Shown piece by piece: positions 1-64,000 of a stretch of 64,000 nt of DNA (the first letter of the stretch is position 1; each line of letters begins with the position of its first letter). The notes beneath the pieces are model-generated. The model searched no databases. It was given only the letters and a program-made list of their open reading frames with translations, and was not told where the DNA came from. Origin of the DNA: Janthinobacterium sp. J1-1 (GTDB taxonomy: Bacteria > Pseudomonadota > Gammaproteobacteria > Burkholderiales > Burkholderiaceae_D); the NCBI RefSeq assembly GCF_030944405.1, contig NZ_CP132339.1, forward strand, positions 6,510,001-6,574,000, given 5' to 3'. A program made the translations under genes and the position numbers.

Positions 1-1
1 G

Positions 2-1921
2 GTCACCAGCGGCACCACCTTTCCCGGCAATTATTTTGATGCGGCCGCCAACGGCGGCGCCGGCCTGGCCGGCAATCCCTACGCGGCCAGCGGCTGCCGG
101 CCGCCGCTGTCGGTCGCCGCCGCCAATGGCACCTGCCGCCAGGATTACACGCGCCAGATCGACGACCTGCCGGCGCAGCGGCAACTGGCCCTGTTCGGCA
201 AGGGCAGCGTGAAGCTCGGTGGCGGCCACCTGGCCACCTTTGAATATCTGCATTCGGAGAACAAGGTCAAGGCGCGCACGGCGCCGCCACCGCAAATCGG
301 CTTGATACTGCCGGCCAGCAGCCCCTGGTATCCGGGCAATGCGGGCGGCGTGCCGGCCCAGGCCGGTTTGTCGGGCCAGCCGCTGAGCGTCAACTGGCGC
401 CCGGTGGAAGCGGGCCAGCGCCAGATCGACTCGCACGGCAAGGCCGACCGCCTGGTGCTGGCACTGGAAGGCGAGCTGGCCGGCTGGGATTACCAGGGCG
501 CGCTGGTGCGCGCGGTCAGCAAGTCCTCGGAAGACTTTACGGGCGGCTATGTGCAGGACGCCTCGTTTGCCGCCGGCGTGCTGAGCGGCATTTTGAATCC
601 CTTCGGCGAACAGAATGCCGCTGGCAAGGATTACCTGGCCAGCACGGCCTTGCGCGGCGAAGTGCAGAACGCCAAGGTCACCACCACCGGCATCGACCTG
701 AAAGCCAGCCGCGAGCTGATGCAGCTGGCGGGCGGGCCGCTGGCCCTGGCGCTGGGTGCGGAGTTGCGCCGCGAAAAGGCGCAGTTCAATGTCAACCGCG
801 ATATCGCCGGCCAGGCCAGCAGTTCGGGGCTGTCCGGCTCGCTCTCGAAAAACGGCGAGCGCGATATCGAAGCTGTGTTCGGCGAACTGAACCTGCCGTT
901 GGTCAAAGACCTGGAAGTACAGCTGGCGGCGCGCTTCGACCACTACAGCGACGTCGGCAGCACCACCAATCCGAAAATCGGCCTGCGCTACCAGGCCAGC
1001 GACAAGCTGGTGCTGCGCGGCTCGGCCAGCACGGGGTTTCGCGCGCCGACCCTGTTCGAGAAAAATGCGCCGCCGTCGCGCAACGATACCAACGACAGCT
1101 ATGACGACCCGATCCTGTGTCCGGGCGGCGTGCCGCAGCCGGGCGCCAATCCGCTGCGCGACTGCGACCTGCAGCAGTACAAGCTGCAAGGCGGCAATGA
1201 AAACCTGCGGCCAGAGAAGTCCAAAACCTTTGCCTTCGGCATCGTGCTCGAACCGCTGCGCGAGGTCACCGTCGCGCTGGACTACTGGAATATCCACCTG
1301 AAGGACAAGATTGCCTCATTGCCCGAACAGGCGATCTTCGGCAACTATGAAAAATACAAGGCGCTGTTCCTGCGCAACCCGGACGGCTCGCCGAACGCCA
1401 TCCTCGACCTGAACGACAACCTGGGCAAAGTCAAAACGGACGGCGTCGATGTCAGTGCCAACGCCCGCCTGTGGCGTGGCGCGTATGGCGAGCTCGGCGC
1501 CTCGTTCGACGGCACCTGGATCCACCGCTACGATTACCAGAACGAACGCGACGGCGAGTTCATCAACAACGTGGGGCGCTATGCGGACAATAACCCGGTG
1601 TTTCGCTGGAAACACACGGCCACCCTCAACTGGCGCCTCGGTGCTTGGGGCGCCACGCTGTCGCAAGCGTACAAGTCCGGCTATACCGACCAGAACAGTG
1701 TCGACGCGGCGTACCGGCACGACGTGTCGTCATACAGCCTGATCAATGTATCGGGCAGTTATGCGCGCCAGGGCTGGCTGCTGACGGCCGGCGTGAAAAA
1801 CCTGTTCGACCGCGAACCGCCATTCTCGAACCAGGGCACGCTGTTCCAGAAAGGCTATGACCCGCGCTACACGGACCCGGTCGGCCGCGCCTGGTACTTG
1901 CGCGGCAGCTATACGTTTTAA
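2..1921 (+). CDS. TonB-dependent receptor, C-terminal part (cut by window edge)
   Basis: The reading frame is open from base 2, so the N-terminus (signal peptide and most of the plug) lies upstream of the window. What remains is the beta-barrel of an outer-membrane TonB-dependent receptor, ending in the aromatic residue typical of the barrel signal (GSYTF). Family landmarks are STGFRAPTLFE, NLRPEKSKTFAFGIVLEP and VKNLFDREPPFSNQGT. It is clearly paralogous to the receptor at 6957-9602: both have PNPFGE-type loops, SYDDPILCPGG-like segments and a GYDPRYTDP...GR ending. The substrate cannot be read from the sequence. No TonB, ExbB/D or FecIR-type genes are nearby. Confidence 0.93.
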   Translation, partial: VTSGTTFPGNYFDAAANGGAGLAGNPYAASGCRPPLSVAAANGTCRQDYTRQIDDLPAQRQLALFGKGSVKLGGGHLATFEYLHSENKVKARTAPPPQIGLILPASSPWYPGNAGGVPAQAGLSGQPLSVNWRPVEAGQRQIDSHGKADRLVLALEGELAGWDYQGALVRAVSKSSEDFTGGYVQDASFAAGVLSGILNPFGEQNAAGKDYLASTALRGEVQNAKVTTTGIDLKASRELMQLAGGPLALALGAELRREKAQFNVNRDIAGQASSSGLSGSLSKNGERDIEAVFGELNLPLVKDLEVQLAARFDHYSDVGSTTNPKIGLRYQASDKLVLRGSASTGFRAPTLFEKNAPPSRNDTNDSYDDPILCPGGVPQPGANPLRDCDLQQYKLQGGNENLRPEKSKTFAFGIVLEPLREVTVALDYWNIHLKDKIASLPEQAIFGNYEKYKALFLRNPDGSPNAILDLNDNLGKVKTDGVDVSANARLWRGAYGELGASFDGTWIHRYDYQNERDGEFINNVGRYADNNPVFRWKHTATLNWRLGAWGATLSQAYKSGYTDQNSVDAAYRHDVSSYSLINVSGSYARQGWLLTAGVKNLFDREPPFSNQGTLFQKGYDPRYTDPVGRAWYLRGSYTF

Positions 1922-2268
1922 GGGGGGGGGGCGGCGGCAGGGGTAGCAGCGGGTGGCAAGCGAGATGGTTGGAACGGTGCCAGCAGCGATGCTGAGCGCC
2001 GTTTTATTTTACGCTCCTTTACACGCCTGACAAGAGCACGCGATAGTTTATTACTGAAGCAATGTAAAACTAACAAAATAATGTTGCATTTCGTCCAAAG
2101 ATAAGAGCCGAAATTGACAATTCAAACCATGAATGCTCTGATGACGGGCCTGAAAATATTCCGAATTTTCATTGGCCAATTTGGATATCAGCAAATTAAT
2201 TATCATAAGACAACAAGTTATCTCAAGATAATTGCCGTGTCTATTACAAAAACAAGGAATTTCAAATC
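1922..2268. other. Intergenic region with poly-G run and AT-rich promoter segment
   Basis: A run of about ten G follows the stop codon directly, then the hairpin terminator. From about 2040 the sequence turns strongly AT-rich up to the next receptor's ribosome binding site (AAGGAATTT). That segment presumably holds the promoter of the next gene. I could not fix a convincing -35/-10 pair, and I see no gene here. Confidence 0.5.
1973..2010 (+). terminator. Rho-independent terminator after the first receptor gene
   Basis: The outer stem AACGG/CCGTT encloses GC/GC and the inner stem CAGCA-GCGA-TGCTG, with small bulges. It is followed by TTATTTT. It lies 50 bases after the receptor stop codon. 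Confidence 0.6.
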
Positions 2269-5112
2269 ATGGTCGAAAATGTAATCGCGCGTTCGCTGCG
2301 CGTCATGTTTGCCGGTAGTCTTGCCCTCGGCATGCACGCCGCGTATGCGCAAGAAACAACAGAAGCGCCGATGCAGCGCGTGGAAGTCACCGGTTCCAGC
2401 ATCAAGCGCATCGCTTCCGAAGCGTCGCTGCCGGTGCAGTCGTTCAATCAGAAAGACATCAAGAAATCGGGCGTGACCACCGTCACCGATTTCATCCAGC
2501 AAATCCCGGCCATGCAGGGCTTTTCCGTGGCGGCCGATTCGGTCGGCGGCGGCGGCGGTGGCGTGACCACGGCCTCGCTGCACGATATCGGTTCGGCTTA
2601 CACCCTGGTGCTGCTGAACGGCCGCCGCCTGGCGCCTGCCAACTCGGGCACCACTATCGACCTGAACTCGATTCCCCTGGCCGCCATCGAACGCGTCGAA
2701 GTGCTGACCGACGGCGCCTCGGCCCTGTACGGCGCCGACGCGATTGCCGGCGTGATCAACTTCATCCTGAAAAAAGGCGCAGCGCCACTGGAACTGAACG
2801 CCAAGTACTCGCGTCCTGAAGAAAAAGGCGGCGCCAGCAACTCGTTCTCGATCAGCAAGGGCTTTGGCGATATCGACGATGATGGCTACAGCATTTTCGT
2901 GTCGGCCAGCCATGACGAACAGAAGGCGCTGAAAGCATCGCAGCGCAGCTTCGCGCGCAGCGGCATCATCAACTTCAACGATCCGAAGACCGGTCAGGCG
3001 CTGCAATTCATCAATGGTTCCTCGCGTTCGGCCCCGGCCAATGCCAGCGTGAACTACAACCGTACCGATGCAAACGGCAATCTGGTGATCAATCCGGAGA
3101 CCAGCAAACCCTTTGTCGACAGCGTCAACCTGGCCAACCCGTATGCACTGGCCAATGGCGGCAAGTGTGCACCCAGCAATATGGACTTCTACGGCAACGG
3201 CAATTGCTATTTCGACTCGCCGGGAACCATCGAGATCAATCCGGAATCGAAACGCGATTCGCTCTTCAGTTCCGGCTCCATGAAGCTGGGCAAAACCGGC
3301 TGGCAGGGTTTCTACGACCTGGCCTACACGGAAGCGAAAATCGTGTCGAGCATTGCCCCTTACCCGGCTGACTTCTCGATCTCCCCGACTTCTCCGCTGT
3401 TCAGCAAGTATCTGGCGCCGCAACTGACCCCGACGCAGCTGGCCAATGCCGTTAGCGGCGTTGCCACCTACCGCTTGTCGGAAATGGGCAACCGCGTGTA
3501 TGACTACGGCACCAAGGCCACCCACCTGGTCGGTGGCGTGGAAGGCAGCGCTTTCGGCTGGGATATCAACACCGCCGTGACCTACTCGAAAAACAAGCAG
3601 ACGCAGAAATACGTCAGCGGCTTCCCACTGGCCGACCAGTTCAACGCGCAGATCGACGCCGGCAATATCGATCCGTTCGCCTACCCGGTGGGCAGCATGC
3701 CCGACGCCATGCGCCAGGCACTGCTGGGCACCGGCTTCAGCGGCACCTACAGCACGCAAACCGTGGAAATGAAGGGCATCGACGGCCGCGCGTCGCGCGA
3801 TGTATTCAAGCTGCCAGGCGGTACCGCCATGCTGGGCGTGGGCGCCGACTACCGCAACACCTCGTACAAGGTGCGCCAGGCCGACGTCGCCCGTGAAGCA
3901 CAGATCCTGTTCGACAATCCGCAAGTCGACAGCGACTACTCGCGCGACAATGCCGGCGCCTATGCCGAGCTGATGATGCCTGTCACCAAGAAACTGGAAC
4001 TGACCGGTTCGGTCCGTTACGACCAGATCAGCGCCGTCGACAACAAGCTGACCGGCAACAAGGTTGGCAAGACCGAAGATGCAGCCACCTGGAAGATCAG
4101 CGGCAAATACTCGGCCACCAGGAACCTGATGTTCCGCGCCGCCGCCGGCACCGGCTTCCGCGCCGCCAGCATGCAGGAAATCGCCGGACCGCTGGAAGAC
4201 TGGGGCGTTACCGGTGGTAACTACCAATGCCCGCTGACGGCAGCCAACGGCATGGCCGGCCACCCGCTGGCCGGCTATTGCAACAATGTCGGTCGTCAAC
4301 AGTTCGAAGCCTTCCAGGGCGGCAATCCCGACCTGAAACCGGAAAAATCGAAACAGTGGAGCATCGGCACCGTATTCGAGCCATTCGACAGCCTGTCGAT
4401 GTCGTTCGACCTGTGGAACGTCGAGATCCGCGACCAGGTGACCGCCGTCTCGGAAGGCCTGATCTTTGCCGATCCCGCCAAGTACGCTTCGCTGTTCACC
4501 ACCAAGCACATCAGCTCGACCGGCCTGGACGTACTGGCCATCAAGCTGCTGCCAATTAATATCGGCAAAGTGGAAAACCGCGGCATCGATTACGACTTCA
4601 CGCACAAGATGAAGCTGCTGGACGGCCGCCTGACCAGCCGCCTGTCGGGCACCTACCTGCTGCGTTCGCGCTACACCACGCCAGGTACCGACGATCAATG
4701 GGAAACCAGCTTGAACCGTTACGGTTCGAACGACAAGGTCAGCTTCCGCAATATCATCAAGGCCACGACCTCGTATGAAACCGCGAAGTTTACGCACACC
4801 CTGAGCGCCAGCTACCGCAACGGCTACACCGACGTCAATCAGAGCGCGGACGATTGCGCCGTGATCGTCGCCGGCCAGCCAGGCGCCTGCTACGGCGTGC
4901 AGCTGGAAGTGCCGAGCTACACGACGTTCGACCTGCAAAGCGCGTACCGCCCGATGAGCAACGTGGAAATCACGGCCGGCATCCTGAACATGTTCGACCG
5001 CAATCCGCCGTTCACGCTGCGCAATACCGGCTCGCACCAGGTGGGCTACAACCCGGCGTACTCGAGCGCCCTGGGCCGCCAGTTCTACCTGAGCGGTTCC
5101 TACAAGTTCTAA
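2269..5112 (+). CDS. TonB-dependent receptor
   Basis: This is a complete 947-residue outer-membrane receptor. Residues 1-27 form a signal peptide ending AAYAQ. The plug follows with MQRVEVTGSSIKR, LLNGRRLAP (about residue 118) and ERVEVLTDGASALYGADAIAGVINFI, which are standard for this family. A six-glycine stretch lies near residue 90. The barrel carries AGTGFRAASMQEIAG, NPDLKPEKSKQWSIG and LNMFDRNPPFTL, and the chain ends in GSYKF. The start has AAGGA about 10 bases upstream. It belongs to the same broad subfamily as the receptors on either side. The ligand is unknown; siderophore, peptide or oligosaccharide are all possible. Confidence 0.93.
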   Translation: MVENVIARSLRVMFAGSLALGMHAAYAQETTEAPMQRVEVTGSSIKRIASEASLPVQSFNQKDIKKSGVTTVTDFIQQIPAMQGFSVAADSVGGGGGGVTTASLHDIGSAYTLVLLNGRRLAPANSGTTIDLNSIPLAAIERVEVLTDGASALYGADAIAGVINFILKKGAAPLELNAKYSRPEEKGGASNSFSISKGFGDIDDDGYSIFVSASHDEQKALKASQRSFARSGIINFNDPKTGQALQFINGSSRSAPANASVNYNRTDANGNLVINPETSKPFVDSVNLANPYALANGGKCAPSNMDFYGNGNCYFDSPGTIEINPESKRDSLFSSGSMKLGKTGWQGFYDLAYTEAKIVSSIAPYPADFSISPTSPLFSKYLAPQLTPTQLANAVSGVATYRLSEMGNRVYDYGTKATHLVGGVEGSAFGWDINTAVTYSKNKQTQKYVSGFPLADQFNAQIDAGNIDPFAYPVGSMPDAMRQALLGTGFSGTYSTQTVEMKGIDGRASRDVFKLPGGTAMLGVGADYRNTSYKVRQADVAREAQILFDNPQVDSDYSRDNAGAYAELMMPVTKKLELTGSVRYDQISAVDNKLTGNKVGKTEDAATWKISGKYSATRNLMFRAAAGTGFRAASMQEIAGPLEDWGVTGGNYQCPLTAANGMAGHPLAGYCNNVGRQQFEAFQGGNPDLKPEKSKQWSIGTVFEPFDSLSMSFDLWNVEIRDQVTAVSEGLIFADPAKYASLFTTKHISSTGLDVLAIKLLPINIGKVENRGIDYDFTHKMKLLDGRLTSRLSGTYLLRSRYTTPGTDDQWETSLNRYGSNDKVSFRNIIKATTSYETAKFTHTLSASYRNGYTDVNQSADDCAVIVAGQPGACYGVQLEVPSYTTFDLQSAYRPMSNVEITAGILNMFDRNPPFTLRNTGSHQVGYNPAYSSALGRQFYLSGSYKF

Positions 5113-5134
5113 GCATTCTTTACGCTGAAAACTG

Positions 5135-5171
5135 AAAAGCCCGGAAAGCTTCACGCTTTCCGGGCTTTTTT
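5135..5171. terminator. Bidirectional terminator between receptor and DAHP synthase genes
   Basis: The arms AAAAGCCCGGAAAGC and GCTTTCCGGGCTTTTTT form a perfect 15-base-pair stem around the loop TTCAC. The T run on one side and the A run on the other let it serve both convergent genes. Confidence 0.9.
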
Positions 5172-5190
5172 CATATTGAACGTAAAGCGC

Positions 5191-6255
5191 TTATTCCTTG
5201 TCGCCCTGCAAGCGGCGCCGCTTGACGGCGGCGGCCAGGTTTTCCAGCACCGCCACGCTGGCGCTCCAGTCGATGCAGCCGTCGGTCACGGACTGGCCAT
5301 ACACCAGTTCCTTGCCAGGCACCAGGTCCTGGCGCCCCGCCACCAGGTGCGATTCGACCATCACGCCGACGATGCGGTCGTCGCCGCCGGCCACCTGCGC
5401 GGCGATGTCGGCACAGACGGGCACCTGGTTTTCCGGTTTTTTCGAGCTGTTCGCATGCGAGGCGTCGATCATCAACCGCGACGCCAGGCCCTGCGCGGCG
5501 ATCGCCTTGCAGGCTTCTTCCACGCTGGCCGCGTCGTAATTGGGCAGCTTGCCGCCGCGCAGGATGATATGGCAGTCTTCATTGCCGTTGGTCGAGACGA
5601 TGGCCGAGTGGCCGCCCTTGGTGACCGACAGGAAATGGTGCGGCTGCGAGGCGGCCTTGATGGCTTCCACGGCGATTTTGACATTGCCGTCAGTGCCATT
5701 CTTGAAGCCGACCGGACAGGACAGCCCCGACGCCAGTTCGCGGTGCACCTGCGACTCGGTGGTGCGCGCGCCGATCGCGCCCCAGCTGATCAGGTCGGCG
5801 ATATATTGCGGGCTGATCACGTCCAAAAATTCCGTGCCGGCCGGCAGGCCCAGTTCATTGATGTCGCGCAGCAGCTCGCGCGCCATGCGCAGGCCGTCGT
5901 TGATGCGGAAGCTGTTGTCCATGTACGGGTCGTTGATCAGCCCCTTCCAGCCGACCGTGGTGCGCGGTTTTTCGAAATACACGCGCATCACGATTTCCAG
6001 CTCGCCGGCAAAGCGGGCGCGTTCCTTGACCAGCAGGCGCGCATATTCCATCGCCGCTTTCGTGTCGTGGATCGAGCAAGGGCCGATCACCACCATCAGG
6101 CGGTCGTCCTGGCCATGCAGGATGCGGTGCAGGGCCACGCGGGAATCGGCTGCCGTCTGGGCGGCAGCTTCCGAGCAGGCAAATTCGCGGATCAGGTGGG
6201 ACGGCGGAGTCAATTCCTTCATTTCGCGAATACGCAAATCATCGGTGCGGGGCAT
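5191..6255 (-). CDS. aroG: 3-deoxy-7-phosphoheptulonate (DAHP) synthase, class I
   Basis: Catalyses the first step of the shikimate pathway, joining phosphoenolpyruvate and erythrose 4-phosphate to give DAHP. The protein has 354 residues, close to E. coli AroG (350). It has the N-terminal DDLRI...MKELTPP segment shared by AroF/AroG/AroH, GPCSIHD near residue 57, RVYFEKPRTTVGWKG, GARTTESQVHRELASGLSCPVGFKNGTDG and a DASHANSSKKP metal/substrate motif. I chose the ATG at 6255 because GGAG lies six bases upstream; an upstream in-frame TTG is part of that ribosome binding site. The isozyme type (Phe-, Tyr- or Trp-sensitive) is not certain from sequence, but the leader in front of it is rich in Phe and Tyr codons. 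The gene has its own promoter, leader and attenuator, and is convergent with the upstream receptor gene. Confidence 0.96.
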   Translation of the reverse strand: MPRTDDLRIREMKELTPPSHLIREFACSEAAAQTAADSRVALHRILHGQDDRLMVVIGPCSIHDTKAAMEYARLLVKERARFAGELEIVMRVYFEKPRTTVGWKGLINDPYMDNSFRINDGLRMARELLRDINELGLPAGTEFLDVISPQYIADLISWGAIGARTTESQVHRELASGLSCPVGFKNGTDGNVKIAVEAIKAASQPHHFLSVTKGGHSAIVSTNGNEDCHIILRGGKLPNYDAASVEEACKAIAAQGLASRLMIDASHANSSKKPENQVPVCADIAAQVAGGDDRIVGVMVESHLVAGRQDLVPGKELVYGQSVTDGCIDWSASVAVLENLAAAVKRRRLQGDKE

Positions 6256-6295
6256 TATTTTCTCCAAAATTTGAACAGGGGTAAAACATCTGGGT

Positions 6296-6326
6296 AAAAA
6301 AAAACCGCCATCAGTGGCGGTTTTTT
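6296..6326 (-). terminator. Attenuator terminator hairpin upstream of aroG
   Basis: Read on the minus strand, AAAAAACCGCCA pairs with TGGCGGTTTTTT across a CTGA loop, followed by an uninterrupted run of T (nine in all). It lies 40 bases before the aroG start codon and after the Phe/Tyr-rich leader peptide. It would therefore stop transcription before the gene, as an attenuator does, unless segment CCGCC is captured by an earlier GGCGG segment. Confidence 0.85.
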
Positions 6327-6371
6327 AGAATTTGCTGGGATCTCGTTTTTTGCTGCTACGTGAACCGACCG

Positions 6372-6440
6372 CTACTCCACCGCCTTTGGGTTGGAATTGC
6401 TAAAGTAAAAATAGGCGGTAAAAAAGTGGCGAGCGAACAT
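6372..6440 (-). CDS. Phe/Tyr-rich leader peptide of the aroG attenuator
   Basis: A 22-codon open reading frame whose residues 5-13 read HFFTAYFYF: five Phe (one at position 2) and two Tyr among 22 residues. It starts at ATG 6440, about 19 bases after the predicted transcription start; an in-frame ATG nine bases earlier is an alternative. Codons 8-9 (ACC GCC) form arm 1 of a possible hairpin. The last codons (AAG GCG GTG GAG) form arm 2, which can also pair with the ascending arm of the terminator at 6296-6326. This is the layout of a classical ribosome-mediated attenuator, as in the E. coli pheA leader. The peptide itself presumably has no function beyond being translated. Confidence 0.8.
   Translation of the reverse strand: MFARHFFTAYFYFSNSNPKAVE
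6377..6420 (-). promoter_or_regulatory. Attenuator arms 1 and 2 (anti-antiterminator / antiterminator)
   Basis: On the minus strand arm 1 is ACCGCCT (6413-6419), within the Phe/Tyr codon cluster. Arm 2 is AGGCGGT (about 6379-6385), at the end of the leader. They pair over seven bases. Arm 2 can instead pair GGCGGT with ACCGCC of the terminator's first arm. A ribosome stalled at the Phe/Tyr codons would cover arm 1, free arm 2 and prevent termination. A ribosome reaching the stop codon at 6372 would cover arm 2 and allow termination. Confidence 0.7.
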
Positions 6441-6465
6441 GCGAGTCATCCGTAAGTGATGAACG

Positions 6466-6495
6466 ACTATAAACCCATTCTGCAAAGCTTGGCAA
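6466..6495 (-). promoter_or_regulatory. Predicted sigma70 promoter of the aroG leader transcript
   Basis: On the minus strand, TTGCCA (6495-6490) and TATAGT (6471-6466) are separated by 18 bases. The expected start near 6459 would give a very short untranslated region before the leader peptide ATG, which fits an attenuation leader. Confidence 0.6.
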
Positions 6496-6956
6496 GCATA
6501 TTTGTCGGCAAAGCCGCGGTTGGCTGTCGTTTCAGGCGGCAAAGTGGGAAGAAAACCGCAAAAAGTTGCGCGCCCTGCCCCCTCCTTACCTAACTTTACA
6601 TCGCCGCCCGCCACTGTCGCCAGGCAGAAAACCACGCAAACTGTGTCCAAATGTAAGCGTTGCATTTCACATACTGAAGTTCCCCTGCACACCGCATGCC
6701 GCCAGCGCCAGCCATCCGGCAGGGTCCTGGCACTCTGCCGTCCACGGGCCATGGTGCACGAACCCTTCTTTACAGCTGTGATGTTTGGCGACTGTTGTTC
6801 GTTTTCACACTTGATTTTCTGGTCATTGCTGCGTCACTTTTCACATGTTTTGATGGCTGCGCTCGCTATCCCAGGAGGATGGCCAGCACATCGCATCGGC
6901 GACGTATCCGCCTAGCCGAACAATCAAACTCAAGAATTACCTCAGGAGTGTTAGCC
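6496..6956. other. Intergenic region between the aroG promoter and the next receptor gene
   Basis: About 460 bases lie between the divergent aroG leader promoter and the receptor start at 6957. The open frame extending upstream of 6957 has no ribosome binding site and unusual composition, so it is not taken as coding. The promoter of the receptor must lie here, but I see no clear -35/-10 pair. Confidence 0.45.
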
Positions 6957-9602
6957 ATGATGATAGAAAGCGTGTTGTCCCGATCCCTGCGCCTCATGTT
7001 CGCCGGTTCGCTGGCGCTGGGCGCGCATGCCGTCCAGGCGCAAGCCCTGGTCGGCGATGCCGACGGCGAGATGCAGAAAGTGGAAGTGACGGGTTCCAGC
7101 ATCAAGCGGCTGTCATCGCAGACGGCGCTGCCGATCACCTCGATCAAGGCGGAAGACTTCATCAAGCAAGGCTTGACCACCGCGCAGGAAGTGATGAACA
7201 CGATCCCGATGAACCAGAGTTCGACCGGCAGCAGCCAGTCGGTGGGATCGGGCACGGGCGGCATGTCGAGCGCCGACCTGCGCGGCCTTGGCAGCGACAA
7301 GACGCTGGTGCTGCTCAATGGCCGGCGCATCGCCAGCCATCCGTTCAATGGCGCCGCCGTCGACCTGAACATCATCCCCCTGTCGGCGCTGGACCGGGTC
7401 GAAGTGCTGCGCGACGGCGCTTCGGCCATCTATGGCACCGATGCCATCGGCGGCGTGATCAACTTCATCACCAAGCGCTCGGTGCAGGGCGCTACAGTCA
7501 GCGTCGAACACTATGCGCCGACCAGGAGTGGCGGCGGCGAGGAGTCGCGCATCAACCTGTCGGGCGGCTTCGGCAACCTGGCCACCGACGGCTACAATTT
7601 CTTTGGCGTCGCCGATGTGCACAAGCAAACATCGCTGGCGGCCACCTCGCGCGCGTTTTCCAGCACCAGCGTGATTCCGAGCCGTGGCGTGGACAACAGC
7701 AGCGGCACCTCGCAGCCGGCCAACTTCTATTCCGACAACGGCCTGACCGGCAACCCGTACGCGGCATCCAACTGCCCCGGCACCGGCCTGATCACCACCG
7801 CCAGCGGCACCTGCCGCACCGATACCGTCAAGTATATCGACGACATACCCGAAACCAAACAGGAATCCCTGCTGGGCAAGGCCACCTTCAAGCTGAGCCC
7901 CGACAATATCGCCACCGTCGAGTACCTGCACTCGCGCAGCACCAGCACCAGCAGCATCGCGCCGTCGCCCTTGACCGGCATCAGCATGACCTCGGCCAGC
8001 CCGTATTACCCGGGCAACGGCAATGTGCCGGGCGTGGCCGGCCTGGCCGGCGAAGACCTGACCCTCAACTGGCGCACCGTGGCGGCCGGCAAGCGCACCG
8101 GTTTCGACACCAGCACCTCGGACCGCCTGGTACTGGCGTCAGAAGGCCTGATAGGCGGCTGGGATTACAACGTGGGCCTGACCTATTCGATCAGCAAGGC
8201 GGCCAGCGCCTTTGTCAACGGCTATACCAATGACAGCCTGGTGAAAGCCGGCGTGCTGGACGGCACCTTGAACCCGTTCGGCGAGCGATCCGCGGCCGGC
8301 GCGGCCTACCTCGACGCGGCCCAGCTGCACGGGCAATACCTGGGCGCGAAGATGACCAGCACCGGCGTCGATGCCAAGGTCAGTCGCGAAATCTACCAGT
8401 TGCCGGCCGGCGCGGTCGGCTTTGCCGTCGGCACCGAGTTCCGCCATGACGAGGCCGAGTACAAGGTCAACCGCGCGCTGGCCTCGCAGGCGCAAAGCTC
8501 GGGCTATGCCGATGCGCAGGACCAGGCCGGTTCGCGCAATATCGCCGCCGTGTATTCGGAACTGAGCGCGCCGCTGCACAAGGACCTGGAGCTGTCGCTG
8601 GCGGCCCGCTACGACCACTACAACGACGTCGGCGGCAGCTTCAATCCGAAGGTGGGCCTGCGCTGGCAGCCAAGCAAGCAGGTATTGCTGCGCACCTCGT
8701 ACAACACGGGTTTCCGCGCGCCGACGCTGTATGACCTGCACGGCCCGGCCACCTCCACCTTCACCGGCAACTCGTATGACGATCCGGTGCTGTGCCCGGG
8801 CGGCACGGCCGTGGCCGGCGCCAATCCGAACGTGGCCTGCGGCCAGCAGCAATACATCCGCAGCGGCGGCAATGCCAACCTGAAGCCGGAAAAATCGAAG
8901 ACCTTCAGCGCCGGCATCGTGTTCGAACCGGTCAGTTCGGTCACCATGTCGCTCGACTATTTCAATATCAAAATCCGCGACAAGATCGGCACCGTGGCCG
9001 AACAGACGCTGTTCGACAACTACGAGAAATACCAGTCGGCGTTCGTGTATTCGGCGGACGGCAAGACGCTGCAGTATGTCAACGCCGTGCTCGATAACCT
9101 GGGTGAAGTCCATACCTCGGGCATCGACACCAGTTTCACCTGGCGCCTGCCGAAGAGCAGCTACGGCAACTTCACCTTCCAGTTCGACGGCAGCTGGGTG
9201 CACAGCTACAAGTACCAGAACGAAACGGGCGGCGAGTATATCGAAAACGTGGGCGTGTATGCCGACAACAACCCCGTGTTCCGCTGGAAGCACAACGCCT
9301 CGCTGACGTGGGCGCTGGGCAAGTGGAGCGCCAACCTGTCGAACAAATACATGAGCGGCTACCGCGACCAGAACTATGTCGACGCCGGCTATGAACAGAA
9401 CGTGAAAGCGTATTCCACCTTCTCGCTGTCGGGCGCGTATTCGGGCTGGAAAAACACCGATATCACGGTCGGCGTGAAAAACCTGTTCGACAAGAACCCG
9501 CCGTTCACCAACCAGGGCACGGTGTTCCAGACCGGCTACGATCCGCGCTACACCGACCCGCTGGGCCGTACCCTGTACGTAAAGGCTTCGTACAAGTTCT
9601 GA
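6957..9602 (+). CDS. TonB-dependent receptor
   Basis: An 881-residue outer-membrane receptor. The start at 6957 is chosen because AGGAG lies eight bases upstream and a signal peptide (LMFAGSLALGAHAVQAQ) begins right after; the frame stays open 87 codons further upstream without supporting signals. The plug has MQKVEVTGSSIKR, LLNGRRIASHP and DRVEVLRDGASAIYGTDAIGGVINFI. The barrel has NTGFRAPTLYD, NLKPEKSKTFSAG, KNLFDKNPPFTN and a final SYKF. It is closely similar along its length to the partial receptor at 2-1921, which points to duplication, and its N-terminus resembles the receptor at 2269. The substrate is unknown. Confidence 0.93.
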   Translation: MMIESVLSRSLRLMFAGSLALGAHAVQAQALVGDADGEMQKVEVTGSSIKRLSSQTALPITSIKAEDFIKQGLTTAQEVMNTIPMNQSSTGSSQSVGSGTGGMSSADLRGLGSDKTLVLLNGRRIASHPFNGAAVDLNIIPLSALDRVEVLRDGASAIYGTDAIGGVINFITKRSVQGATVSVEHYAPTRSGGGEESRINLSGGFGNLATDGYNFFGVADVHKQTSLAATSRAFSSTSVIPSRGVDNSSGTSQPANFYSDNGLTGNPYAASNCPGTGLITTASGTCRTDTVKYIDDIPETKQESLLGKATFKLSPDNIATVEYLHSRSTSTSSIAPSPLTGISMTSASPYYPGNGNVPGVAGLAGEDLTLNWRTVAAGKRTGFDTSTSDRLVLASEGLIGGWDYNVGLTYSISKAASAFVNGYTNDSLVKAGVLDGTLNPFGERSAAGAAYLDAAQLHGQYLGAKMTSTGVDAKVSREIYQLPAGAVGFAVGTEFRHDEAEYKVNRALASQAQSSGYADAQDQAGSRNIAAVYSELSAPLHKDLELSLAARYDHYNDVGGSFNPKVGLRWQPSKQVLLRTSYNTGFRAPTLYDLHGPATSTFTGNSYDDPVLCPGGTAVAGANPNVACGQQQYIRSGGNANLKPEKSKTFSAGIVFEPVSSVTMSLDYFNIKIRDKIGTVAEQTLFDNYEKYQSAFVYSADGKTLQYVNAVLDNLGEVHTSGIDTSFTWRLPKSSYGNFTFQFDGSWVHSYKYQNETGGEYIENVGVYADNNPVFRWKHNASLTWALGKWSANLSNKYMSGYRDQNYVDAGYEQNVKAYSTFSLSGAYSGWKNTDITVGVKNLFDKNPPFTNQGTVFQTGYDPRYTDPLGRTLYVKASYKF

Positions 9603-9622
9603 TGATCTGCTGATGTACTGTC

Positions 9623-9659
9623 ATGCCCGCAAGGTCTTGCCTTGCGGGCATTTTCTTTT
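9623..9659 (+). terminator. Rho-independent terminator after receptor gene
   Basis: ATGCCCGCAAGG and CCTTGCGGGCAT form a perfect 12-base-pair stem around TCTTG, followed by TTTCTTTT. It starts 21 bases after the receptor stop codon. Confidence 0.9.
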
Positions 9660-9822
9660 GGGGCTACGGTTGTGGCCGTCGTGGCCCGGGCACCACATGC
9701 CGCGCGATATGCACAGGTCAAGCGGCGTACAACTGATGCAGATCGAATCCGGGACAGGCCGCGCCACCGAAACTCAAGGCGCATCGACGGTTTTTTCCGT
9801 CCGACCTTTTTCGGAGACCAGC

Positions 9823-12696
9823 ATGATCCACAGTCTATCCGCACGTCCGCTTTCCTTTCCACCACCACCTCTGGGCCTGGCCCTGGCCAGCGCCCTGCTG
9901 GCGCTGCCGCTGCTGCCCATTCTGCCGGCGCTGGCGCAAGATGCGCCAACCGCGGCGCCGATCGCCAGGGTTGAAATCACCGGTTCCAACATCCGCCGCG
10001 CCGAGGCGGAAACGGCCTCGCCGGTACAAACCCTGAACGCGGCCGATATTGAAAAATCGGGCAAGTCCAGCGTCGCCGAATTGCTGCAAACGCTGGCCGT
10101 CGACAACCAGGGTTCGGTGCCCACCACCTTTGGCGGCGGCTTTGCCTCGGGTGCTTCTGGCATTTCCCTGCGCGGCCTGGGCACCTCGTCAACCCTGGTG
10201 CTGCTCAACGGCCGCCGGGTGGCGCCATATGGCCTGGCCGACGATGGCCAGAAGGTGTTCGCCGACCTGAACATCATCCCGCTCGAGGCGGTCGAACGGG
10301 TGGAAATCCTCAAGGACGGCGCCTCGGCCATCTATGGTTCGGACGCGATCGCCGGCGTGGTCAACGTGATCCTGCGGCGCGACTTCCAGGGCACCACCGT
10401 GCGCGGCAACTATGGCAAGACGAAAGACTGGGACGGGCGCGATGCGCGCGCCGCCATCACCCATGGTTTTGGCGACCTCGACACCGACCGCTACAACGTG
10501 CTGCTGAACCTCGAATACAGCGAAAAAGCCGCCATCTGGCACCGCGACCGCGCCGGGCGCGGCGCCGTCGGCCGCAGCGACTTGCGCGACCTGGGCTTCA
10601 GCGCCCAGGAATCCCTGAGCGGCGCCGGCGCCATCACCACCAACAACGCGGCCGGCAGCGCCGTCAACGGCAATGTGCGCAATCCCGCCACGCTCGACTA
10701 CTACAACCGCGGCAACCTGGCCGGCGCCGGTTTTACACGCACCTTTCCCGGTGCCGCCTGCGGCAATTTCACCAGCCATCCGCAGGGCGATCCGGGCGGT
10801 GGCTGCCTGACGGATGCGGCCCAGCAATACGGCCAGATCCAGCCCAAGCAGAAGAACATCAACTTCTTCGGCCGCGGCGCCTGGCAGCTGACGCCGGCCC
10901 TGCAAACCTATGCCGAACTGAACGTGTATCACAGCGAATCGACCTCGACCACCACGCCATCGACCATCAGCGGCTCGGTCGGCTATCCGGGCGGCCCCGT
11001 CAGCAATGCGGCCGTGGCGCTGGGCGCCGCCCACCCCGACAACCCGTATTTCGGCAGCGTGGCGCGCCTGCGCTACTTGGCCGCCGACGTCGGGCCGCGC
11101 GTGTCGGACATCGAATCGACGTTTTCCCGCTTCGTGGCCGGCATCAAGGGCACGGCCGCCGGCTGGGATATCGACAGCGCGCTGCTGTACTCGGAAAACA
11201 AGGTGTCCAATGACCGCAGCGGCTACCTGCAGCGCGACGTGGCGTTTGCCCTGCTCAATCCCAGCGCGGCCAATGTGGCGGCCGCCAGCCTGAACCCCCG
11301 CTATGCCGCCCTGCCACCGGGCAGCGTGTGGCGCATCGCGGAAAACGCCGGCCTCAATTCAGCCGACCTGTACGGGGCGCTGTCGCCCACCATCTCAAAC
11401 GACGCCCGCACGCGCATCGCGCAGCTCGACTTCAAGGCCAGCCGTTCCATGGCCAAACTGTCCGGCGGCGACCTGGGCGTGGCGGTGGGGGCGGAATTCC
11501 GCTATGAATCGACGCGGCTGGAGCCGACCGCCGGCACCGACCGCGGCAATATCATCGGCCTCGGTTATTCCGCCTACCGGGGCAGCCGCCGGGCCTCGGC
11601 CGTGTATGCGGAAGTGCTGGCGCCGGTGCTGGCCAACCTGGAACTGTCGGCCGCCATGCGCGCCGACCATTTCTCCAGCATCGGCAATTCCTGGACGCCC
11701 AAGGTCGGCGCGAAATGGACGCCGGTGCGCCAGTTGGCGCTGCGCGGCACGTTTGCCAAGGGTTTCCGCGCGCCCAACGCGGCCGAAAACGGCGTCGGCG
11801 GCCTGGCCGCGTTTTCCACCGCCGCCGACCCGGTGCGCTGCGCGCTGGGGGTGGAAGTGGCGTGCGATCCGGCCTCGATCGCCGTGATCACCTCGCCCAA
11901 TCCGAACCTGGCGCCGGAGCGCTCGCGCAGCTACTCGCTCGGCGCCGTATGGGACCCGCTGCCGCGTACCAGCGTGTCGGTCGATTTCTGGCAGATCCGC
12001 CGCAAGAACGAAATCAACCAGGAGCAGACCGATGCCGCGATTGCCGCCGGCAACGTGGCGCGCGATCCATCCACCGCCACCGGCATCCCCGGCGACCCGG
12101 GCGCGATCACGGCCGTGCTGGCCAGCTATGTCAATTCGGCGCAAACCAAGGTGCGCGGCATCGATATCGACGGCCGCCAGCGCTTTACCCTGGACGGCGA
12201 CATGGGCAACCTGACCTTCGATGTGAAATGGACCCATCTGTTCAAATGGCTGCGCATCGAGCGCGACGGCACCGAGCGCGATTTCGCCGGCACGCACGGC
12301 AACTGCGACGTCTCGAACTGCATGGGCACGCCGGACGACCGGGTCAACCTGGGCGCCACCTGGGAACGCCGCAACTGGCGCGTCTCGGCCAACGTCAACT
12401 ACCGCGCGCCGCTGGACAACGTGCTGTTCAAGAACGACCCCGACGGCTGCGCCACCCACTACGCCGACGGGTCGGATGCGCCCGGCGGCTGCCGCATCGC
12501 CTCGTTCACCACGGTGGACCTGACGGGCCGCTGGCTGGCCACGCCGCAGCTGGAAGTGTTTGCCTCGGTGCAGAACCTGTTCGACAAGGTCGCACCGCTC
12601 GATCCGCTGACCTATGGCGCGACAGGCTACAACCCGCTCGATTATGCCGGTGCGGCGGGGAGGTTTATCAGTGCGGGGTTGAAGTATAAATTCTGA
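9823..12696 (+). CDS. TonB-dependent receptor
   Basis: A 957-residue receptor. I chose ATG 9823, with GGAG seven bases upstream and a hydrophobic signal peptide ending ALAQ. The frame is open back to 9613, but that stretch overlaps the preceding terminator. The plug has ARVEITGSNIRRAEAETASPVQTLNA, LLNGRRVAPYG and ERVEILKDGASAIYGSDAIAGVVNVI. The barrel has AKGFRAPNAAENG, NLAPERSRSYSLG and VQNLFDKVAPLDP and ends in GLKYKF. It is more distant from the three receptors to its left and closer in plug sequence to the one at 26021-28798. The ligand is unknown. I see no strong terminator downstream. Confidence 0.92.
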   Translation: MIHSLSARPLSFPPPPLGLALASALLALPLLPILPALAQDAPTAAPIARVEITGSNIRRAEAETASPVQTLNAADIEKSGKSSVAELLQTLAVDNQGSVPTTFGGGFASGASGISLRGLGTSSTLVLLNGRRVAPYGLADDGQKVFADLNIIPLEAVERVEILKDGASAIYGSDAIAGVVNVILRRDFQGTTVRGNYGKTKDWDGRDARAAITHGFGDLDTDRYNVLLNLEYSEKAAIWHRDRAGRGAVGRSDLRDLGFSAQESLSGAGAITTNNAAGSAVNGNVRNPATLDYYNRGNLAGAGFTRTFPGAACGNFTSHPQGDPGGGCLTDAAQQYGQIQPKQKNINFFGRGAWQLTPALQTYAELNVYHSESTSTTTPSTISGSVGYPGGPVSNAAVALGAAHPDNPYFGSVARLRYLAADVGPRVSDIESTFSRFVAGIKGTAAGWDIDSALLYSENKVSNDRSGYLQRDVAFALLNPSAANVAAASLNPRYAALPPGSVWRIAENAGLNSADLYGALSPTISNDARTRIAQLDFKASRSMAKLSGGDLGVAVGAEFRYESTRLEPTAGTDRGNIIGLGYSAYRGSRRASAVYAEVLAPVLANLELSAAMRADHFSSIGNSWTPKVGAKWTPVRQLALRGTFAKGFRAPNAAENGVGGLAAFSTAADPVRCALGVEVACDPASIAVITSPNPNLAPERSRSYSLGAVWDPLPRTSVSVDFWQIRRKNEINQEQTDAAIAAGNVARDPSTATGIPGDPGAITAVLASYVNSAQTKVRGIDIDGRQRFTLDGDMGNLTFDVKWTHLFKWLRIERDGTERDFAGTHGNCDVSNCMGTPDDRVNLGATWERRNWRVSANVNYRAPLDNVLFKNDPDGCATHYADGSDAPGGCRIASFTTVDLTGRWLATPQLEVFASVQNLFDKVAPLDPLTYGATGYNPLDYAGAAGRFISAGLKYKF

Positions 12697-12965
12697 TCAG
12701 CTTGCTTACCCCAAGCAGCAGAAATCCGGCTCGGTCGCCGACACAGGCTCACCGGGCCAAGCGGACCTGAAAAATGTCGAGGGCAAGGCGCAGTGACGAA
12801 GACAGTACGCATGTACGGCGAGGAGCTGCAACGCCGCCATCGGCATTTTCTCAGGCCCGCGTCTCCCCGGCCCGCCGTTTTTACGCCTTGCGCCTTTCAA
12901 TGCGCCGGCCAGCGTCACTTGACGGCATTCAGGTTCACCCCGGGCATGCCGACCTCGGTTGCATG

Positions 12966-14426
12966 TCAAGCCGTGCCACCGACCGTAATGCCATCAAGCC
13001 TCAACGTCGGCTGCCCCACCCCCACCGGCACGCTTTGCCCCTCCTTGCCACACACGCCCACGCCCGAGTCCAGGCGCATGTCGTTGCCGATCATCGAGAC
13101 ACGGTTCAGCACGTCGGGACCGTTGCCGATCAGGGTCGCGCCCTTGACCGGGTAGCTGAGCTTGCCGTTTTCGATCATGTACGCTTCGCTGGCCGAAAAA
13201 ACGAATTTGCCATTCGTGATGTCGACCTGGCCGCCGCCGAAGTTGACGGCATACAGCCCGTTTTTCACGGACGCCAGGATCTCGCCCGGGTCCTTGTCGC
13301 CACCGAGCATATAGGTGTTGGTCATGCGCGGCATCGGCAGGTGGGCGAACGATTCGCGGCGCGCGTTGCCCGTCACCGGCATCTTCATCAGGCGCGCGTT
13401 CATGGTGTCCTGGATATAGCCCTTGAGGATGCCGTCTTCGATCAGGGTGGTGCACTGCGTGGGATTGCCCTCGTCGTCGATATTGAGCGAGCCGCGCCGG
13501 CCTTGCAAGGTGCCGTCGTCGACCACCGTCACGCCTTTGGCCGCCACCCGTTCGCCGATGCAGCCGGCAAACGCGGACGATCCCTTGCGGTTGAAGTCGC
13601 CTTCCAGGCCATGGCCGATCGCTTCGTGCAGCAGGATGCCGGGCCAGCCCGGCCCCAGCACGATGGTCATCGGACCGGCCGGCGCGGGGCGCGCCTCCAG
13701 GTTGACCAGGGCCGAGCTGACGGCGTCGGCCGCATATTGTTCCAGCACGGCGTCGGTAAAATAATCATAGCTGTAGCGCCCGCCGCCGCCGGCCGAACCG
13801 GTTTCGCGGCGGCCGTTCTGCTCGGCGATCACGGTCAGCGACACGCGCACCAGCGGGCGTATGTCGGCCGCCAGCACGCCGTCGCTGCGCAGCACCAGGA
13901 CCACGTCGTATTCGCCGGCCAGGCCCGCCATCACCTGCACCACGCGCGGATCTTTTGCGCGCGCCATCTTTTCCACGCGTTCCAGTAGCTGCACCTTGGC
14001 GGTGGCGTCCAGCGAGGCCAGCGGATCGCTGGGCAGGTACAGGGAACGGCCGCCCTGCGGCTGCATGCTGCCGGCAATCTTGATCTTGCCGGTGCCGACT
14101 CTTGCGATCGTGCGCGTGGCGGCGGCCGCTTCCAGCAGGGCCTTTTCGGAGATCTCGTCGGAATACGAAAACGCCGTCTTGTCGCCCGACACGGCGCGCA
14201 CGCCGACACCCTGGTCGATGGAAAAACTGCCGGTCTTGACGATGCCTTCTTCCAGGCTCCAGCCTTCGCTGCGGGTCGACTGGAAATACAGGTCGGCGTA
14301 ATCGACCTTATGGGTGAACATCGTGCCCAGCGCCTTGAGCAGCTTGTCTTCGTCGAGGCCGAACGGCGTCAGCAGAATGTCGCGCGCCACGGCCAGGCTG
14401 GACAGATTCGGTTCGAATGGGATCAT
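12966..14426 (-). CDS. tldD: Metalloprotease TldD
   Basis: A 486-residue TldD-type zinc metalloprotease subunit. With its partner PmbA/TldE (not in this window), the family degrades unfolded peptides and processes microcin B17 and CcdA in E. coli. The HEAIGH zinc motif is at residues 267-272, preceded by GPGWPGILL, and the C-terminus reads CGKEGQSVPVGVGQPTLRLDGITVGGTA as in E. coli TldD. I chose the start at 14426 (MIPFEPN), with GGAG nine bases upstream. It is the last gene of the operon yhdP - nitrilase - tldD, with 20 bases between it and the nitrilase gene. Confidence 0.95.
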   Translation of the reverse strand: MIPFEPNLSSLAVARDILLTPFGLDEDKLLKALGTMFTHKVDYADLYFQSTRSEGWSLEEGIVKTGSFSIDQGVGVRAVSGDKTAFSYSDEISEKALLEAAAATRTIARVGTGKIKIAGSMQPQGGRSLYLPSDPLASLDATAKVQLLERVEKMARAKDPRVVQVMAGLAGEYDVVLVLRSDGVLAADIRPLVRVSLTVIAEQNGRRETGSAGGGGRYSYDYFTDAVLEQYAADAVSSALVNLEARPAPAGPMTIVLGPGWPGILLHEAIGHGLEGDFNRKGSSAFAGCIGERVAAKGVTVVDDGTLQGRRGSLNIDDEGNPTQCTTLIEDGILKGYIQDTMNARLMKMPVTGNARRESFAHLPMPRMTNTYMLGGDKDPGEILASVKNGLYAVNFGGGQVDITNGKFVFSASEAYMIENGKLSYPVKGATLIGNGPDVLNRVSMIGNDMRLDSGVGVCGKEGQSVPVGVGQPTLRLDGITVGGTA

Positions 14427-14446
14427 GGTTTGACTCTCCAACAAGA

Positions 14447-15244
14447 TTACATGGTGCGGTGTGCCAGCGCGGGCAGCGATTCGCGCACGCCGGCCAAAAA
14501 TACCGGATCGATCTGTCCGCTCACCACGCCTTCGCCTTCGTCCAGCACCGCCTTGACTTCGCCCCAGGGGTCGATCAGCATGCTGTGGCCCCAGGTGCGG
14601 CGGCCGTTCGGATGCACGCCGCCCTGGGCCGAAGCCAGCACGTAACACTGGTTTTCGATGGCCCGCGCGCGCAACAGCACTTCCCAGTGGGCGCGACCGG
14701 TGGTGTGGGTAAATGCGGCCGGCACCACGATCAGGGCGCAGTCGCCCAGCGCCCGGTACAGCTCGGGAAAGCGCAGGTCGTAGCAGATCGACAGGCCGAC
14801 CCTGCCCAAGGGCGTATCGACGCTGCGCACCTGGGCGCCGGCGACGATGGTGCGCGATTCATTGTAGGACTCTGCGCCACGGGTAAAACCGAACAGGTGG
14901 ATCTTGTCATAGCGGCCGGCCGGCGCGCCTTGCGGGTCGTACACCAGGGTGGTGTTGAGGACCTTGCCAGCCTCGGGCGACGCCAGGGGCAAGGTGCCGC
15001 CGATCAGCCATATGCCGTGCTCGCGCGCCATCTGCGCCATGCCGTCCTGGATAGGGCCGCTGCCGGGCTGCTCGGCGTGGCCCAGCTTGTCCGTTTCATG
15101 CTGGCCCATGATGGCCCAGTACTCGGGCAGCACCACCAGCATCGCGCCTTCGCTGGCCGCCTGCGCCACCAGGCGCCTGGCGGTGGCCAGGTTTTCCGTG
15201 ATGGACGGCGTGGAAATCATCTGTATTGCGGCGACTGTGTGCAT
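14447..15244 (-). CDS. Carbon-nitrogen hydrolase (nitrilase superfamily, Nit-like amidase)
   Basis: A 265-residue nitrilase-superfamily enzyme with the full catalytic triad: E41 (VVLPEYWA), K114 (RYDKIHLFGF) and C154 (LSICYDLRFPE). The sequence resembles the Nit1/Nit2 branch, which includes omega-amidases and deaminated-glutathione amidases that repair metabolite damage; the exact substrate is an inference. The start at 15244 has AGGGG seven bases upstream. It lies between yhdP and tldD in one transcription unit, with gaps of 31 and 20 bases. Confidence 0.9.
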   Translation of the reverse strand: MHTVAAIQMISTPSITENLATARRLVAQAASEGAMLVVLPEYWAIMGQHETDKLGHAEQPGSGPIQDGMAQMAREHGIWLIGGTLPLASPEAGKVLNTTLVYDPQGAPAGRYDKIHLFGFTRGAESYNESRTIVAGAQVRSVDTPLGRVGLSICYDLRFPELYRALGDCALIVVPAAFTHTTGRAHWEVLLRARAIENQCYVLASAQGGVHPNGRRTWGHSMLIDPWGEVKAVLDEGEGVVSGQIDPVFLAGVRESLPALAHRTM

Positions 15245-15275
15245 CGATATCCCCTGTGTTCGACTATTGCCTGGT

Positions 15276-18200
15276 CTATTGCGCCGCGGCCGGCACGGAC
15301 GCCGGCAGCGTGATGGTGGGCTCCAATTTACCACTATCGAGCTTGGTCACCACGGGCGACTTCCACGGTCCGGCGATCTGCATATGATAGGTCAGCGCCT
15401 TCATCACGGGCGCGCGCAGGAACAATTGCGCCAGGAAGCTGCCGATGCCGATCACCGGATTGACCGCCAGCGCATACACCAGCGGCCCCGTGCCCAGGTT
15501 GAATTCGGGGATCACCACCACGTGCAGATTGGTGGTTTCGTTGGCGATATCGGCCGTGCCGTCCATCAGCACGGTGGCCGCCACGCCATGCATTTTGAGG
15601 TTGTCGGTGGTCACCACGCCGCGCTTGATGCTGGCGTTGGCCGTGATGCCGTCAAACGCCAGCCCTTCCGAAAACACATCGTGGAAATCGAGTTTCAGCA
15701 AACGCGGCAAGGCTTGCAGGCTGAGCACGCCCAACAGCTTGGCCGCGCCCGGATCCTGCTTGAGGAACTGGCCCGATTCCACGTTCATCTCGATCTGGCC
15801 CGACAGGGTGGGAATGTCGAGCGAATACGGCAAGCCGTTCCAGGCGATGTCGCCACTCAGTTTGCCCTTGCCGCGGCGCACGGTGTCGGCAAAGCCGAAA
15901 CGGTCGAGCAGCTTGCCTGCATCGACGATATCGAGGCCGAAGCGCAAGCTGGTGGTGCTTTGCCCATCCTTGACCACCCATTTGCCGTTGCCGCTGAGGG
16001 CGCCATCGGCATTGGCCAGCAGCAGCTTGCCGACCCGCCACTCGCGCCCGCTGGCGGCCATGGTGTTATAGGCCTGCAATTCCAGCCGGCCGATCTGCTT
16101 GTTGAATAACTCGAAACGCTCGGCAACGATATCGAGCGAAGGAATCGATTGCGCGCTGCTTTTACCTTCGAGCAGGCTTTTCACGTCATTCGCGGCCGAC
16201 TCGGGAATGATCAGCGACGACAGCCGGGCCGTCATCTTGCCCAGGCCCGACGGCGTTTCCAGCCAGGTGACGTAGCCCGACACCTGCTTGGCGTCGATAT
16301 TGGCCTGCCATACGTCTTTCTGATGGGTGGCGCCGACCACGACGTTTTCCAGCTTGCGCTCGCCCAGCATCAGTTCGCCGGCGCGCGCGGCCATCATGTC
16401 GGGCACCACATACTGGGCGATATCGGGCGCGTCGTCATCGGCTGCGGCGTCGGCCGGCGCAGCGCCGCTGCCGGCAATCGCGCTGCCGGCGGCGATCCAG
16501 CTGTCGACATCAAACGTCTTCAGGTTCACATTGAGCATCATGCCGGTGTCCGGTTCGGGCGCTGGCGTATTCACGCCGATGCCGCCGTGCACCAATCGCC
16601 ATGGTTCCTTGCCCTGCTTCTGGCGCTGGTAGCGCGCGGCCAGGCCGGTCCCCAATGCGATGCGGATCTCGTCGGTGCGCAAGCCGGCCGCATTGGCGGC
16701 ATTCGCGCTCAAGGTGAATTTCACGGGCATGCTGTCGGCGGCCGGCTTTTTCAAGGGCGCCGGGAAGTCCAGGCCCAGGCCCGCCAGGCTGCTGTCGACG
16801 CTGACCACCAGCTGATGGTCGCGCGCCGTGATCAGGCCGCTGTAACGGGCGCCGCCATTCAGGTGTTTTGCCAGCCGCTGCAGCACCGGCGCGGGGTAGG
16901 TTTTGCGCAAGCCGTCGATCGTCATGGCGCCGCCTATCTTGACCTGGATCGAGTTGTCGGGCTGGGTGCCGCCCGAGATGGCCAGCGGCCCGCCGAGCAG
17001 GTTGCCGTTCAGGCCATTCAGGTTGACGCCTTTTTCATTGAACTCGATCTTGCCCTGCGCGCCCAGCACCGGCGGCAGGTCGTTGAACAGCACCACGTCG
17101 TTGCCGGCCAGTTGCAGGCCGCCCTGCACTTTCGCTTCCAGCATGCGCTCGATCGGCAGGTGAAGTTTCAACGCCAGCTTCGCATTGCCGGTGGCCGTGG
17201 TCTCGTCGGTAAAATGGTCGATCCAGGCCAGCACCGGGCTGGCGCTGACGTATTTGAGGAATTCCTGCATCGGGCCAGCCGCATTGCCTTCGATATCGAG
17301 CAGGGTGTCAAAGACGGTCAGGTCGGGTATCACGGCTTTCACGTTGGCCAGCGCCACGCCGCCGGTGGTGGCCGTGTCGCCGCGAATTTCCATGCGCGCG
17401 CGCTCGAACACAAAACTGCCCTTGATCTTTTCCGCTTGCGGCCACAGCGGCGCCTTGCCTGCCAGCGGGCCGCTTTCGGCAAATTCACCGGGCGCATAAT
17501 TGAGCGTGCCATTGTCGATCTTGCCGGCCACGCGGAACTCGCCCTGCTTGCGCTGGGCGGGCGTATCGGCCTTGAACGGAAAGTGTTCCAGTTCGCCGCG
17601 CAAACGCAAGGTGACGTCGCGCGCCACGCCGCCTTCGAGCGCGCCGGTCAGCCAGTGGCGCAGGTGCTCCGGTGTCTGCAGCGGCAGGTAGCGGCCGATG
17701 GTGTTGATTTCAAAATTGTCCAGGGTGCCGGTCAGGTCGACCTGGCCCAGGTTCTTGCCGTCGAGCGGCATGCGGTGCGTGCCGCGCAGGTTGGCGCGCA
17801 AACCTTGCTGGTTGAACGCCAGCTGCGCCAGGTCCACCTGCAGCATATTGTCCGCTTCGAAGGCCCAGCGCGCCTTCATCTGGAATTGTTCGAACGGCAA
17901 GACCGGCTCCGGCAGATAAGAAGGAAACTGCAGCAACAAGTCCTGCGCGTCGATCTCGATCTGGCCGCCCTGCTCGCTGGCGTCGATGCTGCCGCTCAGA
18001 TTCTCAAAGCCGGGAATCGCGGGCGCCGCCGCCTGTGCGGGGCTGCTGGCGGTTTTTTCCATCGCCAGGCGCGCCGGCTGGGCGTTCAGCCCCAGTCCCA
18101 GCAGGCGGCCGCGCAGCCGATAGCTGCTGGCGCTGGCGACATCGCCCTGCCACTCGGCCGAAAAATCCTGCAGGCGGCCGCGCGGCGCCAGTGCCGCCAG

Positions 18201-19457
18201 CTGGGCGCGCTGCGCCACGCTCAAGGGCAATTTTTCGGCCAGCGCGGCCAGGGTCTGCAAATCCAGGGCCTTGGCCGTGATCTGCGTCTGTGCCGGCTGG
18301 CGTTTGGTGGCGGCCACATAGCGTTCGGACAAGGTGGTCGGTGGCAGGCTCAGGCCGTCGCGCGTTTCCAGCGCAAAATTGGCCAGTTCCACCTGGTGGC
18401 CGTTGGCGCCAAACGTCGGCTTGCCGTCCGGCGCCGAGGCCGACAAGGTCTCCTTGGCCGATACACGCCCGCTGACGCTCAACAGGTCGAACGCGGGAAT
18501 GTCCTTGCCCAGCCGGGCTTGCACATCGGTCAGGCTGGCATCGGCCGTGAAGCCGGCCAGGCGCGCATGGTCGAGATTGAACCAGGCGCGCAAGGCGCCC
18601 TTGCCCTGGCTCAGTTCGAACGGGTAGTCGAGATAGGCGCGCCAGGCGGCCAGGTCGGCATTCTTCAGGTCGGCGTACAGTTCGCCCTTCCACATCGACA
18701 CATCGGAAATGCGCGTGCTGAAGGCGGGATGGGTGAAGTGGGCGCGCACATCGACGGGCGCGGCCAGGCTGACCGGCGGCGTGGCCTGCAATCCCAGGCG
18801 GTGGCTGCGCCAGCGGTTGCGCAGCAGCAGGTTGACCTGCCCGAGCGCCAGTTCGGGCGTGCCGCGCAGCTCGTCCGTCCAGCGCACGCGGCCGTCGCGG
18901 ATGATCACGTCATGCTGCGACAGCAGCCAGTCGGCGCCCTTGCCATCGCCTTGCGCCTTGTTATCCACCAGCACACCGGCCACATACAGGGCGCCATCCT
19001 TGCTGCGCCGCACATCCAGGTCCGGGCGCGTGATTTCCAGCCGTTCGAAACGCACCGAACCGAGCACGCTCCACCACGACACGGTGGCCGAAATACTGGG
19101 CACGCTCAAGGCCGGCCGGCCCGCCTGGTCGCGCAGGGTGACGTCGCCGAGGAACAGATTGGGCCGCAAGCCATGCCAGGAGGCATATACGCGGGCGATG
19201 CTGACGGGATTGCCCAGCGCGCGGCTGGCGGCCTGTTCGATATCACCTTTGTAATAATCGATATTCGGCAGGATGGCGTAGCGCAGGAACAGGAACAGGA
19301 TGGCAAACGCGAAATACGCCAGCACCACCGCCTTGACGGCAAAACCGAGCGCATGGTGGGTGGCCAGGTTGGCCATGCGCCAGGCGGCACGCAGCCGCCG
19401 CCAGCGCAGGGCCAGCGGCATATGTTCTGTCGGGCTTGCTTCTGGCGATTTTTGCAT
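15276..19457 (-). CDS. yhdP: YhdP-family AsmA-like envelope protein (TIGR02099)
   Basis: A protein of about 1,390 residues in the YhdP/AsmA-like group. In E. coli, YhdP is one of the inner-membrane-anchored bridge proteins that help carry phospholipids to the outer membrane. One transmembrane helix lies near the N-terminus (ALGFAVKAVVLAYFAFAILF); the rest is a long beta-rich periplasmic part, ending with the conserved LVYALAVNPVIGIGSFLAQLFLRAPVMKALTYH region split here by function rather than position. The start is uncertain. The ATG at 19457 is chosen; a TTG at 19487 and an ATG at 19421 are alternatives, and none has a strong ribosome binding site. First gene of the operon with the nitrilase and tldD genes, divergent from glnE. 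Confidence 0.88.
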   Translation of the reverse strand: MQKSPEASPTEHMPLALRWRRLRAAWRMANLATHHALGFAVKAVVLAYFAFAILFLFLRYAILPNIDYYKGDIEQAASRALGNPVSIARVYASWHGLRPNLFLGDVTLRDQAGRPALSVPSISATVSWWSVLGSVRFERLEITRPDLDVRRSKDGALYVAGVLVDNKAQGDGKGADWLLSQHDVIIRDGRVRWTDELRGTPELALGQVNLLLRNRWRSHRLGLQATPPVSLAAPVDVRAHFTHPAFSTRISDVSMWKGELYADLKNADLAAWRAYLDYPFELSQGKGALRAWFNLDHARLAGFTADASLTDVQARLGKDIPAFDLLSVSGRVSAKETLSASAPDGKPTFGANGHQVELANFALETRDGLSLPPTTLSERYVAATKRQPAQTQITAKALDLQTLAALAEKLPLSVAQRAQLAALAPRGRLQDFSAEWQGDVASASSYRLRGRLLGLGLNAQPARLAMEKTASSPAQAAAPAIPGFENLSGSIDASEQGGQIEIDAQDLLLQFPSYLPEPVLPFEQFQMKARWAFEADNMLQVDLAQLAFNQQGLRANLRGTHRMPLDGKNLGQVDLTGTLDNFEINTIGRYLPLQTPEHLRHWLTGALEGGVARDVTLRLRGELEHFPFKADTPAQRKQGEFRVAGKIDNGTLNYAPGEFAESGPLAGKAPLWPQAEKIKGSFVFERARMEIRGDTATTGGVALANVKAVIPDLTVFDTLLDIEGNAAGPMQEFLKYVSASPVLAWIDHFTDETTATGNAKLALKLHLPIERMLEAKVQGGLQLAGNDVVLFNDLPPVLGAQGKIEFNEKGVNLNGLNGNLLGGPLAISGGTQPDNSIQVKIGGAMTIDGLRKTYPAPVLQRLAKHLNGGARYSGLITARDHQLVVSVDSSLAGLGLDFPAPLKKPAADSMPVKFTLSANAANAAGLRTDEIRIALGTGLAARYQRQKQGKEPWRLVHGGIGVNTPAPEPDTGMMLNVNLKTFDVDSWIAAGSAIAGSGAAPADAAADDDAPDIAQYVVPDMMAARAGELMLGERKLENVVVGATHQKDVWQANIDAKQVSGYVTWLETPSGLGKMTARLSSLIIPESAANDVKSLLEGKSSAQSIPSLDIVAERFELFNKQIGRLELQAYNTMAASGREWRVGKLLLANADGALSGNGKWVVKDGQSTTSLRFGLDIVDAGKLLDRFGFADTVRRGKGKLSGDIAWNGLPYSLDIPTLSGQIEMNVESGQFLKQDPGAAKLLGVLSLQALPRLLKLDFHDVFSEGLAFDGITANASIKRGVVTTDNLKMHGVAATVLMDGTADIANETTNLHVVVIPEFNLGTGPLVYALAVNPVIGIGSFLAQLFLRAPVMKALTYHMQIAGPWKSPVVTKLDSGKLEPTITLPASVPAAAQ

Positions 19458-19727
19458 CAATAAGCTAATAAACTGGCCTGGCGTCAAATAATGGCAAAAT
19501 CGCCTGGTTTCCTGGGGCTTGCCATGCTGCTGGCGTCAGCCTTGCACTTGCATCCGGACTGAGCCTCCCTTACCATCGTCCGTGAGAGCACGCACACTGC
19601 CAGGCAGTGCCGGGCAAACTGTGCAGCGGCCCAATTTTACCGCATCCCCTGCCGTGCGCAGGCAAGCCCGGCGACAAAGTACGCACTTTAGCCACGATAA
19701 CCGATCAACACCATAGAAATCGCCACC

Positions 19728-22484
19728 ATGAGCCACCCGTCCCTGACTTCCGCCTCGCGCTTTTACCAGCGCTGGCTCAATGCCGCCCCGGAACGCGCCG
19801 CGCAAGCCGCGCAGCTGGTCGGCATGCCGCTCGACGGTCTCGATTTTGCCGCTGAACTGGCCCGCCTGGCCAACGCCGCCACGCCGCCGCTGCCGCTGGA
19901 ACGCGCCATGCGCCAGCTGCGCAACCTGCTGGTATGCGGCCTGATCGCGCGCGACCTGGACGGCCAGGCCGACCTGCACGAGGTGGTCACCGCCATGACG
20001 GGCTTTGCCGACTTCGCCATCGGCCGCCACTGCGACGCCATCATGGCCGAGATGGTGGCCGCGCACGGCATGCCGGTGGGCGAGGAGTCGGGCCAGCCGC
20101 AGGAACTGATGGTGCTGGCGATGGGCAAGCAGGGCGGCGGCGAACTCAATGTGTCGTCCGACATCGACCTGATCTTTGTCTACCCGGAGGATGGCGATAC
20201 GCAAGCGACCCAGCCGGGCCAGCGCAGCCTGTCGAACCACGAGTTTTTCATTCGCATGGGCAAAAAGCTGATCGCCGCCCTGGCCGAAATCACGCAGGAC
20301 GGCTTTACCTTCCGCGTCGACATGGCGCTGCGGCCGAACGGCAACTCGGGGCCGCTGGCCGCCAGCCTGGGAATGGTGGAACAGTATCTGATCGTGCAGG
20401 GCCGCGAATGGGAGCGCTATGCCTGGGTCAAGGCGCGCGCCGTCACCGGCAGGCCGGAGGACATCGCCGCGCTGGACGCCATCGTGCGCCCCTTCGTGTT
20501 CCGCCGCTACCTGGACTTCGGCGTGATCGACGCGATCCGCAACATGCATGGGCAGATCCGCGCCGAGGTCAACCGCCAGGAGCGGCTGCACCCTGACCGC
20601 AGCAACAACGTCAAGCTGGGCCGCGGCGGCATCCGCGAAATCGAATTCCTGGCGCAGGTATTCCAATTGATACGCGGCGGGCGCGACGCCGAGCTGCGCG
20701 AACGCTCCACGCGCGCCACCTTGCGCACGGTGGCAGAGAAAGGGTATCTGGAGCCGGCCATCGTGGAAAAACTGCTGGCCTCGTATTCCTTTTTGCGCAA
20801 CCTGGAACACCGGCTGCAATACCTCGACGATGCGCAGACCCACACCCTGCCCGCCAGCGAGGCCGACCGCCTGGTGGTGGCGCAGATGATGGGTCTGCCC
20901 GATACGGCCACCCTGCTGGCCCAGCTTGAAGCGCACCGCGTGTTCGTCGCCGGCCAGTTCGATGAAATGTTCAGCGACAAGACCAGCGGCGCGCCGCCGG
21001 CCGACACCGGCATCGACCCGCAGGCCTCGAACGACTGCGCCGCCTCGGACCAGCAGGAAGCCATCGAAGCGCGCTTCGCCGCGCTGGGCTTTCACGAGCC
21101 GGCCGCCTGCGCGCGCCGGCTGCTGGCCACCTGGCAGGCGCCGCGGCTGCAGTCGCTGCCCGAAGCGAGCCGCACGCGCCTGGTCGCGCTGGTCAATGCC
21201 GCCCTGCCGTTGATCACCGACTGCTCCATGTCCAACGGCAACGCCAGCCAGCTGGCCACCCTGGGCCGGCTGCTCGATTTCCTGGAAGCGATCGCGCGCC
21301 GCTCGGCCTATCTGTCGCTGCTGACCGAATACCCGCATACCCTGGAACGCGTGGTGCGCATGGTGTGCGCCAGCGGCTGGGCCGCCACCTTCCTCACGCA
21401 ACATCCTATCCTGCTCGACGAACTGCTCGATGAACGCATCCGCCACAGCGTGCCCGACCCCGCCGCGCTGGCGCTCGACCTGCAGCGCCAGCTCGACGAC
21501 GCGCCCGGCGACACCGAGCGGCAGATGGATATTTTGCGCGAAACCCATCACGCGCAGCTGTTCCAGTGCCTGGCGCAGGACCTGGCGGGCGACCTGAGCG
21601 TGGAAAAGCTGGCCGATTATCTGTCGCAGCTGGCCGACATCATCGTCGCCGCCACCGTGCAGGCCGTCTGGCAGACCCTGCCCACGCGCCACCGCGAAGT
21701 GCCGAAATTCGCCGTCATCGCGTATGGCAAGCTGGGCGGCAAGGAACTGGGCTATGTATCCGACCTCGACGTCATTTTCCTGTTCGATGACGACGACCAG
21801 GAAGCGCCCGGCCTGTACGCCAAGCTGGCGCAGCGCTTTATTACCTGGATGACCTCGCATACCTCGGCCGGCATCCTGTTCGATATCGATATCGCGCTGC
21901 GCCCGGACGGCGCGTCGGGCATGCTGGTGTCCAGCGTGCAGGCCTTCGAGCGCTACCAGGGCAGCGCGGCCTGGGTATGGGAACACCAGGCGCTGACGCG
22001 GGCGCGCTTTTGCGCCGGCGACGTCACCATCGGCAAGCATTTCGAGCGCATCCGCGACAGCATCCTGCGCAAGGAGCGTCCCGAAAACGGCCCGCTCAAG
22101 GGCGAGGTGGTGGCGATGCGCAAGCGCATGATCGACGCCCATCCGCCGCGCCCCGGCAGTTTTGACCTGAAGCAGGACCCGGGCGGCATGATCGATATCG
22201 AGTTCATGGTGCAATACCTGGTGCTGCAGCACGCGGCGCGCTATCCGCAGCTGACAGCCAACGCGGGCAATATCGCCCTGCTGCGTTTATGCGGCGAACT
22301 GGGTCTGATCGACGCCACCCTGGCCGCCGGCGTGGCCGACGCCTACCGCGCGCTGCGCAAGCTGCAGCACCAGCTGCGCCTGCAGGGGCAGGACCTGGCA
22401 CGCGTGGCGCCCGAGCGGGTACAAGTGCATGCCGACCATGTGATGCGTTTATGGCACACCATCTTTGCCAGCGTGATTGCATAA
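19728..22484 (+). CDS. glnE: Glutamine synthetase adenylyltransferase / adenylyl-removing enzyme
   Basis: A 918-residue bifunctional GlnE (E. coli 946). It adds AMP to, and removes it phosphorolytically from, a tyrosine of glutamine synthetase under PII control. Both nucleotidyltransferase domains are intact. The N-terminal removing domain has GKQGGGELNVSSDIDLIFVY at residues 133-152, and the C-terminal adding domain has YGKLGGKELGYVSDLDVIFL near residue 666. The C-terminal PII-response region carries DLKQDPGGMIDIEFMVQYL. The target enzyme GlnA is encoded at 45912-47327. The gene is divergent from yhdP across 270 bases. The ribosome binding site is weak. Confidence 0.96.
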   Translation: MSHPSLTSASRFYQRWLNAAPERAAQAAQLVGMPLDGLDFAAELARLANAATPPLPLERAMRQLRNLLVCGLIARDLDGQADLHEVVTAMTGFADFAIGRHCDAIMAEMVAAHGMPVGEESGQPQELMVLAMGKQGGGELNVSSDIDLIFVYPEDGDTQATQPGQRSLSNHEFFIRMGKKLIAALAEITQDGFTFRVDMALRPNGNSGPLAASLGMVEQYLIVQGREWERYAWVKARAVTGRPEDIAALDAIVRPFVFRRYLDFGVIDAIRNMHGQIRAEVNRQERLHPDRSNNVKLGRGGIREIEFLAQVFQLIRGGRDAELRERSTRATLRTVAEKGYLEPAIVEKLLASYSFLRNLEHRLQYLDDAQTHTLPASEADRLVVAQMMGLPDTATLLAQLEAHRVFVAGQFDEMFSDKTSGAPPADTGIDPQASNDCAASDQQEAIEARFAALGFHEPAACARRLLATWQAPRLQSLPEASRTRLVALVNAALPLITDCSMSNGNASQLATLGRLLDFLEAIARRSAYLSLLTEYPHTLERVVRMVCASGWAATFLTQHPILLDELLDERIRHSVPDPAALALDLQRQLDDAPGDTERQMDILRETHHAQLFQCLAQDLAGDLSVEKLADYLSQLADIIVAATVQAVWQTLPTRHREVPKFAVIAYGKLGGKELGYVSDLDVIFLFDDDDQEAPGLYAKLAQRFITWMTSHTSAGILFDIDIALRPDGASGMLVSSVQAFERYQGSAAWVWEHQALTRARFCAGDVTIGKHFERIRDSILRKERPENGPLKGEVVAMRKRMIDAHPPRPGSFDLKQDPGGMIDIEFMVQYLVLQHAARYPQLTANAGNIALLRLCGELGLIDATLAAGVADAYRALRKLQHQLRLQGQDLARVAPERVQVHADHVMRLWHTIFASVIA

Positions 22485-22579
22485 CCAATATAGCGGCGTA
22501 TGATACGAACAGGCAACTCCACCTCCCAGTAGTGCCGCACAGGCCGCGCCGGGGTTGCCCATCATCCCAGGAGACAGCA

Positions 22580-23053
22580 ATGATTACCACTGTAAAAGCG
22601 GGCGTGCACGCCCTTCTCGCCGGCTTCATGGTGTGCGCCAGCGCGGCGGCATGGGCGGCGCCCAAGGGCACGGCCGATGAAGCCATCGCCATGACCAAGC
22701 GCGCCGTGGCCATGATCAAGGCCGACGGCAAGGACAAGGCCTTTGCGGCGATTTCCGACCCGGCCAACACCAGCTTCCATGACCGCGACCTGTATATCTA
22801 TGTGTATGACATGAATGGCGTGACCCTGGCACACGGCAACAATCCCAAGATGGTCGGCAAGAACCTGATCGATATGAAAGACAATGAAGGCAAGGCCGTG
22901 ATCCGCGCGCTGATCGCCACCGCCGGCAGCAAGGAAGGACGCGGCTGGGTCGACTTCAAGTGGCCCAACCCCACCACCAAGGTGGTCGAGCAGAAGTCGG
23001 GCTATATCGAACGGGTCGACAACATGATCGTCGGTTCCGGCATCTACAAGTAA
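22580..23053 (+). CDS. Secreted single Cache-domain protein
   Basis: A 157-residue protein with a signal peptide ending AAAWA, followed by one small Cache-type sensing domain. Visible features are the N-terminal helix with repeated AMTKRAVAMIKADGKDKAFAAI, then DRDLYIYVYDMNGVTLAHGNNPKMVGKNLIDMKD and GRGWVDFKWPNP...VVEQKSGYIERVDNMIVGSGIYK, typical of stand-alone sCache_2 proteins. Such domains usually bind small ligands such as carboxylates or amines; here there is no attached signalling domain. The start has AGGAG eight bases upstream. Its partner and ligand are unknown. Confidence 0.82.
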   Translation: MITTVKAGVHALLAGFMVCASAAAWAAPKGTADEAIAMTKRAVAMIKADGKDKAFAAISDPANTSFHDRDLYIYVYDMNGVTLAHGNNPKMVGKNLIDMKDNEGKAVIRALIATAGSKEGRGWVDFKWPNPTTKVVEQKSGYIERVDNMIVGSGIYK

Positions 23054-23084
23054 CCAGCGGCATAGCGGCGGCGCGCGTTCCCGG

Positions 23085-23849
23085 ATGGCCCTCGATTACC
23101 TGACACGGCTGAGCGGTGCAACGCGCGATGCGCAAGCGAACTTGCAACTGGGCTGCGTGCTGGCGCTGGTGGCCGGCGCCGTCAATGCGGGCGGCTTTCT
23201 CGCCATCGGCGGCTATACCTCGCACATGACGGGCATTATCTCGGGCATGGCAGACGACCTGGCGCTGGGTAATGTGACGGTGGCGCTGGCTGCGTTCGGC
23301 GCCTGGCTGGCGTTTGTCAGCGGCGCGGCCGTGACCGCCATCATGGTGAACTGGGGCCGCCGGCGCCAGCTGCACAGCCAGTTTGCGCTCAGCTTGCTGC
23401 TCGAAGCGCTGCTGCTACTGGTCTTCGGCCTGACGGGCAACTACCTGGCGGCCATGCCGAACGTGCTGGGCCCCGTCACCATCTTGCTGCTGTGTTTTGT
23501 GATGGGGCTGCAAAACGCCATCATCACCAAGATCTCGGGCGCCGCCATCCGCACCACGCATGTGACGGGCCTGTCGACCGATATCGGCATTGAAATGGGA
23601 AAGATGCTGTATTACAACCGTCGTCAGTTGCCCGGCGACATGGTGCGCGTCAACCGTGCCAAACTGATCACGCATGGCGCCCTGATCGCCTGCTTTTTTG
23701 GCGGTGGCGTGAGCGGCGCGCTGGCCTTCAAGCATATCGGTTTTCCCGCCGCCACCATCATCCTGGCCGGCGTGCTGGCCACCCTGGCCGGCATGCCCGT
23801 CTGGCATGACCTGCGCATGCTGTGGCGGCAATACCGGCGGCGCGGCTGA
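23085..23849 (+). CDS. DUF1275 (YoaK-family) membrane protein
   Basis: A 254-residue inner-membrane protein of the DUF1275/YoaK family, with five or six hydrophobic segments. Family landmarks are GAVNAGGFLAIGGYTSHMTGIISGMADDLALG near the N-terminus, LLLCFVMGLQNAIITKISGAAIRTTHVTGLSTDIGIE split across two segments, and a final hydrophobic helix. The biochemical role of the family is not established. It lies 31 bases after the Cache gene on the same strand. The start codon lacks a clear ribosome binding site. Confidence 0.88.
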   Translation: MALDYLTRLSGATRDAQANLQLGCVLALVAGAVNAGGFLAIGGYTSHMTGIISGMADDLALGNVTVALAAFGAWLAFVSGAAVTAIMVNWGRRRQLHSQFALSLLLEALLLLVFGLTGNYLAAMPNVLGPVTILLLCFVMGLQNAIITKISGAAIRTTHVTGLSTDIGIEMGKMLYYNRRQLPGDMVRVNRAKLITHGALIACFFGGGVSGALAFKHIGFPAATIILAGVLATLAGMPVWHDLRMLWRQYRRRG

Positions 23850-23898
23850 CGCCGGGAAACGAATCCGGCGCCAGCCGCGTACCTGCTTACCTGCCTGC

Positions 23899-25905
23899 CT
23901 ACTTCTGCGCTGTCGCCGTCGCGGCTGCCGGGCCGATATAGCGGTTGATGAAGCGGTACACGGTTTCGCCCCACAGGATATTGTTGCTTTCCTTGGACCA
24001 GCCATGCCCCTCGCCGGTCATCACCATCCATTCGACGGTATTGCCCTGCTTGCGCAACACGTCGCGCATTTTTTCACCGTGGATCAGCGGCACGCGGCGG
24101 TCTTCGCTGCCGTAGGCCATCAGCACCGGCGCCTTGATCTTGTCGGCATGGTCGATCGCCGACACCTGCCTGAAATAGGCTTCATCGGTTTTCGGATCGC
24201 CGTGCATCTTGGTGCCGATATTGTCCATCACCGGACCCGACACGTCGGACCAGTTGACGGTAAATAGCATCTTGACGTCCGTCACGCCGACCCAGTTGAT
24301 GCCGCACTTGTACAGGTCGGGATTCTTGATCAGGCCATACATGGTGGCATAGCCGCCATAGCTGGCGCCGATGATGCACACGCGGTTGCGGTCGACCACG
24401 CCCTGCTTGACCAAGTCCTCGATGCCGTCGGTGATATCGTCCTGCATCGCCAGGCCCCATTGCTTCCAGCCGGCCGTATGGTGTTTCCAGCCGAAGCCGG
24501 TCGACATGCGGAACTGCGGCTGCAATACCGCAAAGCCGCGCGAAGCCAGCATCTGGGTGATCGGATCGAAGGTGTAGGCGTCGCGCGCATGCGGTCCGCC
24601 GTGGATATACGCCACCAGCGGCAGCGCTTTCGGCGTGCGTCCTTCCGGCAGGGTCAGGTAGGCGGGAATTGTCAGGCCGTCGCGTGCCTTGTAGTGGATC
24701 ACGCTCTGCTCGGACAGCTTCTTGCCGTCGAGTTCGGGCTTGACGCTGTACAAGGGTTCCAGCGTCTTTTTCACCGTATCGAAGTAATACAGCTTGCCGA
24801 CGTTATTGACGCCCGTGGTCGTGACCACGGCACGGTTGCCGCGCCACTGGAAGTTGACACGTTCATTCGGCAAGCTGGCGTCGAGCGAGGCCTGCAGGCG
24901 CGCATAGTCCTCGTCGAAATAATACATTTCCGGCTTCATGCCGTTGACGGCCACGCCCACCACTTTCTTGCGCGCCTCGTCGAAAATCAGGCCATCGCTG
25001 ATATCGGCTTCGGCATGTTCGGCGATCAGCTCACCGACCGTATTGTTGGCGCTGTTCCAGATATGCACGCCAGCCTTGTCGCGGCCGTTGAAGCGGCCGG
25101 CGACAAACAATGTCTTGTTGTCGAAATCGAAGCCCAGCGGATTCATTTCCTTGCCTTCATCGAGATAGGCCTGGTAGATGGTTTTCCATGGCGCTTTTTC
25201 ATCGTCGCGCAGATACACTTTTTGAATGATGCGCTTGCTGCCCGACTCCACCGTCATCGACGAGGCGACGCGGATCACATTGTCATGGTCCAGCACCCAG
25301 CCGCTGACGGCGCCGGGATTGTTAAACGTCAGCAAGGCCATGCGGCCATTGGTGGTGTCGAGGCGGAACACATCGCTGGCGCCCAGGTCCGCATCGCGGC
25401 CGCGTTCGTTATTCACCACGATCAGGTCATTGCTGTCGCCGCCCACCCGTTGCAGCACCGACACCGGCTTGTACGGCATGTTCGTGCTCATCGCCTCCTT
25501 GACGCTGATCACCAGCTTGCGAAATGCGCTGCCGTCGCTATTGACGGCAAACAGGCCACCACCGGTCTGTTTTTCCATCACTTCTTCGCTGCCCTTGGTG
25601 ATGCTGAACACCAGGCGGCGGTTGTTGACCCACATCGGGTTGGTCACGTTCCAGTCGGGATCGGAGGCCACCACGGTCGAGGCGCGCGTGTCGAGATTGA
25701 TGACGGCCAGCACGAAGCGGCCATTGCGCGGCGTCAGCACGGCCATGCTCTGGCCGTCGGGTGACAAGATCGGGCGACCGCTGAATTCCGCTTTCTTGAA
25801 GAAGTCGGCAATCGGAATGGATTCGTCGGCGCGGGCGCTGGCGCCCCACAGGCCGGTACTGAGCAAGATGGTGCTGAGCACGAGAGGAATAATGCGTCGA
25901 TTCAA
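23899..25905 (-). CDS. Secreted S9-family prolyl oligopeptidase-type peptidase
   Basis: A 668-residue serine peptidase of the S9 alpha/beta-hydrolase group (acylaminoacyl-peptidase-like), with an N-terminal signal peptide (LVLSTILLSTGLWGASARA), a beta-propeller-like middle and a C-terminal hydrolase domain. The catalytic residues are S515 in GASYGG, D602 in YGSEDRRVP and H634 in GEGHGW. I prefer a TTG start at 25905 because AAGGAG lies six bases upstream and the signal peptide starts there; an ATG at 25929 has no ribosome binding site. It follows the receptor gene at 26021-28798 on the same strand after a terminator-like hairpin. Together they suggest import and cleavage of peptides. Confidence 0.9.
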   Translation of the reverse strand: MNRRIIPLVLSTILLSTGLWGASARADESIPIADFFKKAEFSGRPILSPDGQSMAVLTPRNGRFVLAVINLDTRASTVVASDPDWNVTNPMWVNNRRLVFSITKGSEEVMEKQTGGGLFAVNSDGSAFRKLVISVKEAMSTNMPYKPVSVLQRVGGDSNDLIVVNNERGRDADLGASDVFRLDTTNGRMALLTFNNPGAVSGWVLDHDNVIRVASSMTVESGSKRIIQKVYLRDDEKAPWKTIYQAYLDEGKEMNPLGFDFDNKTLFVAGRFNGRDKAGVHIWNSANNTVGELIAEHAEADISDGLIFDEARKKVVGVAVNGMKPEMYYFDEDYARLQASLDASLPNERVNFQWRGNRAVVTTTGVNNVGKLYYFDTVKKTLEPLYSVKPELDGKKLSEQSVIHYKARDGLTIPAYLTLPEGRTPKALPLVAYIHGGPHARDAYTFDPITQMLASRGFAVLQPQFRMSTGFGWKHHTAGWKQWGLAMQDDITDGIEDLVKQGVVDRNRVCIIGASYGGYATMYGLIKNPDLYKCGINWVGVTDVKMLFTVNWSDVSGPVMDNIGTKMHGDPKTDEAYFRQVSAIDHADKIKAPVLMAYGSEDRRVPLIHGEKMRDVLRKQGNTVEWMVMTGEGHGWSKESNNILWGETVYRFINRYIGPAAATATAQK

Positions 25906-25970
25906 GACAGTCTCCTTCGGTATAAACATCAATGGCCGCGGCGCTCGGGCAAGCACCGCGGCCAGCTGGA

Positions 25971-26008
25971 AAAAAGGCGCCGTTACCTTGACGGTCACGG
26001 CGCCTTTT
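25971..26008 (-). terminator. Hairpin between receptor and S9 peptidase genes
   Basis: AAAAAGGCGCCGT pairs with ACGGCGCCTTTT around a 13-base loop, with T runs in both directions. It lies 13 bases after the receptor stop codon. Read-through may supply some peptidase mRNA. Confidence 0.75.
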
Positions 26009-26020
26009 CGTCATGCACGA

Positions 26021-28798
26021 TTACTTGAAGCTGTATTCGGCGGTGACCTGGAAGTAGCGGCCCATCGCGCTATGCAGCGGCGCGTAGTAGTTGGCCGTGC
26101 CGTTCGGGTGGAAAGGCGGTTTGCGGTCGAAGGCATTCTGGATCGCAAAGCTCAGCTTGGTGTTCTTGATGCCGCTGTAGCTGCCGCCCAGGTTGACCAC
26201 GGTGAACGAAGGAATGCCCGTGCACAGCTCGGGGAAGCCTTCGGTGGCCAGCACGCATTCCTGCGTACGGTCGGCAACCGACGCCATCTTGCTGACAAAT
26301 ACCGTATCGGCCGACAAGGTGTATGCCGCCTTTTTCCATGCCAGGCCCAGGTTGGCCTGTACCGACGGCGTGCCGCGGGTGCCGGCGTACTCGATCAGGT
26401 CGTCGGTAGGCGACGGCGCATTCTTGTACGACTGCATGTGGCTGACGTTCAGGGTCGGCGTCAGGGTGCCATATTCGCCGAGGTTGATGCGGCCCGTCAG
26501 TTTCAGGTCGACGCCACGGATCTTGGTCACGGCCACGTTGGTCAGCAACATCTTGATGTTGGTGATCTCGCCCGCCGTCGCACCGGCGGCCTGGTCGGCA
26601 GCGGTCAGCGCGGCGCGGGTGATGGCCACGGCAGGATCGCCGGCATAGCGCGATGGGTCCTGCAATACCTTGTCCAGGTCGTAGGTGCTGATCTCGTTGA
26701 CGCGCTTGATCTGCCACAGGTCCAGCGTTGCCAGGAACGACGAGCTAGGCTCCCAGGCCAGGCCCAGGGTGTAGCTTTTCGCCGTTTCCGGTTTCAGCTC
26801 CGGATTGGCGCCGCTTTCATATGGCGACGATGTCGAGCAGCCGAGCGTGTAGCGCGCGTTGCAACGGAACGGATCGCGGATCGACACGAAGGCGTTGCGC
26901 ACGTCGGTCGAGTTCTCGACCAAGGTTGGTGCACGGAAACCTTCAGCATAGGTGCCACGCACCATGAAGGCCGGCGTGGCGCTCCACTTCAGGCCCACTT
27001 TCGGGGTGGTCGAATTGCCGTAGTCCGAATAGTGGTCGTGGCGCACGGCGACGTTCGCTTCCAGCGATTTCAGCAGTGGAATCGTCGATTCGGCGTAGAT
27101 CGAGGAAATATTGCGGTCGTTCGAAAAGCCTGGCGGCAATTGCGCCTGGTGATAGAACTCGCCTTCCACCGCGATCGGATCGGGCATGGTGCTGAGGCTC
27201 TCGCGGCGGAATTCGGTACCGACCGCCAGGCCGACGGCGCCTGCCGGCAGGTTGAACAACTCACCCGAGACCTTGCCGTCGATTTGCGTCAGGGCCGACT
27301 TGAACACGTTTTTCGAATTGGCCGTGATCGAATCGTACAGCGCCTGGTTGGAGGCGCCGCCACCGAAGATGAAGGTGCCGTTGGTGTAGGCGTTGACGAA
27401 TGGCGTCAGCAGGATCGCGCTGGTATTGCGCGAGGTGACTTTGCTATCCGTGCGCAACAGGGCGGTTTCCCAGTCCCAGTTCTTGTAGTCGCCCTTGACA
27501 CCGACCAGGTAACGGCCGAAGTCGGTCGTATTGTCCTGGCCCTGGCCCGGGAAGTCACGCAGCGAAGCGCGCACGCGCACGGTGCCGTTGCCGCCAGCCA
27601 GGGTCTTGCCGTCAGGTCCGATCAGCTCTTTCGGATACTGCGGATGGGTGATCGGCAGCGCCGGCGTCGGCTGGCCGGTCTGGCCTGCCACCCAGTGCAG
27701 CAGGCCGGTCACGGTGGCCTTGTTGCGGTTGAACATCAGTTCGCTGAAGACGGTGGTATTCGCGGTCGGCTGCCAGGTCAGGCGGCTGGTCAGGCCGAAG
27801 CGGTCGGTCTTGCCGGCCGAGTTGATCGAGCTGTCCTGGAAGTCATCGAACACGCAGGCATTGCCCTGGGCGCCAGCGGCCAGTACGCCGGAAGCGGGAA
27901 CCAGGCGGTCGGCCGGGCAGTTATTGTCCAGGGTACGCGACACCAGCGTATTGGTGGCCTTGTCGGTCCAGTAGATGTTGCCCGGGTAGGTGTACAGCGA
28001 GCGGCGGTCCTTGTAGCCATAGGCGCGCAGATCCTGCGTGCTCAGGTAGCCGTCGCGCTTGCGGATGTACATCGGATCGCGCTGGCGCACGTCTAGGGTG
28101 ACATAGGCGTTGAAGTGATCCTGTACCAGGCTGCCTTTGCCGAAACTGATCGTGGCGCGTTTCTGTTCGCCATCGCTGCGGCTGGACTGGCCCAGCGAGC
28201 CGCCCAGTTCCAGGCCTTCGAAGCTGTCGCGCAAGATGATGTTGACCACGCCGGCCATCGCTTCCGAACCGTAGATCGCCGAGGCGCCATCTTTCAGGAT
28301 TTCAATCCGTTCCACCGCGCCCACCGGAATCGAGTTCAAATCGACAAAGGTGGTCTGGAATTCAGGCTGGGCATACGGCGCCAGGCGGCGGCCGTTGATC
28401 AGGGTCAGGGTTGCCTGGCTGCCGAAACCACGCAAGTTCAGGCCGGCGGCGCCCGCACTGAAACCGTTGGTGCGGTTTTCATCGATACCGCCCACGTTGG
28501 AAGAAATCGTGCGCAACACTTCGTTGAGCGAGGTCGCGCCACCACGCGTGAGTTCGTCGCGGGTAATGATTTGCACGGGCGAGGCCGATTCAAGGGTAAT
28601 GCGGCGTACGTTCGAACCCGTGACATATACCTTCTGGACTTTGTCCGAGCCATCGACGCCAGGCGTGGCCTCGGCCTGCGCTTGCGGCGCCAGGCTGGTT
28701 TCCTGGGCGTGGGCAAATTGGGCCAACAGGCCGGTACCGGCGAGGGTACCGATGGCCAGACGAACTAGGATGACACTGGTTTTTTCTTTTAAAAACAT
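26021..28798 (-). CDS. TonB-dependent receptor, adjacent to S9 peptidase
   Basis: A 925-residue outer-membrane receptor. The start at 28798 (MFLKEKTSV) is chosen because AAGGAAGAG lies just upstream; the frame is open 18 codons further. A signal peptide ends FAHAQ. The plug carries VQKVYVTGSNVRRITLESASPVQIITRDEL, LINGRRLAPYA and ERIEILKDGASAIYGSEAMAGVVNII. The barrel has AEGFRAPTLVENSTD, NPELKPETAKSYTLG and IQNAFDRKPPFHPNG and ends in EYSFK. The neighbouring secreted S9 peptidase suggests a peptide substrate, but this is inference. A perfect-looking inverted repeat lies about 160 bases upstream. Confidence 0.92.
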   Translation of the reverse strand: MFLKEKTSVILVRLAIGTLAGTGLLAQFAHAQETSLAPQAQAEATPGVDGSDKVQKVYVTGSNVRRITLESASPVQIITRDELTRGGATSLNEVLRTISSNVGGIDENRTNGFSAGAAGLNLRGFGSQATLTLINGRRLAPYAQPEFQTTFVDLNSIPVGAVERIEILKDGASAIYGSEAMAGVVNIILRDSFEGLELGGSLGQSSRSDGEQKRATISFGKGSLVQDHFNAYVTLDVRQRDPMYIRKRDGYLSTQDLRAYGYKDRRSLYTYPGNIYWTDKATNTLVSRTLDNNCPADRLVPASGVLAAGAQGNACVFDDFQDSSINSAGKTDRFGLTSRLTWQPTANTTVFSELMFNRNKATVTGLLHWVAGQTGQPTPALPITHPQYPKELIGPDGKTLAGGNGTVRVRASLRDFPGQGQDNTTDFGRYLVGVKGDYKNWDWETALLRTDSKVTSRNTSAILLTPFVNAYTNGTFIFGGGASNQALYDSITANSKNVFKSALTQIDGKVSGELFNLPAGAVGLAVGTEFRRESLSTMPDPIAVEGEFYHQAQLPPGFSNDRNISSIYAESTIPLLKSLEANVAVRHDHYSDYGNSTTPKVGLKWSATPAFMVRGTYAEGFRAPTLVENSTDVRNAFVSIRDPFRCNARYTLGCSTSSPYESGANPELKPETAKSYTLGLAWEPSSSFLATLDLWQIKRVNEISTYDLDKVLQDPSRYAGDPAVAITRAALTAADQAAGATAGEITNIKMLLTNVAVTKIRGVDLKLTGRINLGEYGTLTPTLNVSHMQSYKNAPSPTDDLIEYAGTRGTPSVQANLGLAWKKAAYTLSADTVFVSKMASVADRTQECVLATEGFPELCTGIPSFTVVNLGGSYSGIKNTKLSFAIQNAFDRKPPFHPNGTANYYAPLHSAMGRYFQVTAEYSFK

Positions 28799-29315
28799 CA
28801 CTCTTCCTTTTGTGCTTTTATACAACCGGTTTTTTATATCCAACCCCTTCAAGCAGCCGCCCCCATGGCACTATCGTGCCAGGCAACACGGACAGTGCGA
28901 CACGACAATGATGGCGTGACAGCAAGAAAAGCGATTATGCATGGAAGGAGTTTCATTTTGTTACAAATGTTATTAAATGTTGCAACAAAACGACTTTGCG
29001 GAATAAGGCAATATAAATAACGAAAATTTCAAAATTTTATTTATTTAAAATTGATTAATGCCACATAAAAATTAACGATATAAATAGTTTTCAGAAAGGT
29101 GTTTACCTGAAGAAAAGAATACGCTAGCCAATATAAAAATTTGTTTCTTTTTAACTTTTTTTAAAGATAAAAATTGCAATACTTATTGCCTGAAAATGCC
29201 CTGCTATGGTGCATATATGAAATGTCAAGCGCCCTGTTTTGACACATGTAACAAGATGCAACGAGATGTAACGGCGGCGCTGCCGTTGGCGGTCCCCATA
29301 CTGGTGCGCGCGGGC
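28799..29315. other. AT-rich intergenic region upstream of the receptor gene
   Basis: More than 500 bases, strongly AT-rich between about 28920 and 29200, with no supported gene. It contains the inverted repeat listed at 28956-28990. It should hold the promoter of the receptor gene, but I could not choose among several AT-rich -10 candidates. Confidence 0.5.
28956..28990. promoter_or_regulatory. Operator-like inverted repeat upstream of receptor gene
   Basis: TTTTGTTACA and TGCAACAAAA form arms with nine of ten positions complementary, separated by 15 bases. It is about 160 bases before the receptor start codon at 28798, a plausible position for a regulator site. Confidence 0.4.
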
Positions 29316-29344
29316 AAAAAAAAACCGCCCTGCGAACAGGGCGG
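29316..29344 (-). terminator. Rho-independent terminator of gapA
   Basis: On the minus strand CCGCCCTG pairs with CAGGGCGG across a four-base loop, followed by nine T. It lies about 40 bases after the gapA stop codon. Confidence 0.92.
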
Positions 29345-29383
29345 CATTACGCCCCGCAGGGCGTGTCAACAGCAGGAAAAGAC

Positions 29384-30394
29384 TTACTTGGCCGACATCA
29401 GCGCAACGGTGGTGTCGAGCATGCGGTTCGAGAAACCCCACTCATTGTCGTACCACGACGATACTTTCACCAGGCGGCCCGACACTTTGGTCAGGGTCGA
29501 ATCGAAATTCGACGAAGCCGGATTGTGGTTGAAGTCGATTGATACCAGCGGTTCGGTCTGGTACGTCAGGATGCCTTCCAGCGCGCCTTCGGAAGCGGCC
29601 TTCATCAGGGCATTGACTTCTTCCACAGTAGTGTCGCGCTTGGCGATGAACGACAGGTCGACCAGCGAAACGTTGATGGTCGGCACGCGGATCGCGAAAC
29701 CGTCCAGTTTGCCGTTCAGCTCAGGCAGCACCAGGCCGACCGCGGCGGCGGCGCCGGTCTTGGTCGGGATCATGCTCATGGTGGCCGAACGGGCGCGGCG
29801 CAGGTCTTCATGCATCACGTCGGACAGTACCTGGTCGTTGGTGTAGGCGTGCACGGTGGTCATCAGGCCGGTTTCCAGGCCGATCGCGTCGTTGAGCGGC
29901 TTGACCAGCGGGGCCAGGCAGTTGGTGGTGCACGAAGCGTTCGAAATCACGGTGTCGGTCGATTTCAGCACGTCCTGGTTCACGCCGAACACGATGGTGG
30001 CGTCGACGTCCTTGCCGCCTGGTGCCGAGATGATGACTTTCTTGGCGCCGCCCTTCAGGTGAGCCGACGCTTTTTCCTTGGTGGTGAAGAAGCCGGTGCA
30101 CTCGAGCACCACGTCCACGCCCAGCTCGCCCCATGGAATTTCAGCAGGATTGCGCTGCGCGAACACGCGGATCGGATCGCCATTGACGATCATGTTGTCG
30201 CCTTCGACGGTGACGGTGCCCGGGAACTTGCCGTGCGCGGTGTCGTAGCGGGTCAGGTGGGCGTTCGATTTGGCATCGCCCAGGTCGTTGATGGCAACGA
30301 TCTGGATGTCCTGTTTCTTGCCGCCTTCGTAGAAAGCGCGCAACACATTACGGCCGATGCGGCCGTAGCCATTGATTGCAACTTTGATCGTCAT
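29384..30394 (-). CDS. gapA: Glyceraldehyde-3-phosphate dehydrogenase, type I
   Basis: A 336-residue GAPDH that converts glyceraldehyde 3-phosphate, phosphate and NAD to 1,3-bisphosphoglycerate. The Rossmann motif INGYGRIGR is at residues 7-15, the catalytic SNASCTTNC has C155, and HAYTNDQ and the C-terminal [12 protein letters not shown] are present. AGGAG precedes the start. It follows tkt by 91 bases on the same strand and ends at a strong terminator, so the two may form one unit linking the pentose phosphate pathway and glycolysis. Cofactor preference (NAD or NADP) is not certain. Confidence 0.97.
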
Positions 30395-30485
30395 ACTCTG
30401 CTCCTGATTGAAATAGAAAGACTTGGCACATTAAAAAATCTGCTGCCGCCGCGCCCATCTGCGGGACGCTGGCGGCGTTACTGCT

Positions 30486-32483
30486 TTACCCTGCGATCAC
30501 GGCCTTGACTTTGGCCACGACGTTTTCAACGGTGAAACCGAAATGCTTGAACAGCACGCCGGCCGGCGCCGACTCGCCGAAGGTATCGATACCGACCACG
30601 GCGCCTTCCAGGCCGACATATTTGTACCAGAAGCTGGTCACGCCCGCTTCGATGGCCACGCGTGGCACGCCTTTGGTCAAGACGCTGGCCTTGTAGGCGA
30701 CGTCCTGGCGGTCATACACGTCGGTCGACGGCATCGACACCACGCGCACATTGATGCCTTCCGAGGCCAGCGCGCTGGCGGCGGCAACCGCCAGTTCCAC
30801 TTCGGAACCGGTGGCGATCAGGATCGCCTTGGCATCGGCCACGTCGTTCAGCACATAGCCGCCGCGGAAGATGTTGGCGATGGTGTCGTTCGAGCGTTCC
30901 TGGTACGGCAGGTTCTGGCGCGAGAAGATCAGGGTCGACGGGCCATCCTTGCGGCGCACTGCCGCGCCCCAGGCCACGGCCGATTCGACCGTGTCGCACG
31001 GACGCCAGTTGTCCAGGTTCGGGATCAGGCGCATCGACGAGACATGCTCGACCGACTGGTGGGTCGGGCCGTCTTCGCCCAGGCCGATCGAGTCGTGGGT
31101 AAACACGAAGATCGAACGCAGCTTCATCAGCGCGGCCATGCGCAGCGCGTTGCGGCTGTAGTCCGAGAACGTCAGGAAGGTGGCGCCGAACGGGATGTAG
31201 CCGCCATGCAGGGTGATGCCGTTCATGATGGCGCTCATGCCGAATTCGCGCACGCCATAGTTGACGTGGTTGCCCGGTTTGCCCGAACGCACGGGAATCG
31301 ATTCTTTCCAGTTGGTCAGGTTCGAGCTGGTCAGGTCGGCCGAGCCACCGAGGAATTCCGGCAGCGACGAGGCCAGCGCCTGGATCGCGTTCTGGCTGGC
31401 CTTGCGGGTGGCGATGTTTTCTTTTTTCTCGACGCAGGAAGCGATCGCGGCGGCCAGCGCGGTTTCAAACGCTTCCGGCAGGTCGCCCTTCATGCGGCGC
31501 GACAGCTCGGCTGCCTGCTGCGGGAATTCTTTGCTATAGGCGGCGAAGCGCTCGTTCCAGTCGTTTTCCAGCACGGCGCCTTGTTCCTTGGCATCCCAGG
31601 CCGTATACAGGTCGGCAGGGATCTCGAACGGAGCCGAATCCCAGCCGATGTATTCGCGCACGGCGGCGATTTCCTTGTCGCCCAGTGCGGCGCCATGGAC
31701 CTTGTCGCCACCTTGCAGGTTCGGCGAACCCTTGCCGATAATCGTCTTGCAGCAGATCAGGGTCGGTTTCGAAGCGGACTTGGCGGCGGTGATGGCGGCG
31801 TCGACAGCGGCGACGTCATGGCCGTCGACGGCGCGGATCACGTTCCAGCCGTACGCTTCGAAGCGGGCCGGGGTGTCGTCGGTGAACCAGCCTTCGACCT
31901 TGCCGTCGATGGAAATCCCGTTGTCGTCGTACAGGGCGATCAGCTTGTTCAGGCCCAGGGTGCCGGCCAGCGCGCATACTTCGTGCGAGATGCCTTCCAT
32001 CAGGCAGCCGTCGCCGACAAACGCGTAGGTGTAGTGGTTGACGATGTCGTGGCCCGGTTTGTTGAACTCGGCGGCCAGCAGTTGTTCGGACAGCGCCATG
32101 CCGACGGCGTTGGCGATGCCCTGGCCCAGCGGACCGGTGGTCGTTTCAATGCCGGGCGTGATGTCGACTTCCGGGTGGCCCGGGGTTTTCGAATGCATCT
32201 GGCGGAAAGCCTTGATGTCGTCCATCGACAAGGCATAGCCGGTCAGGTGCAACAGCGAATAGTGCAGCATCGAGCCATGGCCGTTGGACAGCAGGAAACG
32301 GTCGCGGTTCGGCCATTTCGGATTGGTCGGATTGTGGCGGTAATGCCCACTCCACAGGGCAACTGCGATCTCGGCCATGCCCATCGGCATGCCAGGATGG
32401 CCGGAGTTAGCCTTTTGTACAGCGTCCATTGCCAGTGCGCGGATCGCATTGGCCATTTTGGTAGTCGGGAGCGTAGTTGTCAT
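30486..32483 (-). CDS. tkt: Transketolase
   Basis: A 665-residue thiamine diphosphate enzyme of the non-oxidative pentose phosphate pathway. It transfers two-carbon units between sugar phosphates and supplies erythrose 4-phosphate, a substrate of the DAHP synthase encoded at 5191. Visible motifs are [19 protein letters not shown] near the N-terminus, the ThDP/metal motif [12 protein letters not shown]...NGISIDG, and the transketolase signature region [15 protein letters not shown]. The start at 32483 has no recognisable Shine-Dalgarno sequence; the residue-10 methionine does not have one either. Divergent from rsmE. Confidence 0.97.
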
Positions 32484-32667
32484 GGTGGTGTGGGTCAGTC
32501 GCGAGTTTGGGATTCGTGTGCAGCAGCGCGGACAGGCGGCCGGCCGCTTTTGTAGTCAACTATTTTACCAGACTGGGGGGCCGCAATTTAGAATTGCAGC
32601 GTACTGCCACGCCAACTCGCTATACTTTAGTGTCTGTTTATTCATTTTTTGCCCGTTCAGGAATTGC

Positions 32668-33393
32668 ATGCCACGTTTTTACTGCCCCCAGCCGCTCGTC
32701 CCCGGCACCACCATCGCCCTGCCGGAAGCCGTCGCCCACCATATCGCCGTGGTGCGCCTGGCGCCGGGCGAACTGATTACGCTATTCAATGGCGAGGGCG
32801 GCGAAGTGCAGGCCAGCATCGTCTCGGTCGCCAAGCGCAGCGTGACCGCCGCCGTCCAGGCGCACATCGCGCGCGAGGTCGAACTGCCGTATGCCGTGAC
32901 CCTGGCGCAGGCGTTGCCGGAAGCGTCGAAAATGGACTGGATCGTCGAAAAGGCAATCGAGCTGGGCGCCGCCGGCATCGTGCCGCTGGCGGCCCAGCGC
33001 TGCGTGGTGCGCCTGTCCGCCGAGCGGGCCGAAAAGAAACTGGCGCACTGGCAGGGCATCATCGTCTCGGCCTCGGAGCAAAGCGGACGCAACCGCCTGG
33101 CGCAGCTGGCGCCGCTGCAGGAGTTCAATCAGTGGAGCCGCCAGCAGGATCTGCACAAGCGCATCATATTGACGCCGCGCGCAACGCAGTCGCTGGCCGA
33201 CTGGGCGCGCCACCAGCCGCCGAAGGCCGTCACGCTGATGGTGGGACCGGAAGGCGGCTTTACGGAGGCGGAAGAACAGGCGGCCATCGCGGCCGGCGCG
33301 ATTGGCTTGGCCATGGGACCGCGCATCCTGCGCACGGAGACGGCGGGCTTGACGGCGCTGGCGACCCTGGGCGCTTTGTGGGGCGGCCTGTAA
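32668..33393 (+). CDS. rsmE: 16S rRNA (uracil1498-N3)-methyltransferase
   Basis: A 241-residue SPOUT-fold methyltransferase that methylates U1498 of 16S rRNA using S-adenosylmethionine. The N-terminal PUA-like part starts MPRFYCPQPL. The C-terminal knot shows LTPRATQSL, MVGPEGGFTEAEEQAAI and GPRILRTETAGLTALATL, which are diagnostic. I chose ATG 32668, with AGGA upstream; longer frames begin inside the divergent promoter region. Divergent from tkt. Confidence 0.95.
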   Translation: MPRFYCPQPLVPGTTIALPEAVAHHIAVVRLAPGELITLFNGEGGEVQASIVSVAKRSVTAAVQAHIAREVELPYAVTLAQALPEASKMDWIVEKAIELGAAGIVPLAAQRCVVRLSAERAEKKLAHWQGIIVSASEQSGRNRLAQLAPLQEFNQWSRQQDLHKRIILTPRATQSLADWARHQPPKAVTLMVGPEGGFTEAEEQAAIAAGAIGLAMGPRILRTETAGLTALATLGALWGGL

Positions 33394-33410
33394 GCTTTCC
33401 TTGATTCAGA

Positions 33411-33442
33411 TAAAAAAAACCGCCGGCTTGCACCGGCGGTTT
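33411..33442. terminator. Terminator between rsmE and Oar-like receptor gene
   Basis: ACCGCCGG and CCGGCGGT pair around CTTGCA. The eight-A run on the left makes a U tract for minus-strand transcription from the receptor gene. The + side has only TTTG, so it probably mainly serves the receptor. Confidence 0.8.
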
Positions 33443-33451
33443 GTCGATCAA

Positions 33452-33473
33452 CTTGCACATTTGCATGTGCAAG
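33452..33473. repeat. Small perfect inverted repeat
   Basis: CTTGCACAT and ATGTGCAAG flank TTGC. It lies between the receptor stop codon and its terminator and has no T run. It could be an mRNA 3' stability hairpin. Confidence 0.5.
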
Positions 33474-33489
33474 CCTATTTCAAGTCGGA

Positions 33490-36400
33490 TTAGAACTTGT
33501 AGTTGTACTCAGCAGTGAACTTCACGGCACGTGGCGACGTGTAGCTGATAACGCGACCGTAAGTTGGGCTCACGTTATAGTTACCACGAGCAACGTTGTA
33601 GGTTTCGTCGATGGTCTGTGCGGTTTGTTTGTTAAACAGGTTGAACACATCCATTTTCAACGCCAGGCCATTGACTTGCTGTGGACGGAACGTCACGTTG
33701 GCATCGAAACGGATATCCCATGGCAACTTGCCCGAGGTACCGCGTGGTGCTTCCTTGCCGTCGCAGTAGAAGTAAACCGAACCGTAGTTAGCAGCATCAG
33801 CTGGCAGGTCAGGACGGTTACCGAAGCAGCTGCGTGGACGACCCGATGCCAGCAAGGCATTGCCGCCAACACTCCACTGGTTGTTCAGCTCATAGTAACC
33901 GAATGCTTTGATCTGATGGGTGCGGTTGTTTGGCAGCAAGCCATCCGCGCCGTACATCAGCTCCATGTTATCCCAGGTCGAGGTCGCTGCAACGTCGGTC
34001 TGTGCATTGTCCGAACGGGTCTGACCTTCAGTATTACCGGTGCTACGCGACCACGTGTAGTTGACACGGCCATACCAGCCATTGCGCAGCGGATGTTCCG
34101 CAAACAGATCGATTGCCGTGTACGTACGCTTGGCCTTTTCGAAGCCCAGATCGGCAGCTTTCAGATCCACACGGGTGTAGTTCGATTGCGTACCTGCGAA
34201 ATCGACCCAGAAGCTGTTATCGATACCAGGGTTGAACGAGGCGCAGTTAAAGCCGCCGTAGTTCGAGGTGTCGATCCCTTTGGCATCGGCGAAAGCATAG
34301 ATCTGGCGATCATCGCAGAAGTCATCGATGGTTTGACGCAGCTTGCGATAAGTGACTTTCGCACCAAAGTTCAGATCTGGAGAGAACGCTTTTTCGAAAC
34401 CGACCGTCAACTCATCCTGGTAGGTTGGCTTGAGGTCGATGGCGCTCAGGGTTTTGGCATCTTTTGCCTGGCCCAGCTCATTGTTCGTCGAAAATTCAGG
34501 CGTCAGGGCGGTCAGGCCCGTCGGACGACCGTACTGATCAGTACCGGTGTAGGTGAAGTACTGATTGGTGAACAGCGAACGGCTGGCGCCACGCACGGCC
34601 AGGTGAGTCGGAATCTGTACCGCATAACGGCCTGCGCTGCCGAATACTTTCAGCGTTGCATCGCCATTCACGTCCCAGGCAGCAGCAAAACGCGGCGACA
34701 ACTGGTTCTTGATTTCCAGGAAGGTTTCACCGTCACCGTTTTTATTTTTAAACGATTCGCTACGCAGACCGACCGTCAGCAACAAATTCTTCGTTGCCTG
34801 GTAACGATCTTCCAGGTATTGGGCCGACTGATCCGAGTACGCGTTGGTCAGCGTGTTGTACAGTTGATTACCAACATAGTAACCTTGGGTACCATATCCG
34901 CCGCCGCTCGCTACCGGTACGCGATAGCCGCCACCGAAGTTGGTTGCCACCAGTGGATTGGCCACTTTGCCGTAGGTCCACTGACCGCCACCTGCCTGGA
35001 CATCACCAGCATTCACGGACGACAGTTTGTTATTGTCAAAACCGCCGCGCAGCGTATGGTTGCCAAGTTTGTATTCCAAGTCGAAGCGACCGGACTTGAT
35101 CTTGCTCTGCGCATCGTCGCCTGGTATGGTACCGAGCAACACTTGTGGGCTCGAATAGTTCAGTCCTGGCACCTGGTTGTTACTTGCCGCGACCACGCCA
35201 AAGATATCTGCTGGCGCGGTACCGACTGCGTCATAGCGATTCTTGTTTTTGGTGGTGCTTTCGCCATACACAGCCGTCACCGTCAGGTCATCGGTCAGAT
35301 TGCCCGTGTAGCGCAAGATTTTCGATTCTGCGCCGACGTTTGGCGAGAAGGCAGCATCATTGCTGTAGTGCTGCGATGCCGTTTGCGCGCCGCGCACGCC
35401 GGTGCCGTAATTGTACGCATACAATTGACGATCCGATTTTCCTTCGTCACCGAGGAAGGTTGCTTCCACGCGGTGATTGTCGGTGATATTCCAGTCGAAC
35501 TTGGCGATGTAGCGATCGATCGTGTCTTGATTCGATGCAAAGCCGGTAGCCGCGTTGGAAGCCGAGGTACGGGTGCCGTTGATGCGATCCCAGTCGGTTT
35601 TCTTGGTTTCAACCGCAGCGAACATGAACAGCTTGTCCTTGATGATCGGACCACCGACGTAAGCGCCGTAGGTCTTTTCAGTCTTGCTGTTTTCCGAGTT
35701 GCGACGGTACAGAGTGCCGTCGGTGGTAGCATTTTCCGTACGACCCGTTGTTGGGTAGTAGCTGTCGCGATATTTCGCACGCAGGCTGTCTGGTTCGATA
35801 CTGACGCTGGCGCCAAATTCCCAGTTGTTAGTACCGCTCTTGGTCGTAATATTGACCACGCCACCGACCGAACGGCCGAACTCGGCGCCGAAGCCGCCGG
35901 TCAGAATTTGTGCCTGGGCGATTGCGCCGAATGGCAGCTCGGAAGCACCCAACTGCGTCAGCGGATTGGTAACAGGAAAACCATTGATGTAGTACGCGTT
36001 CTCGGAAGCACCGCCACCACCGAACGATGCACCGGCCGCATAGCGGGAATCGGCACGGGTCGTATTCGGGGCAAGCTGGATGATCGCGGCAACGTTCTGG
36101 GCGATCGGCAGACGCGCCAATTCACGCGCGGTGAACGTCGCGCCATTGTTCGAGCTCGATACGTCGATACGATTGCGGCGGCCGGTCACCTGCACCGCTT
36201 GCACGCCAGGAGCTGCCGCGCTGGCGAACGATGCATCCACGCCCTGGCCAACCAGGACATCTACTTCAACCGTTTTGCTGACCTGGCCATCACGGACCAG
36301 TTCCACGCGATAGTGGCCTGGTGGCAATGCGGTGGCGAAATAACGACCTGACGCATCCGGTACGACGGTACGCTTGGCGCCTGTATCGGTGTTCAACAGC

Positions 36401-36552
36401 ACCACGGTACTGCCTGCTGCGGCCTCGACGTTACCGTAAATGTTACCGGCAGCGTTCGATTGCGCCATGGCGGCGGGAACTACCGCTGCGGTCAGCGTAG
36501 CAGCACCAAACGCGATCGACAGCGCGCGTACTAAAACAGTTTTTTTAAACAT
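33490..36552 (-). CDS. TonB-dependent receptor with N-terminal carboxypeptidase-regulatory-like domain (Oar-like)
   Basis: A 1,020-residue outer-membrane protein. After a signal peptide ending AAMAQ, residues about 35-110 form a small beta-sandwich (GNIYGNVEAAAGSTVVLLNT...GRYFATALPPGHYRVELVRDG) of the carboxypeptidase-regulatory type. The plug follows with VQVTGRRNRIDVSSSNNG, YYINGFPVTNPLTQLG and GFGAEFGRSVGGVVNITTKSGTN, and then the barrel, ending EYNYKF. This is the layout of Oar/SusC-like receptors and differs from the other five receptors here. Its GC content is visibly lower than its neighbours, which could reflect high expression or transfer. AGGAAAACCC precedes the start. A 600-base AT-rich region lies upstream. 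Confidence 0.9.
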   Translation of the reverse strand: MFKKTVLVRALSIAFGAATLTAAVVPAAMAQSNAAGNIYGNVEAAAGSTVVLLNTDTGAKRTVVPDASGRYFATALPPGHYRVELVRDGQVSKTVEVDVLVGQGVDASFASAAAPGVQAVQVTGRRNRIDVSSSNNGATFTARELARLPIAQNVAAIIQLAPNTTRADSRYAAGASFGGGGASENAYYINGFPVTNPLTQLGASELPFGAIAQAQILTGGFGAEFGRSVGGVVNITTKSGTNNWEFGASVSIEPDSLRAKYRDSYYPTTGRTENATTDGTLYRRNSENSKTEKTYGAYVGGPIIKDKLFMFAAVETKKTDWDRINGTRTSASNAATGFASNQDTIDRYIAKFDWNITDNHRVEATFLGDEGKSDRQLYAYNYGTGVRGAQTASQHYSNDAAFSPNVGAESKILRYTGNLTDDLTVTAVYGESTTKNKNRYDAVGTAPADIFGVVAASNNQVPGLNYSSPQVLLGTIPGDDAQSKIKSGRFDLEYKLGNHTLRGGFDNNKLSSVNAGDVQAGGGQWTYGKVANPLVATNFGGGYRVPVASGGGYGTQGYYVGNQLYNTLTNAYSDQSAQYLEDRYQATKNLLLTVGLRSESFKNKNGDGETFLEIKNQLSPRFAAAWDVNGDATLKVFGSAGRYAVQIPTHLAVRGASRSLFTNQYFTYTGTDQYGRPTGLTALTPEFSTNNELGQAKDAKTLSAIDLKPTYQDELTVGFEKAFSPDLNFGAKVTYRKLRQTIDDFCDDRQIYAFADAKGIDTSNYGGFNCASFNPGIDNSFWVDFAGTQSNYTRVDLKAADLGFEKAKRTYTAIDLFAEHPLRNGWYGRVNYTWSRSTGNTEGQTRSDNAQTDVAATSTWDNMELMYGADGLLPNNRTHQIKAFGYYELNNQWSVGGNALLASGRPRSCFGNRPDLPADAANYGSVYFYCDGKEAPRGTSGKLPWDIRFDANVTFRPQQVNGLALKMDVFNLFNKQTAQTIDETYNVARGNYNVSPTYGRVISYTSPRAVKFTAEYNYKF

Positions 36553-37167
36553 GGGTTTTCCTGATTATTATATTAAGTGTTATTGAGTGTCTCTGATAGA
36601 GAACTCTGGATAGTTAAGCACTAAATCATGTTCAATACGTTTTTATTTCCGGCTTTAGTTTTAAGTAAATTACATTCTCAATCCACACTCATAGTGCAGA
36701 TCCCCAACCGAATAGGAACTAAAAATCCATTCGTTTAAGCAATACATAAAACCATATTCCCGGCAATAGTGTCAATACAAGTTAGGCCAAGCAGGCGCAT
36801 AAACAACACAATTTTTTCGCAGATTTGAAAGTGAAAAACGGTCAGATTTGTTGCACCATTGCACTACTTTGGTGCGGTGCAAAAAACGAATAAGGATATC
36901 CAGAAACTAACCGATGCAAATAGGGCGCACCACAATAGGGAGCATGACTGCTGATCGTTAGAAATATCCTCGATGAGCAATGCAACATTTCCGTCATGCC
37001 AGAGCGCGGGAGGAAAGTTCGAAGCTGGGAGTCAGAGGGCGCCGGCGAGGCCATGCAGAGAGAAAGCAGACACGGAAGCAGAGAGGATGGTGTCGCATTT
37101 ATACAACATTTGACTACTCTCATGCTTCCGTCTGGAGGCATTAATCCAACAAAAAATTATTATGCCG
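36553..37167. other. AT-rich intergenic region with palindrome
   Basis: Some 615 bases between the low-GC Sel1-like gene and the receptor gene, both on minus. The 36553-36840 part is very AT-rich and should carry the receptor promoter. A GC-richer imperfect palindrome is at 36851-36882. The short open frames here lack ribosome binding sites and family resemblance, so I see no supported gene. Confidence 0.5.
36851..36882. promoter_or_regulatory. Palindrome containing an NtrC-like box
   Basis: TTGCACC...CAC and GTG.GGTGCAA form an imperfect inverted repeat. Inside it, 36860-36876 reads TGCACTACTTTGGTGCG, fitting the NtrC pattern TGCAC-N7-GTGC and sharing 12 of 17 bases with the box at 47542-47558 near glnA. 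It is about 310 bases upstream of the Oar-like receptor start. I found no good sigma54 promoter between the two, so NtrC control is only a possibility. Confidence 0.35.
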
Positions 37168-37962
37168 TTAGCGCGGCTTGATAATTGCGGCACTCGACAT
37201 GCTATCTTCCAAGGCTCGCCTGGTCATTTTCAATACCCTGATTTCATTATCAGAGTTGATTTTTTCTAAGGCTAATTTCTGATTATTCTTTCTTGCAAAA
37301 TCTTCCGTGGCATTTTTCCAGGCGATACTTTCTCCTTCTACGCCGCGCGCCAGTTCATCAGTTTCCGCCGCCATTCCCGCATAGACTTTTCCAATCAATA
37401 ATGTCGCCCGATTGAATTCATCGTTATTCATTAATCGGAGTATTTCAGGCCTGATTGTTTTCTCCGGAGTTATGACATTGCGGAAATTGACAATATAACG
37501 ACCGTAACACTCTGTCCAGGCATTAATACCTGAATTAACCTCGGCAACTTCTTCATTGGTGGTGGAGCGCGCAGGAATTTGCGGACGCGCGCAGTTGAAT
37601 TTGGCATAGACAGCATTGCCGCCATCAAAGCTGTTGACGTAGTAAGCGATATCCGACCGATGCTTCTGACGCTCTTGCACCAGAGACAATGACTCAGCCG
37701 CCTCTGGATGCCCCTTTGCAACGGCTTGCTGAAGCCAGTAGGCCGCCTTGGTGATATCCTCTTGCGTGCCTTCACCGAATCCGTACATTTCACCGAGCTG
37801 AACCTGAGCATTAACATTGCCGGATTCCGCTAATTTGGTAAATATCTGAAAAGATTTGTAAAACTCCTTGTTTTCCCATAGCCTTTGCGCATCACTTAAT
37901 TCATCTGCACTTGCTGCTCCAAAAGCGCCCAATAGCATCAACATTACCGTTATTTTTCTCAT
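37168..37962 (-). CDS. Secreted Sel1-repeat-like protein of unknown function
   Basis: A 264-residue protein with a signal peptide (MLMLLGAFGAASA). At residues about 30-95 are two Sel1/TPR-like helical repeats: SFQIFTKLAESGNVNAQVQLGEMY and AAYWLQQAVAKGHPEAAESL. The rest is not recognised; it has paired cysteines (NCARP, TECYG) and a basic, helical C-terminal part. The GC content is markedly lower than the window average, as is that of the flanks on both sides, suggesting acquisition from elsewhere or relaxed selection. It stands alone between long intergenic stretches. The function is unknown. Confidence 0.75.
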   Translation of the reverse strand: MRKITVMLMLLGAFGAASADELSDAQRLWENKEFYKSFQIFTKLAESGNVNAQVQLGEMYGFGEGTQEDITKAAYWLQQAVAKGHPEAAESLSLVQERQKHRSDIAYYVNSFDGGNAVYAKFNCARPQIPARSTTNEEVAEVNSGINAWTECYGRYIVNFRNVITPEKTIRPEILRLMNNDEFNRATLLIGKVYAGMAAETDELARGVEGESIAWKNATEDFARKNNQKLALEKINSDNEIRVLKMTRRALEDSMSSAAIIKPR

Positions 37963-38368
37963 GTCGTTTCCCCGTAAAAATTATGATCAAACTCTAGTCA
38001 GCAGCCAGAAGCGATCGCCATTTTTGTCCATCAGACAGATGCTTCGTCACCGATCCTAAGACACAAATTTATTTTTTGCAATTTATAAATTTTGCCCAAA
38101 ACACACACTTTCTCACTTCCCTCATGTCACGGCGGTCGATGACAATATTTCTTCGGCGAAATTTATAAATGGTAACGCTCGCTGTCGCAAAAAAACTGCA
38201 GGGCAGCGCCACGCTGGCTCATCCATCATCCTGCGGCAAGCTGTCAACCTGCGGCATTGACAGTACAGGTAAAATAGACGGTTGTCGTTGGTTGACGAAT
38301 GCGATACGTCAGCAGGACGCGCTTTAACCATGGGGCCTAGATAGCCCCCTTACTCTGGAATGCATACC
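37963..38368. other. Intergenic region, low GC on its left part
   Basis: About 400 bases between two divergent genes. The left half is AT-rich like the Sel1-like gene; the right half returns to normal composition. I see no gene, terminator or clear promoter in it. Confidence 0.5.
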
Positions 38369-40000
38369 ATGTTGCGACTCAACGAAGTAAAACTCCCCCT
38401 CGAACACGACGACGCGGCCCTGCCCGCCGCCATCCTGGCGCGCCTGGACATTCCGGCAGCCGACCTGATCGGCTACACCGTCTTCAAGCGCAGCTATGAC
38501 GCCCGCAAGCGCAGCGCCGTGGTGCTGATCTATTCGCTGCATGTGGAAGTACGCGATGAAGCGTTTGTCCTGGCGCGCCTGGCGCATGACATCCACCTGA
38601 TGCCGGCGCCCGACACCGACTACAAATTCGTCGCCGGCGGCCAGCAGCTGGCCGGCCACACCAGCGAACCGCGCCCGATCGTGATCGGCACCGGCCCGTG
38701 CGGCCTGTTCGTGGCGCTGATCCTGGCGCAGATGGGCTTGCGCCCGCTGATTCTCGAGCGCGGCAAGCAGGTGCGCGAACGCACCGTGGACACGTTTGGT
38801 TTCTGGCGCAAGCGCGAACTGAACCCGGAATCGAACGTGCAGTTCGGCGAGGGCGGCGCCGGCACCTTTTCGGACGGCAAGCTGTACAGCCAGATCAAGG
38901 ATCCGAAACATTATGGCCGCAAGGTGCTGACGGAATTCGTCAAGGCCGGCGCGCCCGAAGAGATCATGTATGTGAGCAAGCCGCATATCGGCACCTTCCG
39001 CCTGGTCAAGATGGTGGAAGAGATGCGCGCCGAAATCGAGCGCCTGGGTGGCGAATACCGTTTTGGAAGCAAGGTGGTCGATATCGATATCGTGCCGGGT
39101 CCGGACGGCGGCCAGGTACGCGGCGTGGTGCTGGCCAGTGGCGAGACCATTGCCAGCAACCACGTGGCGCTGGCGATCGGCCACAGCGCGCGCGACACGT
39201 TTGAAATGCTGCACCGGCGCGGCGTGTATATCGAGGCAAAACCGTTTTCGATCGGTTTCCGCGTCGAGCACCCGCAGTCGCTGATCGACAGCTGCCGCTT
39301 CGGTCCCAGCGCCGGCCACCCGATCCTGGGCGCGGCCGACTACAAGCTGGTGCATCACGCCAGCAATGGCCGCTCGGTGTACAGCTTCTGCATGTGCCCA
39401 GGCGGCACGGTGGTGGCGGCGGCCTCGGAGCCGGGCCGCCTGGTGACCAACGGCATGAGCCAGTATTCGCGCAACGAGCGCAACGCCAACAGCGCCATCG
39501 TGGTCGGCATTACGCCCGCCGACTATCCCGGCGACCCGCTGGCCGGCATCGCGCTGCAGCGCGAGCTGGAAGAACGCGCGTTTGCCTTGGGCGGCGGCAA
39601 CTACGATGCGCCGGGCCAGCTGGTGGGCGACTTCGTGGCCGGCCGCGCCTCGACCGAGTTCGGCAGCGTGGTGCCGTCGTACAAGCCGGCCGTGCACCTG
39701 ACTGACCTGGCCAGCGCCCTGCCCGAGTATGCGATCACGGCCTTGCGCGAAGCGTTTCCCGCCTTTAACAAGCAGATCAAGGGCTATTACAAGGCCGACG
39801 CCGTGCTGACCGGGGTGGAAACGCGCACCTCGTCGCCGATCCGCATCAAGCGCCGCGACGACGACCTGCAAAGCCTGAACACGCGCGGCCTGTTCCCGGC
39901 CGGCGAAGGCGCCGGCTATGCCGGCGGCATCCTGTCGGCAGCCGTCGATGGCATCAAGGTGGCCGAAGCGGTGGCGCTGTCCATCGCGGCCGCCAAATAA
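38369..40000 (+). CDS. FAD-dependent oxidoreductase (large flavoprotein, NAD(P)/FAD-binding)
   Basis: A 543-residue flavoprotein. An N-terminal alpha/beta domain (residues 1-95, with YTVFKRSYDARKRSAVVLIYSLHVEV) comes before the dinucleotide-binding motif PIVIGTGPCGLFVALILAQMG and GGAGTFSDGKLY. The C-terminus has LNTRGLFPAGEGAGYAGGILSAAVDGIKVAE, where FAD is contacted. This is the widespread bacterial family annotated as FAD-dependent dehydrogenase; its physiological substrate is not known to me. I prefer ATG 38369 because TGGA lies nine bases before it; ATG 38360 is directly on that sequence. The gene stands alone, convergent with the histidine kinase gene after nine bases. Confidence 0.88.
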   Translation: MLRLNEVKLPLEHDDAALPAAILARLDIPAADLIGYTVFKRSYDARKRSAVVLIYSLHVEVRDEAFVLARLAHDIHLMPAPDTDYKFVAGGQQLAGHTSEPRPIVIGTGPCGLFVALILAQMGLRPLILERGKQVRERTVDTFGFWRKRELNPESNVQFGEGGAGTFSDGKLYSQIKDPKHYGRKVLTEFVKAGAPEEIMYVSKPHIGTFRLVKMVEEMRAEIERLGGEYRFGSKVVDIDIVPGPDGGQVRGVVLASGETIASNHVALAIGHSARDTFEMLHRRGVYIEAKPFSIGFRVEHPQSLIDSCRFGPSAGHPILGAADYKLVHHASNGRSVYSFCMCPGGTVVAAASEPGRLVTNGMSQYSRNERNANSAIVVGITPADYPGDPLAGIALQRELEERAFALGGGNYDAPGQLVGDFVAGRASTEFGSVVPSYKPAVHLTDLASALPEYAITALREAFPAFNKQIKGYYKADAVLTGVETRTSSPIRIKRRDDDLQSLNTRGLFPAGEGAGYAGGILSAAVDGIKVAEAVALSIAAAK

Positions 40001-40009
40001 AGCCGGCCG

Positions 40010-41374
40010 TCAGGCTGCCAACGGCAGCCTGACATGAATGTGGCAGCCGCTGGCGCGGTCGATGGCGCGCACCTGGCCGCCCAGCTGCTGCACGATGGTA
40101 TGCACGATATGCATGCCCAGGCCAGAGCCGCCCTGGCCGCGCTTGGTGGTGAAGAATGGTTCGAACATGTGCTCGCGCACGGCGGGCGCCAGGCCGATGC
40201 CGTCATCGCAAAATTCCAGCGACAGCCACTGCCTGACACCCTCCGCTTCGACACCGGCGCGGATGGTAATCTGGCCCGGACCGCCGTGCGGATAACCGTG
40301 GCGGGCGCTGTTCATCAGCAGGTTCGACAGGATTTGCGACAATTTTCCGGACGCCAGGCGCACCCGGCAGGCGGGGTCGATGTCGAGTTGTACCCGCAAA
40401 GCCGATTTGCGCAGCTCGGGACTGTGCGCCGACACCAGGCCATGCACATAGTCGTACAGCACCAGGTCGGCCACATATTCGCTGGCCTGGTCCACCGCCA
40501 GTTGCTTGAAATTGCCGATCAGTTCGGCCGCCCGCGTCAGGTTGCGTTCGACCAGCGCGGCGGCGCCCGTCAGGGCCTGGGCGATGTCGATCAGCTCGGT
40601 ACGGCTGACCTTCGGCGCCGACAGCATGCACACCAGCTGATCGGCATAGCTGCCCATGCTCGACGCCGCCGTCAGCGCCACGCCGATCGGTGTATTGACT
40701 TCGTGCGAGACGCCGGCCACCAGCGAACCGAGCGCCGCCATCTGTTCCTGCTCCAGCAGGCTGGCCTGGGCCGCCATCAGCGAGTCCGTACGCTGGCGCA
40801 CGATGTCTTCCAGCTGGCGTGTGCGTTCCTGGTGCTGCAGCTCGGCCGCGCCACGGGCCGAAAAAATCGACAGCAGCAGCAGGGCCAGCAGCCGCTTGTC
40901 TTCATCGATGGGCCGCGTGTCGATGGCCGACAGGATGCCCAGCGTGCGTCCTTCCGTGTCGATCAGAGGCATGCCGACATAGCTCTCGGCGCCCATGTCG
41001 ACCAGCATGGTATCGAGCGGAAAGCGGCGCTGGATGCCGTTGCCGTGAAAACACATGTCCTGGCAGGTCACGTCCTGGCAAGGCGTGTGCCGCAGGCTGT
41101 ATTCGATATTGTCCTGGTAGCCATCGCCGCCCCACAGCGCCAGGGTGCGGATGGCTTCGCCGCCATCTTCCTGCCGGATCAGGCGGCCGGCGATCACATA
41201 GCGCACATCGAGCGCTTCGGCCAGCTCGCGCACCAGGATGCGCAGGAAATCGTCGCCGCGCGCATGCGCCGTCGAAGCGGTAATCGAGCGCAGCGCCGCT
41301 TCGGCCAGGGTGCGCCGCTGCGCCTGGTCAAACAGGGGTTCTTGCGAATTGACATCAAACAGCGGAATACTCAT
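40010..41374 (-). CDS. Orphan sensor histidine kinase with GAF domain
   Basis: A 454-residue kinase without transmembrane segments, so probably cytoplasmic. A GAF-type sensor occupies about residues 40-175 and contains a cysteine trio C99, C104, C108 (TPCQDVTCQDMCFHGNG). A coiled segment then leads to the phosphoacceptor H224 in GVSHEVNTPIG. The ATP-binding domain shows LLMNSARHG, DDGIGLAP and GQGGSGLGMHIV. The start at 41374 has AGGAG six bases upstream. No response regulator gene is adjacent; the partner must be encoded elsewhere. The input signal is unknown. Confidence 0.9.
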   Translation of the reverse strand: MSIPLFDVNSQEPLFDQAQRRTLAEAALRSITASTAHARGDDFLRILVRELAEALDVRYVIAGRLIRQEDGGEAIRTLALWGGDGYQDNIEYSLRHTPCQDVTCQDMCFHGNGIQRRFPLDTMLVDMGAESYVGMPLIDTEGRTLGILSAIDTRPIDEDKRLLALLLLSIFSARGAAELQHQERTRQLEDIVRQRTDSLMAAQASLLEQEQMAALGSLVAGVSHEVNTPIGVALTAASSMGSYADQLVCMLSAPKVSRTELIDIAQALTGAAALVERNLTRAAELIGNFKQLAVDQASEYVADLVLYDYVHGLVSAHSPELRKSALRVQLDIDPACRVRLASGKLSQILSNLLMNSARHGYPHGGPGQITIRAGVEAEGVRQWLSLEFCDDGIGLAPAVREHMFEPFFTTKRGQGGSGLGMHIVHTIVQQLGGQVRAIDRASGCHIHVRLPLAA

Positions 41375-41485
41375 GCATGCTCCTGCACAGCCCGGCAAGC
41401 GACTCCTCCTCGCGGGCCAGCGAAGGCGGACCCTCGCTGATTGTACCTCCGGAAATTATCGAATAATACAGATCGCCGGAAATTT

Positions 41486-42451
41486 TTATAGCCAGCCGGA
41501 GCGCTTGAACAGGTAATACATATAGCCGCAGGCGCCGCACATCACGGCCACGGCGGCCGGATAGCCATAGTGCCAGTCCAGTTCCGGCATGTATTTGAAG
41601 TTCATGCCCCAGATGCCGGCAAAGGCGGTAAACACGGCAAAGATGGCCGCCCAGGCCGCCAGCTGCTTGTTCACTTCGCTCTCGTCGATGGCCACCATCG
41701 ACAGGTTCACCTGAATCGCCGTGCTGATGGTGTCGCGGATCGAGTCGAGCGTGCCGTTGATGCGCGCCAGGTGGTCATGCACGTCGCGGAAATATTCCTG
41801 CGTGTCATGCGCCAGCGGCGGCACCCTGCCGCCGTGCAGCTTGCCGACCGCCTCCATCAGCGGCGCCACCACATGACGCAGCACCATCACCTTGCGTTTC
41901 AACTGGTACAGCCGTTCGATATTGACTCGTTCGGTGCCGGAATCGAACATGCGGTCTTCGATCGCCTCCAGCTCCGATTCGAGCGCATCGAGCACCGGAA
42001 AGTAACGGTCGACCACCGCATCCATCAGTGCATACAGCACGAAGGCCGAGCCCTGGCGCAGCAGGTGCGGTTCGCGCTCGGCGCGCGCGCGCACGCCGAG
42101 GAAACCCTGCGAGCTGTTGCTGCGCGACGACAGCACGTAATTGGCGCCAACAAAGATATCGACTTCGCCCAGCACCAGCTCGTCGCCGACCATTTCCACG
42201 GTTTTGACGACCGCAAACAGCGAATCGCCATATTCCTCGATCTTCGGGCGCTGGTGGCCGCGCTGCGCGTCTTCCACCGCCAGTTCGTGCAGGCAGAATT
42301 CGTGCTGCATCTGCTTCAGTTCGTCGGGCGTGGCGTCGAGCAGCGCGACCCACACGAAGCAATCGGGACGTTCCACGTAATCGCTGATATCGTCGATCGG
42401 CAAGTCGGCCAGTTTCTTGCCATCCTGGTAGGCCACACAGTTAATCAGCAT
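41486..42451 (-). CDS. corA: CorA-type magnesium/cobalt transporter
   Basis: A 321-residue CorA-family divalent-cation channel. A large cytoplasmic N-terminal part precedes two C-terminal transmembrane helices. The signature GMN is at 282-284 (WGMNFKYMPELDWHYGYP) at the end of the first helix, and the chain ends with a basic tail (FKRSGWL). It moves Mg2+ and possibly Co2+ or Ni2+ inward; specificity within the family (CorA or ZntB) is inferred from GMN with MPEL. The ribosome binding site GTGGA lies about seven bases upstream. It is not obviously in an operon with its neighbours. Confidence 0.94.
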   Translation of the reverse strand: MLINCVAYQDGKKLADLPIDDISDYVERPDCFVWVALLDATPDELKQMQHEFCLHELAVEDAQRGHQRPKIEEYGDSLFAVVKTVEMVGDELVLGEVDIFVGANYVLSSRSNSSQGFLGVRARAEREPHLLRQGSAFVLYALMDAVVDRYFPVLDALESELEAIEDRMFDSGTERVNIERLYQLKRKVMVLRHVVAPLMEAVGKLHGGRVPPLAHDTQEYFRDVHDHLARINGTLDSIRDTISTAIQVNLSMVAIDESEVNKQLAAWAAIFAVFTAFAGIWGMNFKYMPELDWHYGYPAAVAVMCGACGYMYYLFKRSGWL

Positions 42452-42604
42452 ACAATTCCACAGTTCAAGTTGACGCCGGACGACACAGTCCGGCAGGCGC
42501 CAGCTTACCCTATCGTTCGCCTGATTTGTGGGGTGTGGCGTGCAAAGTCGCCGAGGGGGGAGGGAAAGCGGACGCGGCGGAAGGCCGCGCCCGATGTACC
42601 GAGG

Positions 42605-44110
42605 TCAGTCTTCCTTGGCGCCGTCGATGCCCAGTTCCGAGATCTTGCGGGTGATGGTGTTGCGGCCGATGCCCAGGCGCACGGCGGCGTCGTTCTTGCG
42701 CCCATGCGTATGCTTGAGCGCCGTCTTGATCAGGGCCGACTCGAACTGGCGCCCCAGCACCGCCATCACTTCCTGCTGCCCTGCCCCCAGCATGCCGGCC
42801 GCCTGCAGTTCCAGCAAGCCGATCCAGCCTGGTGGCGCGCCATTGACCGGTGCCGCGGCGTCGAAGACCTGGCCGCCATGCGGCGCGCTGGCGGCCTGCG
42901 GCTCGCCGTGCGATTGCAGCGGCGCCGGCGGGTTGATCATGCCGGTCGACTCGCCCTGCCCTTGCGTCAGCTCCAGCGGCAGGTCCTTGATTTCCACCGT
43001 CTGGCCCGGCGCCATCACGGTGATCCAGTTGCACAGGTTTTCCAGCTGGCGCACGTTGCCGGGCAAGTCGAGACTGCTGAGGAACTGCATGGTCGGCTCG
43101 CTCATGCGCTTCGCTTCCACGCCCAGCTGGCGCGCGCTCTGCACCAGGAAGTGGCGCACCAGAATGGGGATATCTTCGCGCCGCTCCCTCAAACTGGGCA
43201 GGCGCAGGCGGATCACGTTCAGGCGGTGATACAAGTCTTCGCGGAACAGGCCGTCGCGCACGCGCTGCTCGAGGTTCTGGTGCGTGGCGGTAATCACGCG
43301 CACATTGGCCTTCATCGGCTGATGGCCGCCGACCCGGTAGAAATGCCCGTCCGACAGCACCCGCAGCAAGCGCGTCTGCAGGTCGAATGGCATGTCCCCG
43401 ATTTCGTCCAAAAACAGAGTGCCGTTCTCGGCCTGCTCGAAGCGGCCGCGCCGTGTCGTCTGCGCGCCCGTAAACGCGCCCCGTTCGTGGCCGAACAGTT
43501 CCGATTCCAGCAAATCCTTCGGGATCGCCGCCGTGTTCAGGGCAATGAACGGCTGGGCCGCGCGCGGGCTGTGCTTGTGCAGCGCGCGCGCCACCAGTTC
43601 CTTGCCGGAACCGGACTCGCCGGTGATCAGCACCGTCACGTTCGATTGCGACAAACGGCCGATGGCGCGAAACACTTCCTGCATGGCCGGCGCCTGGCCG
43701 AGGATTTCCGGCGTTTCCGACGGCCCCGACTCGACGCTGGTCTCGCGCAGGCTTTCTTCCAGCGCGCGGCGTATCAGTTCGACGGCCTTGTCGATATCGA
43801 AAGGCTTGGCCAGGTATTCGAAGGCGCCGCCCTGGAAGGCCGCGACGGCCGAATCGAGGTCGGAAAAGGCGGTAATGATAATGACGGGCAATCCGGGAAA
43901 GCGCGTCTTGACCATTTGCAGCAGGTCGAGCCCTGACGCGCCCGGCATGCGGATGTCGGACACCAGCACTTGCGGCGTGTCGAACTCGAGCGCGGCAATG
44001 GCGTCGCGCGCATTGGCAAAGCTCTTGGTGGCCAGGTTTTCACGGGCCAGGGCTTTTTCCAGCACCCAGCGGATTGATTCGTCGTCGTCAACTATCCAGA
44101 TTGGCTTCAT
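42605..44110 (-). CDS. glnG (ntrC): Nitrogen regulation protein NR(I), sigma54 activator NtrC
   Basis: A 501-residue response regulator. The receiver domain has VDDDESIRWVL and the phosphorylation site D52 (LVSDIRMPG). The AAA+ domain carries GESGSGKELVARALH (Walker A), the sigma54-contacting loop GAFTGA and NVRVITATHQN. A Fis-type helix-turn-helix is at the C-terminus (GRKNDAAVRLGIGRNTITRKISELGI). It activates sigma54 promoters under nitrogen limitation; the likely local target is glnA, whose upstream region has three matching boxes. It follows ntrB by 61 bases on the same strand. Confidence 0.97.
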   Translation of the reverse strand: MKPIWIVDDDESIRWVLEKALARENLATKSFANARDAIAALEFDTPQVLVSDIRMPGASGLDLLQMVKTRFPGLPVIIITAFSDLDSAVAAFQGGAFEYLAKPFDIDKAVELIRRALEESLRETSVESGPSETPEILGQAPAMQEVFRAIGRLSQSNVTVLITGESGSGKELVARALHKHSPRAAQPFIALNTAAIPKDLLESELFGHERGAFTGAQTTRRGRFEQAENGTLFLDEIGDMPFDLQTRLLRVLSDGHFYRVGGHQPMKANVRVITATHQNLEQRVRDGLFREDLYHRLNVIRLRLPSLRERREDIPILVRHFLVQSARQLGVEAKRMSEPTMQFLSSLDLPGNVRQLENLCNWITVMAPGQTVEIKDLPLELTQGQGESTGMINPPAPLQSHGEPQAASAPHGGQVFDAAAPVNGAPPGWIGLLELQAAGMLGAGQQEVMAVLGRQFESALIKTALKHTHGRKNDAAVRLGIGRNTITRKISELGIDGAKED

Positions 44111-44171
44111 TAGTGTGTGCGTCCCGCAATGGATTTCATGAGTGGGATACGACGGCAGGTGCTTCCCACGC

Positions 44172-45263
44172 TTATGGCAAAGGTAAAACGATCCTGAAAT
44201 CGGTATATCCAGGCCGGCTTTCGCATTCGATCACGCCCAGGTGCTGTTGCACGAAGGTCTGTGCCAAGGTCAGTCCCAATCCGCTGCCGCCTTCCCGTCC
44301 CGATACCAGCGGGTAGAAAATCCGGTCACGGATCTGGGGTGCGATGCCCGGTCCATTGTCAATGATATGCAAGTCTAATGCCAGGCCGTAGCGGACCTTG
44401 GCCAACGTCACCTGGCGCGCCACGCGGGTCTTGAAAATCAGCTCCGCATCGCCCGCTTCGATCCGCTCGGACAAGGCTTGCGCCGCGTTATGGGCGATGT
44501 TCAGCACGGTCTGGATCAGCTGCTCCTTGTCGCCACGGAACTCGGGAATCGAGGCGTCATAGTCGCGCGAGATGGTCAGGCCGCTGGGAAACTCGGCCAG
44601 GATCAGGCTGCGCACGCGCTCGCACACTTCGTGGATATTCACGTCGCCGACGATGTGCGGCCGGCGGTGCGGCGCCAGCAGGCGGTCGACCAGGGTCTGC
44701 AGCCGGTCCGCTTCCTTGATGATCACCTGCGTGTATTCGCGCAATTCGAGCAGGTGCAGCGCCGGCAATTCGAGTTCGAGCAGCTGCGCCGCGCCGCGGA
44801 TGCCGCCCAGCGGGTTCTTGATTTCATGCGCCAGGTTGCGGATCAGCTCCTTGTTGACCTGGCTCTGGTCGAGGATGCGCTCTTCGCGGTCCAGCTTGAG
44901 TTGCTGCACGTTTTCGCGCAGCTCGATCAGGATGCTGTCCTCGGGGCCGTCCAGCGCGCTGATGATGCTGTGCACGCGCAAGGGGTCGCGCCCCAGGCGC
45001 TCCAGGCTCAGGTCCTGGCGCAGGTCGGAAAACTTGTGTTCGCGGGCCTGGGCGCAGATGCCGGCCAGCTCCTCGGGATTGACGAACAACGCCGTCAGCT
45101 TTTGCCGCGACAGCGCCTTCAAGGAACTTTCCAGCAGGTTTTCCGCCGCCGCATTGGCGTAGCTGATGCGCCCGTCCATGTCGAGCACGATCACGGCCGA
45201 GGCCAGCAGGTCGAGTCCGGCCAGGTGCGGCGCACGGCGCGGGGGGGTATGGGCTTCGGTCAT
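44172..45263 (-). CDS. glnL (ntrB): Nitrogen regulation sensor kinase NR(II), NtrB
   Basis: A 363-residue soluble histidine kinase/phosphatase that controls NtrC and is itself controlled by PII. A PAS domain is at residues 15-115 (ASAVIVLDMDGRISYANAAAENLLE), the phosphoacceptor H146 lies in NLAHEIKNPLGGIRGAAQLL, and the ATPase boxes are NIAHNAAQAL, DNGPGIAP and GGSGLGLTLAQ. The start overlaps the stop of the preceding DUF4124 gene (ATGA), so they are translationally coupled. ntrC follows. Confidence 0.97.
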   Translation of the reverse strand: MTEAHTPPRRAPHLAGLDLLASAVIVLDMDGRISYANAAAENLLESSLKALSRQKLTALFVNPEELAGICAQAREHKFSDLRQDLSLERLGRDPLRVHSIISALDGPEDSILIELRENVQQLKLDREERILDQSQVNKELIRNLAHEIKNPLGGIRGAAQLLELELPALHLLELREYTQVIIKEADRLQTLVDRLLAPHRRPHIVGDVNIHEVCERVRSLILAEFPSGLTISRDYDASIPEFRGDKEQLIQTVLNIAHNAAQALSERIEAGDAELIFKTRVARQVTLAKVRYGLALDLHIIDNGPGIAPQIRDRIFYPLVSGREGGSGLGLTLAQTFVQQHLGVIECESRPGYTDFRIVLPLP

Positions 45264-45772
45264 CGGATATTCGCAATCTCACGTTTGAGGGCCTCGACGT
45301 TTTGCTGCGTCCGGCCGAGGTTGTCTTTCAATTGGGCCACCCGTTCCTGGTACTTGGCATAGTTGCGCTCGTTGCCCTGGCGTTCAGGCTGGCCCTGGTT
45401 GAACTCTTGGCGTTGCGCGGCCAGCTTCTGCTCTTCGCTGCGCAGCTCGTCCTGCAGGATCTGGCGCCGGTCCAGGTCGCGCGCGCGTTGTTCGGCGCCA
45501 TCGACGCGGGGAAAGTTGCCCGCGCCAGTGGCGGCAGCCGGATTGGCGGCCGGCGCGGAGGGCCTGGCGTTTGCTGCGGCCAGCGGCGCGCTCCTGCGCG
45601 GCGGCTCCGTCATGGCGCCGGGCAAATCGAGCAGCTTGCAGGCCGCGCTGTCGCGCTTGTCGGTATAGGTTTTATGGCCCTGGGCATCACTGCAGACATA
45701 CAATTGCCCATGCGCCAAGCCGGCGGCGCCCAGCAGGGCCGCCGCCAGCGCCATCCTGTAATGCTTGTTCAC
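45260..45772 (-). CDS. Secreted DUF4124-domain protein
   Basis: A 170-residue periplasmic protein with a signal peptide (ALAAALLGAAGLAHGQ). A short DUF4124 motif follows (LYVCSDAQGHKTYTDKRDSAACKLL) with two cysteines, then a proline/alanine-rich linker and a C-terminal charged coiled coil (RDLDRRQILQDELRSEEQKLAAQRQEF). The start codon is GTG at 45772 with AGGAG seven bases upstream. It overlaps ntrB by four bases. This position between glnA and ntrB is seen in related bacteria as I recall; its function is unknown. Confidence 0.85.
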   Translation of the reverse strand: MNKHYRMALAAALLGAAGLAHGQLYVCSDAQGHKTYTDKRDSAACKLLDLPGAMTEPPRRSAPLAAANARPSAPAANPAAATGAGNFPRVDGAEQRARDLDRRQILQDELRSEEQKLAAQRQEFNQGQPERQGNERNYAKYQERVAQLKDNLGRTQQNVEALKREIANIR

Positions 45773-45836
45773 TTTCCACTCCTGTCAGCTCTCACGGTAC
45801 CGGGCGACTATACAACATCATGCCCGCGTGCCCATG

Positions 45837-45876
45837 AAAAAACGCGGGGAAGACCGAAAGCCTCACCCCGCGTTTT
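45837..45876 (-). terminator. Rho-independent terminator of glnA
   Basis: On the minus strand AAAACGCGGGG pairs with CCCCGCGTTTTTT around a 16-base loop. It lies 36 bases after the glnA stop codon and separates glnA from the DUF4124-ntrB-ntrC unit. Confidence 0.88.
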
Positions 45877-45911
45877 GATTGCTTGCCGGCAGTGTTGCCG
45901 GCATCACGCCA

Positions 45912-47327
45912 TTACAGCGAGTAGTACATGTCGAACTCGGCAGGATGCGTGGTCATGCGCATGCGCTGTACGTCCTGCATTTTCAGTTCCAGGTAGGCAT
46001 CGATCATCGAATCGCTGAACACGCCGCCACGGGTCAGGAACTCGCGGTCCTTGTCCAGTGCATCCAGGGCTTCTTCCAGCGAAGCGCAGACGGTAGGGAT
46101 CAGTGCATCTTCCTCAGGCGGCAGATGGTACAGATCTTTCGAGGCGGCTTCGCCCGGATGGATCTTGTTGGCAACACCGTCCAGGCCGGCCATCAGCAAC
46201 GCGGCGAAGCACAGGTATGGGTTGGCCAGTGGATCCGGGAAACGTGCTTCCACGCGGCGGCCTTTTGGATTGGCAACGTGTGGAATACGGATCGAAGCGG
46301 AACGGTTTTTCGCCGAGTACGCCAGTTTCACCGGTGCTTCGTAGCCTGGTACCAGGCGCTTGTACGAGTTGGTGCCCGGGTTGGTGATCGCGTTCAGTGC
46401 CTTGGCGTGCTTGATGATGCCGCCGATGTAGTACAGGGCGAAATCGGACAGGCCGGCATAGCCGTCGCCGGCGAACAGGTTCTTGCCATCTTTCCATACG
46501 GACTGGTGCACGTGCATGCCCGAACCGTTGTCGCCAACGATAGGTTTCGGCATGAAGGTGGCGGTCTTGCCGTAGCTGTGGGCCACGTTCCAGACCACGT
46601 ATTTCAGGTTCTGCGTCCAGTCGGCGCGCTCGACCAGGGTCGAGAACTTGGTGCCGATTTCATTCTGGCCGGCGCCAGCGACTTCATGGTGGTGCACTTC
46701 GACCGGGATGCCCAGCGATTCGAGAATCAGGCACATTTCCGAACGCATGTCCTGGAAGCTGTCCACTGGTGGCACCGGGAAGTAGCCGCCCTTGACGGTA
46801 GGACGGTGGCCGCTGTTGCCGCCTTCGATGTCCTTGCCGGTCGACCACGAACCTTCGTCCGAACCGATCTTGACGAAGCAGCCCGACATGTCGATCTTCC
46901 AGCGCACGCTGTCGAAGATGAAGAATTCCGGCTCAGGGCCGAAGTAGGCGGTGTCGCCCATGCCCGACGATTTCAGGTAGGCCTCGGCGCGTTTCGCGAT
47001 CGAGCGCGGGTCGCGGTCATAGCCCTTGCCATCCGACGGTTCGATCACGTCGCACTGCATGAACAGGGTGGTTTCTTCCATGAACGGGTCGATATTGGCG
47101 GTGCTTGGATCCGGCAGCAAAATCATGTCGGACGCTTCAATGCCCTTCCAGCCAGCGATCGAGGAGCCGTCAAAGGCGTGGCCCGATTCGAATTTGTCCA
47201 TGTCGAAGTGCGACACGGGCACCGTTACGTGCTGCTCTTTACCACGGGTGTCGGCAAAGCGGAAATCAACGAATTTGACTTCGTTCTCTTCTACCATCTT
47301 CAAGACTTCTGCGGCTGTCATTGCCAT
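45912..47327 (-). CDS. glnA: Glutamine synthetase, type I
   Basis: A 471-residue GlnA that forms glutamine from glutamate, ammonia and ATP. Landmarks are FDGSSIAGW (residues 52-60), [42 protein letters not shown] and [19 protein letters not shown]. The adenylylation site is present as Y400 in [11 protein letters not shown] (Tyr397 of the E. coli enzyme), matching the GlnE encoded at 19728. Regulation appears to be by NtrC and sigma54: see the promoter at 47427 and boxes at 47542-47626. A strong terminator follows. Confidence 0.98.
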
Positions 47328-47426
47328 GCGTATCTCCTAAATGAATGTGGGGTGAGCCGACCTGAATGCGTCTGGGCTGATGATGCTAAGCAAAGATTGC
47401 GTGCCACCAAAACTCACAGGAATCAT

Positions 47427-47442
47427 AGCAGATTCCATGCCA
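47427..47442 (-). promoter_or_regulatory. Predicted sigma54 promoter of glnA
   Basis: On the minus strand TGGCATGGAATCTGCT fits the -24/-12 consensus TGGCACG-N4-TTGCW with two mismatches and exactly ten bases between GG and GC. A start near 47416 would leave about 90 untranslated bases before glnA. Confidence 0.65.
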
Positions 47443-47541
47443 GCTTTTAAGTCCCCAGGGCCGGCACGGGCAAACCATGGCTATCCCTGTGAAAGTTTGA
47501 TCGACGTTAATTTATCGACATGTATTGCGCTAAATCAAAAA

Positions 47542-47558
47542 TGCACTATGCAAGTGCG
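47542..47558. promoter_or_regulatory. NtrC-like box 1 upstream of glnA
   Basis: TGCACTATGCAAGTGCG fits the NtrC site TGCACC-N5-GGTGCA through GCAC-N7-GTGC. Its centre is about 134 bases upstream of the predicted sigma54 start, the usual enhancer distance. Confidence 0.6.
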
Positions 47559-47570
47559 AAAAACAAATAA

Positions 47571-47587
47571 TGCACCAATTTGTAGCG
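47571..47587. promoter_or_regulatory. NtrC-like box 2 (one good half-site)
   Basis: TGCACCAATTTGTAGCG has a perfect left half (TGCACC) and a degenerate right half, 29 bases from box 1. Confidence 0.45.
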
Positions 47588-47609
47588 TTTACAACGAAAA
47601 ATCTGAAAA

Positions 47610-47626
47610 TGCCCGATTCTGGTGCA
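47610..47626. promoter_or_regulatory. NtrC-like box 3
   Basis: TGCCCGATTCTGGTGCA has a perfect right half (GGTGCA) and a partial left half at the correct spacing. It ends 14 bases before the -35 element of the divergent rhodanese promoter. Confidence 0.5.
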
Positions 47627-47640
47627 GTACGCAGGGTCGT

Positions 47641-47668
47641 TTGCGGTGCGCGTCCGGCGCACTATAAT
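47641..47668 (+). promoter_or_regulatory. Predicted sigma70 promoter of the rhodanese gene
   Basis: TTGCGG (47641-47646) and a perfect TATAAT (47663-47668) are separated by 16 bases. The start codon lies 32 bases downstream of the -10 element. Confidence 0.65.
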
Positions 47669-47700
47669 CATTTCCACCATTCCCTTACCTGGAGCCTGTC

Positions 47701-48162
47701 ATGAGTACCCCCGCCGACATTCTGACTATTGCCCGCAGCCGCGCCAACGAGGGCACACCGTATGCCGGCGCCGTCACGCCGCAGGAAGCCTATGAGCTGC
47801 TGCAGCTCGACCCTGCCATCAAGCTGATCGACGTGCGCACCAATGCCGAGCGCGACTGGGTCGGCCGGGTCGATATCGCCGACACCCAGCACGGCGCGGT
47901 ACAGTGGGCCACCTATCCGGGCGGCGTGCCCAATCCCGACTTCGTGCGGCAACTGGCCAACCAGGCCGGCCAGGACGACATCTTGCTGTTCCTGTGCCGT
48001 TCAGGCGTGCGCTCGCGCCACGCGGCCAAGCTGGCCACCGAACACGGCTACCCCAACAGCTACGACATCCTGGAAGGCTTTGAAGGCGACAAGGACGCCG
48101 ATGGCCACCGCAAGGAAATCGGCGGCTGGTGCAAGGCCGGCCTGCCGTGGCTGGGCGCATAA
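47701..48162 (+). CDS. Rhodanese-like sulfurtransferase domain protein
   Basis: A 153-residue single-domain rhodanese without a signal peptide. The active-site loop CRSGVRS begins at C99, preceded by DDILLFL, and LIDVRTNAERDWVG is near residue 43. The C-terminus has the GFEGDKDADGHRKEIGGWCKAGLPW segment common in this subfamily. It probably carries persulfide sulfur to an unidentified acceptor. It is divergent from glnA, with its promoter next to the NtrC-like boxes. Confidence 0.92.
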   Translation: MSTPADILTIARSRANEGTPYAGAVTPQEAYELLQLDPAIKLIDVRTNAERDWVGRVDIADTQHGAVQWATYPGGVPNPDFVRQLANQAGQDDILLFLCRSGVRSRHAAKLATEHGYPNSYDILEGFEGDKDADGHRKEIGGWCKAGLPWLGA

Positions 48163-48262
48163 AGACACACGCTGTTTGACATGACAGGCCACGCGCCGGC
48201 CTGAGACCGGTTACAACCATCCATGGCCGTTTGCAAAAGCGGCGCAAATTCTCCTTGCGAAA

Positions 48263-48280
48263 TAGTACCTTATATAGTAC
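48263..48280. promoter_or_regulatory. Operator-like direct repeat before the toxin gene
   Basis: TAGTAC occurs twice, separated by CTTATA (TAGTAC at 48263 and 48275), with palindromic GTAC cores, 16 bases before the toxin start codon. Toxin-antitoxin pairs of this type are usually autorepressed at such a site. Confidence 0.45.
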
Positions 48281-48296
48281 AACGTAGAGGTGCGTC

Positions 48297-48644
48297 ATGG
48301 ATGCTTCCCACTTGCGGCAGATTAGCCTGCTGTTCTATGCGAACGGCAACGGCGGCGAACCGGTGCGCGACTGGCTCAAGAGCCTGCCCGCCCTTGAACG
48401 CCATGTGATCGGGCAAGACCTGATGCATGCACAGTGGCGCTGGCCGGTCGGCATGCCGCTGTGCCGGCACCTCGGCCAGGGATTGTGTGAAATTCGCAGC
48501 AGCCTGTCCGGCAACCGCATCGCCCGTGTATTGATCTGCCAGCATGGCGACTGCCTGGTGGCGCTGCACGGCTTTATCAAGAAAACCCGCACCACGCCCG
48601 ACGACGACCTGGCGCTGGCCCGCAAACGATTGAAGGAACTGTGA
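48297..48644 (+). CDS. HigB/RelE-type toxin (Gp49-like)
   Basis: A 115-residue protein of the RelE/HigB superfamily, Gp49-like (DUF891) branch. These are ribosome-dependent mRNA interferases. Typical segments are EPVRDWLKSLPALERHVIGQDL, CRHLGQGLCEIRSSLSGNRIARVLICQHGDCLVALHGFIKKTRTTP and the C-terminal DLALARKRLKEL. GAGG precedes the start by six bases. The toxin-first order with the XRE antitoxin gene overlapping its stop codon is that of higBA pairs. Confidence 0.85.
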   Translation: MDASHLRQISLLFYANGNGGEPVRDWLKSLPALERHVIGQDLMHAQWRWPVGMPLCRHLGQGLCEIRSSLSGNRIARVLICQHGDCLVALHGFIKKTRTTPDDDLALARKRLKEL

Positions 48645-48928
48645 TGAACCACGCGCATCCCCATCTGGGCAGCAGCCTCGACGACTTCCTGAAAGAAGAA
48701 GGCATCTTCGAGCAGACGCAGACCCAGGCCATCAAGGAAGTCATCGCCTGGCAATTGACGCAGGCGATGCAGGAGCAATCGCTGTCGAAAACCCGCATGG
48801 CGGCCATGCTGCAGACCAGCCGTTCGCAGCTCGACCGCTTGCTCGACCCCACCAGCGACGTGACCCTGTCCACGCTGGAGCGGGCCGCCACGCTGGTCGG
48901 ACGCAAGCTGTCGATTACTCTGGTATAG
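48644..48928 (+). CDS. HigA-type XRE-family antitoxin
   Basis: A 94-residue helix-turn-helix protein, the antitoxin and probable autorepressor of the preceding toxin. The DNA-binding part is near residues 43-75 ([27 protein letters not shown]). The ATG at 48644 overlaps the toxin stop codon by one base (TGATG), with AAGGA six bases upstream; the GTG three bases earlier is less likely. Its last 14 bases overlap the convergent TAXI-protein gene. Confidence 0.87.
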
Positions 48929-50282
48929 CCGCCACCGTCTGCTCGCCCATCAGGGTCAGGATACGCTTGCGCACGAAATTGATATGGCTGCGCAGGCCAT
49001 ACAAGCCATCGGCAAACGACAGCGGTATCGAGATCTGGTTGACCATTTCCTCGATCTCGTCGAGCCGTTGCAATTGCTCCGCATACACCTGCGCGCGGCG
49101 TGCTTCCGGCACATCTTCCAGCGCCTGCTCCACCGTGCGCAACTGCCCGTACCAGCGGTACACGCGCGAGCGGATGCGCCAGACATACAGCGGCGGCACC
49201 ACGCGCGACAGCGGCAATATCAGCGCACCGAGCGCCACCACCAGCACCCACATGCGGTCGAAGAAATTGGCCAGCCAGAAGCTCATGTAGCGCTGCAACA
49301 CCGGTGCGCCGTCCTTGTAGAATTTCAGCGCTTCCGGCGCCACCGGAATTTCCGTATAGCGCGCCGACGGAAACTGCCCCTGCTGCTGGAACCAGCCGGT
49401 GCCGCCATGGATGCTGGCTGCCGCCTGCACGAACAGGTCCACCAGCGCCGGATGCAGGTCCTCGCGCGCCACCAGCGTAGCGGTGGGCGCGATCAGATGA
49501 TAGTCCTGCGCCGGGATATTGCGCCCCAGGTCGACAATGCCGCGCGGCAGCACCACATGGGTCAGGAAGGGCAAACGCCGCGTATAGGCTTCCGCCTGGG
49601 AAAAGTCGAACAGACGGATGCCTGGTGTCTGCAACAGCATCTGGATCAGCGGCGCTTCCGGCGCCGAGCTGAACACCAGCCCATCGATACGTCCTTCCAG
49701 CAGTTCCACCGTGGCCGGCGTGTTTTGCAGCGCACCCACCGTCAGTTCGTTCGGCTCGACGCCATTGACGGCCAGCAACTGGCGAAACAGGCCCGGCACA
49801 CCCGTGCCTTCCGGCCCCAGGTTGATCTTCATCCCTTTAAGCTGCGTCAGCTCGGTGACCGCCTTGTCTTCGCGCAGGAACAGCCAGACCGGTTCCGTAA
49901 ACAGGCTGCCGAGGGAAATCAGGCCATGGCGCTCGGCGTCCGCATGTTCGGTCGAGCCGCTTTGCACGAAGGCGATGTCGGTCGTGCCGGCGTTCAGGCG
50001 CTGCAGGTTTTCCTGCGAGCCCAGCGAGGGCTGCAAGCTGACCTTGATGCCGTGCTTGGCCAGGGTGGCCGCGTACTGCTTGCCGAACTCTTCGTAGGCG
50101 CTGTTGTCCTGTCCGGTCGACAGCCTGACCTGGCGCGGCGGCGCCGGATCGACCAGCCAGTAGGCCAGCGCGCAGACGGCCGCGATCAGCAACAAGGTGG
50201 GGCCGGCGGTGGCGAGAAAGTCGCGTACGGAAAAACGGCTGAACGCGAGGATTTTGGACATATGGTGGCGCATGGGTTTCAT
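48915..50282 (-). CDS. Membrane-anchored TAXI-family solute-binding protein (orphan)
   Basis: A 455-residue protein. An N-terminal transmembrane helix ([16 protein letters not shown]) is followed by a TAXI-type periplasmic binding domain ([53 protein letters not shown]). A second hydrophobic helix follows near residue 350 ([16 protein letters not shown]), then a charged helical tail. Normal TAXI binding proteins are free or lipid-anchored and work with a TRAP permease. No permease gene is nearby and the tail would lie in the cytoplasm, so a sensing rather than transport role is possible. The start is weakly supported; internal ATGs exist. Confidence 0.85.
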
Positions 50283-50372
50283 GGGGGGCTACCTTGCCAA
50301 GAAATGGGCAACTATGCAAGCTGCTTTCGCCTGCGCTACATTAGCAGTCTTGCCACTCACACGGAGCCATGC

Positions 50373-50978
50373 ATGTTGAAAATCCTGGGAAAAGCCGCAT
50401 CGATCAATGTCCGCAAAGTATTGTGGACCTGCGAGGAACTGAATCTGCCGTATGAACGCGAGGACTGGGGCAGCGGCTTCAAGGCGACCAGCGAGCCGGC
50501 CTTCCTGGCGCTCAATCCCAACGCGATGGTGCCGGTGCTGGTCGATGACGAGCTGGTGCTGTGGGAATCGAACGCCATCTGCCGCTATCTGTGTGCGAAG
50601 GAAAGTCGCGAGGACCTGCTGCCGGCGGCACCACGCGCGCGCGCCGAGGTGGAAAAATGGATGGACTGGCAGATGGGCGAGCTGAACAACTCCTGGCGCT
50701 ATGCCTTCATGTCGCTGGTGCGGCACAGCCCCGCGCACCAGGATGCGGCGCTGCTGGCGGCCGGCATCGCCGGCTGGAACGCCATGATGGGTATCCTGGA
50801 ACAGCAGTTGCAGCGCACCGGTGCATACGTATGCGGCGAGCGCTTCACCTTGGCCGATATCGTGCTGGGCCTGTCCGTCAAGCGCTGGCGGATGGCGCCG
50901 CTGCAGCATCCCGATTATCCGGCAATCGCCGCCTACCATGCGCGCCTGGCGCACAAGACGGCGGCGTTTGCGGGCTAA
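50373..50978 (+). CDS. Glutathione S-transferase family protein
   Basis: A 201-residue GST with a thioredoxin-like N-terminal domain ([43 protein letters not shown] with the cis-proline and ES glutathione-binding motif) and a helical C-terminal domain ending in [17 protein letters not shown]. It would conjugate or reduce small molecules with glutathione; the substrate is not predictable. ATG 50373 has GGAG six bases upstream. Its stop codon overlaps that of the convergent penicillin-binding protein gene. Confidence 0.93.
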
Positions 50979-53900
50979 TTGAACGACTGCTTGACCGGCA
51001 GTTTGTCTTCAGGTTTGTCTGCCTGATTGACCGGCGGCTTGTCTGCCTGCTTGACTGGCGGTTTCTCCGCCTGTTTGGCTGGCTGCTTGACTGGCGGTTT
51101 CTCCGCCTGTTTGATCGCCTGCTTGTCCACCGGCTTGGCCGCCGGTTTCTCCGCCTGTTTGACCGGCTGCTTGACCGGCGGTTTCTCCGCCTGCTTGGCT
51201 GGCTGCTTGACCGGCGGTTTGGCCGCCGGCGCCACCGGCTGTACGACCGGCGGTTTGACCACTGCATGGACCGGCGCGTCCGGGTCGATCAGCGGCATCA
51301 GGCTGGGCGCCAGCGAAACGAGCAACTGCACCGGCAAGGCGCTGGTGAAGTCGTAGTTTTTCGACTCCGGCCCGCGCACATAGGCTGTCATGCTGCCATA
51401 GAAACGCTCGCCGATATTGAAGACAAACGTGGCCGAGCGGTTCACATAGCGCGACTCGATCAGGCGGCCACCGGCGCCATACACGTCGAAGCGCTGGTCG
51501 CCGGTCCCCGTCTTGCCGCCGACCGGGATCGGCAGGCCGTCGGCGCCAACAAACGCGGTTTTCGCGCGCTTGGCGGTACCGTCCGAGCCCACCGCGCGGA
51601 TCGCCCTGGCCACCGCGCGCGCCACGTCCGGCGACAGCACCTGCTCGGCCTTGACATTGGCGGCGCGCTTGACCATGGTGTCATAAGGCGTGTTGGCGGC
51701 AAAGTGCATGGAGTCGATGCGCACGCTCGGTTTGCGCACGCCGTCATTGATGATAATGCCCATCAATTCGGCCAGCGAAGCGGGACGATCGGCCGAGGCG
51801 CCCAGGGTGGTGGCAAACGACGGCACCAGGGAATCGAAGGGATAGCCCATCTTTTTCCACTGGCGATGGATCTCCAGGAAGCCTTCAACCTCCAGCAAGT
51901 CGGCGATGCGGCGGTCCTGGGCATGCTTGCGGTGCGTATTGAACAGCCATTTGTACACTTCCTGGCGCTGCTTTTCGCTGGCCGCCACCATCTGCGACAA
52001 GGTCGCGCCCTCGTTCTGGCGCAGGAAAGCCACCATCCACAATTCCAGCGGATGCACATTGGCCAGGTAGCCGCGGTCGGCCAGAGACCAGTTTTCCATC
52101 GCATACTGATCGTACATCTTCGCCACGCGCTCGGGCGGCACTTCGTTCTGCGACGGCAGGTTGACGTTCAGGAAGTCGGCGAACTCGGCACGCGTGCCTT
52201 TCGGATTGATGGTGCGGTAGATATTGGCCAGGCGCACCGGTGTCGGCCGTATGCTGGCCAGCAACACTTTTTCCTGCTCGTCGACGCTCTTGCCGCGGTA
52301 CTTCTGGTAGAAGCGGTGCAGGAATTCGCGTCCTTCCTTGTCGGCAAAACGGCTCAGGTACTGGGCCCGGCGCGGATCGTCCGCGTCGGCCAGCAAGGAA
52401 GCCGAGGAATCGGGGCGCGAGAACATGTAATAGCGCGCCACGTCGCGCATCAGGCGCACGAACACCAGGTTGGTCGACTGTTGCAAGGCATGCTGCACCG
52501 TCATGATGCGGCTGTCGTCAAGCTTGGAGAAATTGCCGAAGTGATGCAGGCCGCCGCCCGTGAAGAAACCTTCGCCGGGGTTGCCCGAGTACTTGCGCTC
52601 CATCGCCGCTGCCAGCATGTCCGGCAGGTTGCGTGCTTCGCCCAACGGTTTTGACGACAGGTAAGCGATCCCCCACTGCGTCAGCATGTCCTTCGGATCG
52701 ACGGCGATTTTCGACAGTTCGGCCGCCGGCAATTCCCTGTAGCGCTGCTGCAGCTGGTCGACGATGTCGAGGTAGCTGACCAGCGTGCGCAGCTTGGCGG
52801 TGGAGCCGAGATCGAGCTTGGCGCCTTCGTTGATGTCGAGCGGCTGGTCGAAGTTATCGGTCTGCACGCGCAGCAGGTTGGCCTGGTCGCCTTTTTGCAG
52901 CAAGGTAAAGCTGTACACCACATTGGCCGGGTCGCCATTGCCCAGCATGCCCTTGCCGGTCAGGCCGGCCGCTTTCGCCACTGCCGGATCGCGCAATTCG
53001 CGCAGCACTTTCGTCACCGCATTTTGCGCCTGCGCATCGAGCGTGCTGACCACTTTCAAATCGAGACGGTCGAGGTTGTACAGGCGCGGGTCGCCCAGCA
53101 TGCCGGCCAGGTGATTGCGCACGGCATTCGAGGCCTTGCGCGTGACGAACGAGGTGGCCGCTTCGGACTGCACGCCGGACGCCGTCGACGGCCGCAATGG
53201 CTGGGCCATGGCGGCGTCGCGCAGCTGCGGCGTGATTACGCCGGCTTGCGCCAGCAGGCGCAAGTGGCTGTTGGTCAGCGCTTCGAGGTCGGCGCCGCCA
53301 GCCACCAGGTAATGCGAGGGACGGCGCTGCGCGATCAAGAGACTCAGCGCCTGCTTGTAGGCCAGCGCACTGCCCGGCTGGTCCAGTTTGGGATTGAGTT
53401 GCTGCTTGACCTCGTCGAAGTTGCGGCCATACCAGACCCACATGCCGTCGCCGATGCCGTTGACTTCGCCAAAGCCGCTTTTTGCCGACAGCGGCACGGT
53501 ATTGAGGTAATTGACGACGATCTTGCGCCGCACGGCCATGGTGTTTTCGCCATCCTGGTACGAGCGCAGGCTGGCCGACAGCATCTGGAACAGCTTGTCC
53601 TTCATGGAGCTGGTGCGGCCGTCTTCCGAATGGCGGTATTTTTCGATCTGCGTGGCCAGGGTGCTGCCGCCGCCGCCGCGATGGCCGCCGACCATGTTCA
53701 GGCCCTTGTCCAGCACGGCCTTGCTCAGGCGATCCCACTCGATGGCAGGATTGCGCTCGGGCGTGCCCGGGTCGAGCAATTCGCGGTTCTCGATGAACAG
53801 CAGGCTTTGCACCAGCGCCGGCGGCGCTTCGGCAAAGCCATTGAAGGCGCGCTCGGGGTAGACGGCCGAAAACAGCGGCGCGGCGCGCCAGTCGAGAATG

Positions 53901-54382
53901 GTCAGGCCGGCGCGGCTTTTTTCGTGATAGGTGGCGAACACGCCCATGTCGGCCAGTTCCACCATCTTCGGCGACATGCGCGCCTGCGCCGTGACGGTAT
54001 AGTCGCGCGCATTGAGCTTGCCGATAAAGTCGGGCAGGCTGGCGTAACCGAGCCGCTCGTCATAGGGTCCGTGCTGCGGATAACGTATCGCGCCGGCGGG
54101 GCTGGGGCCAGGCTCGACCTTGTAGGTCAGCTGGCGGCTCAGGCGGCTGAAAAATTCCGCCTGCAGTGCCGAGGTACGCACTTCGCGCACGACAAACCAG
54201 GCGATGCCGGCAATCAGGGCCAGCACGATCAGCAGGAAGATCGGCCACACGCGCGAACGGCGTTTCTTGCGCGGCGCGGCCGGCGGCGGCAGGTCGGCAC
54301 CGGCTGCGGTTGCCGGGATCGTTTCCGGATCGGATGGAGGCCGTACTTGCGCATGGGCCAGGTTGTCGCCTGTGTCTTTCAT
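50975..54382 (-). CDS. Penicillin-binding protein, bifunctional-type, with atypical glycosyltransferase and Lys/Pro-rich tail
   Basis: A 1,135-residue inner-membrane protein. One transmembrane helix is at residues 46-66. A GT51-like domain follows with [11 protein letters not shown] (198-206) and [15 protein letters not shown] (236-250). The transpeptidase domain has S527 in GSTAK, STN at 636-638 and KTG at 957-959. The transpeptidase triad is complete. In the GT51 part the usual ED of EDxxF is EN and GGSTITQQ is altered to GGSTLATQ, so glycosyltransferase activity is uncertain. The insert between STN and KTG is long. From about residue 1040 the chain is a low-complexity repeat of KPPVKQ / KQAEK units. 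A tail of this charge might bind peptidoglycan or envelope polymers. Single gene, convergent with the GST gene. Confidence 0.9.
50985..51250. repeat. Degenerate tandem repeat coding for the Lys/Pro-rich tail
   Basis: Repeated units of about 18-36 bases (variants of TTGACTGGCGGTTTCTCCGCC and TTTGGCTGGCTGC) run through this stretch and encode [10 protein letters not shown] and AEK units in the penicillin-binding protein tail. Copy number may vary between strains. Confidence 0.8.
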
Positions 54383-54757
54383 GGGATGCTGGGGGTAGGT
54401 TGGGTAAGAGTGACGCGGATCAGGCGGCTACGGCAGATGCGGCCGGCGTGCTCTGCGCAAGATAAGACGGTGGCCAGGCGAGGCCGGTAACGATGCAGCT
54501 TGCTTGACATGATATCCAGACCGGTAAATCAACAATACGCCACAAAACGCCGCTTGCTTGGGTACGGTGGCGATGACGCGTAGTCCTGATCACCATTGCA
54601 CCACATCGGCATGGCAAGGATGGACGAGCGCGCACAAAAATCTTTCTACGCTGAAGATTTTCGCAAAAAAACAACGACCGGACTGTACGCTTGCATACAT
54701 AGCTGCAAGGCGGGCTGAACGCCGGCTGATGAAACGCCGGCGCCGGGCTGGCAGGGT
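54383..54757. other. Intergenic region
   Basis: About 375 bases between the start of the penicillin-binding protein gene and the stop of the CinA-like gene, both on minus. It should contain the promoter of the former. A GCCGGC repeat near 54721 could form a small hairpin, but it has no T run. I see no gene. Confidence 0.45.
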
Positions 54758-55543
54758 TCAGATGGCGTGGTATTCGGCTTGCATGGTGTCGAGCGCCGCG
54801 CGCATCTCGGCAAAGGCGGCCAGCGCCTGCGCCGGCTCGCCTTTCACGCCCAGTTCGATATGGCGGCGCGTCTGCGCGTCGCCCACGCTGGGCAGGCTGA
54901 ATACCTTGATCTGGGGATACTTCGCTTCCAGTTCCACCATCAGCGGCGTCAGCAAGGATTCGGCCGTTTCATACACCAGCAGCGCATGTTCCGCATGCGG
55001 CACCTGGTTGAACAGGTGGGCGTAATGCGTATCGAGCACCCATTCGATCATCGGCCACGACATGACGGGAAAACCGGGCACGAAATAATGCTCGCGCACG
55101 GCAAAGCCGGCAATCTTGTTGTACGGGTTCGGAATCAGCTCGGCGCCTTCGGCAAACTCGGCCATTTTCAAACGATGCAGGTTTTCCGGCGAGTCCAGGT
55201 CGACCGCCACGCCCGCTTCCGCGCCCATTTCCGTGATGCGCTGCTGGATGTTGCGCTTGCCTTGCGGATGCAATACCAGCGGCAGGCCCAGGGCGGTGGC
55301 CGCCGCCTGGCGCGTATGGTCGTCCGGGGTCGCGCCGATGCCGCCAAAGCACAGCACGATGTCGCCGCTGGCAAAAGTACGCTGGAGCAAGGCGACGATG
55401 CGCTCCGGCTCGTCACCCACATATTCCGCCCAGCTCAGCTGCAAGCCGCGCGCCTTGAGCAATTGCACCACTTTCGGGAAATGCTGGTCCGTGCGCTTGC
55501 CCGACAGGATTTCGTCGCCAATGATGATCAGTCCGATAGCCAT
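54758..55543 (-). CDS. Molybdopterin-binding (MoaB/CinA N-terminal-like) protein
   Basis: A 261-residue protein with the molybdopterin-binding fold of CinA's N-terminal domain: IGLIIIGDEILSGKRTDQHFPKVVQLLKARGLQL, GDIVLCFGGIGATPDDHTRQAAA and FVPGFPVMSWPMIEWVL. The C-terminal nicotinamide-nucleotide amidase domain of full CinA is absent, so a stand-alone family member. The catalytic role is not established. I chose ATG 55543, with AAGGGAG upstream; the longer frame runs into the EI24 gene. It lies 38 bases after that gene, likely co-transcribed. Confidence 0.88.
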   Translation of the reverse strand: MAIGLIIIGDEILSGKRTDQHFPKVVQLLKARGLQLSWAEYVGDEPERIVALLQRTFASGDIVLCFGGIGATPDDHTRQAAATALGLPLVLHPQGKRNIQQRITEMGAEAGVAVDLDSPENLHRLKMAEFAEGAELIPNPYNKIAGFAVREHYFVPGFPVMSWPMIEWVLDTHYAHLFNQVPHAEHALLVYETAESLLTPLMVELEAKYPQIKVFSLPSVGDAQTRRHIELGVKGEPAQALAAFAEMRAALDTMQAEYHAI

Positions 55544-55581
55544 GTCACTCCCTTGTTCGATTCGATATGATAATTGGTGTA

Positions 55582-56409
55582 TCAGGCATCTGCCGCCGGC
55601 ACGTCCTTCATGCCGCGCACGCCACGCAGCGCCGCCAGCGCCTCCAGGCAGTAGTACTGGAACCACAGGCCCGTGAAGATAAAGATCAGCACATACAGCC
55701 AGATGGCGAATCCCGCCAGGAACGGGAAGAACACCACCGACATCACGCCGCCCATCCACAGCATGCCGGGCACGGCGCCGGCCACGCCGGACACCAGGCC
55801 AATCACGAACAGCTGCGTGCGGCGGTCGCGCATGATGGCCTGGCGTTCTTCCACGCTGGCGTAGTCGGCCATGGCGTCATACGCCATCACGCGGTAGGTC
55901 AGCCAGCCCCACAGCACGGCCTGCCCCACCAGCGCCGCCGGCGGAAACGCATACAGCGGCAACATCACCAGCCAGGCGAGAATGAACAGCAAAAACGTGG
56001 CCAGCGAGGTGCCCACGCTGCCCAGCACGCTGCCGCCATGCTTGTGTTCCAGCTGCGGAAAATGCCGGCCGCCCACGTGGCGCGCAATCGCCGGCATGGC
56101 GAACAGGCCCATGAAGATCAGCGCCGTCAATATCATCAGCGGCAACAGCAGGAACATGGCGATCAGCGGCACGATCACCGATTTCAGCATGCCCAGGCCA
56201 AACGTGGCCAGCACGGCGCCGCTGGTGCGGAAGAAATCGTATTCGGCAAACCAGGCGTGCAGGCTGTCGATCAGCGGCTGCAGGCCGAACCACAGCAAGG
56301 CGCCCCACAACAGCAGCGACAGCACAAACGGCAGCGCGCTCAGCAACAGCATCTTGCCGTGCAACTGGGACAGCAGCGCGCGGCCATAGGAATTGATTAC
56401 ATTGCGCAT
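55582..56409 (-). CDS. EI24-domain (CysZ-like) inner-membrane protein
   Basis: A 275-residue membrane protein of the EI24/CysZ superfamily with about five hydrophobic segments (MLLLSALPFVLSLLLWGALL, VLATFGLGMLKSVIVPLIAM, ATFLLFILAWLVMLPLYAF and two near the C-terminus). The segment ALVGQAVLWGWLTYRVMAYDAMADYAS is typical of the group. CysZ proteins conduct sulfate, but this branch has no assigned substrate. Divergent from the FKBP gene and followed at 38 bases by the CinA-like gene. Confidence 0.87.
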   Translation of the reverse strand: MRNVINSYGRALLSQLHGKMLLLSALPFVLSLLLWGALLWFGLQPLIDSLHAWFAEYDFFRTSGAVLATFGLGMLKSVIVPLIAMFLLLPLMILTALIFMGLFAMPAIARHVGGRHFPQLEHKHGGSVLGSVGTSLATFLLFILAWLVMLPLYAFPPAALVGQAVLWGWLTYRVMAYDAMADYASVEERQAIMRDRRTQLFVIGLVSGVAGAVPGMLWMGGVMSVVFFPFLAGFAIWLYVLIFIFTGLWFQYYCLEALAALRGVRGMKDVPAADA

Positions 56410-56594
56410 CAGGGCGTCCCTTCATGTACGTCGTCAAACAAATCGGTGCGAGGCGCGATGATAGCAATAATCGACGACACACTGATGACAAAATGGTCGA
56501 GCGCGGTGGCGGCCGGCACGATAACGCGCCCCGTGGCGCATTCGCGGCCCATGCTCTACAATCTGTAGCTTTCATCGTCTTCATAAGGAAAGTC

Positions 56595-56951
56595 ATGTCC
56601 ATCACCACCACCGCCTCCGGCCTGCAATACACCGACACCGTGATCGGCGACGGCGCCGAAGCCAAGGCAGGCAACAATGTTGTCGTGCATTACACGGGCT
56701 GGCTGCAAAACGACGACGGCAGCGCCGGCGCGAAATTTGATTCCAGCAAGGACCGCAATGATCCATTCGAATTCCCGCTGGGCGCAGGCCGCGTCATCCA
56801 GGGCTGGGACGAAGGCGTGCAAGGCATGAAAATCGGCGGCAAGCGCCAGCTGATCATTCCTGCGGCACTGGGCTATGGCGCGCGCGGCGCCGGCGGCGTG
56901 ATTCCACCGAACGCCACCCTGATTTTCGACGTCGAACTGCTGGGCGTGTAA
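56595..56951 (+). CDS. FKBP-type peptidyl-prolyl cis-trans isomerase
   Basis: A 118-residue single-domain FKBP without a signal peptide, so cytoplasmic. The active-site positions are conserved: VHYTGWL, FDSS, FEFPLGAGRVIQGWDEGVQGMKIGGKRQLIIP split over two stretches, YGARG and FDVELLGV. It catalyses proline isomerisation during protein folding. The start has AAGGAAAG upstream. A strong terminator follows, so it is a single-gene unit. Confidence 0.95.
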   Translation: MSITTTASGLQYTDTVIGDGAEAKAGNNVVVHYTGWLQNDDGSAGAKFDSSKDRNDPFEFPLGAGRVIQGWDEGVQGMKIGGKRQLIIPAALGYGARGAGGVIPPNATLIFDVELLGV

Positions 56952-56974
56952 TTCCCCCCTTCAGCCGCACCCTG

Positions 56975-57002
56975 CGCCGCCTCTTCAGGCGGCGTTTTTT
57001 TT
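56975..57002 (+). terminator. Rho-independent terminator of the FKBP gene
   Basis: CGCCGCC pairs with GGCGGCG around TCTTCA, followed by eight T, 24 bases after the stop codon. Confidence 0.92.
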
Positions 57003-57131
57003 GAGGCGGCCCTCTAATGCGCCGCGCGGTTTTTTCACTATGATGTCAGGCACCGCGGCAGGCACGGTGGCCACTCCGCCGCAGCCGCCGCTTGACCGTT
57101 ACCGTGATCCACCCAGCATTGAGGAGCCAAC

Positions 57132-57386
57132 ATGAGTTTACAAGAGCAATTCGACCAAGCCCAGCTCGATTCCAAGACCCTGTCCGAACGTCCGGACAAT
57201 ATGACCTTGCTGAAAATCTATGCCCTGTTCAAGCAGGCATCCAGCGGCGACGCCACCGGTGATCGCCCTGGCATGACCGATTTCGTCGGCCGCGCCAAGT
57301 TCGACGCCTGGGCCGCCCTGGCCGGCACCTCGAAAGAAGAGGCGCAACAGCAATATATCGACCTGATCGACGATTTGAAGGATTAA
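57132..57386 (+). CDS. Acyl-CoA-binding protein
   Basis: An 84-residue acyl-CoA-binding protein, a four-helix bundle that carries long-chain acyl-CoA esters. Family residues are ERPDNMTLLKIYALFKQASSGDATGDRPGMTDFVGRAKFDAWAAL split over the middle, with the conserved YALFKQA and KFDAW motifs. GAGGAG precedes the start. The gene stands alone before a bidirectional terminator. Such proteins are common in beta-proteobacteria though rare in bacteria overall. Confidence 0.95.
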   Translation: MSLQEQFDQAQLDSKTLSERPDNMTLLKIYALFKQASSGDATGDRPGMTDFVGRAKFDAWAALAGTSKEEAQQQYIDLIDDLKD

Positions 57387-57483
57387 ACCGGTCAAAAATG
57401 AGTGTAGAGCTCGCTTTTGGCGCCCAAATCGTCAAAAACTGCTGAAAAACTCTCGAATAACCACCAAAACAGGCGGTTAACGC

Positions 57484-57514
57484 AAAAGTGGCTACCAAAT
57501 CGGTAGCCACTTTT
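57484..57514. terminator. Bidirectional terminator between the acyl-CoA-binding protein gene and proX
   Basis: AAAAGTGGCTACC and GGTAGCCACTTTT form a 13-base-pair stem around AAATC with T runs on both strands. It lies between the two convergent genes. Confidence 0.92.
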
Positions 57515-57529
57515 TTATTGTTCAAATAC

Positions 57530-58579
57530 TTAGTTTTTGGCCGCCGCCAGCGCCTGCGCGATCCAGCCATCGAACTCCTGCTGGTGGAACTTGATCCAGC
57601 CGGCCGTATGGCGGGCGATATCGGCCTGGGTGTTGGCACCGGTACGCATGCGCTCGTTTTGCGCATTGATGTCGGCGATCGGCAAGCGCATGATTTCAAA
57701 CAGTTTCACGGCCGCCGGGTTTTTCTCGGCCCAGGCGCGGTTCACGACGATGCGCGTGGTGTTGACGGCAAAGCCATAATCGCTGCCATCGTCGAGACGG
57801 GTATTGGTCTTGTCCGGATTCGACGAGAACGGCACTTTCAGCCACACGACATCCTTGCCCGGCACCAGCACGCCACTGACCCAGTACGGCGTCCAGGTGT
57901 AGTACAGGATAGGCTCGCCACGCTTGTAGCGGCCGATGGTGTCGGCGATCAGCGCCGAATAACTGCCCTGCACATGCTGCACGGTCTCGCGCAGCTTGTA
58001 GGCGTCCATGTGGTTTTCAATCATCGCCTCGCAGCCCCAGCCCGGATTGCAACCGGTGAGGTCCGCCTTGCCGTCGCCGTCGTGGTCGAACAGCTTGGCC
58101 AGGGTCGGGTCGCGCAGCTGGTCGATATTGGTGATGTTGTACTTCTCGGCCGTCGCCTTGTCGATCAGATAGCCTTGCGCGGCCGGGCCCGCATACTGGC
58201 CGGTGCGCAGCAGCTTGGCGTCGCCACCCGCATTTTCGTAGTAATCCTTGTGCAGCGGGTCCCAGTGCACCGCCAGAAACGTCGCGTCGCCATTGGCGAT
58301 CGCGATGTGCGCGGTCGGATATTCCACTTCCTTGATCGGCTGCATTTCGTAGCCCAGCTTTTCCAGCGCGCGCTCGACCAGCATGGTCTGGAAAGTTTCT
58401 TCCGCGATCGAGCTTTGCAAGGCTTGCACCTTGATGCCCTTGCCGGGCAGGCCGGCATCCGGCGTTTGCGCCATGGCCAGGCTGGTGCTCAGGGCCAGCG
58501 CGGCGATGCCGAGGAACGACAGCCACTGGAACTTGCGTTGCGATTTTTGCGTGATTTTGAAATGTTCAGTCTGATGCAT
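57530..58579 (-). CDS. proX: Glycine betaine/proline ABC transporter, periplasmic binding protein
   Basis: A 349-residue periplasmic binding protein. The signal peptide ends LAMAQ. The mature part starts [34 protein letters not shown] split over two elements, and [20 protein letters not shown] and the aromatic betaine-binding surface ([11 protein letters not shown]) are visible. It captures glycine betaine or proline betaine for the ProVW importer during osmotic stress. Third gene of proV-proW-proX on minus, with AAAGGA before the start. Confidence 0.93.
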
Positions 58580-58600
58580 GTAAATCCTTTCTTGTTATTG

Positions 58601-59704
58601 TTATTGAGTAGCGGTAGCCAGCGGGGCGGGTGCGGCGTCTTCCTTGCGCGCCGCATTGCCGCGCACCAGGCGCATCACGAAACCGGCCGGGCCCGTCTGG
58701 TACCAGTGGCGCACGCCGCGGCGGGGCTGGCCCATCGCTTGCGTCAAACGGTCCAGGGTGATGGCCAGCAACACGATGCCCAGGCCACCGACGGTCGCCA
58801 GGCCCATGTCCAGGCGGCCAATGCCGCGCAACACCATCTGGCCCAGGCCACCAACGGCAATCATCGAGGCGATCACCACCATCGACAGCGACAGCATCAG
58901 CGACTGGTTGATACCGGCCATGATGTTCGGCATGGCCAGCGGGAACTGCACGCGGGTCAGCAGTTGCCATGGCGAAGCGCCATAGGCGCGCGCCGCTTCG
59001 ATCAGGTCGGGACGCACCTGGCGGATACCGAGATTGGTCAGGCGCACCAGCGGCGGCAAGGCGAAGATGATGGTGACGATCACGCCAGGCGCATTGCCGA
59101 TACCAAACAGCATCACCACCGGCACCAGATACACAAAGGCGGGCGTGGTCTGCATAGCGTCCAGCAGCGGGCGCAGGATGTTTTGCGCGCGGTCGCTGCT
59201 GGCCAGGAAGATGCCCAGCGGCAAACCGATGATCATGCAGAACACCAGCGAGGTCAGCACCAGCGACAAGGTGATCATGGCTTCCGGCCAGATGCCCAGC
59301 ATAGCCACCACCAGCAGCGCCAGCACGGTGCCGATCGCCAGGGTACGGCTGGTAAATTGCCACGCCAGCAGGCCGATGATGGCGATCACCGTCAGCGATG
59401 GCGCGGCCAGCAGCACGTCGCTGACACCAGTCAGGGTGGCGTCGATCGGCGCGCGCACGGCCTGGAAAAACGGACGGAAATTGGCCACCACCCAGCCCAG
59501 GCCCTGGTTGATCCAGGCTTCCAGCGGCAGCGAGCCATCAACAATCTGTGTCAGGTGAAAGCCGCCGGCGGCGTGCTCGGGCGTGACGGCCGGTGCGGCG
59601 GCGTCCAGCCACGAGGTATCGGTCGGCGCGGACGGCAGCCACGGATTGATCTGGGCCGCCTGTTCTACGACGGGTTCTACGGCAGTAACGTTAGCTGGAT
59701 TCAT
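58601..59704 (-). CDS. proW: Glycine betaine/proline ABC transporter, permease
   Basis: A 367-residue inner-membrane permease. As in E. coli ProW, an N-terminal hydrophilic region of about 100 residues precedes the membrane helices. The ABC-interaction segment [35 protein letters not shown], seen in two adjacent pieces, contains the EAA loop. Its ATG overlaps the proV stop codon (ATGA), and proX follows after 21 bases. Confidence 0.95.
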
Positions 59705-60936
59705 GCTTGTCCTTTCTGTAATTGTGGCTCGGCAATGGCTGGCGTATCGCGGTCGAGGAACTTCAGCAAGGTGGTCTTGCTGATGGCGCCGCGGAAGCTG
59801 CCGTCGTTGGCCACCACAGGGACGGCGTAAGGCAGTTGCGCCACCTGGCCGAACAGGCCGGCGACGGGTTCATCGGCATTGATGGTCTGCACCTCGGGCA
59901 AATAGGCATGCGCCAGGCCCAGCGGGCCGACATGGCCGTCGAGCGCCGTGCGCAGCGAATCGGCCGACACCACGCCGAGAAACTTGCGCTGCGGGCTGAC
60001 GACATAGGCGTAGGCGCGATCCTGCTCTTCCAGCATCGACAGCGCGGCGCGCGAACCGCGGGTGGGCGACTCGGACACCACGATCTGGCTCTTGCGGGCA
60101 ATATCGCTGGCCTTGAAGACGGCCGCCGCATCGACGCCGCGCACGAAATTACGCACGTAATCGTTGGCGGGTTTACGCAGGATTTCTTCCGGCGTGCCCA
60201 CTTGCACCACATGGCCATCCTTCATGATGGCGATGCGGTCGCCGATGCGCATCGCTTCGTCGAGATCATGCGAGATGAAGACGATGGTGCGGCGCTTGAT
60301 CTGTTGCAGGCGCAGCAGTTCCGATTGCATTTCCGTGCGCATGATCGGATCGAGCGCGGAAAACGCCTCGTCCATCAGCAGAATGGAGGGATCGCAAGCC
60401 AGCGCGCGCGCCAGGCCCACGCGCTGCTGCATGCCGCCCGACAATTCGTCAGGGTAGCTGGCGCCGTAGCCGTCCAGGCCCACCTGTTCCAGTGCTTGCT
60501 GGGCCAGCGCATGGCGCTCGGCCTTGGGCATGCCGGCCAGTTCCATGCCGAAGGCGGTATTGTCGAGCACGGTAATTTGCGGCAGCAGCGCGAACGACTG
60601 GAACACCATGCTGATGTCCTTGCGGCGCAGCGCGCGCAACTGGGCGTCGGGCAAGGTATTGATGTCATTGCCGTCGATCAGGATGCGGCCGTCGGTCGGC
60701 TCGATCAGGCGGTTGAGCATGCGCACCAGGGTCGACTTGCCGGAACCGGACAGGCCCATGATGACGAAGATCTCGCCCGCTTCGATCGTAAAGGTGGCGT
60801 CGAATACGCCGATGGTGCAGTCGGTCTGGGCCAGGATATCCTGCTTGCTGGCGCCTTGACGGACCAGTGCCAGTGCTTCTTTCGGCTGGTCGCCGAACAC
60901 TTTGAATACATGGTCGATGATGATTTGTTTTGCCAC
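59701..60936 (-). CDS. proV: Glycine betaine/proline ABC transporter, ATP-binding subunit
   Basis: A 411-residue ATPase. Walker [11 protein letters not shown] is at 61-70, the signature [15 protein letters not shown] and Walker [14 protein letters not shown] follow, and tandem CBS domains fill the C-terminal third (from about residue 275), the ionic-strength sensor of OpuA/ProV-type importers. The start codon is GTG at 60936, with GGGAG about ten bases upstream. First gene of the operon. Confidence 0.95.
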
Positions 60937-61527
60937 GTTGTGGTTCTCCCTCGATTTGACGAATGGAATGAAACCCTGCAGGCCACTAGCCTGCGGCGGG
61001 AATCAGCAAACCTTTTTACGTCGGCTAGGCACAGGCGCAAAAAGCGCACGGGAGCGACTGGAAAAAGGGGTGACACGTGTATGACCGGTGCATGGCGCTA
61101 GCCATGCCGGAGTGCCGTCTGCGCGCTGAAAGAGGCTGGGGTTCAGGACTGTCAGCGACGCGGGCGCCATGCAAAAACATGGCACCAAATGTATTTGATC
61201 CAAACAATCCGGATCAAACTTCTACTGGATGCGGGCGCCAGGCCCAAGGATTGTTTTACTGCCGAAGTGACTGCAGAATTTACTACCGAACATGCGGAGT
61301 TGACTGCGTTGCAGCCGGTATGACTGGGGGTTAGCTGTTGTAAATATGCGTCAAGTATAGCGCAAAAAGAGGCAAAAGTCCAATAGCTTTCCAAATTGAA
61401 ATATGTTAGCAATGTTCGCCAACACACATAAGACGATGGAATGCGGGGAAAACCGGCGGCAAGACAGGGCTAACCGCCAGGCAACAAGTGTACTGTCTTT
61501 ATCATCAAAAGCCAGCACCGGCAAGCA
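60937..61527. other. Intergenic region upstream of proV
   Basis: Nearly 600 bases between proV (minus) and the PHA-system gene (minus). It should hold the osmotically controlled proV promoter, which I cannot place. Small open frames here (for example 61189-61323) lack ribosome binding sites. The part from 61330 to 61480 is of lower GC. I see no supported gene. Confidence 0.45.
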
Positions 61528-61812
61528 TCAGGCCGCTTCAGTAAACACCTTGCGCATCTTGTCGGCGATCTTGCCTTCGATCATGGGCGCAAAGGCGCTG
61601 AGCATGAAACCGAGCTTCAGCGTGAGCTGGGCCTGGTCTTGCTCCAGGGTCAGCGCGCCATCGACGCCGCTGCGCTCGAAGCGCAACACATCGCCATCCC
61701 AGGCGCACGACAAATCATATTCCTGGGCCAGCTTGTCGGCCACCTGCTGCGCCGCCGCACGGGCTTTTTCCGCTGTCAGCTTATGTTGCTGAACTATATT
61801 TATATCCGCCAT
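61528..61812 (-). CDS. Polyhydroxyalkanoic acid system family protein
   Basis: A 94-residue protein of the PHA_gran_rgn family (polyhydroxyalkanoate system protein). Recognisable parts are INIVQQHKLTAEKARAAAQQVADKLAQEYDL near the N-terminus in two helices, the beta-rich core CAWDGDVLRFERSGVDGAL, and a C-terminal helix FMLSAFAPMIEGKIADKMRKVF. The family is linked to polyester granules by name and context in other genomes; no PHA genes are adjacent here, so the role is uncertain. ATG 61812 has AGGAAGG upstream. Confidence 0.85.
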   Translation of the reverse strand: MADINIVQQHKLTAEKARAAAQQVADKLAQEYDLSCAWDGDVLRFERSGVDGALTLEQDQAQLTLKLGFMLSAFAPMIEGKIADKMRKVFTEAA

Positions 61813-61964
61813 CAAACCTTCCTTTTCGTCAAAACGGGTAGTAGCAAGGCCGCCATGATACCAGCCGTCCCCCTTCTCTCACATCGTTTGCGCCGTATCA
61901 AACCCCGCAGCGCCGCGCAGGCCGACTATTCCAGTTCCAGCCGCCCCTGTCGTGGAGAGCCATC

Positions 61965-63371
61965 ATGGACCAGAAAGTCATCGTGCCGGTCGAAGCCGTG
62001 CTGACCCAATGCGTTTCGCTGCCGGTCGGCTATGTGCCGACGCCGTCGGCGCCCTACCGCCAGCACCGCAAGCAGGCGCAACTGACCCTGCAGCCGGGGC
62101 CGCCGCGCCTGAATGAGCCCAGCGTGCGCAAAACCGCCGCCATCGCCGCCGGCGCGCGCGTGCTGATCTGGAAGCAGGACCCCTCGGTCAGCGAACTGGG
62201 CACGCGCAAGGCTTTCCTGCCGGGCCTGATCCTGGAAGGGCCGCACGATGCGCGCATCACGTTCGGCACCCCCGGCATCGCCCAGGTCAGCCCGAACGCC
62301 TTTGGCGACTTCATCGTCTCGCCCAATACCGACCAGTTCGACGCCGTGCATACCTTTGCCATCGTGCGCATGACCCTGACCATGTTCCAGCGCGCACTGG
62401 CGCTGGACGGCACGGCCGCGCCGCTGCCCTGGCAATGGAACAGCGCCAGCAATACCGATCCGCTGCGCGTGTTTCCGCACGGCTTGCCCAATGTCATGAA
62501 CGCCTATTACAGCCGCCGGGAACAGGCGCTGAAATTCGGCGACTTCATTCCCAGCGGCGCCACCGAACGCGTGTACACCTGCCGTTCGCTCGATATTGTG
62601 TCGCATGAAACCGGCCACGCAGTGCTTGATGGCTTGAAACCGAACTGGCTGCTCAACAGCAACCCGCCGCAAACGGGGGGGCTGCATGAATCGTTCGGCG
62701 ACCTGACGGCCATCTTCCTGGCCTTGTCGCAACTGGACCAGGTCGAAGCGGTGATCACGCAAACCAAGGCCGACCTGCACGACAAGACCTTCCTGGCCGA
62801 CCTGGCCGAACAGTTCGGCCTGGCATTGGGCCGGCCCAACGGCTTGCGCAACGCCGACAACGACATCAAACTGTCGCAGGCGGGCACCGAGGTGCACGCC
62901 ATCTCGCAGGTATTTACCGGCGCCATCTACGACATCCTGGCCGACATCTTCGACCATGAACGCCGGCCACAGCTGAAAGACGACGCGGCCGTGCTGCTGG
63001 CCTGCGGCGACTACCTGTGCAGCCTGGTGCTGCGCGCCCTGCTGGCCGCTCCCGGCCGCGCGGCCACCTACGCCGACGTGGCCAACCACATGCTGTCGCT
63101 GGCCCGGGCCGATGGCAAGGACGCCTACCTGGACTTTATCCGCAACAGTTTTACGGTGCGTGAAGTGCTCGGTGCGCAGCTCGATGGCGGCGAAAATGAG
63201 CTGCCGGGGTTTGCGCCAGCCGCCGAGGATGAAGACGGCGCCGTGCAGGACCGCCGCGCCTGCTGCGGCACCATGAACAACGCCCAGTACAGCGCGGCCG
63301 ACCAGGCATTCGATGCGGAACGCGAGGCGCTGGCCGCATGGTGCCGCGACTATGGCCCGCGCCACGCTTGA
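61965..63371 (+). CDS. M4-like (thermolysin-type) zinc metalloprotease
   Basis: A 468-residue gluzincin protease. The zinc motif HETGH is at 214-218 within LDIVSHETGHAVLDGLKP, and the third ligand is E242 in GGLHESFGDLTA, corresponding to thermolysin's NExxSD element. Upstream, FDAVHTFAIVRMTLTMFQRAL and MNAYYSRREQALKFGDF match the M4 N-terminal domain. There is no signal peptide, as in protealysin-like proteases, which are secreted by other means or act inside. The next gene, 34 bases downstream, encodes an emfourin-like inhibitor, supporting a protealysin-type pair. The substrate is unknown. Confidence 0.85.
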   Translation: MDQKVIVPVEAVLTQCVSLPVGYVPTPSAPYRQHRKQAQLTLQPGPPRLNEPSVRKTAAIAAGARVLIWKQDPSVSELGTRKAFLPGLILEGPHDARITFGTPGIAQVSPNAFGDFIVSPNTDQFDAVHTFAIVRMTLTMFQRALALDGTAAPLPWQWNSASNTDPLRVFPHGLPNVMNAYYSRREQALKFGDFIPSGATERVYTCRSLDIVSHETGHAVLDGLKPNWLLNSNPPQTGGLHESFGDLTAIFLALSQLDQVEAVITQTKADLHDKTFLADLAEQFGLALGRPNGLRNADNDIKLSQAGTEVHAISQVFTGAIYDILADIFDHERRPQLKDDAAVLLACGDYLCSLVLRALLAAPGRAATYADVANHMLSLARADGKDAYLDFIRNSFTVREVLGAQLDGGENELPGFAPAAEDEDGAVQDRRACCGTMNNAQYSAADQAFDAEREALAAWCRDYGPRHA

Positions 63372-63405
63372 GCCGGCAATCCGACCAACCACCACAGGAA
63401 ACGAC

Positions 63406-63708
63406 ATGAAAATATCAGCAACCAGCAGCGGCGGCTTTGCCGGCCTGCGCGAGCACTACGAAATCGACACGCGCTCCCATCCCGCCGGCCAGGCGCTGGA
63501 GGCGGCGCTGGCCGGCTGCGGCTTTTTCACGGCGGCGCCCGCCAGCGACATGGCGCACGACAGCGAACCGCTGGGCGCCGATATTGCGCAATGGCGCATT
63601 ACCGTCGAGGCCCCCGACAGCCAGCACACGATCACGTTTGCCGAAGATGGCGGTGCGGACAGTGCGCGCTGGCAAAACCTGGTGGCAAAAATCCGCGCCA
63701 GCACCTGA
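63406..63708 (+). CDS. Emfourin-like protease inhibitor
   Basis: A 100-residue protein resembling emfourin, the small inhibitor encoded next to protealysin in Serratia. Visible resemblance includes the N-terminal SGGFAGLREHYEIDTRSHP, a central region with DIAQWRITVEAPDSQHTITFAEDG and a helical end LVAKIRAST. It has no signal peptide, so it would meet the protease inside the cell. CAGGAAACGAC precedes the ATG. The assignment rests on residue pattern and gene context and is moderately sure. Confidence 0.7.
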   Translation: MKISATSSGGFAGLREHYEIDTRSHPAGQALEAALAGCGFFTAAPASDMAHDSEPLGADIAQWRITVEAPDSQHTITFAEDGGADSARWQNLVAKIRAST

Positions 63709-63975
63709 ATTCATGTAAATCGTTGATCTCAATAAACACACGGCGCGATGGGTGTGGTTTTTTTGCCCATCTTCGCCGGCGCGTTTCCTGAACACGGCAA
63801 CACTCCCCCTTGCAGAGCGTGGCGCGGCCAAAAAAATGAATTTGCTTATATGTATTGTATATAAAGCGGATTTGTGAGAAGTAGCGAATTGCCTTAAAAT
63901 ACGGTGCTTTGCTTTAGTATGCGCCGTTGAAGTTCCTGCAGGCGCTACAGCACCTCCCCATTTGATAGGACTGTT
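63709..63975. other. Intergenic region before the ferredoxin gene
   Basis: About 270 bases with an AT-rich core near 63835-63900 including TATATGTATTGTATATA. It probably carries the ferredoxin promoter. No terminator with a clear T run is seen after the inhibitor gene. Confidence 0.4.
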
Positions 63976-64000
63976 ATGACCCACGTTGTCACCGAATCCT
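63976..64000 (+). CDS. fdxA: Ferredoxin, N-terminal end only (cut by window edge)
   Basis: Only the first eight codons (MTHVVTES) are inside the window. They match the conserved start of the seven-iron or 2[4Fe-4S] FdxA ferredoxins, which continue with a cysteine cluster. AGGA lies seven bases upstream. With so few residues this is a recognition by start sequence only. Confidence 0.6.

Follow-up and report, generated by a model that had tools for sequence, protein, structure and literature searches.

A predicted ribosome-mediated attenuator with an aromatic leader peptide before aroG in Janthinobacterium and related betaproteobacteria

The window in this work is the whole 64-kb stretch of Janthinobacterium DNA that was analysed, and all of the features described below are on its minus strand. 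The aroG gene is located at 5191..6255 (-), and NCBIfam assigned its product to the AroFGH family of DAHP synthases. The product scored 581.7 bits against NF006723 (the AroG equivalog, cut-off 568) and 532.6 bits against TIGR00034 (cut-off 173.2). DAHP synthase performs the first step of aromatic synthesis. The GGAG at 6262..6265 (-) is the likely Shine-Dalgarno sequence of aroG, as inferred from reading. Further upstream, a small ORF at 6372..6440 (-) was read directly. It consists of an ATG start, 22 codons in all, and a TAG stop codon, and it encodes the leader peptide MFARHFFTAYFYFSNSNPKAVE, which is conserved in relatives. The peptide contains HFFTAYFYF, and the sequence and its conservation point to Phe6, Phe7, Tyr10, Phe11, Tyr12, and Phe13 (with Thr and Ala between Phe7 and Tyr10) at 6402..6425 (-) as the sensor codons. 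The GGA at 6449..6451 (-), 8 nt 5' of the leader ATG, is by its position the likely Shine-Dalgarno sequence of the leader peptide. The leader transcript is predicted to start from a sigma-70 promoter, TTGCCA-N18-TATAGT, at 6466..6495 (-), which matches 10 of the 12 positions.

Four arms were identified between the start of the leader and aroG. Arm 1 (ACCGCCT, 6413..6419 (-)) is in the folds the partner of arm 2 through a core of 7 bp, and the position of this partner varies among relatives. Arm 2 (AGGCGGT, 6379..6385 (-)) is directly 5' of the leader stop codon and was identified by folding and by the covariation of its flank. Arm 3 (6315..6326 (-)), identified by folding, is the 5' arm of a terminator, AAAAAACCGCCA. 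Arm 4 (TGGCGG) and a run of nine T at 6296..6310 (-) form the 3' arm and the tail of that terminator, as seen in both the sequence and the folds. The terminator as a whole (6326-6296) exhibits a 12-bp stem, AAAAAACCGCCA/TGGCGGTTTTTT, with a CTGA loop and nine T, and it is also found in relatives. It was seen by folding, is strong alone, and was missed by a simple terminator scan. The ATG of aroG (6255) is 40 nt past the last T. The promoter, the 22-codon leader, both arms, the terminator, and the 40-nt gap are all at the minus-strand places given by the sequence-only reading, which had been made from the DNA letters. Its nine T need one adjustment, as nine T in all follow GGCGG and two of them had already been counted within the arm TGGCGGTT. 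The locus has the parts of a leader-type attenuator: the presumed controlled gene is in the pathway of the amino acids that would be sensed (NF006723 above its cut-off), the leader ORF has a run of codons for end products of that pathway, and the terminator is between the leader and aroG.

The leader is the sole ATG-started ORF of 12-45 codons with at least six Phe/Tyr per 10 codons in the 64-kb window (two starts were found, both of the same ORF). A covariance model was built from 34 elements of the window's family and was run on the whole genome. The genome has a single strong match, at the aroG leader (E 2.4e-32). The other 20 genome matches have E values of at least 0.025, and most of them cover just a portion of the model, namely the terminator. 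The best other full-length match (E 0.46) is without an aromatic leader. None of the secondary model matches that were inspected, L232 and L233 in the genome and L275, L276, and L277 in relatives, has an aromatic leader. The promoter alone is at chance level (one found, 0.8 expected). Of 78 related loci, 56 have a promoter-like pair 5' of the leader (39 of these pairs match 10 of the 12 positions), and the other 22 have none by the criterion used.

The window's family is Oxalobacteraceae by its named relatives, and of its 60 genomes that were searched, 54 have the element before aroG. Full-length model matches with E values of 2.4e-15 or lower were found in 46 of these 60 genomes, and eight weaker matches (L267-L274) are also aroG leaders. 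The remaining six genomes consist of four without a match at E <=0.1 and two with weak matches only. The presence of aroG was confirmed beside 40 model matches (all 30 of 30 loci and 10 of 13 regions), the other three regions being secondary matches without aroG. The sequence-only reading had proposed a search for conserved Phe/Tyr codons in relatives, and these were found: a leader ORF rich in Phe and Tyr with the aromatic run in frame is found before aroG in 108 of 110 loci. The two exceptions are L101, where the leader is frameshifted, and L050, where there is none. These 110 loci include the Burkholderia-like loci L090, L092-L095, L097-L101, and L103-L110, and some of them represent the same contig twice. 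Leader type was part of the basis on which named loci were placed in the window's family or the Burkholderia-like group, and the family-level group f31 was taken as Burkholderia-like as its locus L149 is identical to L090 (Caballeronia). The ORF filter was passed by 118 loci, with 93 distinct leader sequences, and both numbers include L143. L143 passed this filter, but it has no terminator and was rejected as a leader.

The search was extended to other DAHP synthase genes and to the rest of the order. Both leader and terminator were found in eight of 19 aroG orthologue regions, two of which (L145 and L146) are in the window's own genus and one of which (L118) has an imperfect terminator stem. 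More distant DAHP synthase copies (about 50-55% identical) had no leader in any of the 17 upstream regions inspected. Among 80 further aroG-like upstream regions across the order, 26 have leader and terminator, 22 of them identified by script and four by eye (L192, L194, L222, and L224, which have mismatched or long-looped stems). The other 54 regions are without the element; one of these (L153) is cut by the end of its contig and some are second copies. The element is present in 13 family-level groups of the order (f1, which is the window's family, f3, f4, f9, f10, f11, f12, f19, f22, f31, f39, f43, and f49) and was not found in 17 sampled groups (f2, f5, f6, f13, f14, f17, f20, f21, f24, f25, f27, f29, f32, f38, f42, f46, and f51). 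The leaders diverge strongly yet keep the aromatic run, as in FYFYFFW, WFFFGFF, YFFWFWY, and FYFWFS. The element is not confined to Oxalobacteraceae.

The leader codons were compared in aligned blocks over all pairs with relatedness ignored, and identical blocks were merged (60 to 52 in the window's family and 19 to 13 in the Burkholderia-like group). L041, L046, and L065 of the window's family and L101 of the Burkholderia-like group were left out of these counts because their core is not in the expected frame. In the 13 distinct Burkholderia-like blocks, the third codon position is the only one that varies in the seven columns of the aromatic run (summed diversity of 0, 0, and 1.70 at the three positions), and one column adjoining the run alternates between His and Tyr. 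The aromatic columns of the window's family (52 blocks) have diversities of 0.26, 0.46, and 0.82 by codon position. For the 13 codons 5' of the core, the ratio of nonsynonymous to synonymous differences (N/S), scaled to the value expected under neutrality, is 0.09 in the Burkholderia-like group and 0.48 in the window's family. These patterns suggest that the leader codons are under purifying selection, and we infer that the leader is translated.

The geometry of the leader was measured in a set of 112 elements, which is without L001-L030; L145 was dropped as its leader is the same as that of L042, and L149 was kept although it equals L090. Between 4 and 11 aromatic codons are 5' of the arm 2 core. 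The last aromatic codon mostly ends 8-17 nt before the core, and the core mostly ends 5-20 nt before the leader stop codon. Arm 2 and arm 3 are separated by 41 to 77 nt, with a median of 57.5 nt. Among L001-L110, the stop codon is at most 25 nt past the core in 103 of 110 loci and one locus is without a leader; it is more than 25 nt past the core in six of 109 leaders (L014, L039, L060, L061, L101, and L107). This spacing suits a ribosome that would stall with arm 2 left free and termination that would follow when arm 2 is covered.

Both of the conformations that the sequence-only reading had envisaged form when the window's leader is folded. When the leader was folded to just past arm 2, a hairpin of arm 1 and arm 2 (ACCGCCT/AGGCGGT with flanking pairs) was obtained at -14.7 kcal/mol. 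When folding began at positions that would be exposed with a ribosome stalled on the leader and ended just 3' of arm 3, so that arm 4 was absent, a long antiterminator was obtained at -18.6 kcal/mol. This extended hairpin (6316..6384 (-)) consists of the arm 2/arm 3 pairing and inner helices of the spacer, as seen in single folds. With arm 4 included, the terminator becomes the fold of lowest energy, as it also does when only the sequence 3' of arm 2 is folded, which represents the case of a ribosome at the stop codon. As the terminator wins once arm 4 is present, the decision of the switch would be expected during transcription.

The same pairings were sought in 85 elements, in which arm 2 of L039 and L046 was placed at the second GGCGG. 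With arm 4 omitted, 84 elements have a minimum-energy fold in which arm 3 is the partner of the arm 2 core, and the lone failing element, L120, apparently fails only since another CCGCC was taken as arm 3. An upstream partner for arm 2 was found in 64 of the 85 elements, at differing places. The claim that arm 2 can pair with either arm 1 or arm 3 thus holds in the window, but ACCGCCT as arm 1 is not generally conserved and is a local solution. Likewise, the arm 2/arm 3 antiterminator stands, but the hairpin is probably longer than first described, with inner helices predicted from single folds. These inner helices have no consensus support in the alignments of the window's family and the Burkholderia-like group because MAFFT aligns the 3' half of the spacer badly.

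The spacer folds slightly better than shuffled sequences (mean z -0.9). Its partial conservation within the family and the inner helices of the single-sequence folds are what might be expected if a small-molecule riboswitch or a protein-bound RNA element governed the terminator. This explanation is extremely improbable in our view, as the aromatic run is retained across groups whose spacers differ, and no Rfam family was found at gathering score in the whole window. Sixteen weak Rfam matches were found in 6240-6520, including Leu_leader, Phe_leader, and Trp_leader on the spacer and terminator, and all of them are far below their gathering scores. The search with the NCBIfam library also found no family for the three leader peptides that were submitted.

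The pairing of arm 2 and arm 3 was also examined for covariation. The sequence-only reading had proposed a search for compensatory changes in the arms, and covariation was found beside the core and not within it. RNAalifold and pair counting revealed no compensatory changes in the arm 2/arm 3 core within the window's family or the Burkholderia-like group. The six core pairs are invariant save one G-U; L039, L046, and near-duplicates are absent from alignment A1, which comprises 55 sequences. As the GGCGG/CCGCC core is practically invariant, it is uninformative for covariation. The flank base beside the core (x1) was tested over combinations of family and flank, with identical flanks merged and G-T allowed, against shuffles that ignore relatedness. 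The x1 bases of arm 2 and arm 3 are paired in 42 of 81 distinct combinations compared with 28.6 in the shuffles, none of 5000 of which was as high, and are unpaired in the other 39 of 81. Outside the window's family, 28 of 33 combinations are paired (22.5 shuffled, 1/5000 as high), and inside the family 14 of 48 are paired (9.0 shuffled, 20/5000 as high). The pair types T-A, C-G, and A-T are all found at x1. In the pooled set, the flank positions x2 and x3 were not significant, as 432 and 512 of the 5000 shuffles reached the observed level; among combinations from other families alone, x3 is significant (11/5000) and x2 is not (5000/5000). The mutually exclusive pairings of arm 3 with arm 2 and with arm 4 are thus seen in the 84 of 85 folds and in the covariation of x1, the core itself being uninformative.

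A simpler explanation is a plain constitutive terminator whose sole effect would be reduced aroG expression or the production of a short RNA, with the small ORF being incidental. The strength of the terminator alone would fit this explanation, and so would the relative L207, which keeps the terminator and in which no aromatic leader was seen. It is nevertheless very unlikely. An incidental ORF would not account for purifying selection on the leader codons or for the covariation of the arm 2 and arm 3 flanks, and leader and terminator co-occur in the 13 family-level groups. The coding leader, the terminator, and the complementarity of arm 2 and arm 3 are found across families in both the sequences and their comparison.

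The element is therefore very probably a ribosome-mediated transcription attenuator of aroG, as the sequence-only reading had proposed; the conservation of the leader codons, the covariation of x1, and the folds of both conformations support that proposal. The stalling, the read-through, and the identity of the sensed amino acids in the following model are predicted from the sequence. RNA polymerase would start just 5' of the leader ORF and a ribosome would translate the leader behind it. When charged Phe tRNA, and probably also charged Tyr tRNA, is short, the ribosome would stall on the aromatic codons, cover arm 1, and free arm 2. The free arm 2 would then pair with arm 3 before arm 4 is made, and this antiterminator would prevent the terminator, so that aroG would be transcribed. 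With a plentiful supply of aromatic amino acids, the ribosome would reach the stop codon and cover arm 2, the terminator of arm 3 and arm 4 would form, and transcription would end about 40 nt 5' of aroG. If there is no translation at all, the pairing of arm 1 and arm 2 would also free the terminator in the window's genus.

An action in trans might be added, either by the leader peptide or by the short RNA that ends at the terminator, similar to that of peTrpL of Sinorhizobium meliloti (PMC7298713). The parts of the leader that are 3' of the sensor codons are conserved too, which such an action could explain. The conserved end of the leader, however, coincides with arm 2 and the position of the stop codon, so its conservation is accounted for by attenuation in cis, and we regard an additional action in trans as quite unlikely.

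The attenuator proposed here resembles several known systems. In Corynebacterium glutamicum, aroF is under the leader aroR (Phe-Tyr-Phe), for which Phe limitation, but not Tyr availability, is reported as the signal (PMC11802643, which cites Neshat et al. 2014). The aroR-aroF attenuator was predicted in PMC4046766. It is analogous to the present element in having a leader with Phe and Tyr before a DAHP synthase gene and attenuation at the first aromatic step, and the likeness would be one of shared logic only. It differs in being actinobacterial and in its shorter run, Phe-Tyr-Phe, whereas the elements here have 4-11 aromatic codons before the core and belong to a betaproteobacterial lineage. 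The aroF gene of Acholeplasma has the uORFC-13-1 motif, with 24 unique representatives (PMC8632094). The motif is similar in that an upstream ORF containing one or more Phe codons adjoins a terminator 5' of a DAHP synthase gene, and Acholeplasma belongs to a different phylum.

The pheL leader of E. coli and other gammaproteobacteria (Rfam Phe_leader, RF01859) shares the logic of ribosome-mediated attenuation and the Phe codons. It controls pheA, whereas the element here precedes aroG. The match of RF01859 to the window scored 23.5 bits (gathering 55), and this match (6359-6295) is 3' of the leader ORF. No aromatic leader was found in the stretch immediately 5' of pheA in the genome. As a separate observation, trpE of this genome has a Trp-rich leader candidate of its own.

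The TyrR and TrpR regulons are described in gammaproteobacterial lineages in the comparative study PMC5343134. TyrR/TrpR control of aroF, aroG, and aroH, as described there, is similar to the proposed attenuation in the kind of target and the physiological signal, and different in that TyrR and TrpR are DNA-binding regulators. The TyrR helix-turn-helix model TIGR04381 has no match at E <=0.001 in the window's genome, and E. coli alone was positive among 14 control genomes.

We found no report of a betaproteobacterial aroG attenuator in searches of open-licence PMC papers, although the Burkholderia copy may already be among the short 5'UTRs reported for B. cenocepacia (PMC5688073). The suggestion of a new aroG attenuator may hold for betaproteobacteria, but attenuation of a DAHP synthase gene is already known in Corynebacterium. 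What appears to be new is the lineage-wide betaproteobacterial case and its unusually rich aromatic leader.

The amino acids to which the switch would respond can be considered from the composition of the 112 leaders. Both Phe and Tyr are present in 107 of them, and Phe is about twice as frequent as Tyr. Trp codons occur in 13 of the 63 leaders from the window's family and in 38 of the 49 from other families. Those 38 leaders suggest that Trp, in addition to Phe and Tyr, may be read by the switch. One possibility, which we put forward tentatively, is that a single leader peptide reads Phe, Tyr, and Trp as an OR gate, in which shortage of each would stall the ribosome and open the first common step. 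Such a switch would be old in this large betaproteobacterial order and would stand where gammaproteobacteria use TyrR/TrpR and three isozymes, and the Janthinobacterium copy would have lost its Trp codon or never had one.

Alternatively, leader and terminator would work as described, but Phe alone would be sensed, with the Tyr codons and the Trp codons of relatives being passengers. This reading follows aroR of C. glutamicum, where Phe limitation is reported to act through the Phe-Tyr-Phe leader and Tyr availability is not (PMC11802643), and it agrees with the excess of Phe over Tyr and with L201 and L226, the two of 112 leaders that have Phe and neither Tyr nor Trp. We consider it rather doubtful, given the 107 leaders that have Tyr beside Phe, the two Tyr columns of the Burkholderia-like run that vary only between TAT and TAC, and the prevalence of Trp outside the window's family.

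The element is unannotated in the tested libraries (Rfam at gathering for the window and NCBIfam for three leader peptides). The mixed Phe/Tyr/Trp leaders allow the question of whether one attenuator integrates several amino acids to be asked, where aroR, the one studied relative, is reported to respond to Phe only. The aroG leader may also be a feedback point to target when these bacteria are engineered for aromatic production. If the proposed attenuation is true, it would explain how a large betaproteobacterial lineage tunes the entry step of aromatic synthesis.

The leader that precedes aroG, the DAHP synthase gene, has a disrupted or extended frame in the following relatives. The leader ORF of L101, which comes from the Candidatus Burkholderia humilis record, exhibits a frameshift within its aromatic run (approximately 2326-2458), and arm 2 and the terminator are still present despite this frameshift. 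Attenuation is therefore probably broken in L101. In L014, from a genome of the Janthinobacterium group, the aromatic run of the leader is intact, but the leader frame extends beyond arm 2. The stop codon of this leader is located directly upstream of the terminator, 52 nt behind the GGCGG core of arm 2.

Other aroG loci were found without the leader. The terminator before aroG is retained in L207 of family-level group f43, and no aromatic leader ORF was seen in the region before the gene, in contrast to L201 of the same group; L207 is possibly a decayed attenuator. Neither leader nor terminator was found before aroG in L050 and L147, which derive from an Oxalobacteraceae metagenome-assembled genome and where aroG lies close downstream of another apparent coding region. 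Both entries very probably represent a single locus that was encountered twice, because their contigs are equally long and their upstream sequences are identical.

In the alignment of 55 Oxalobacteraceae elements, some members of the family share the conserved block GGTTCACGTAGC, which is located 3' of the leader stop (window 6355-6366, minus strand). This block pairs within the inner helices of the spacer in single folds, but it might also act as a polymerase pause signal.

The genome of the window also carries a Trp-rich leader ORF 5' of trpE (L265, G000:C1 near 1016510, reverse complement approximately 1225-1400), which has a GTG start and reads ...AWLWRRWQSWQA. A hairpin with a T run is found downstream of this ORF, and together they form a candidate classical trp attenuator.

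The aroG gene of the window is flanked on the opposite (plus) strand by two similar large ORFs, one at 2269-5112 and one at 6696-9602, which on visual inspection resemble TonB-dependent receptors. An inverted repeat (5139-5165) lies between the 3' end of aroG and that of the plus-strand ORF 2269-5112. A mechanical ORF of 126 codons (window 6372-6752, minus strand) shares the frame of the aroG leader and extends through the promoter, and gene finders could call it as a small hypothetical protein.
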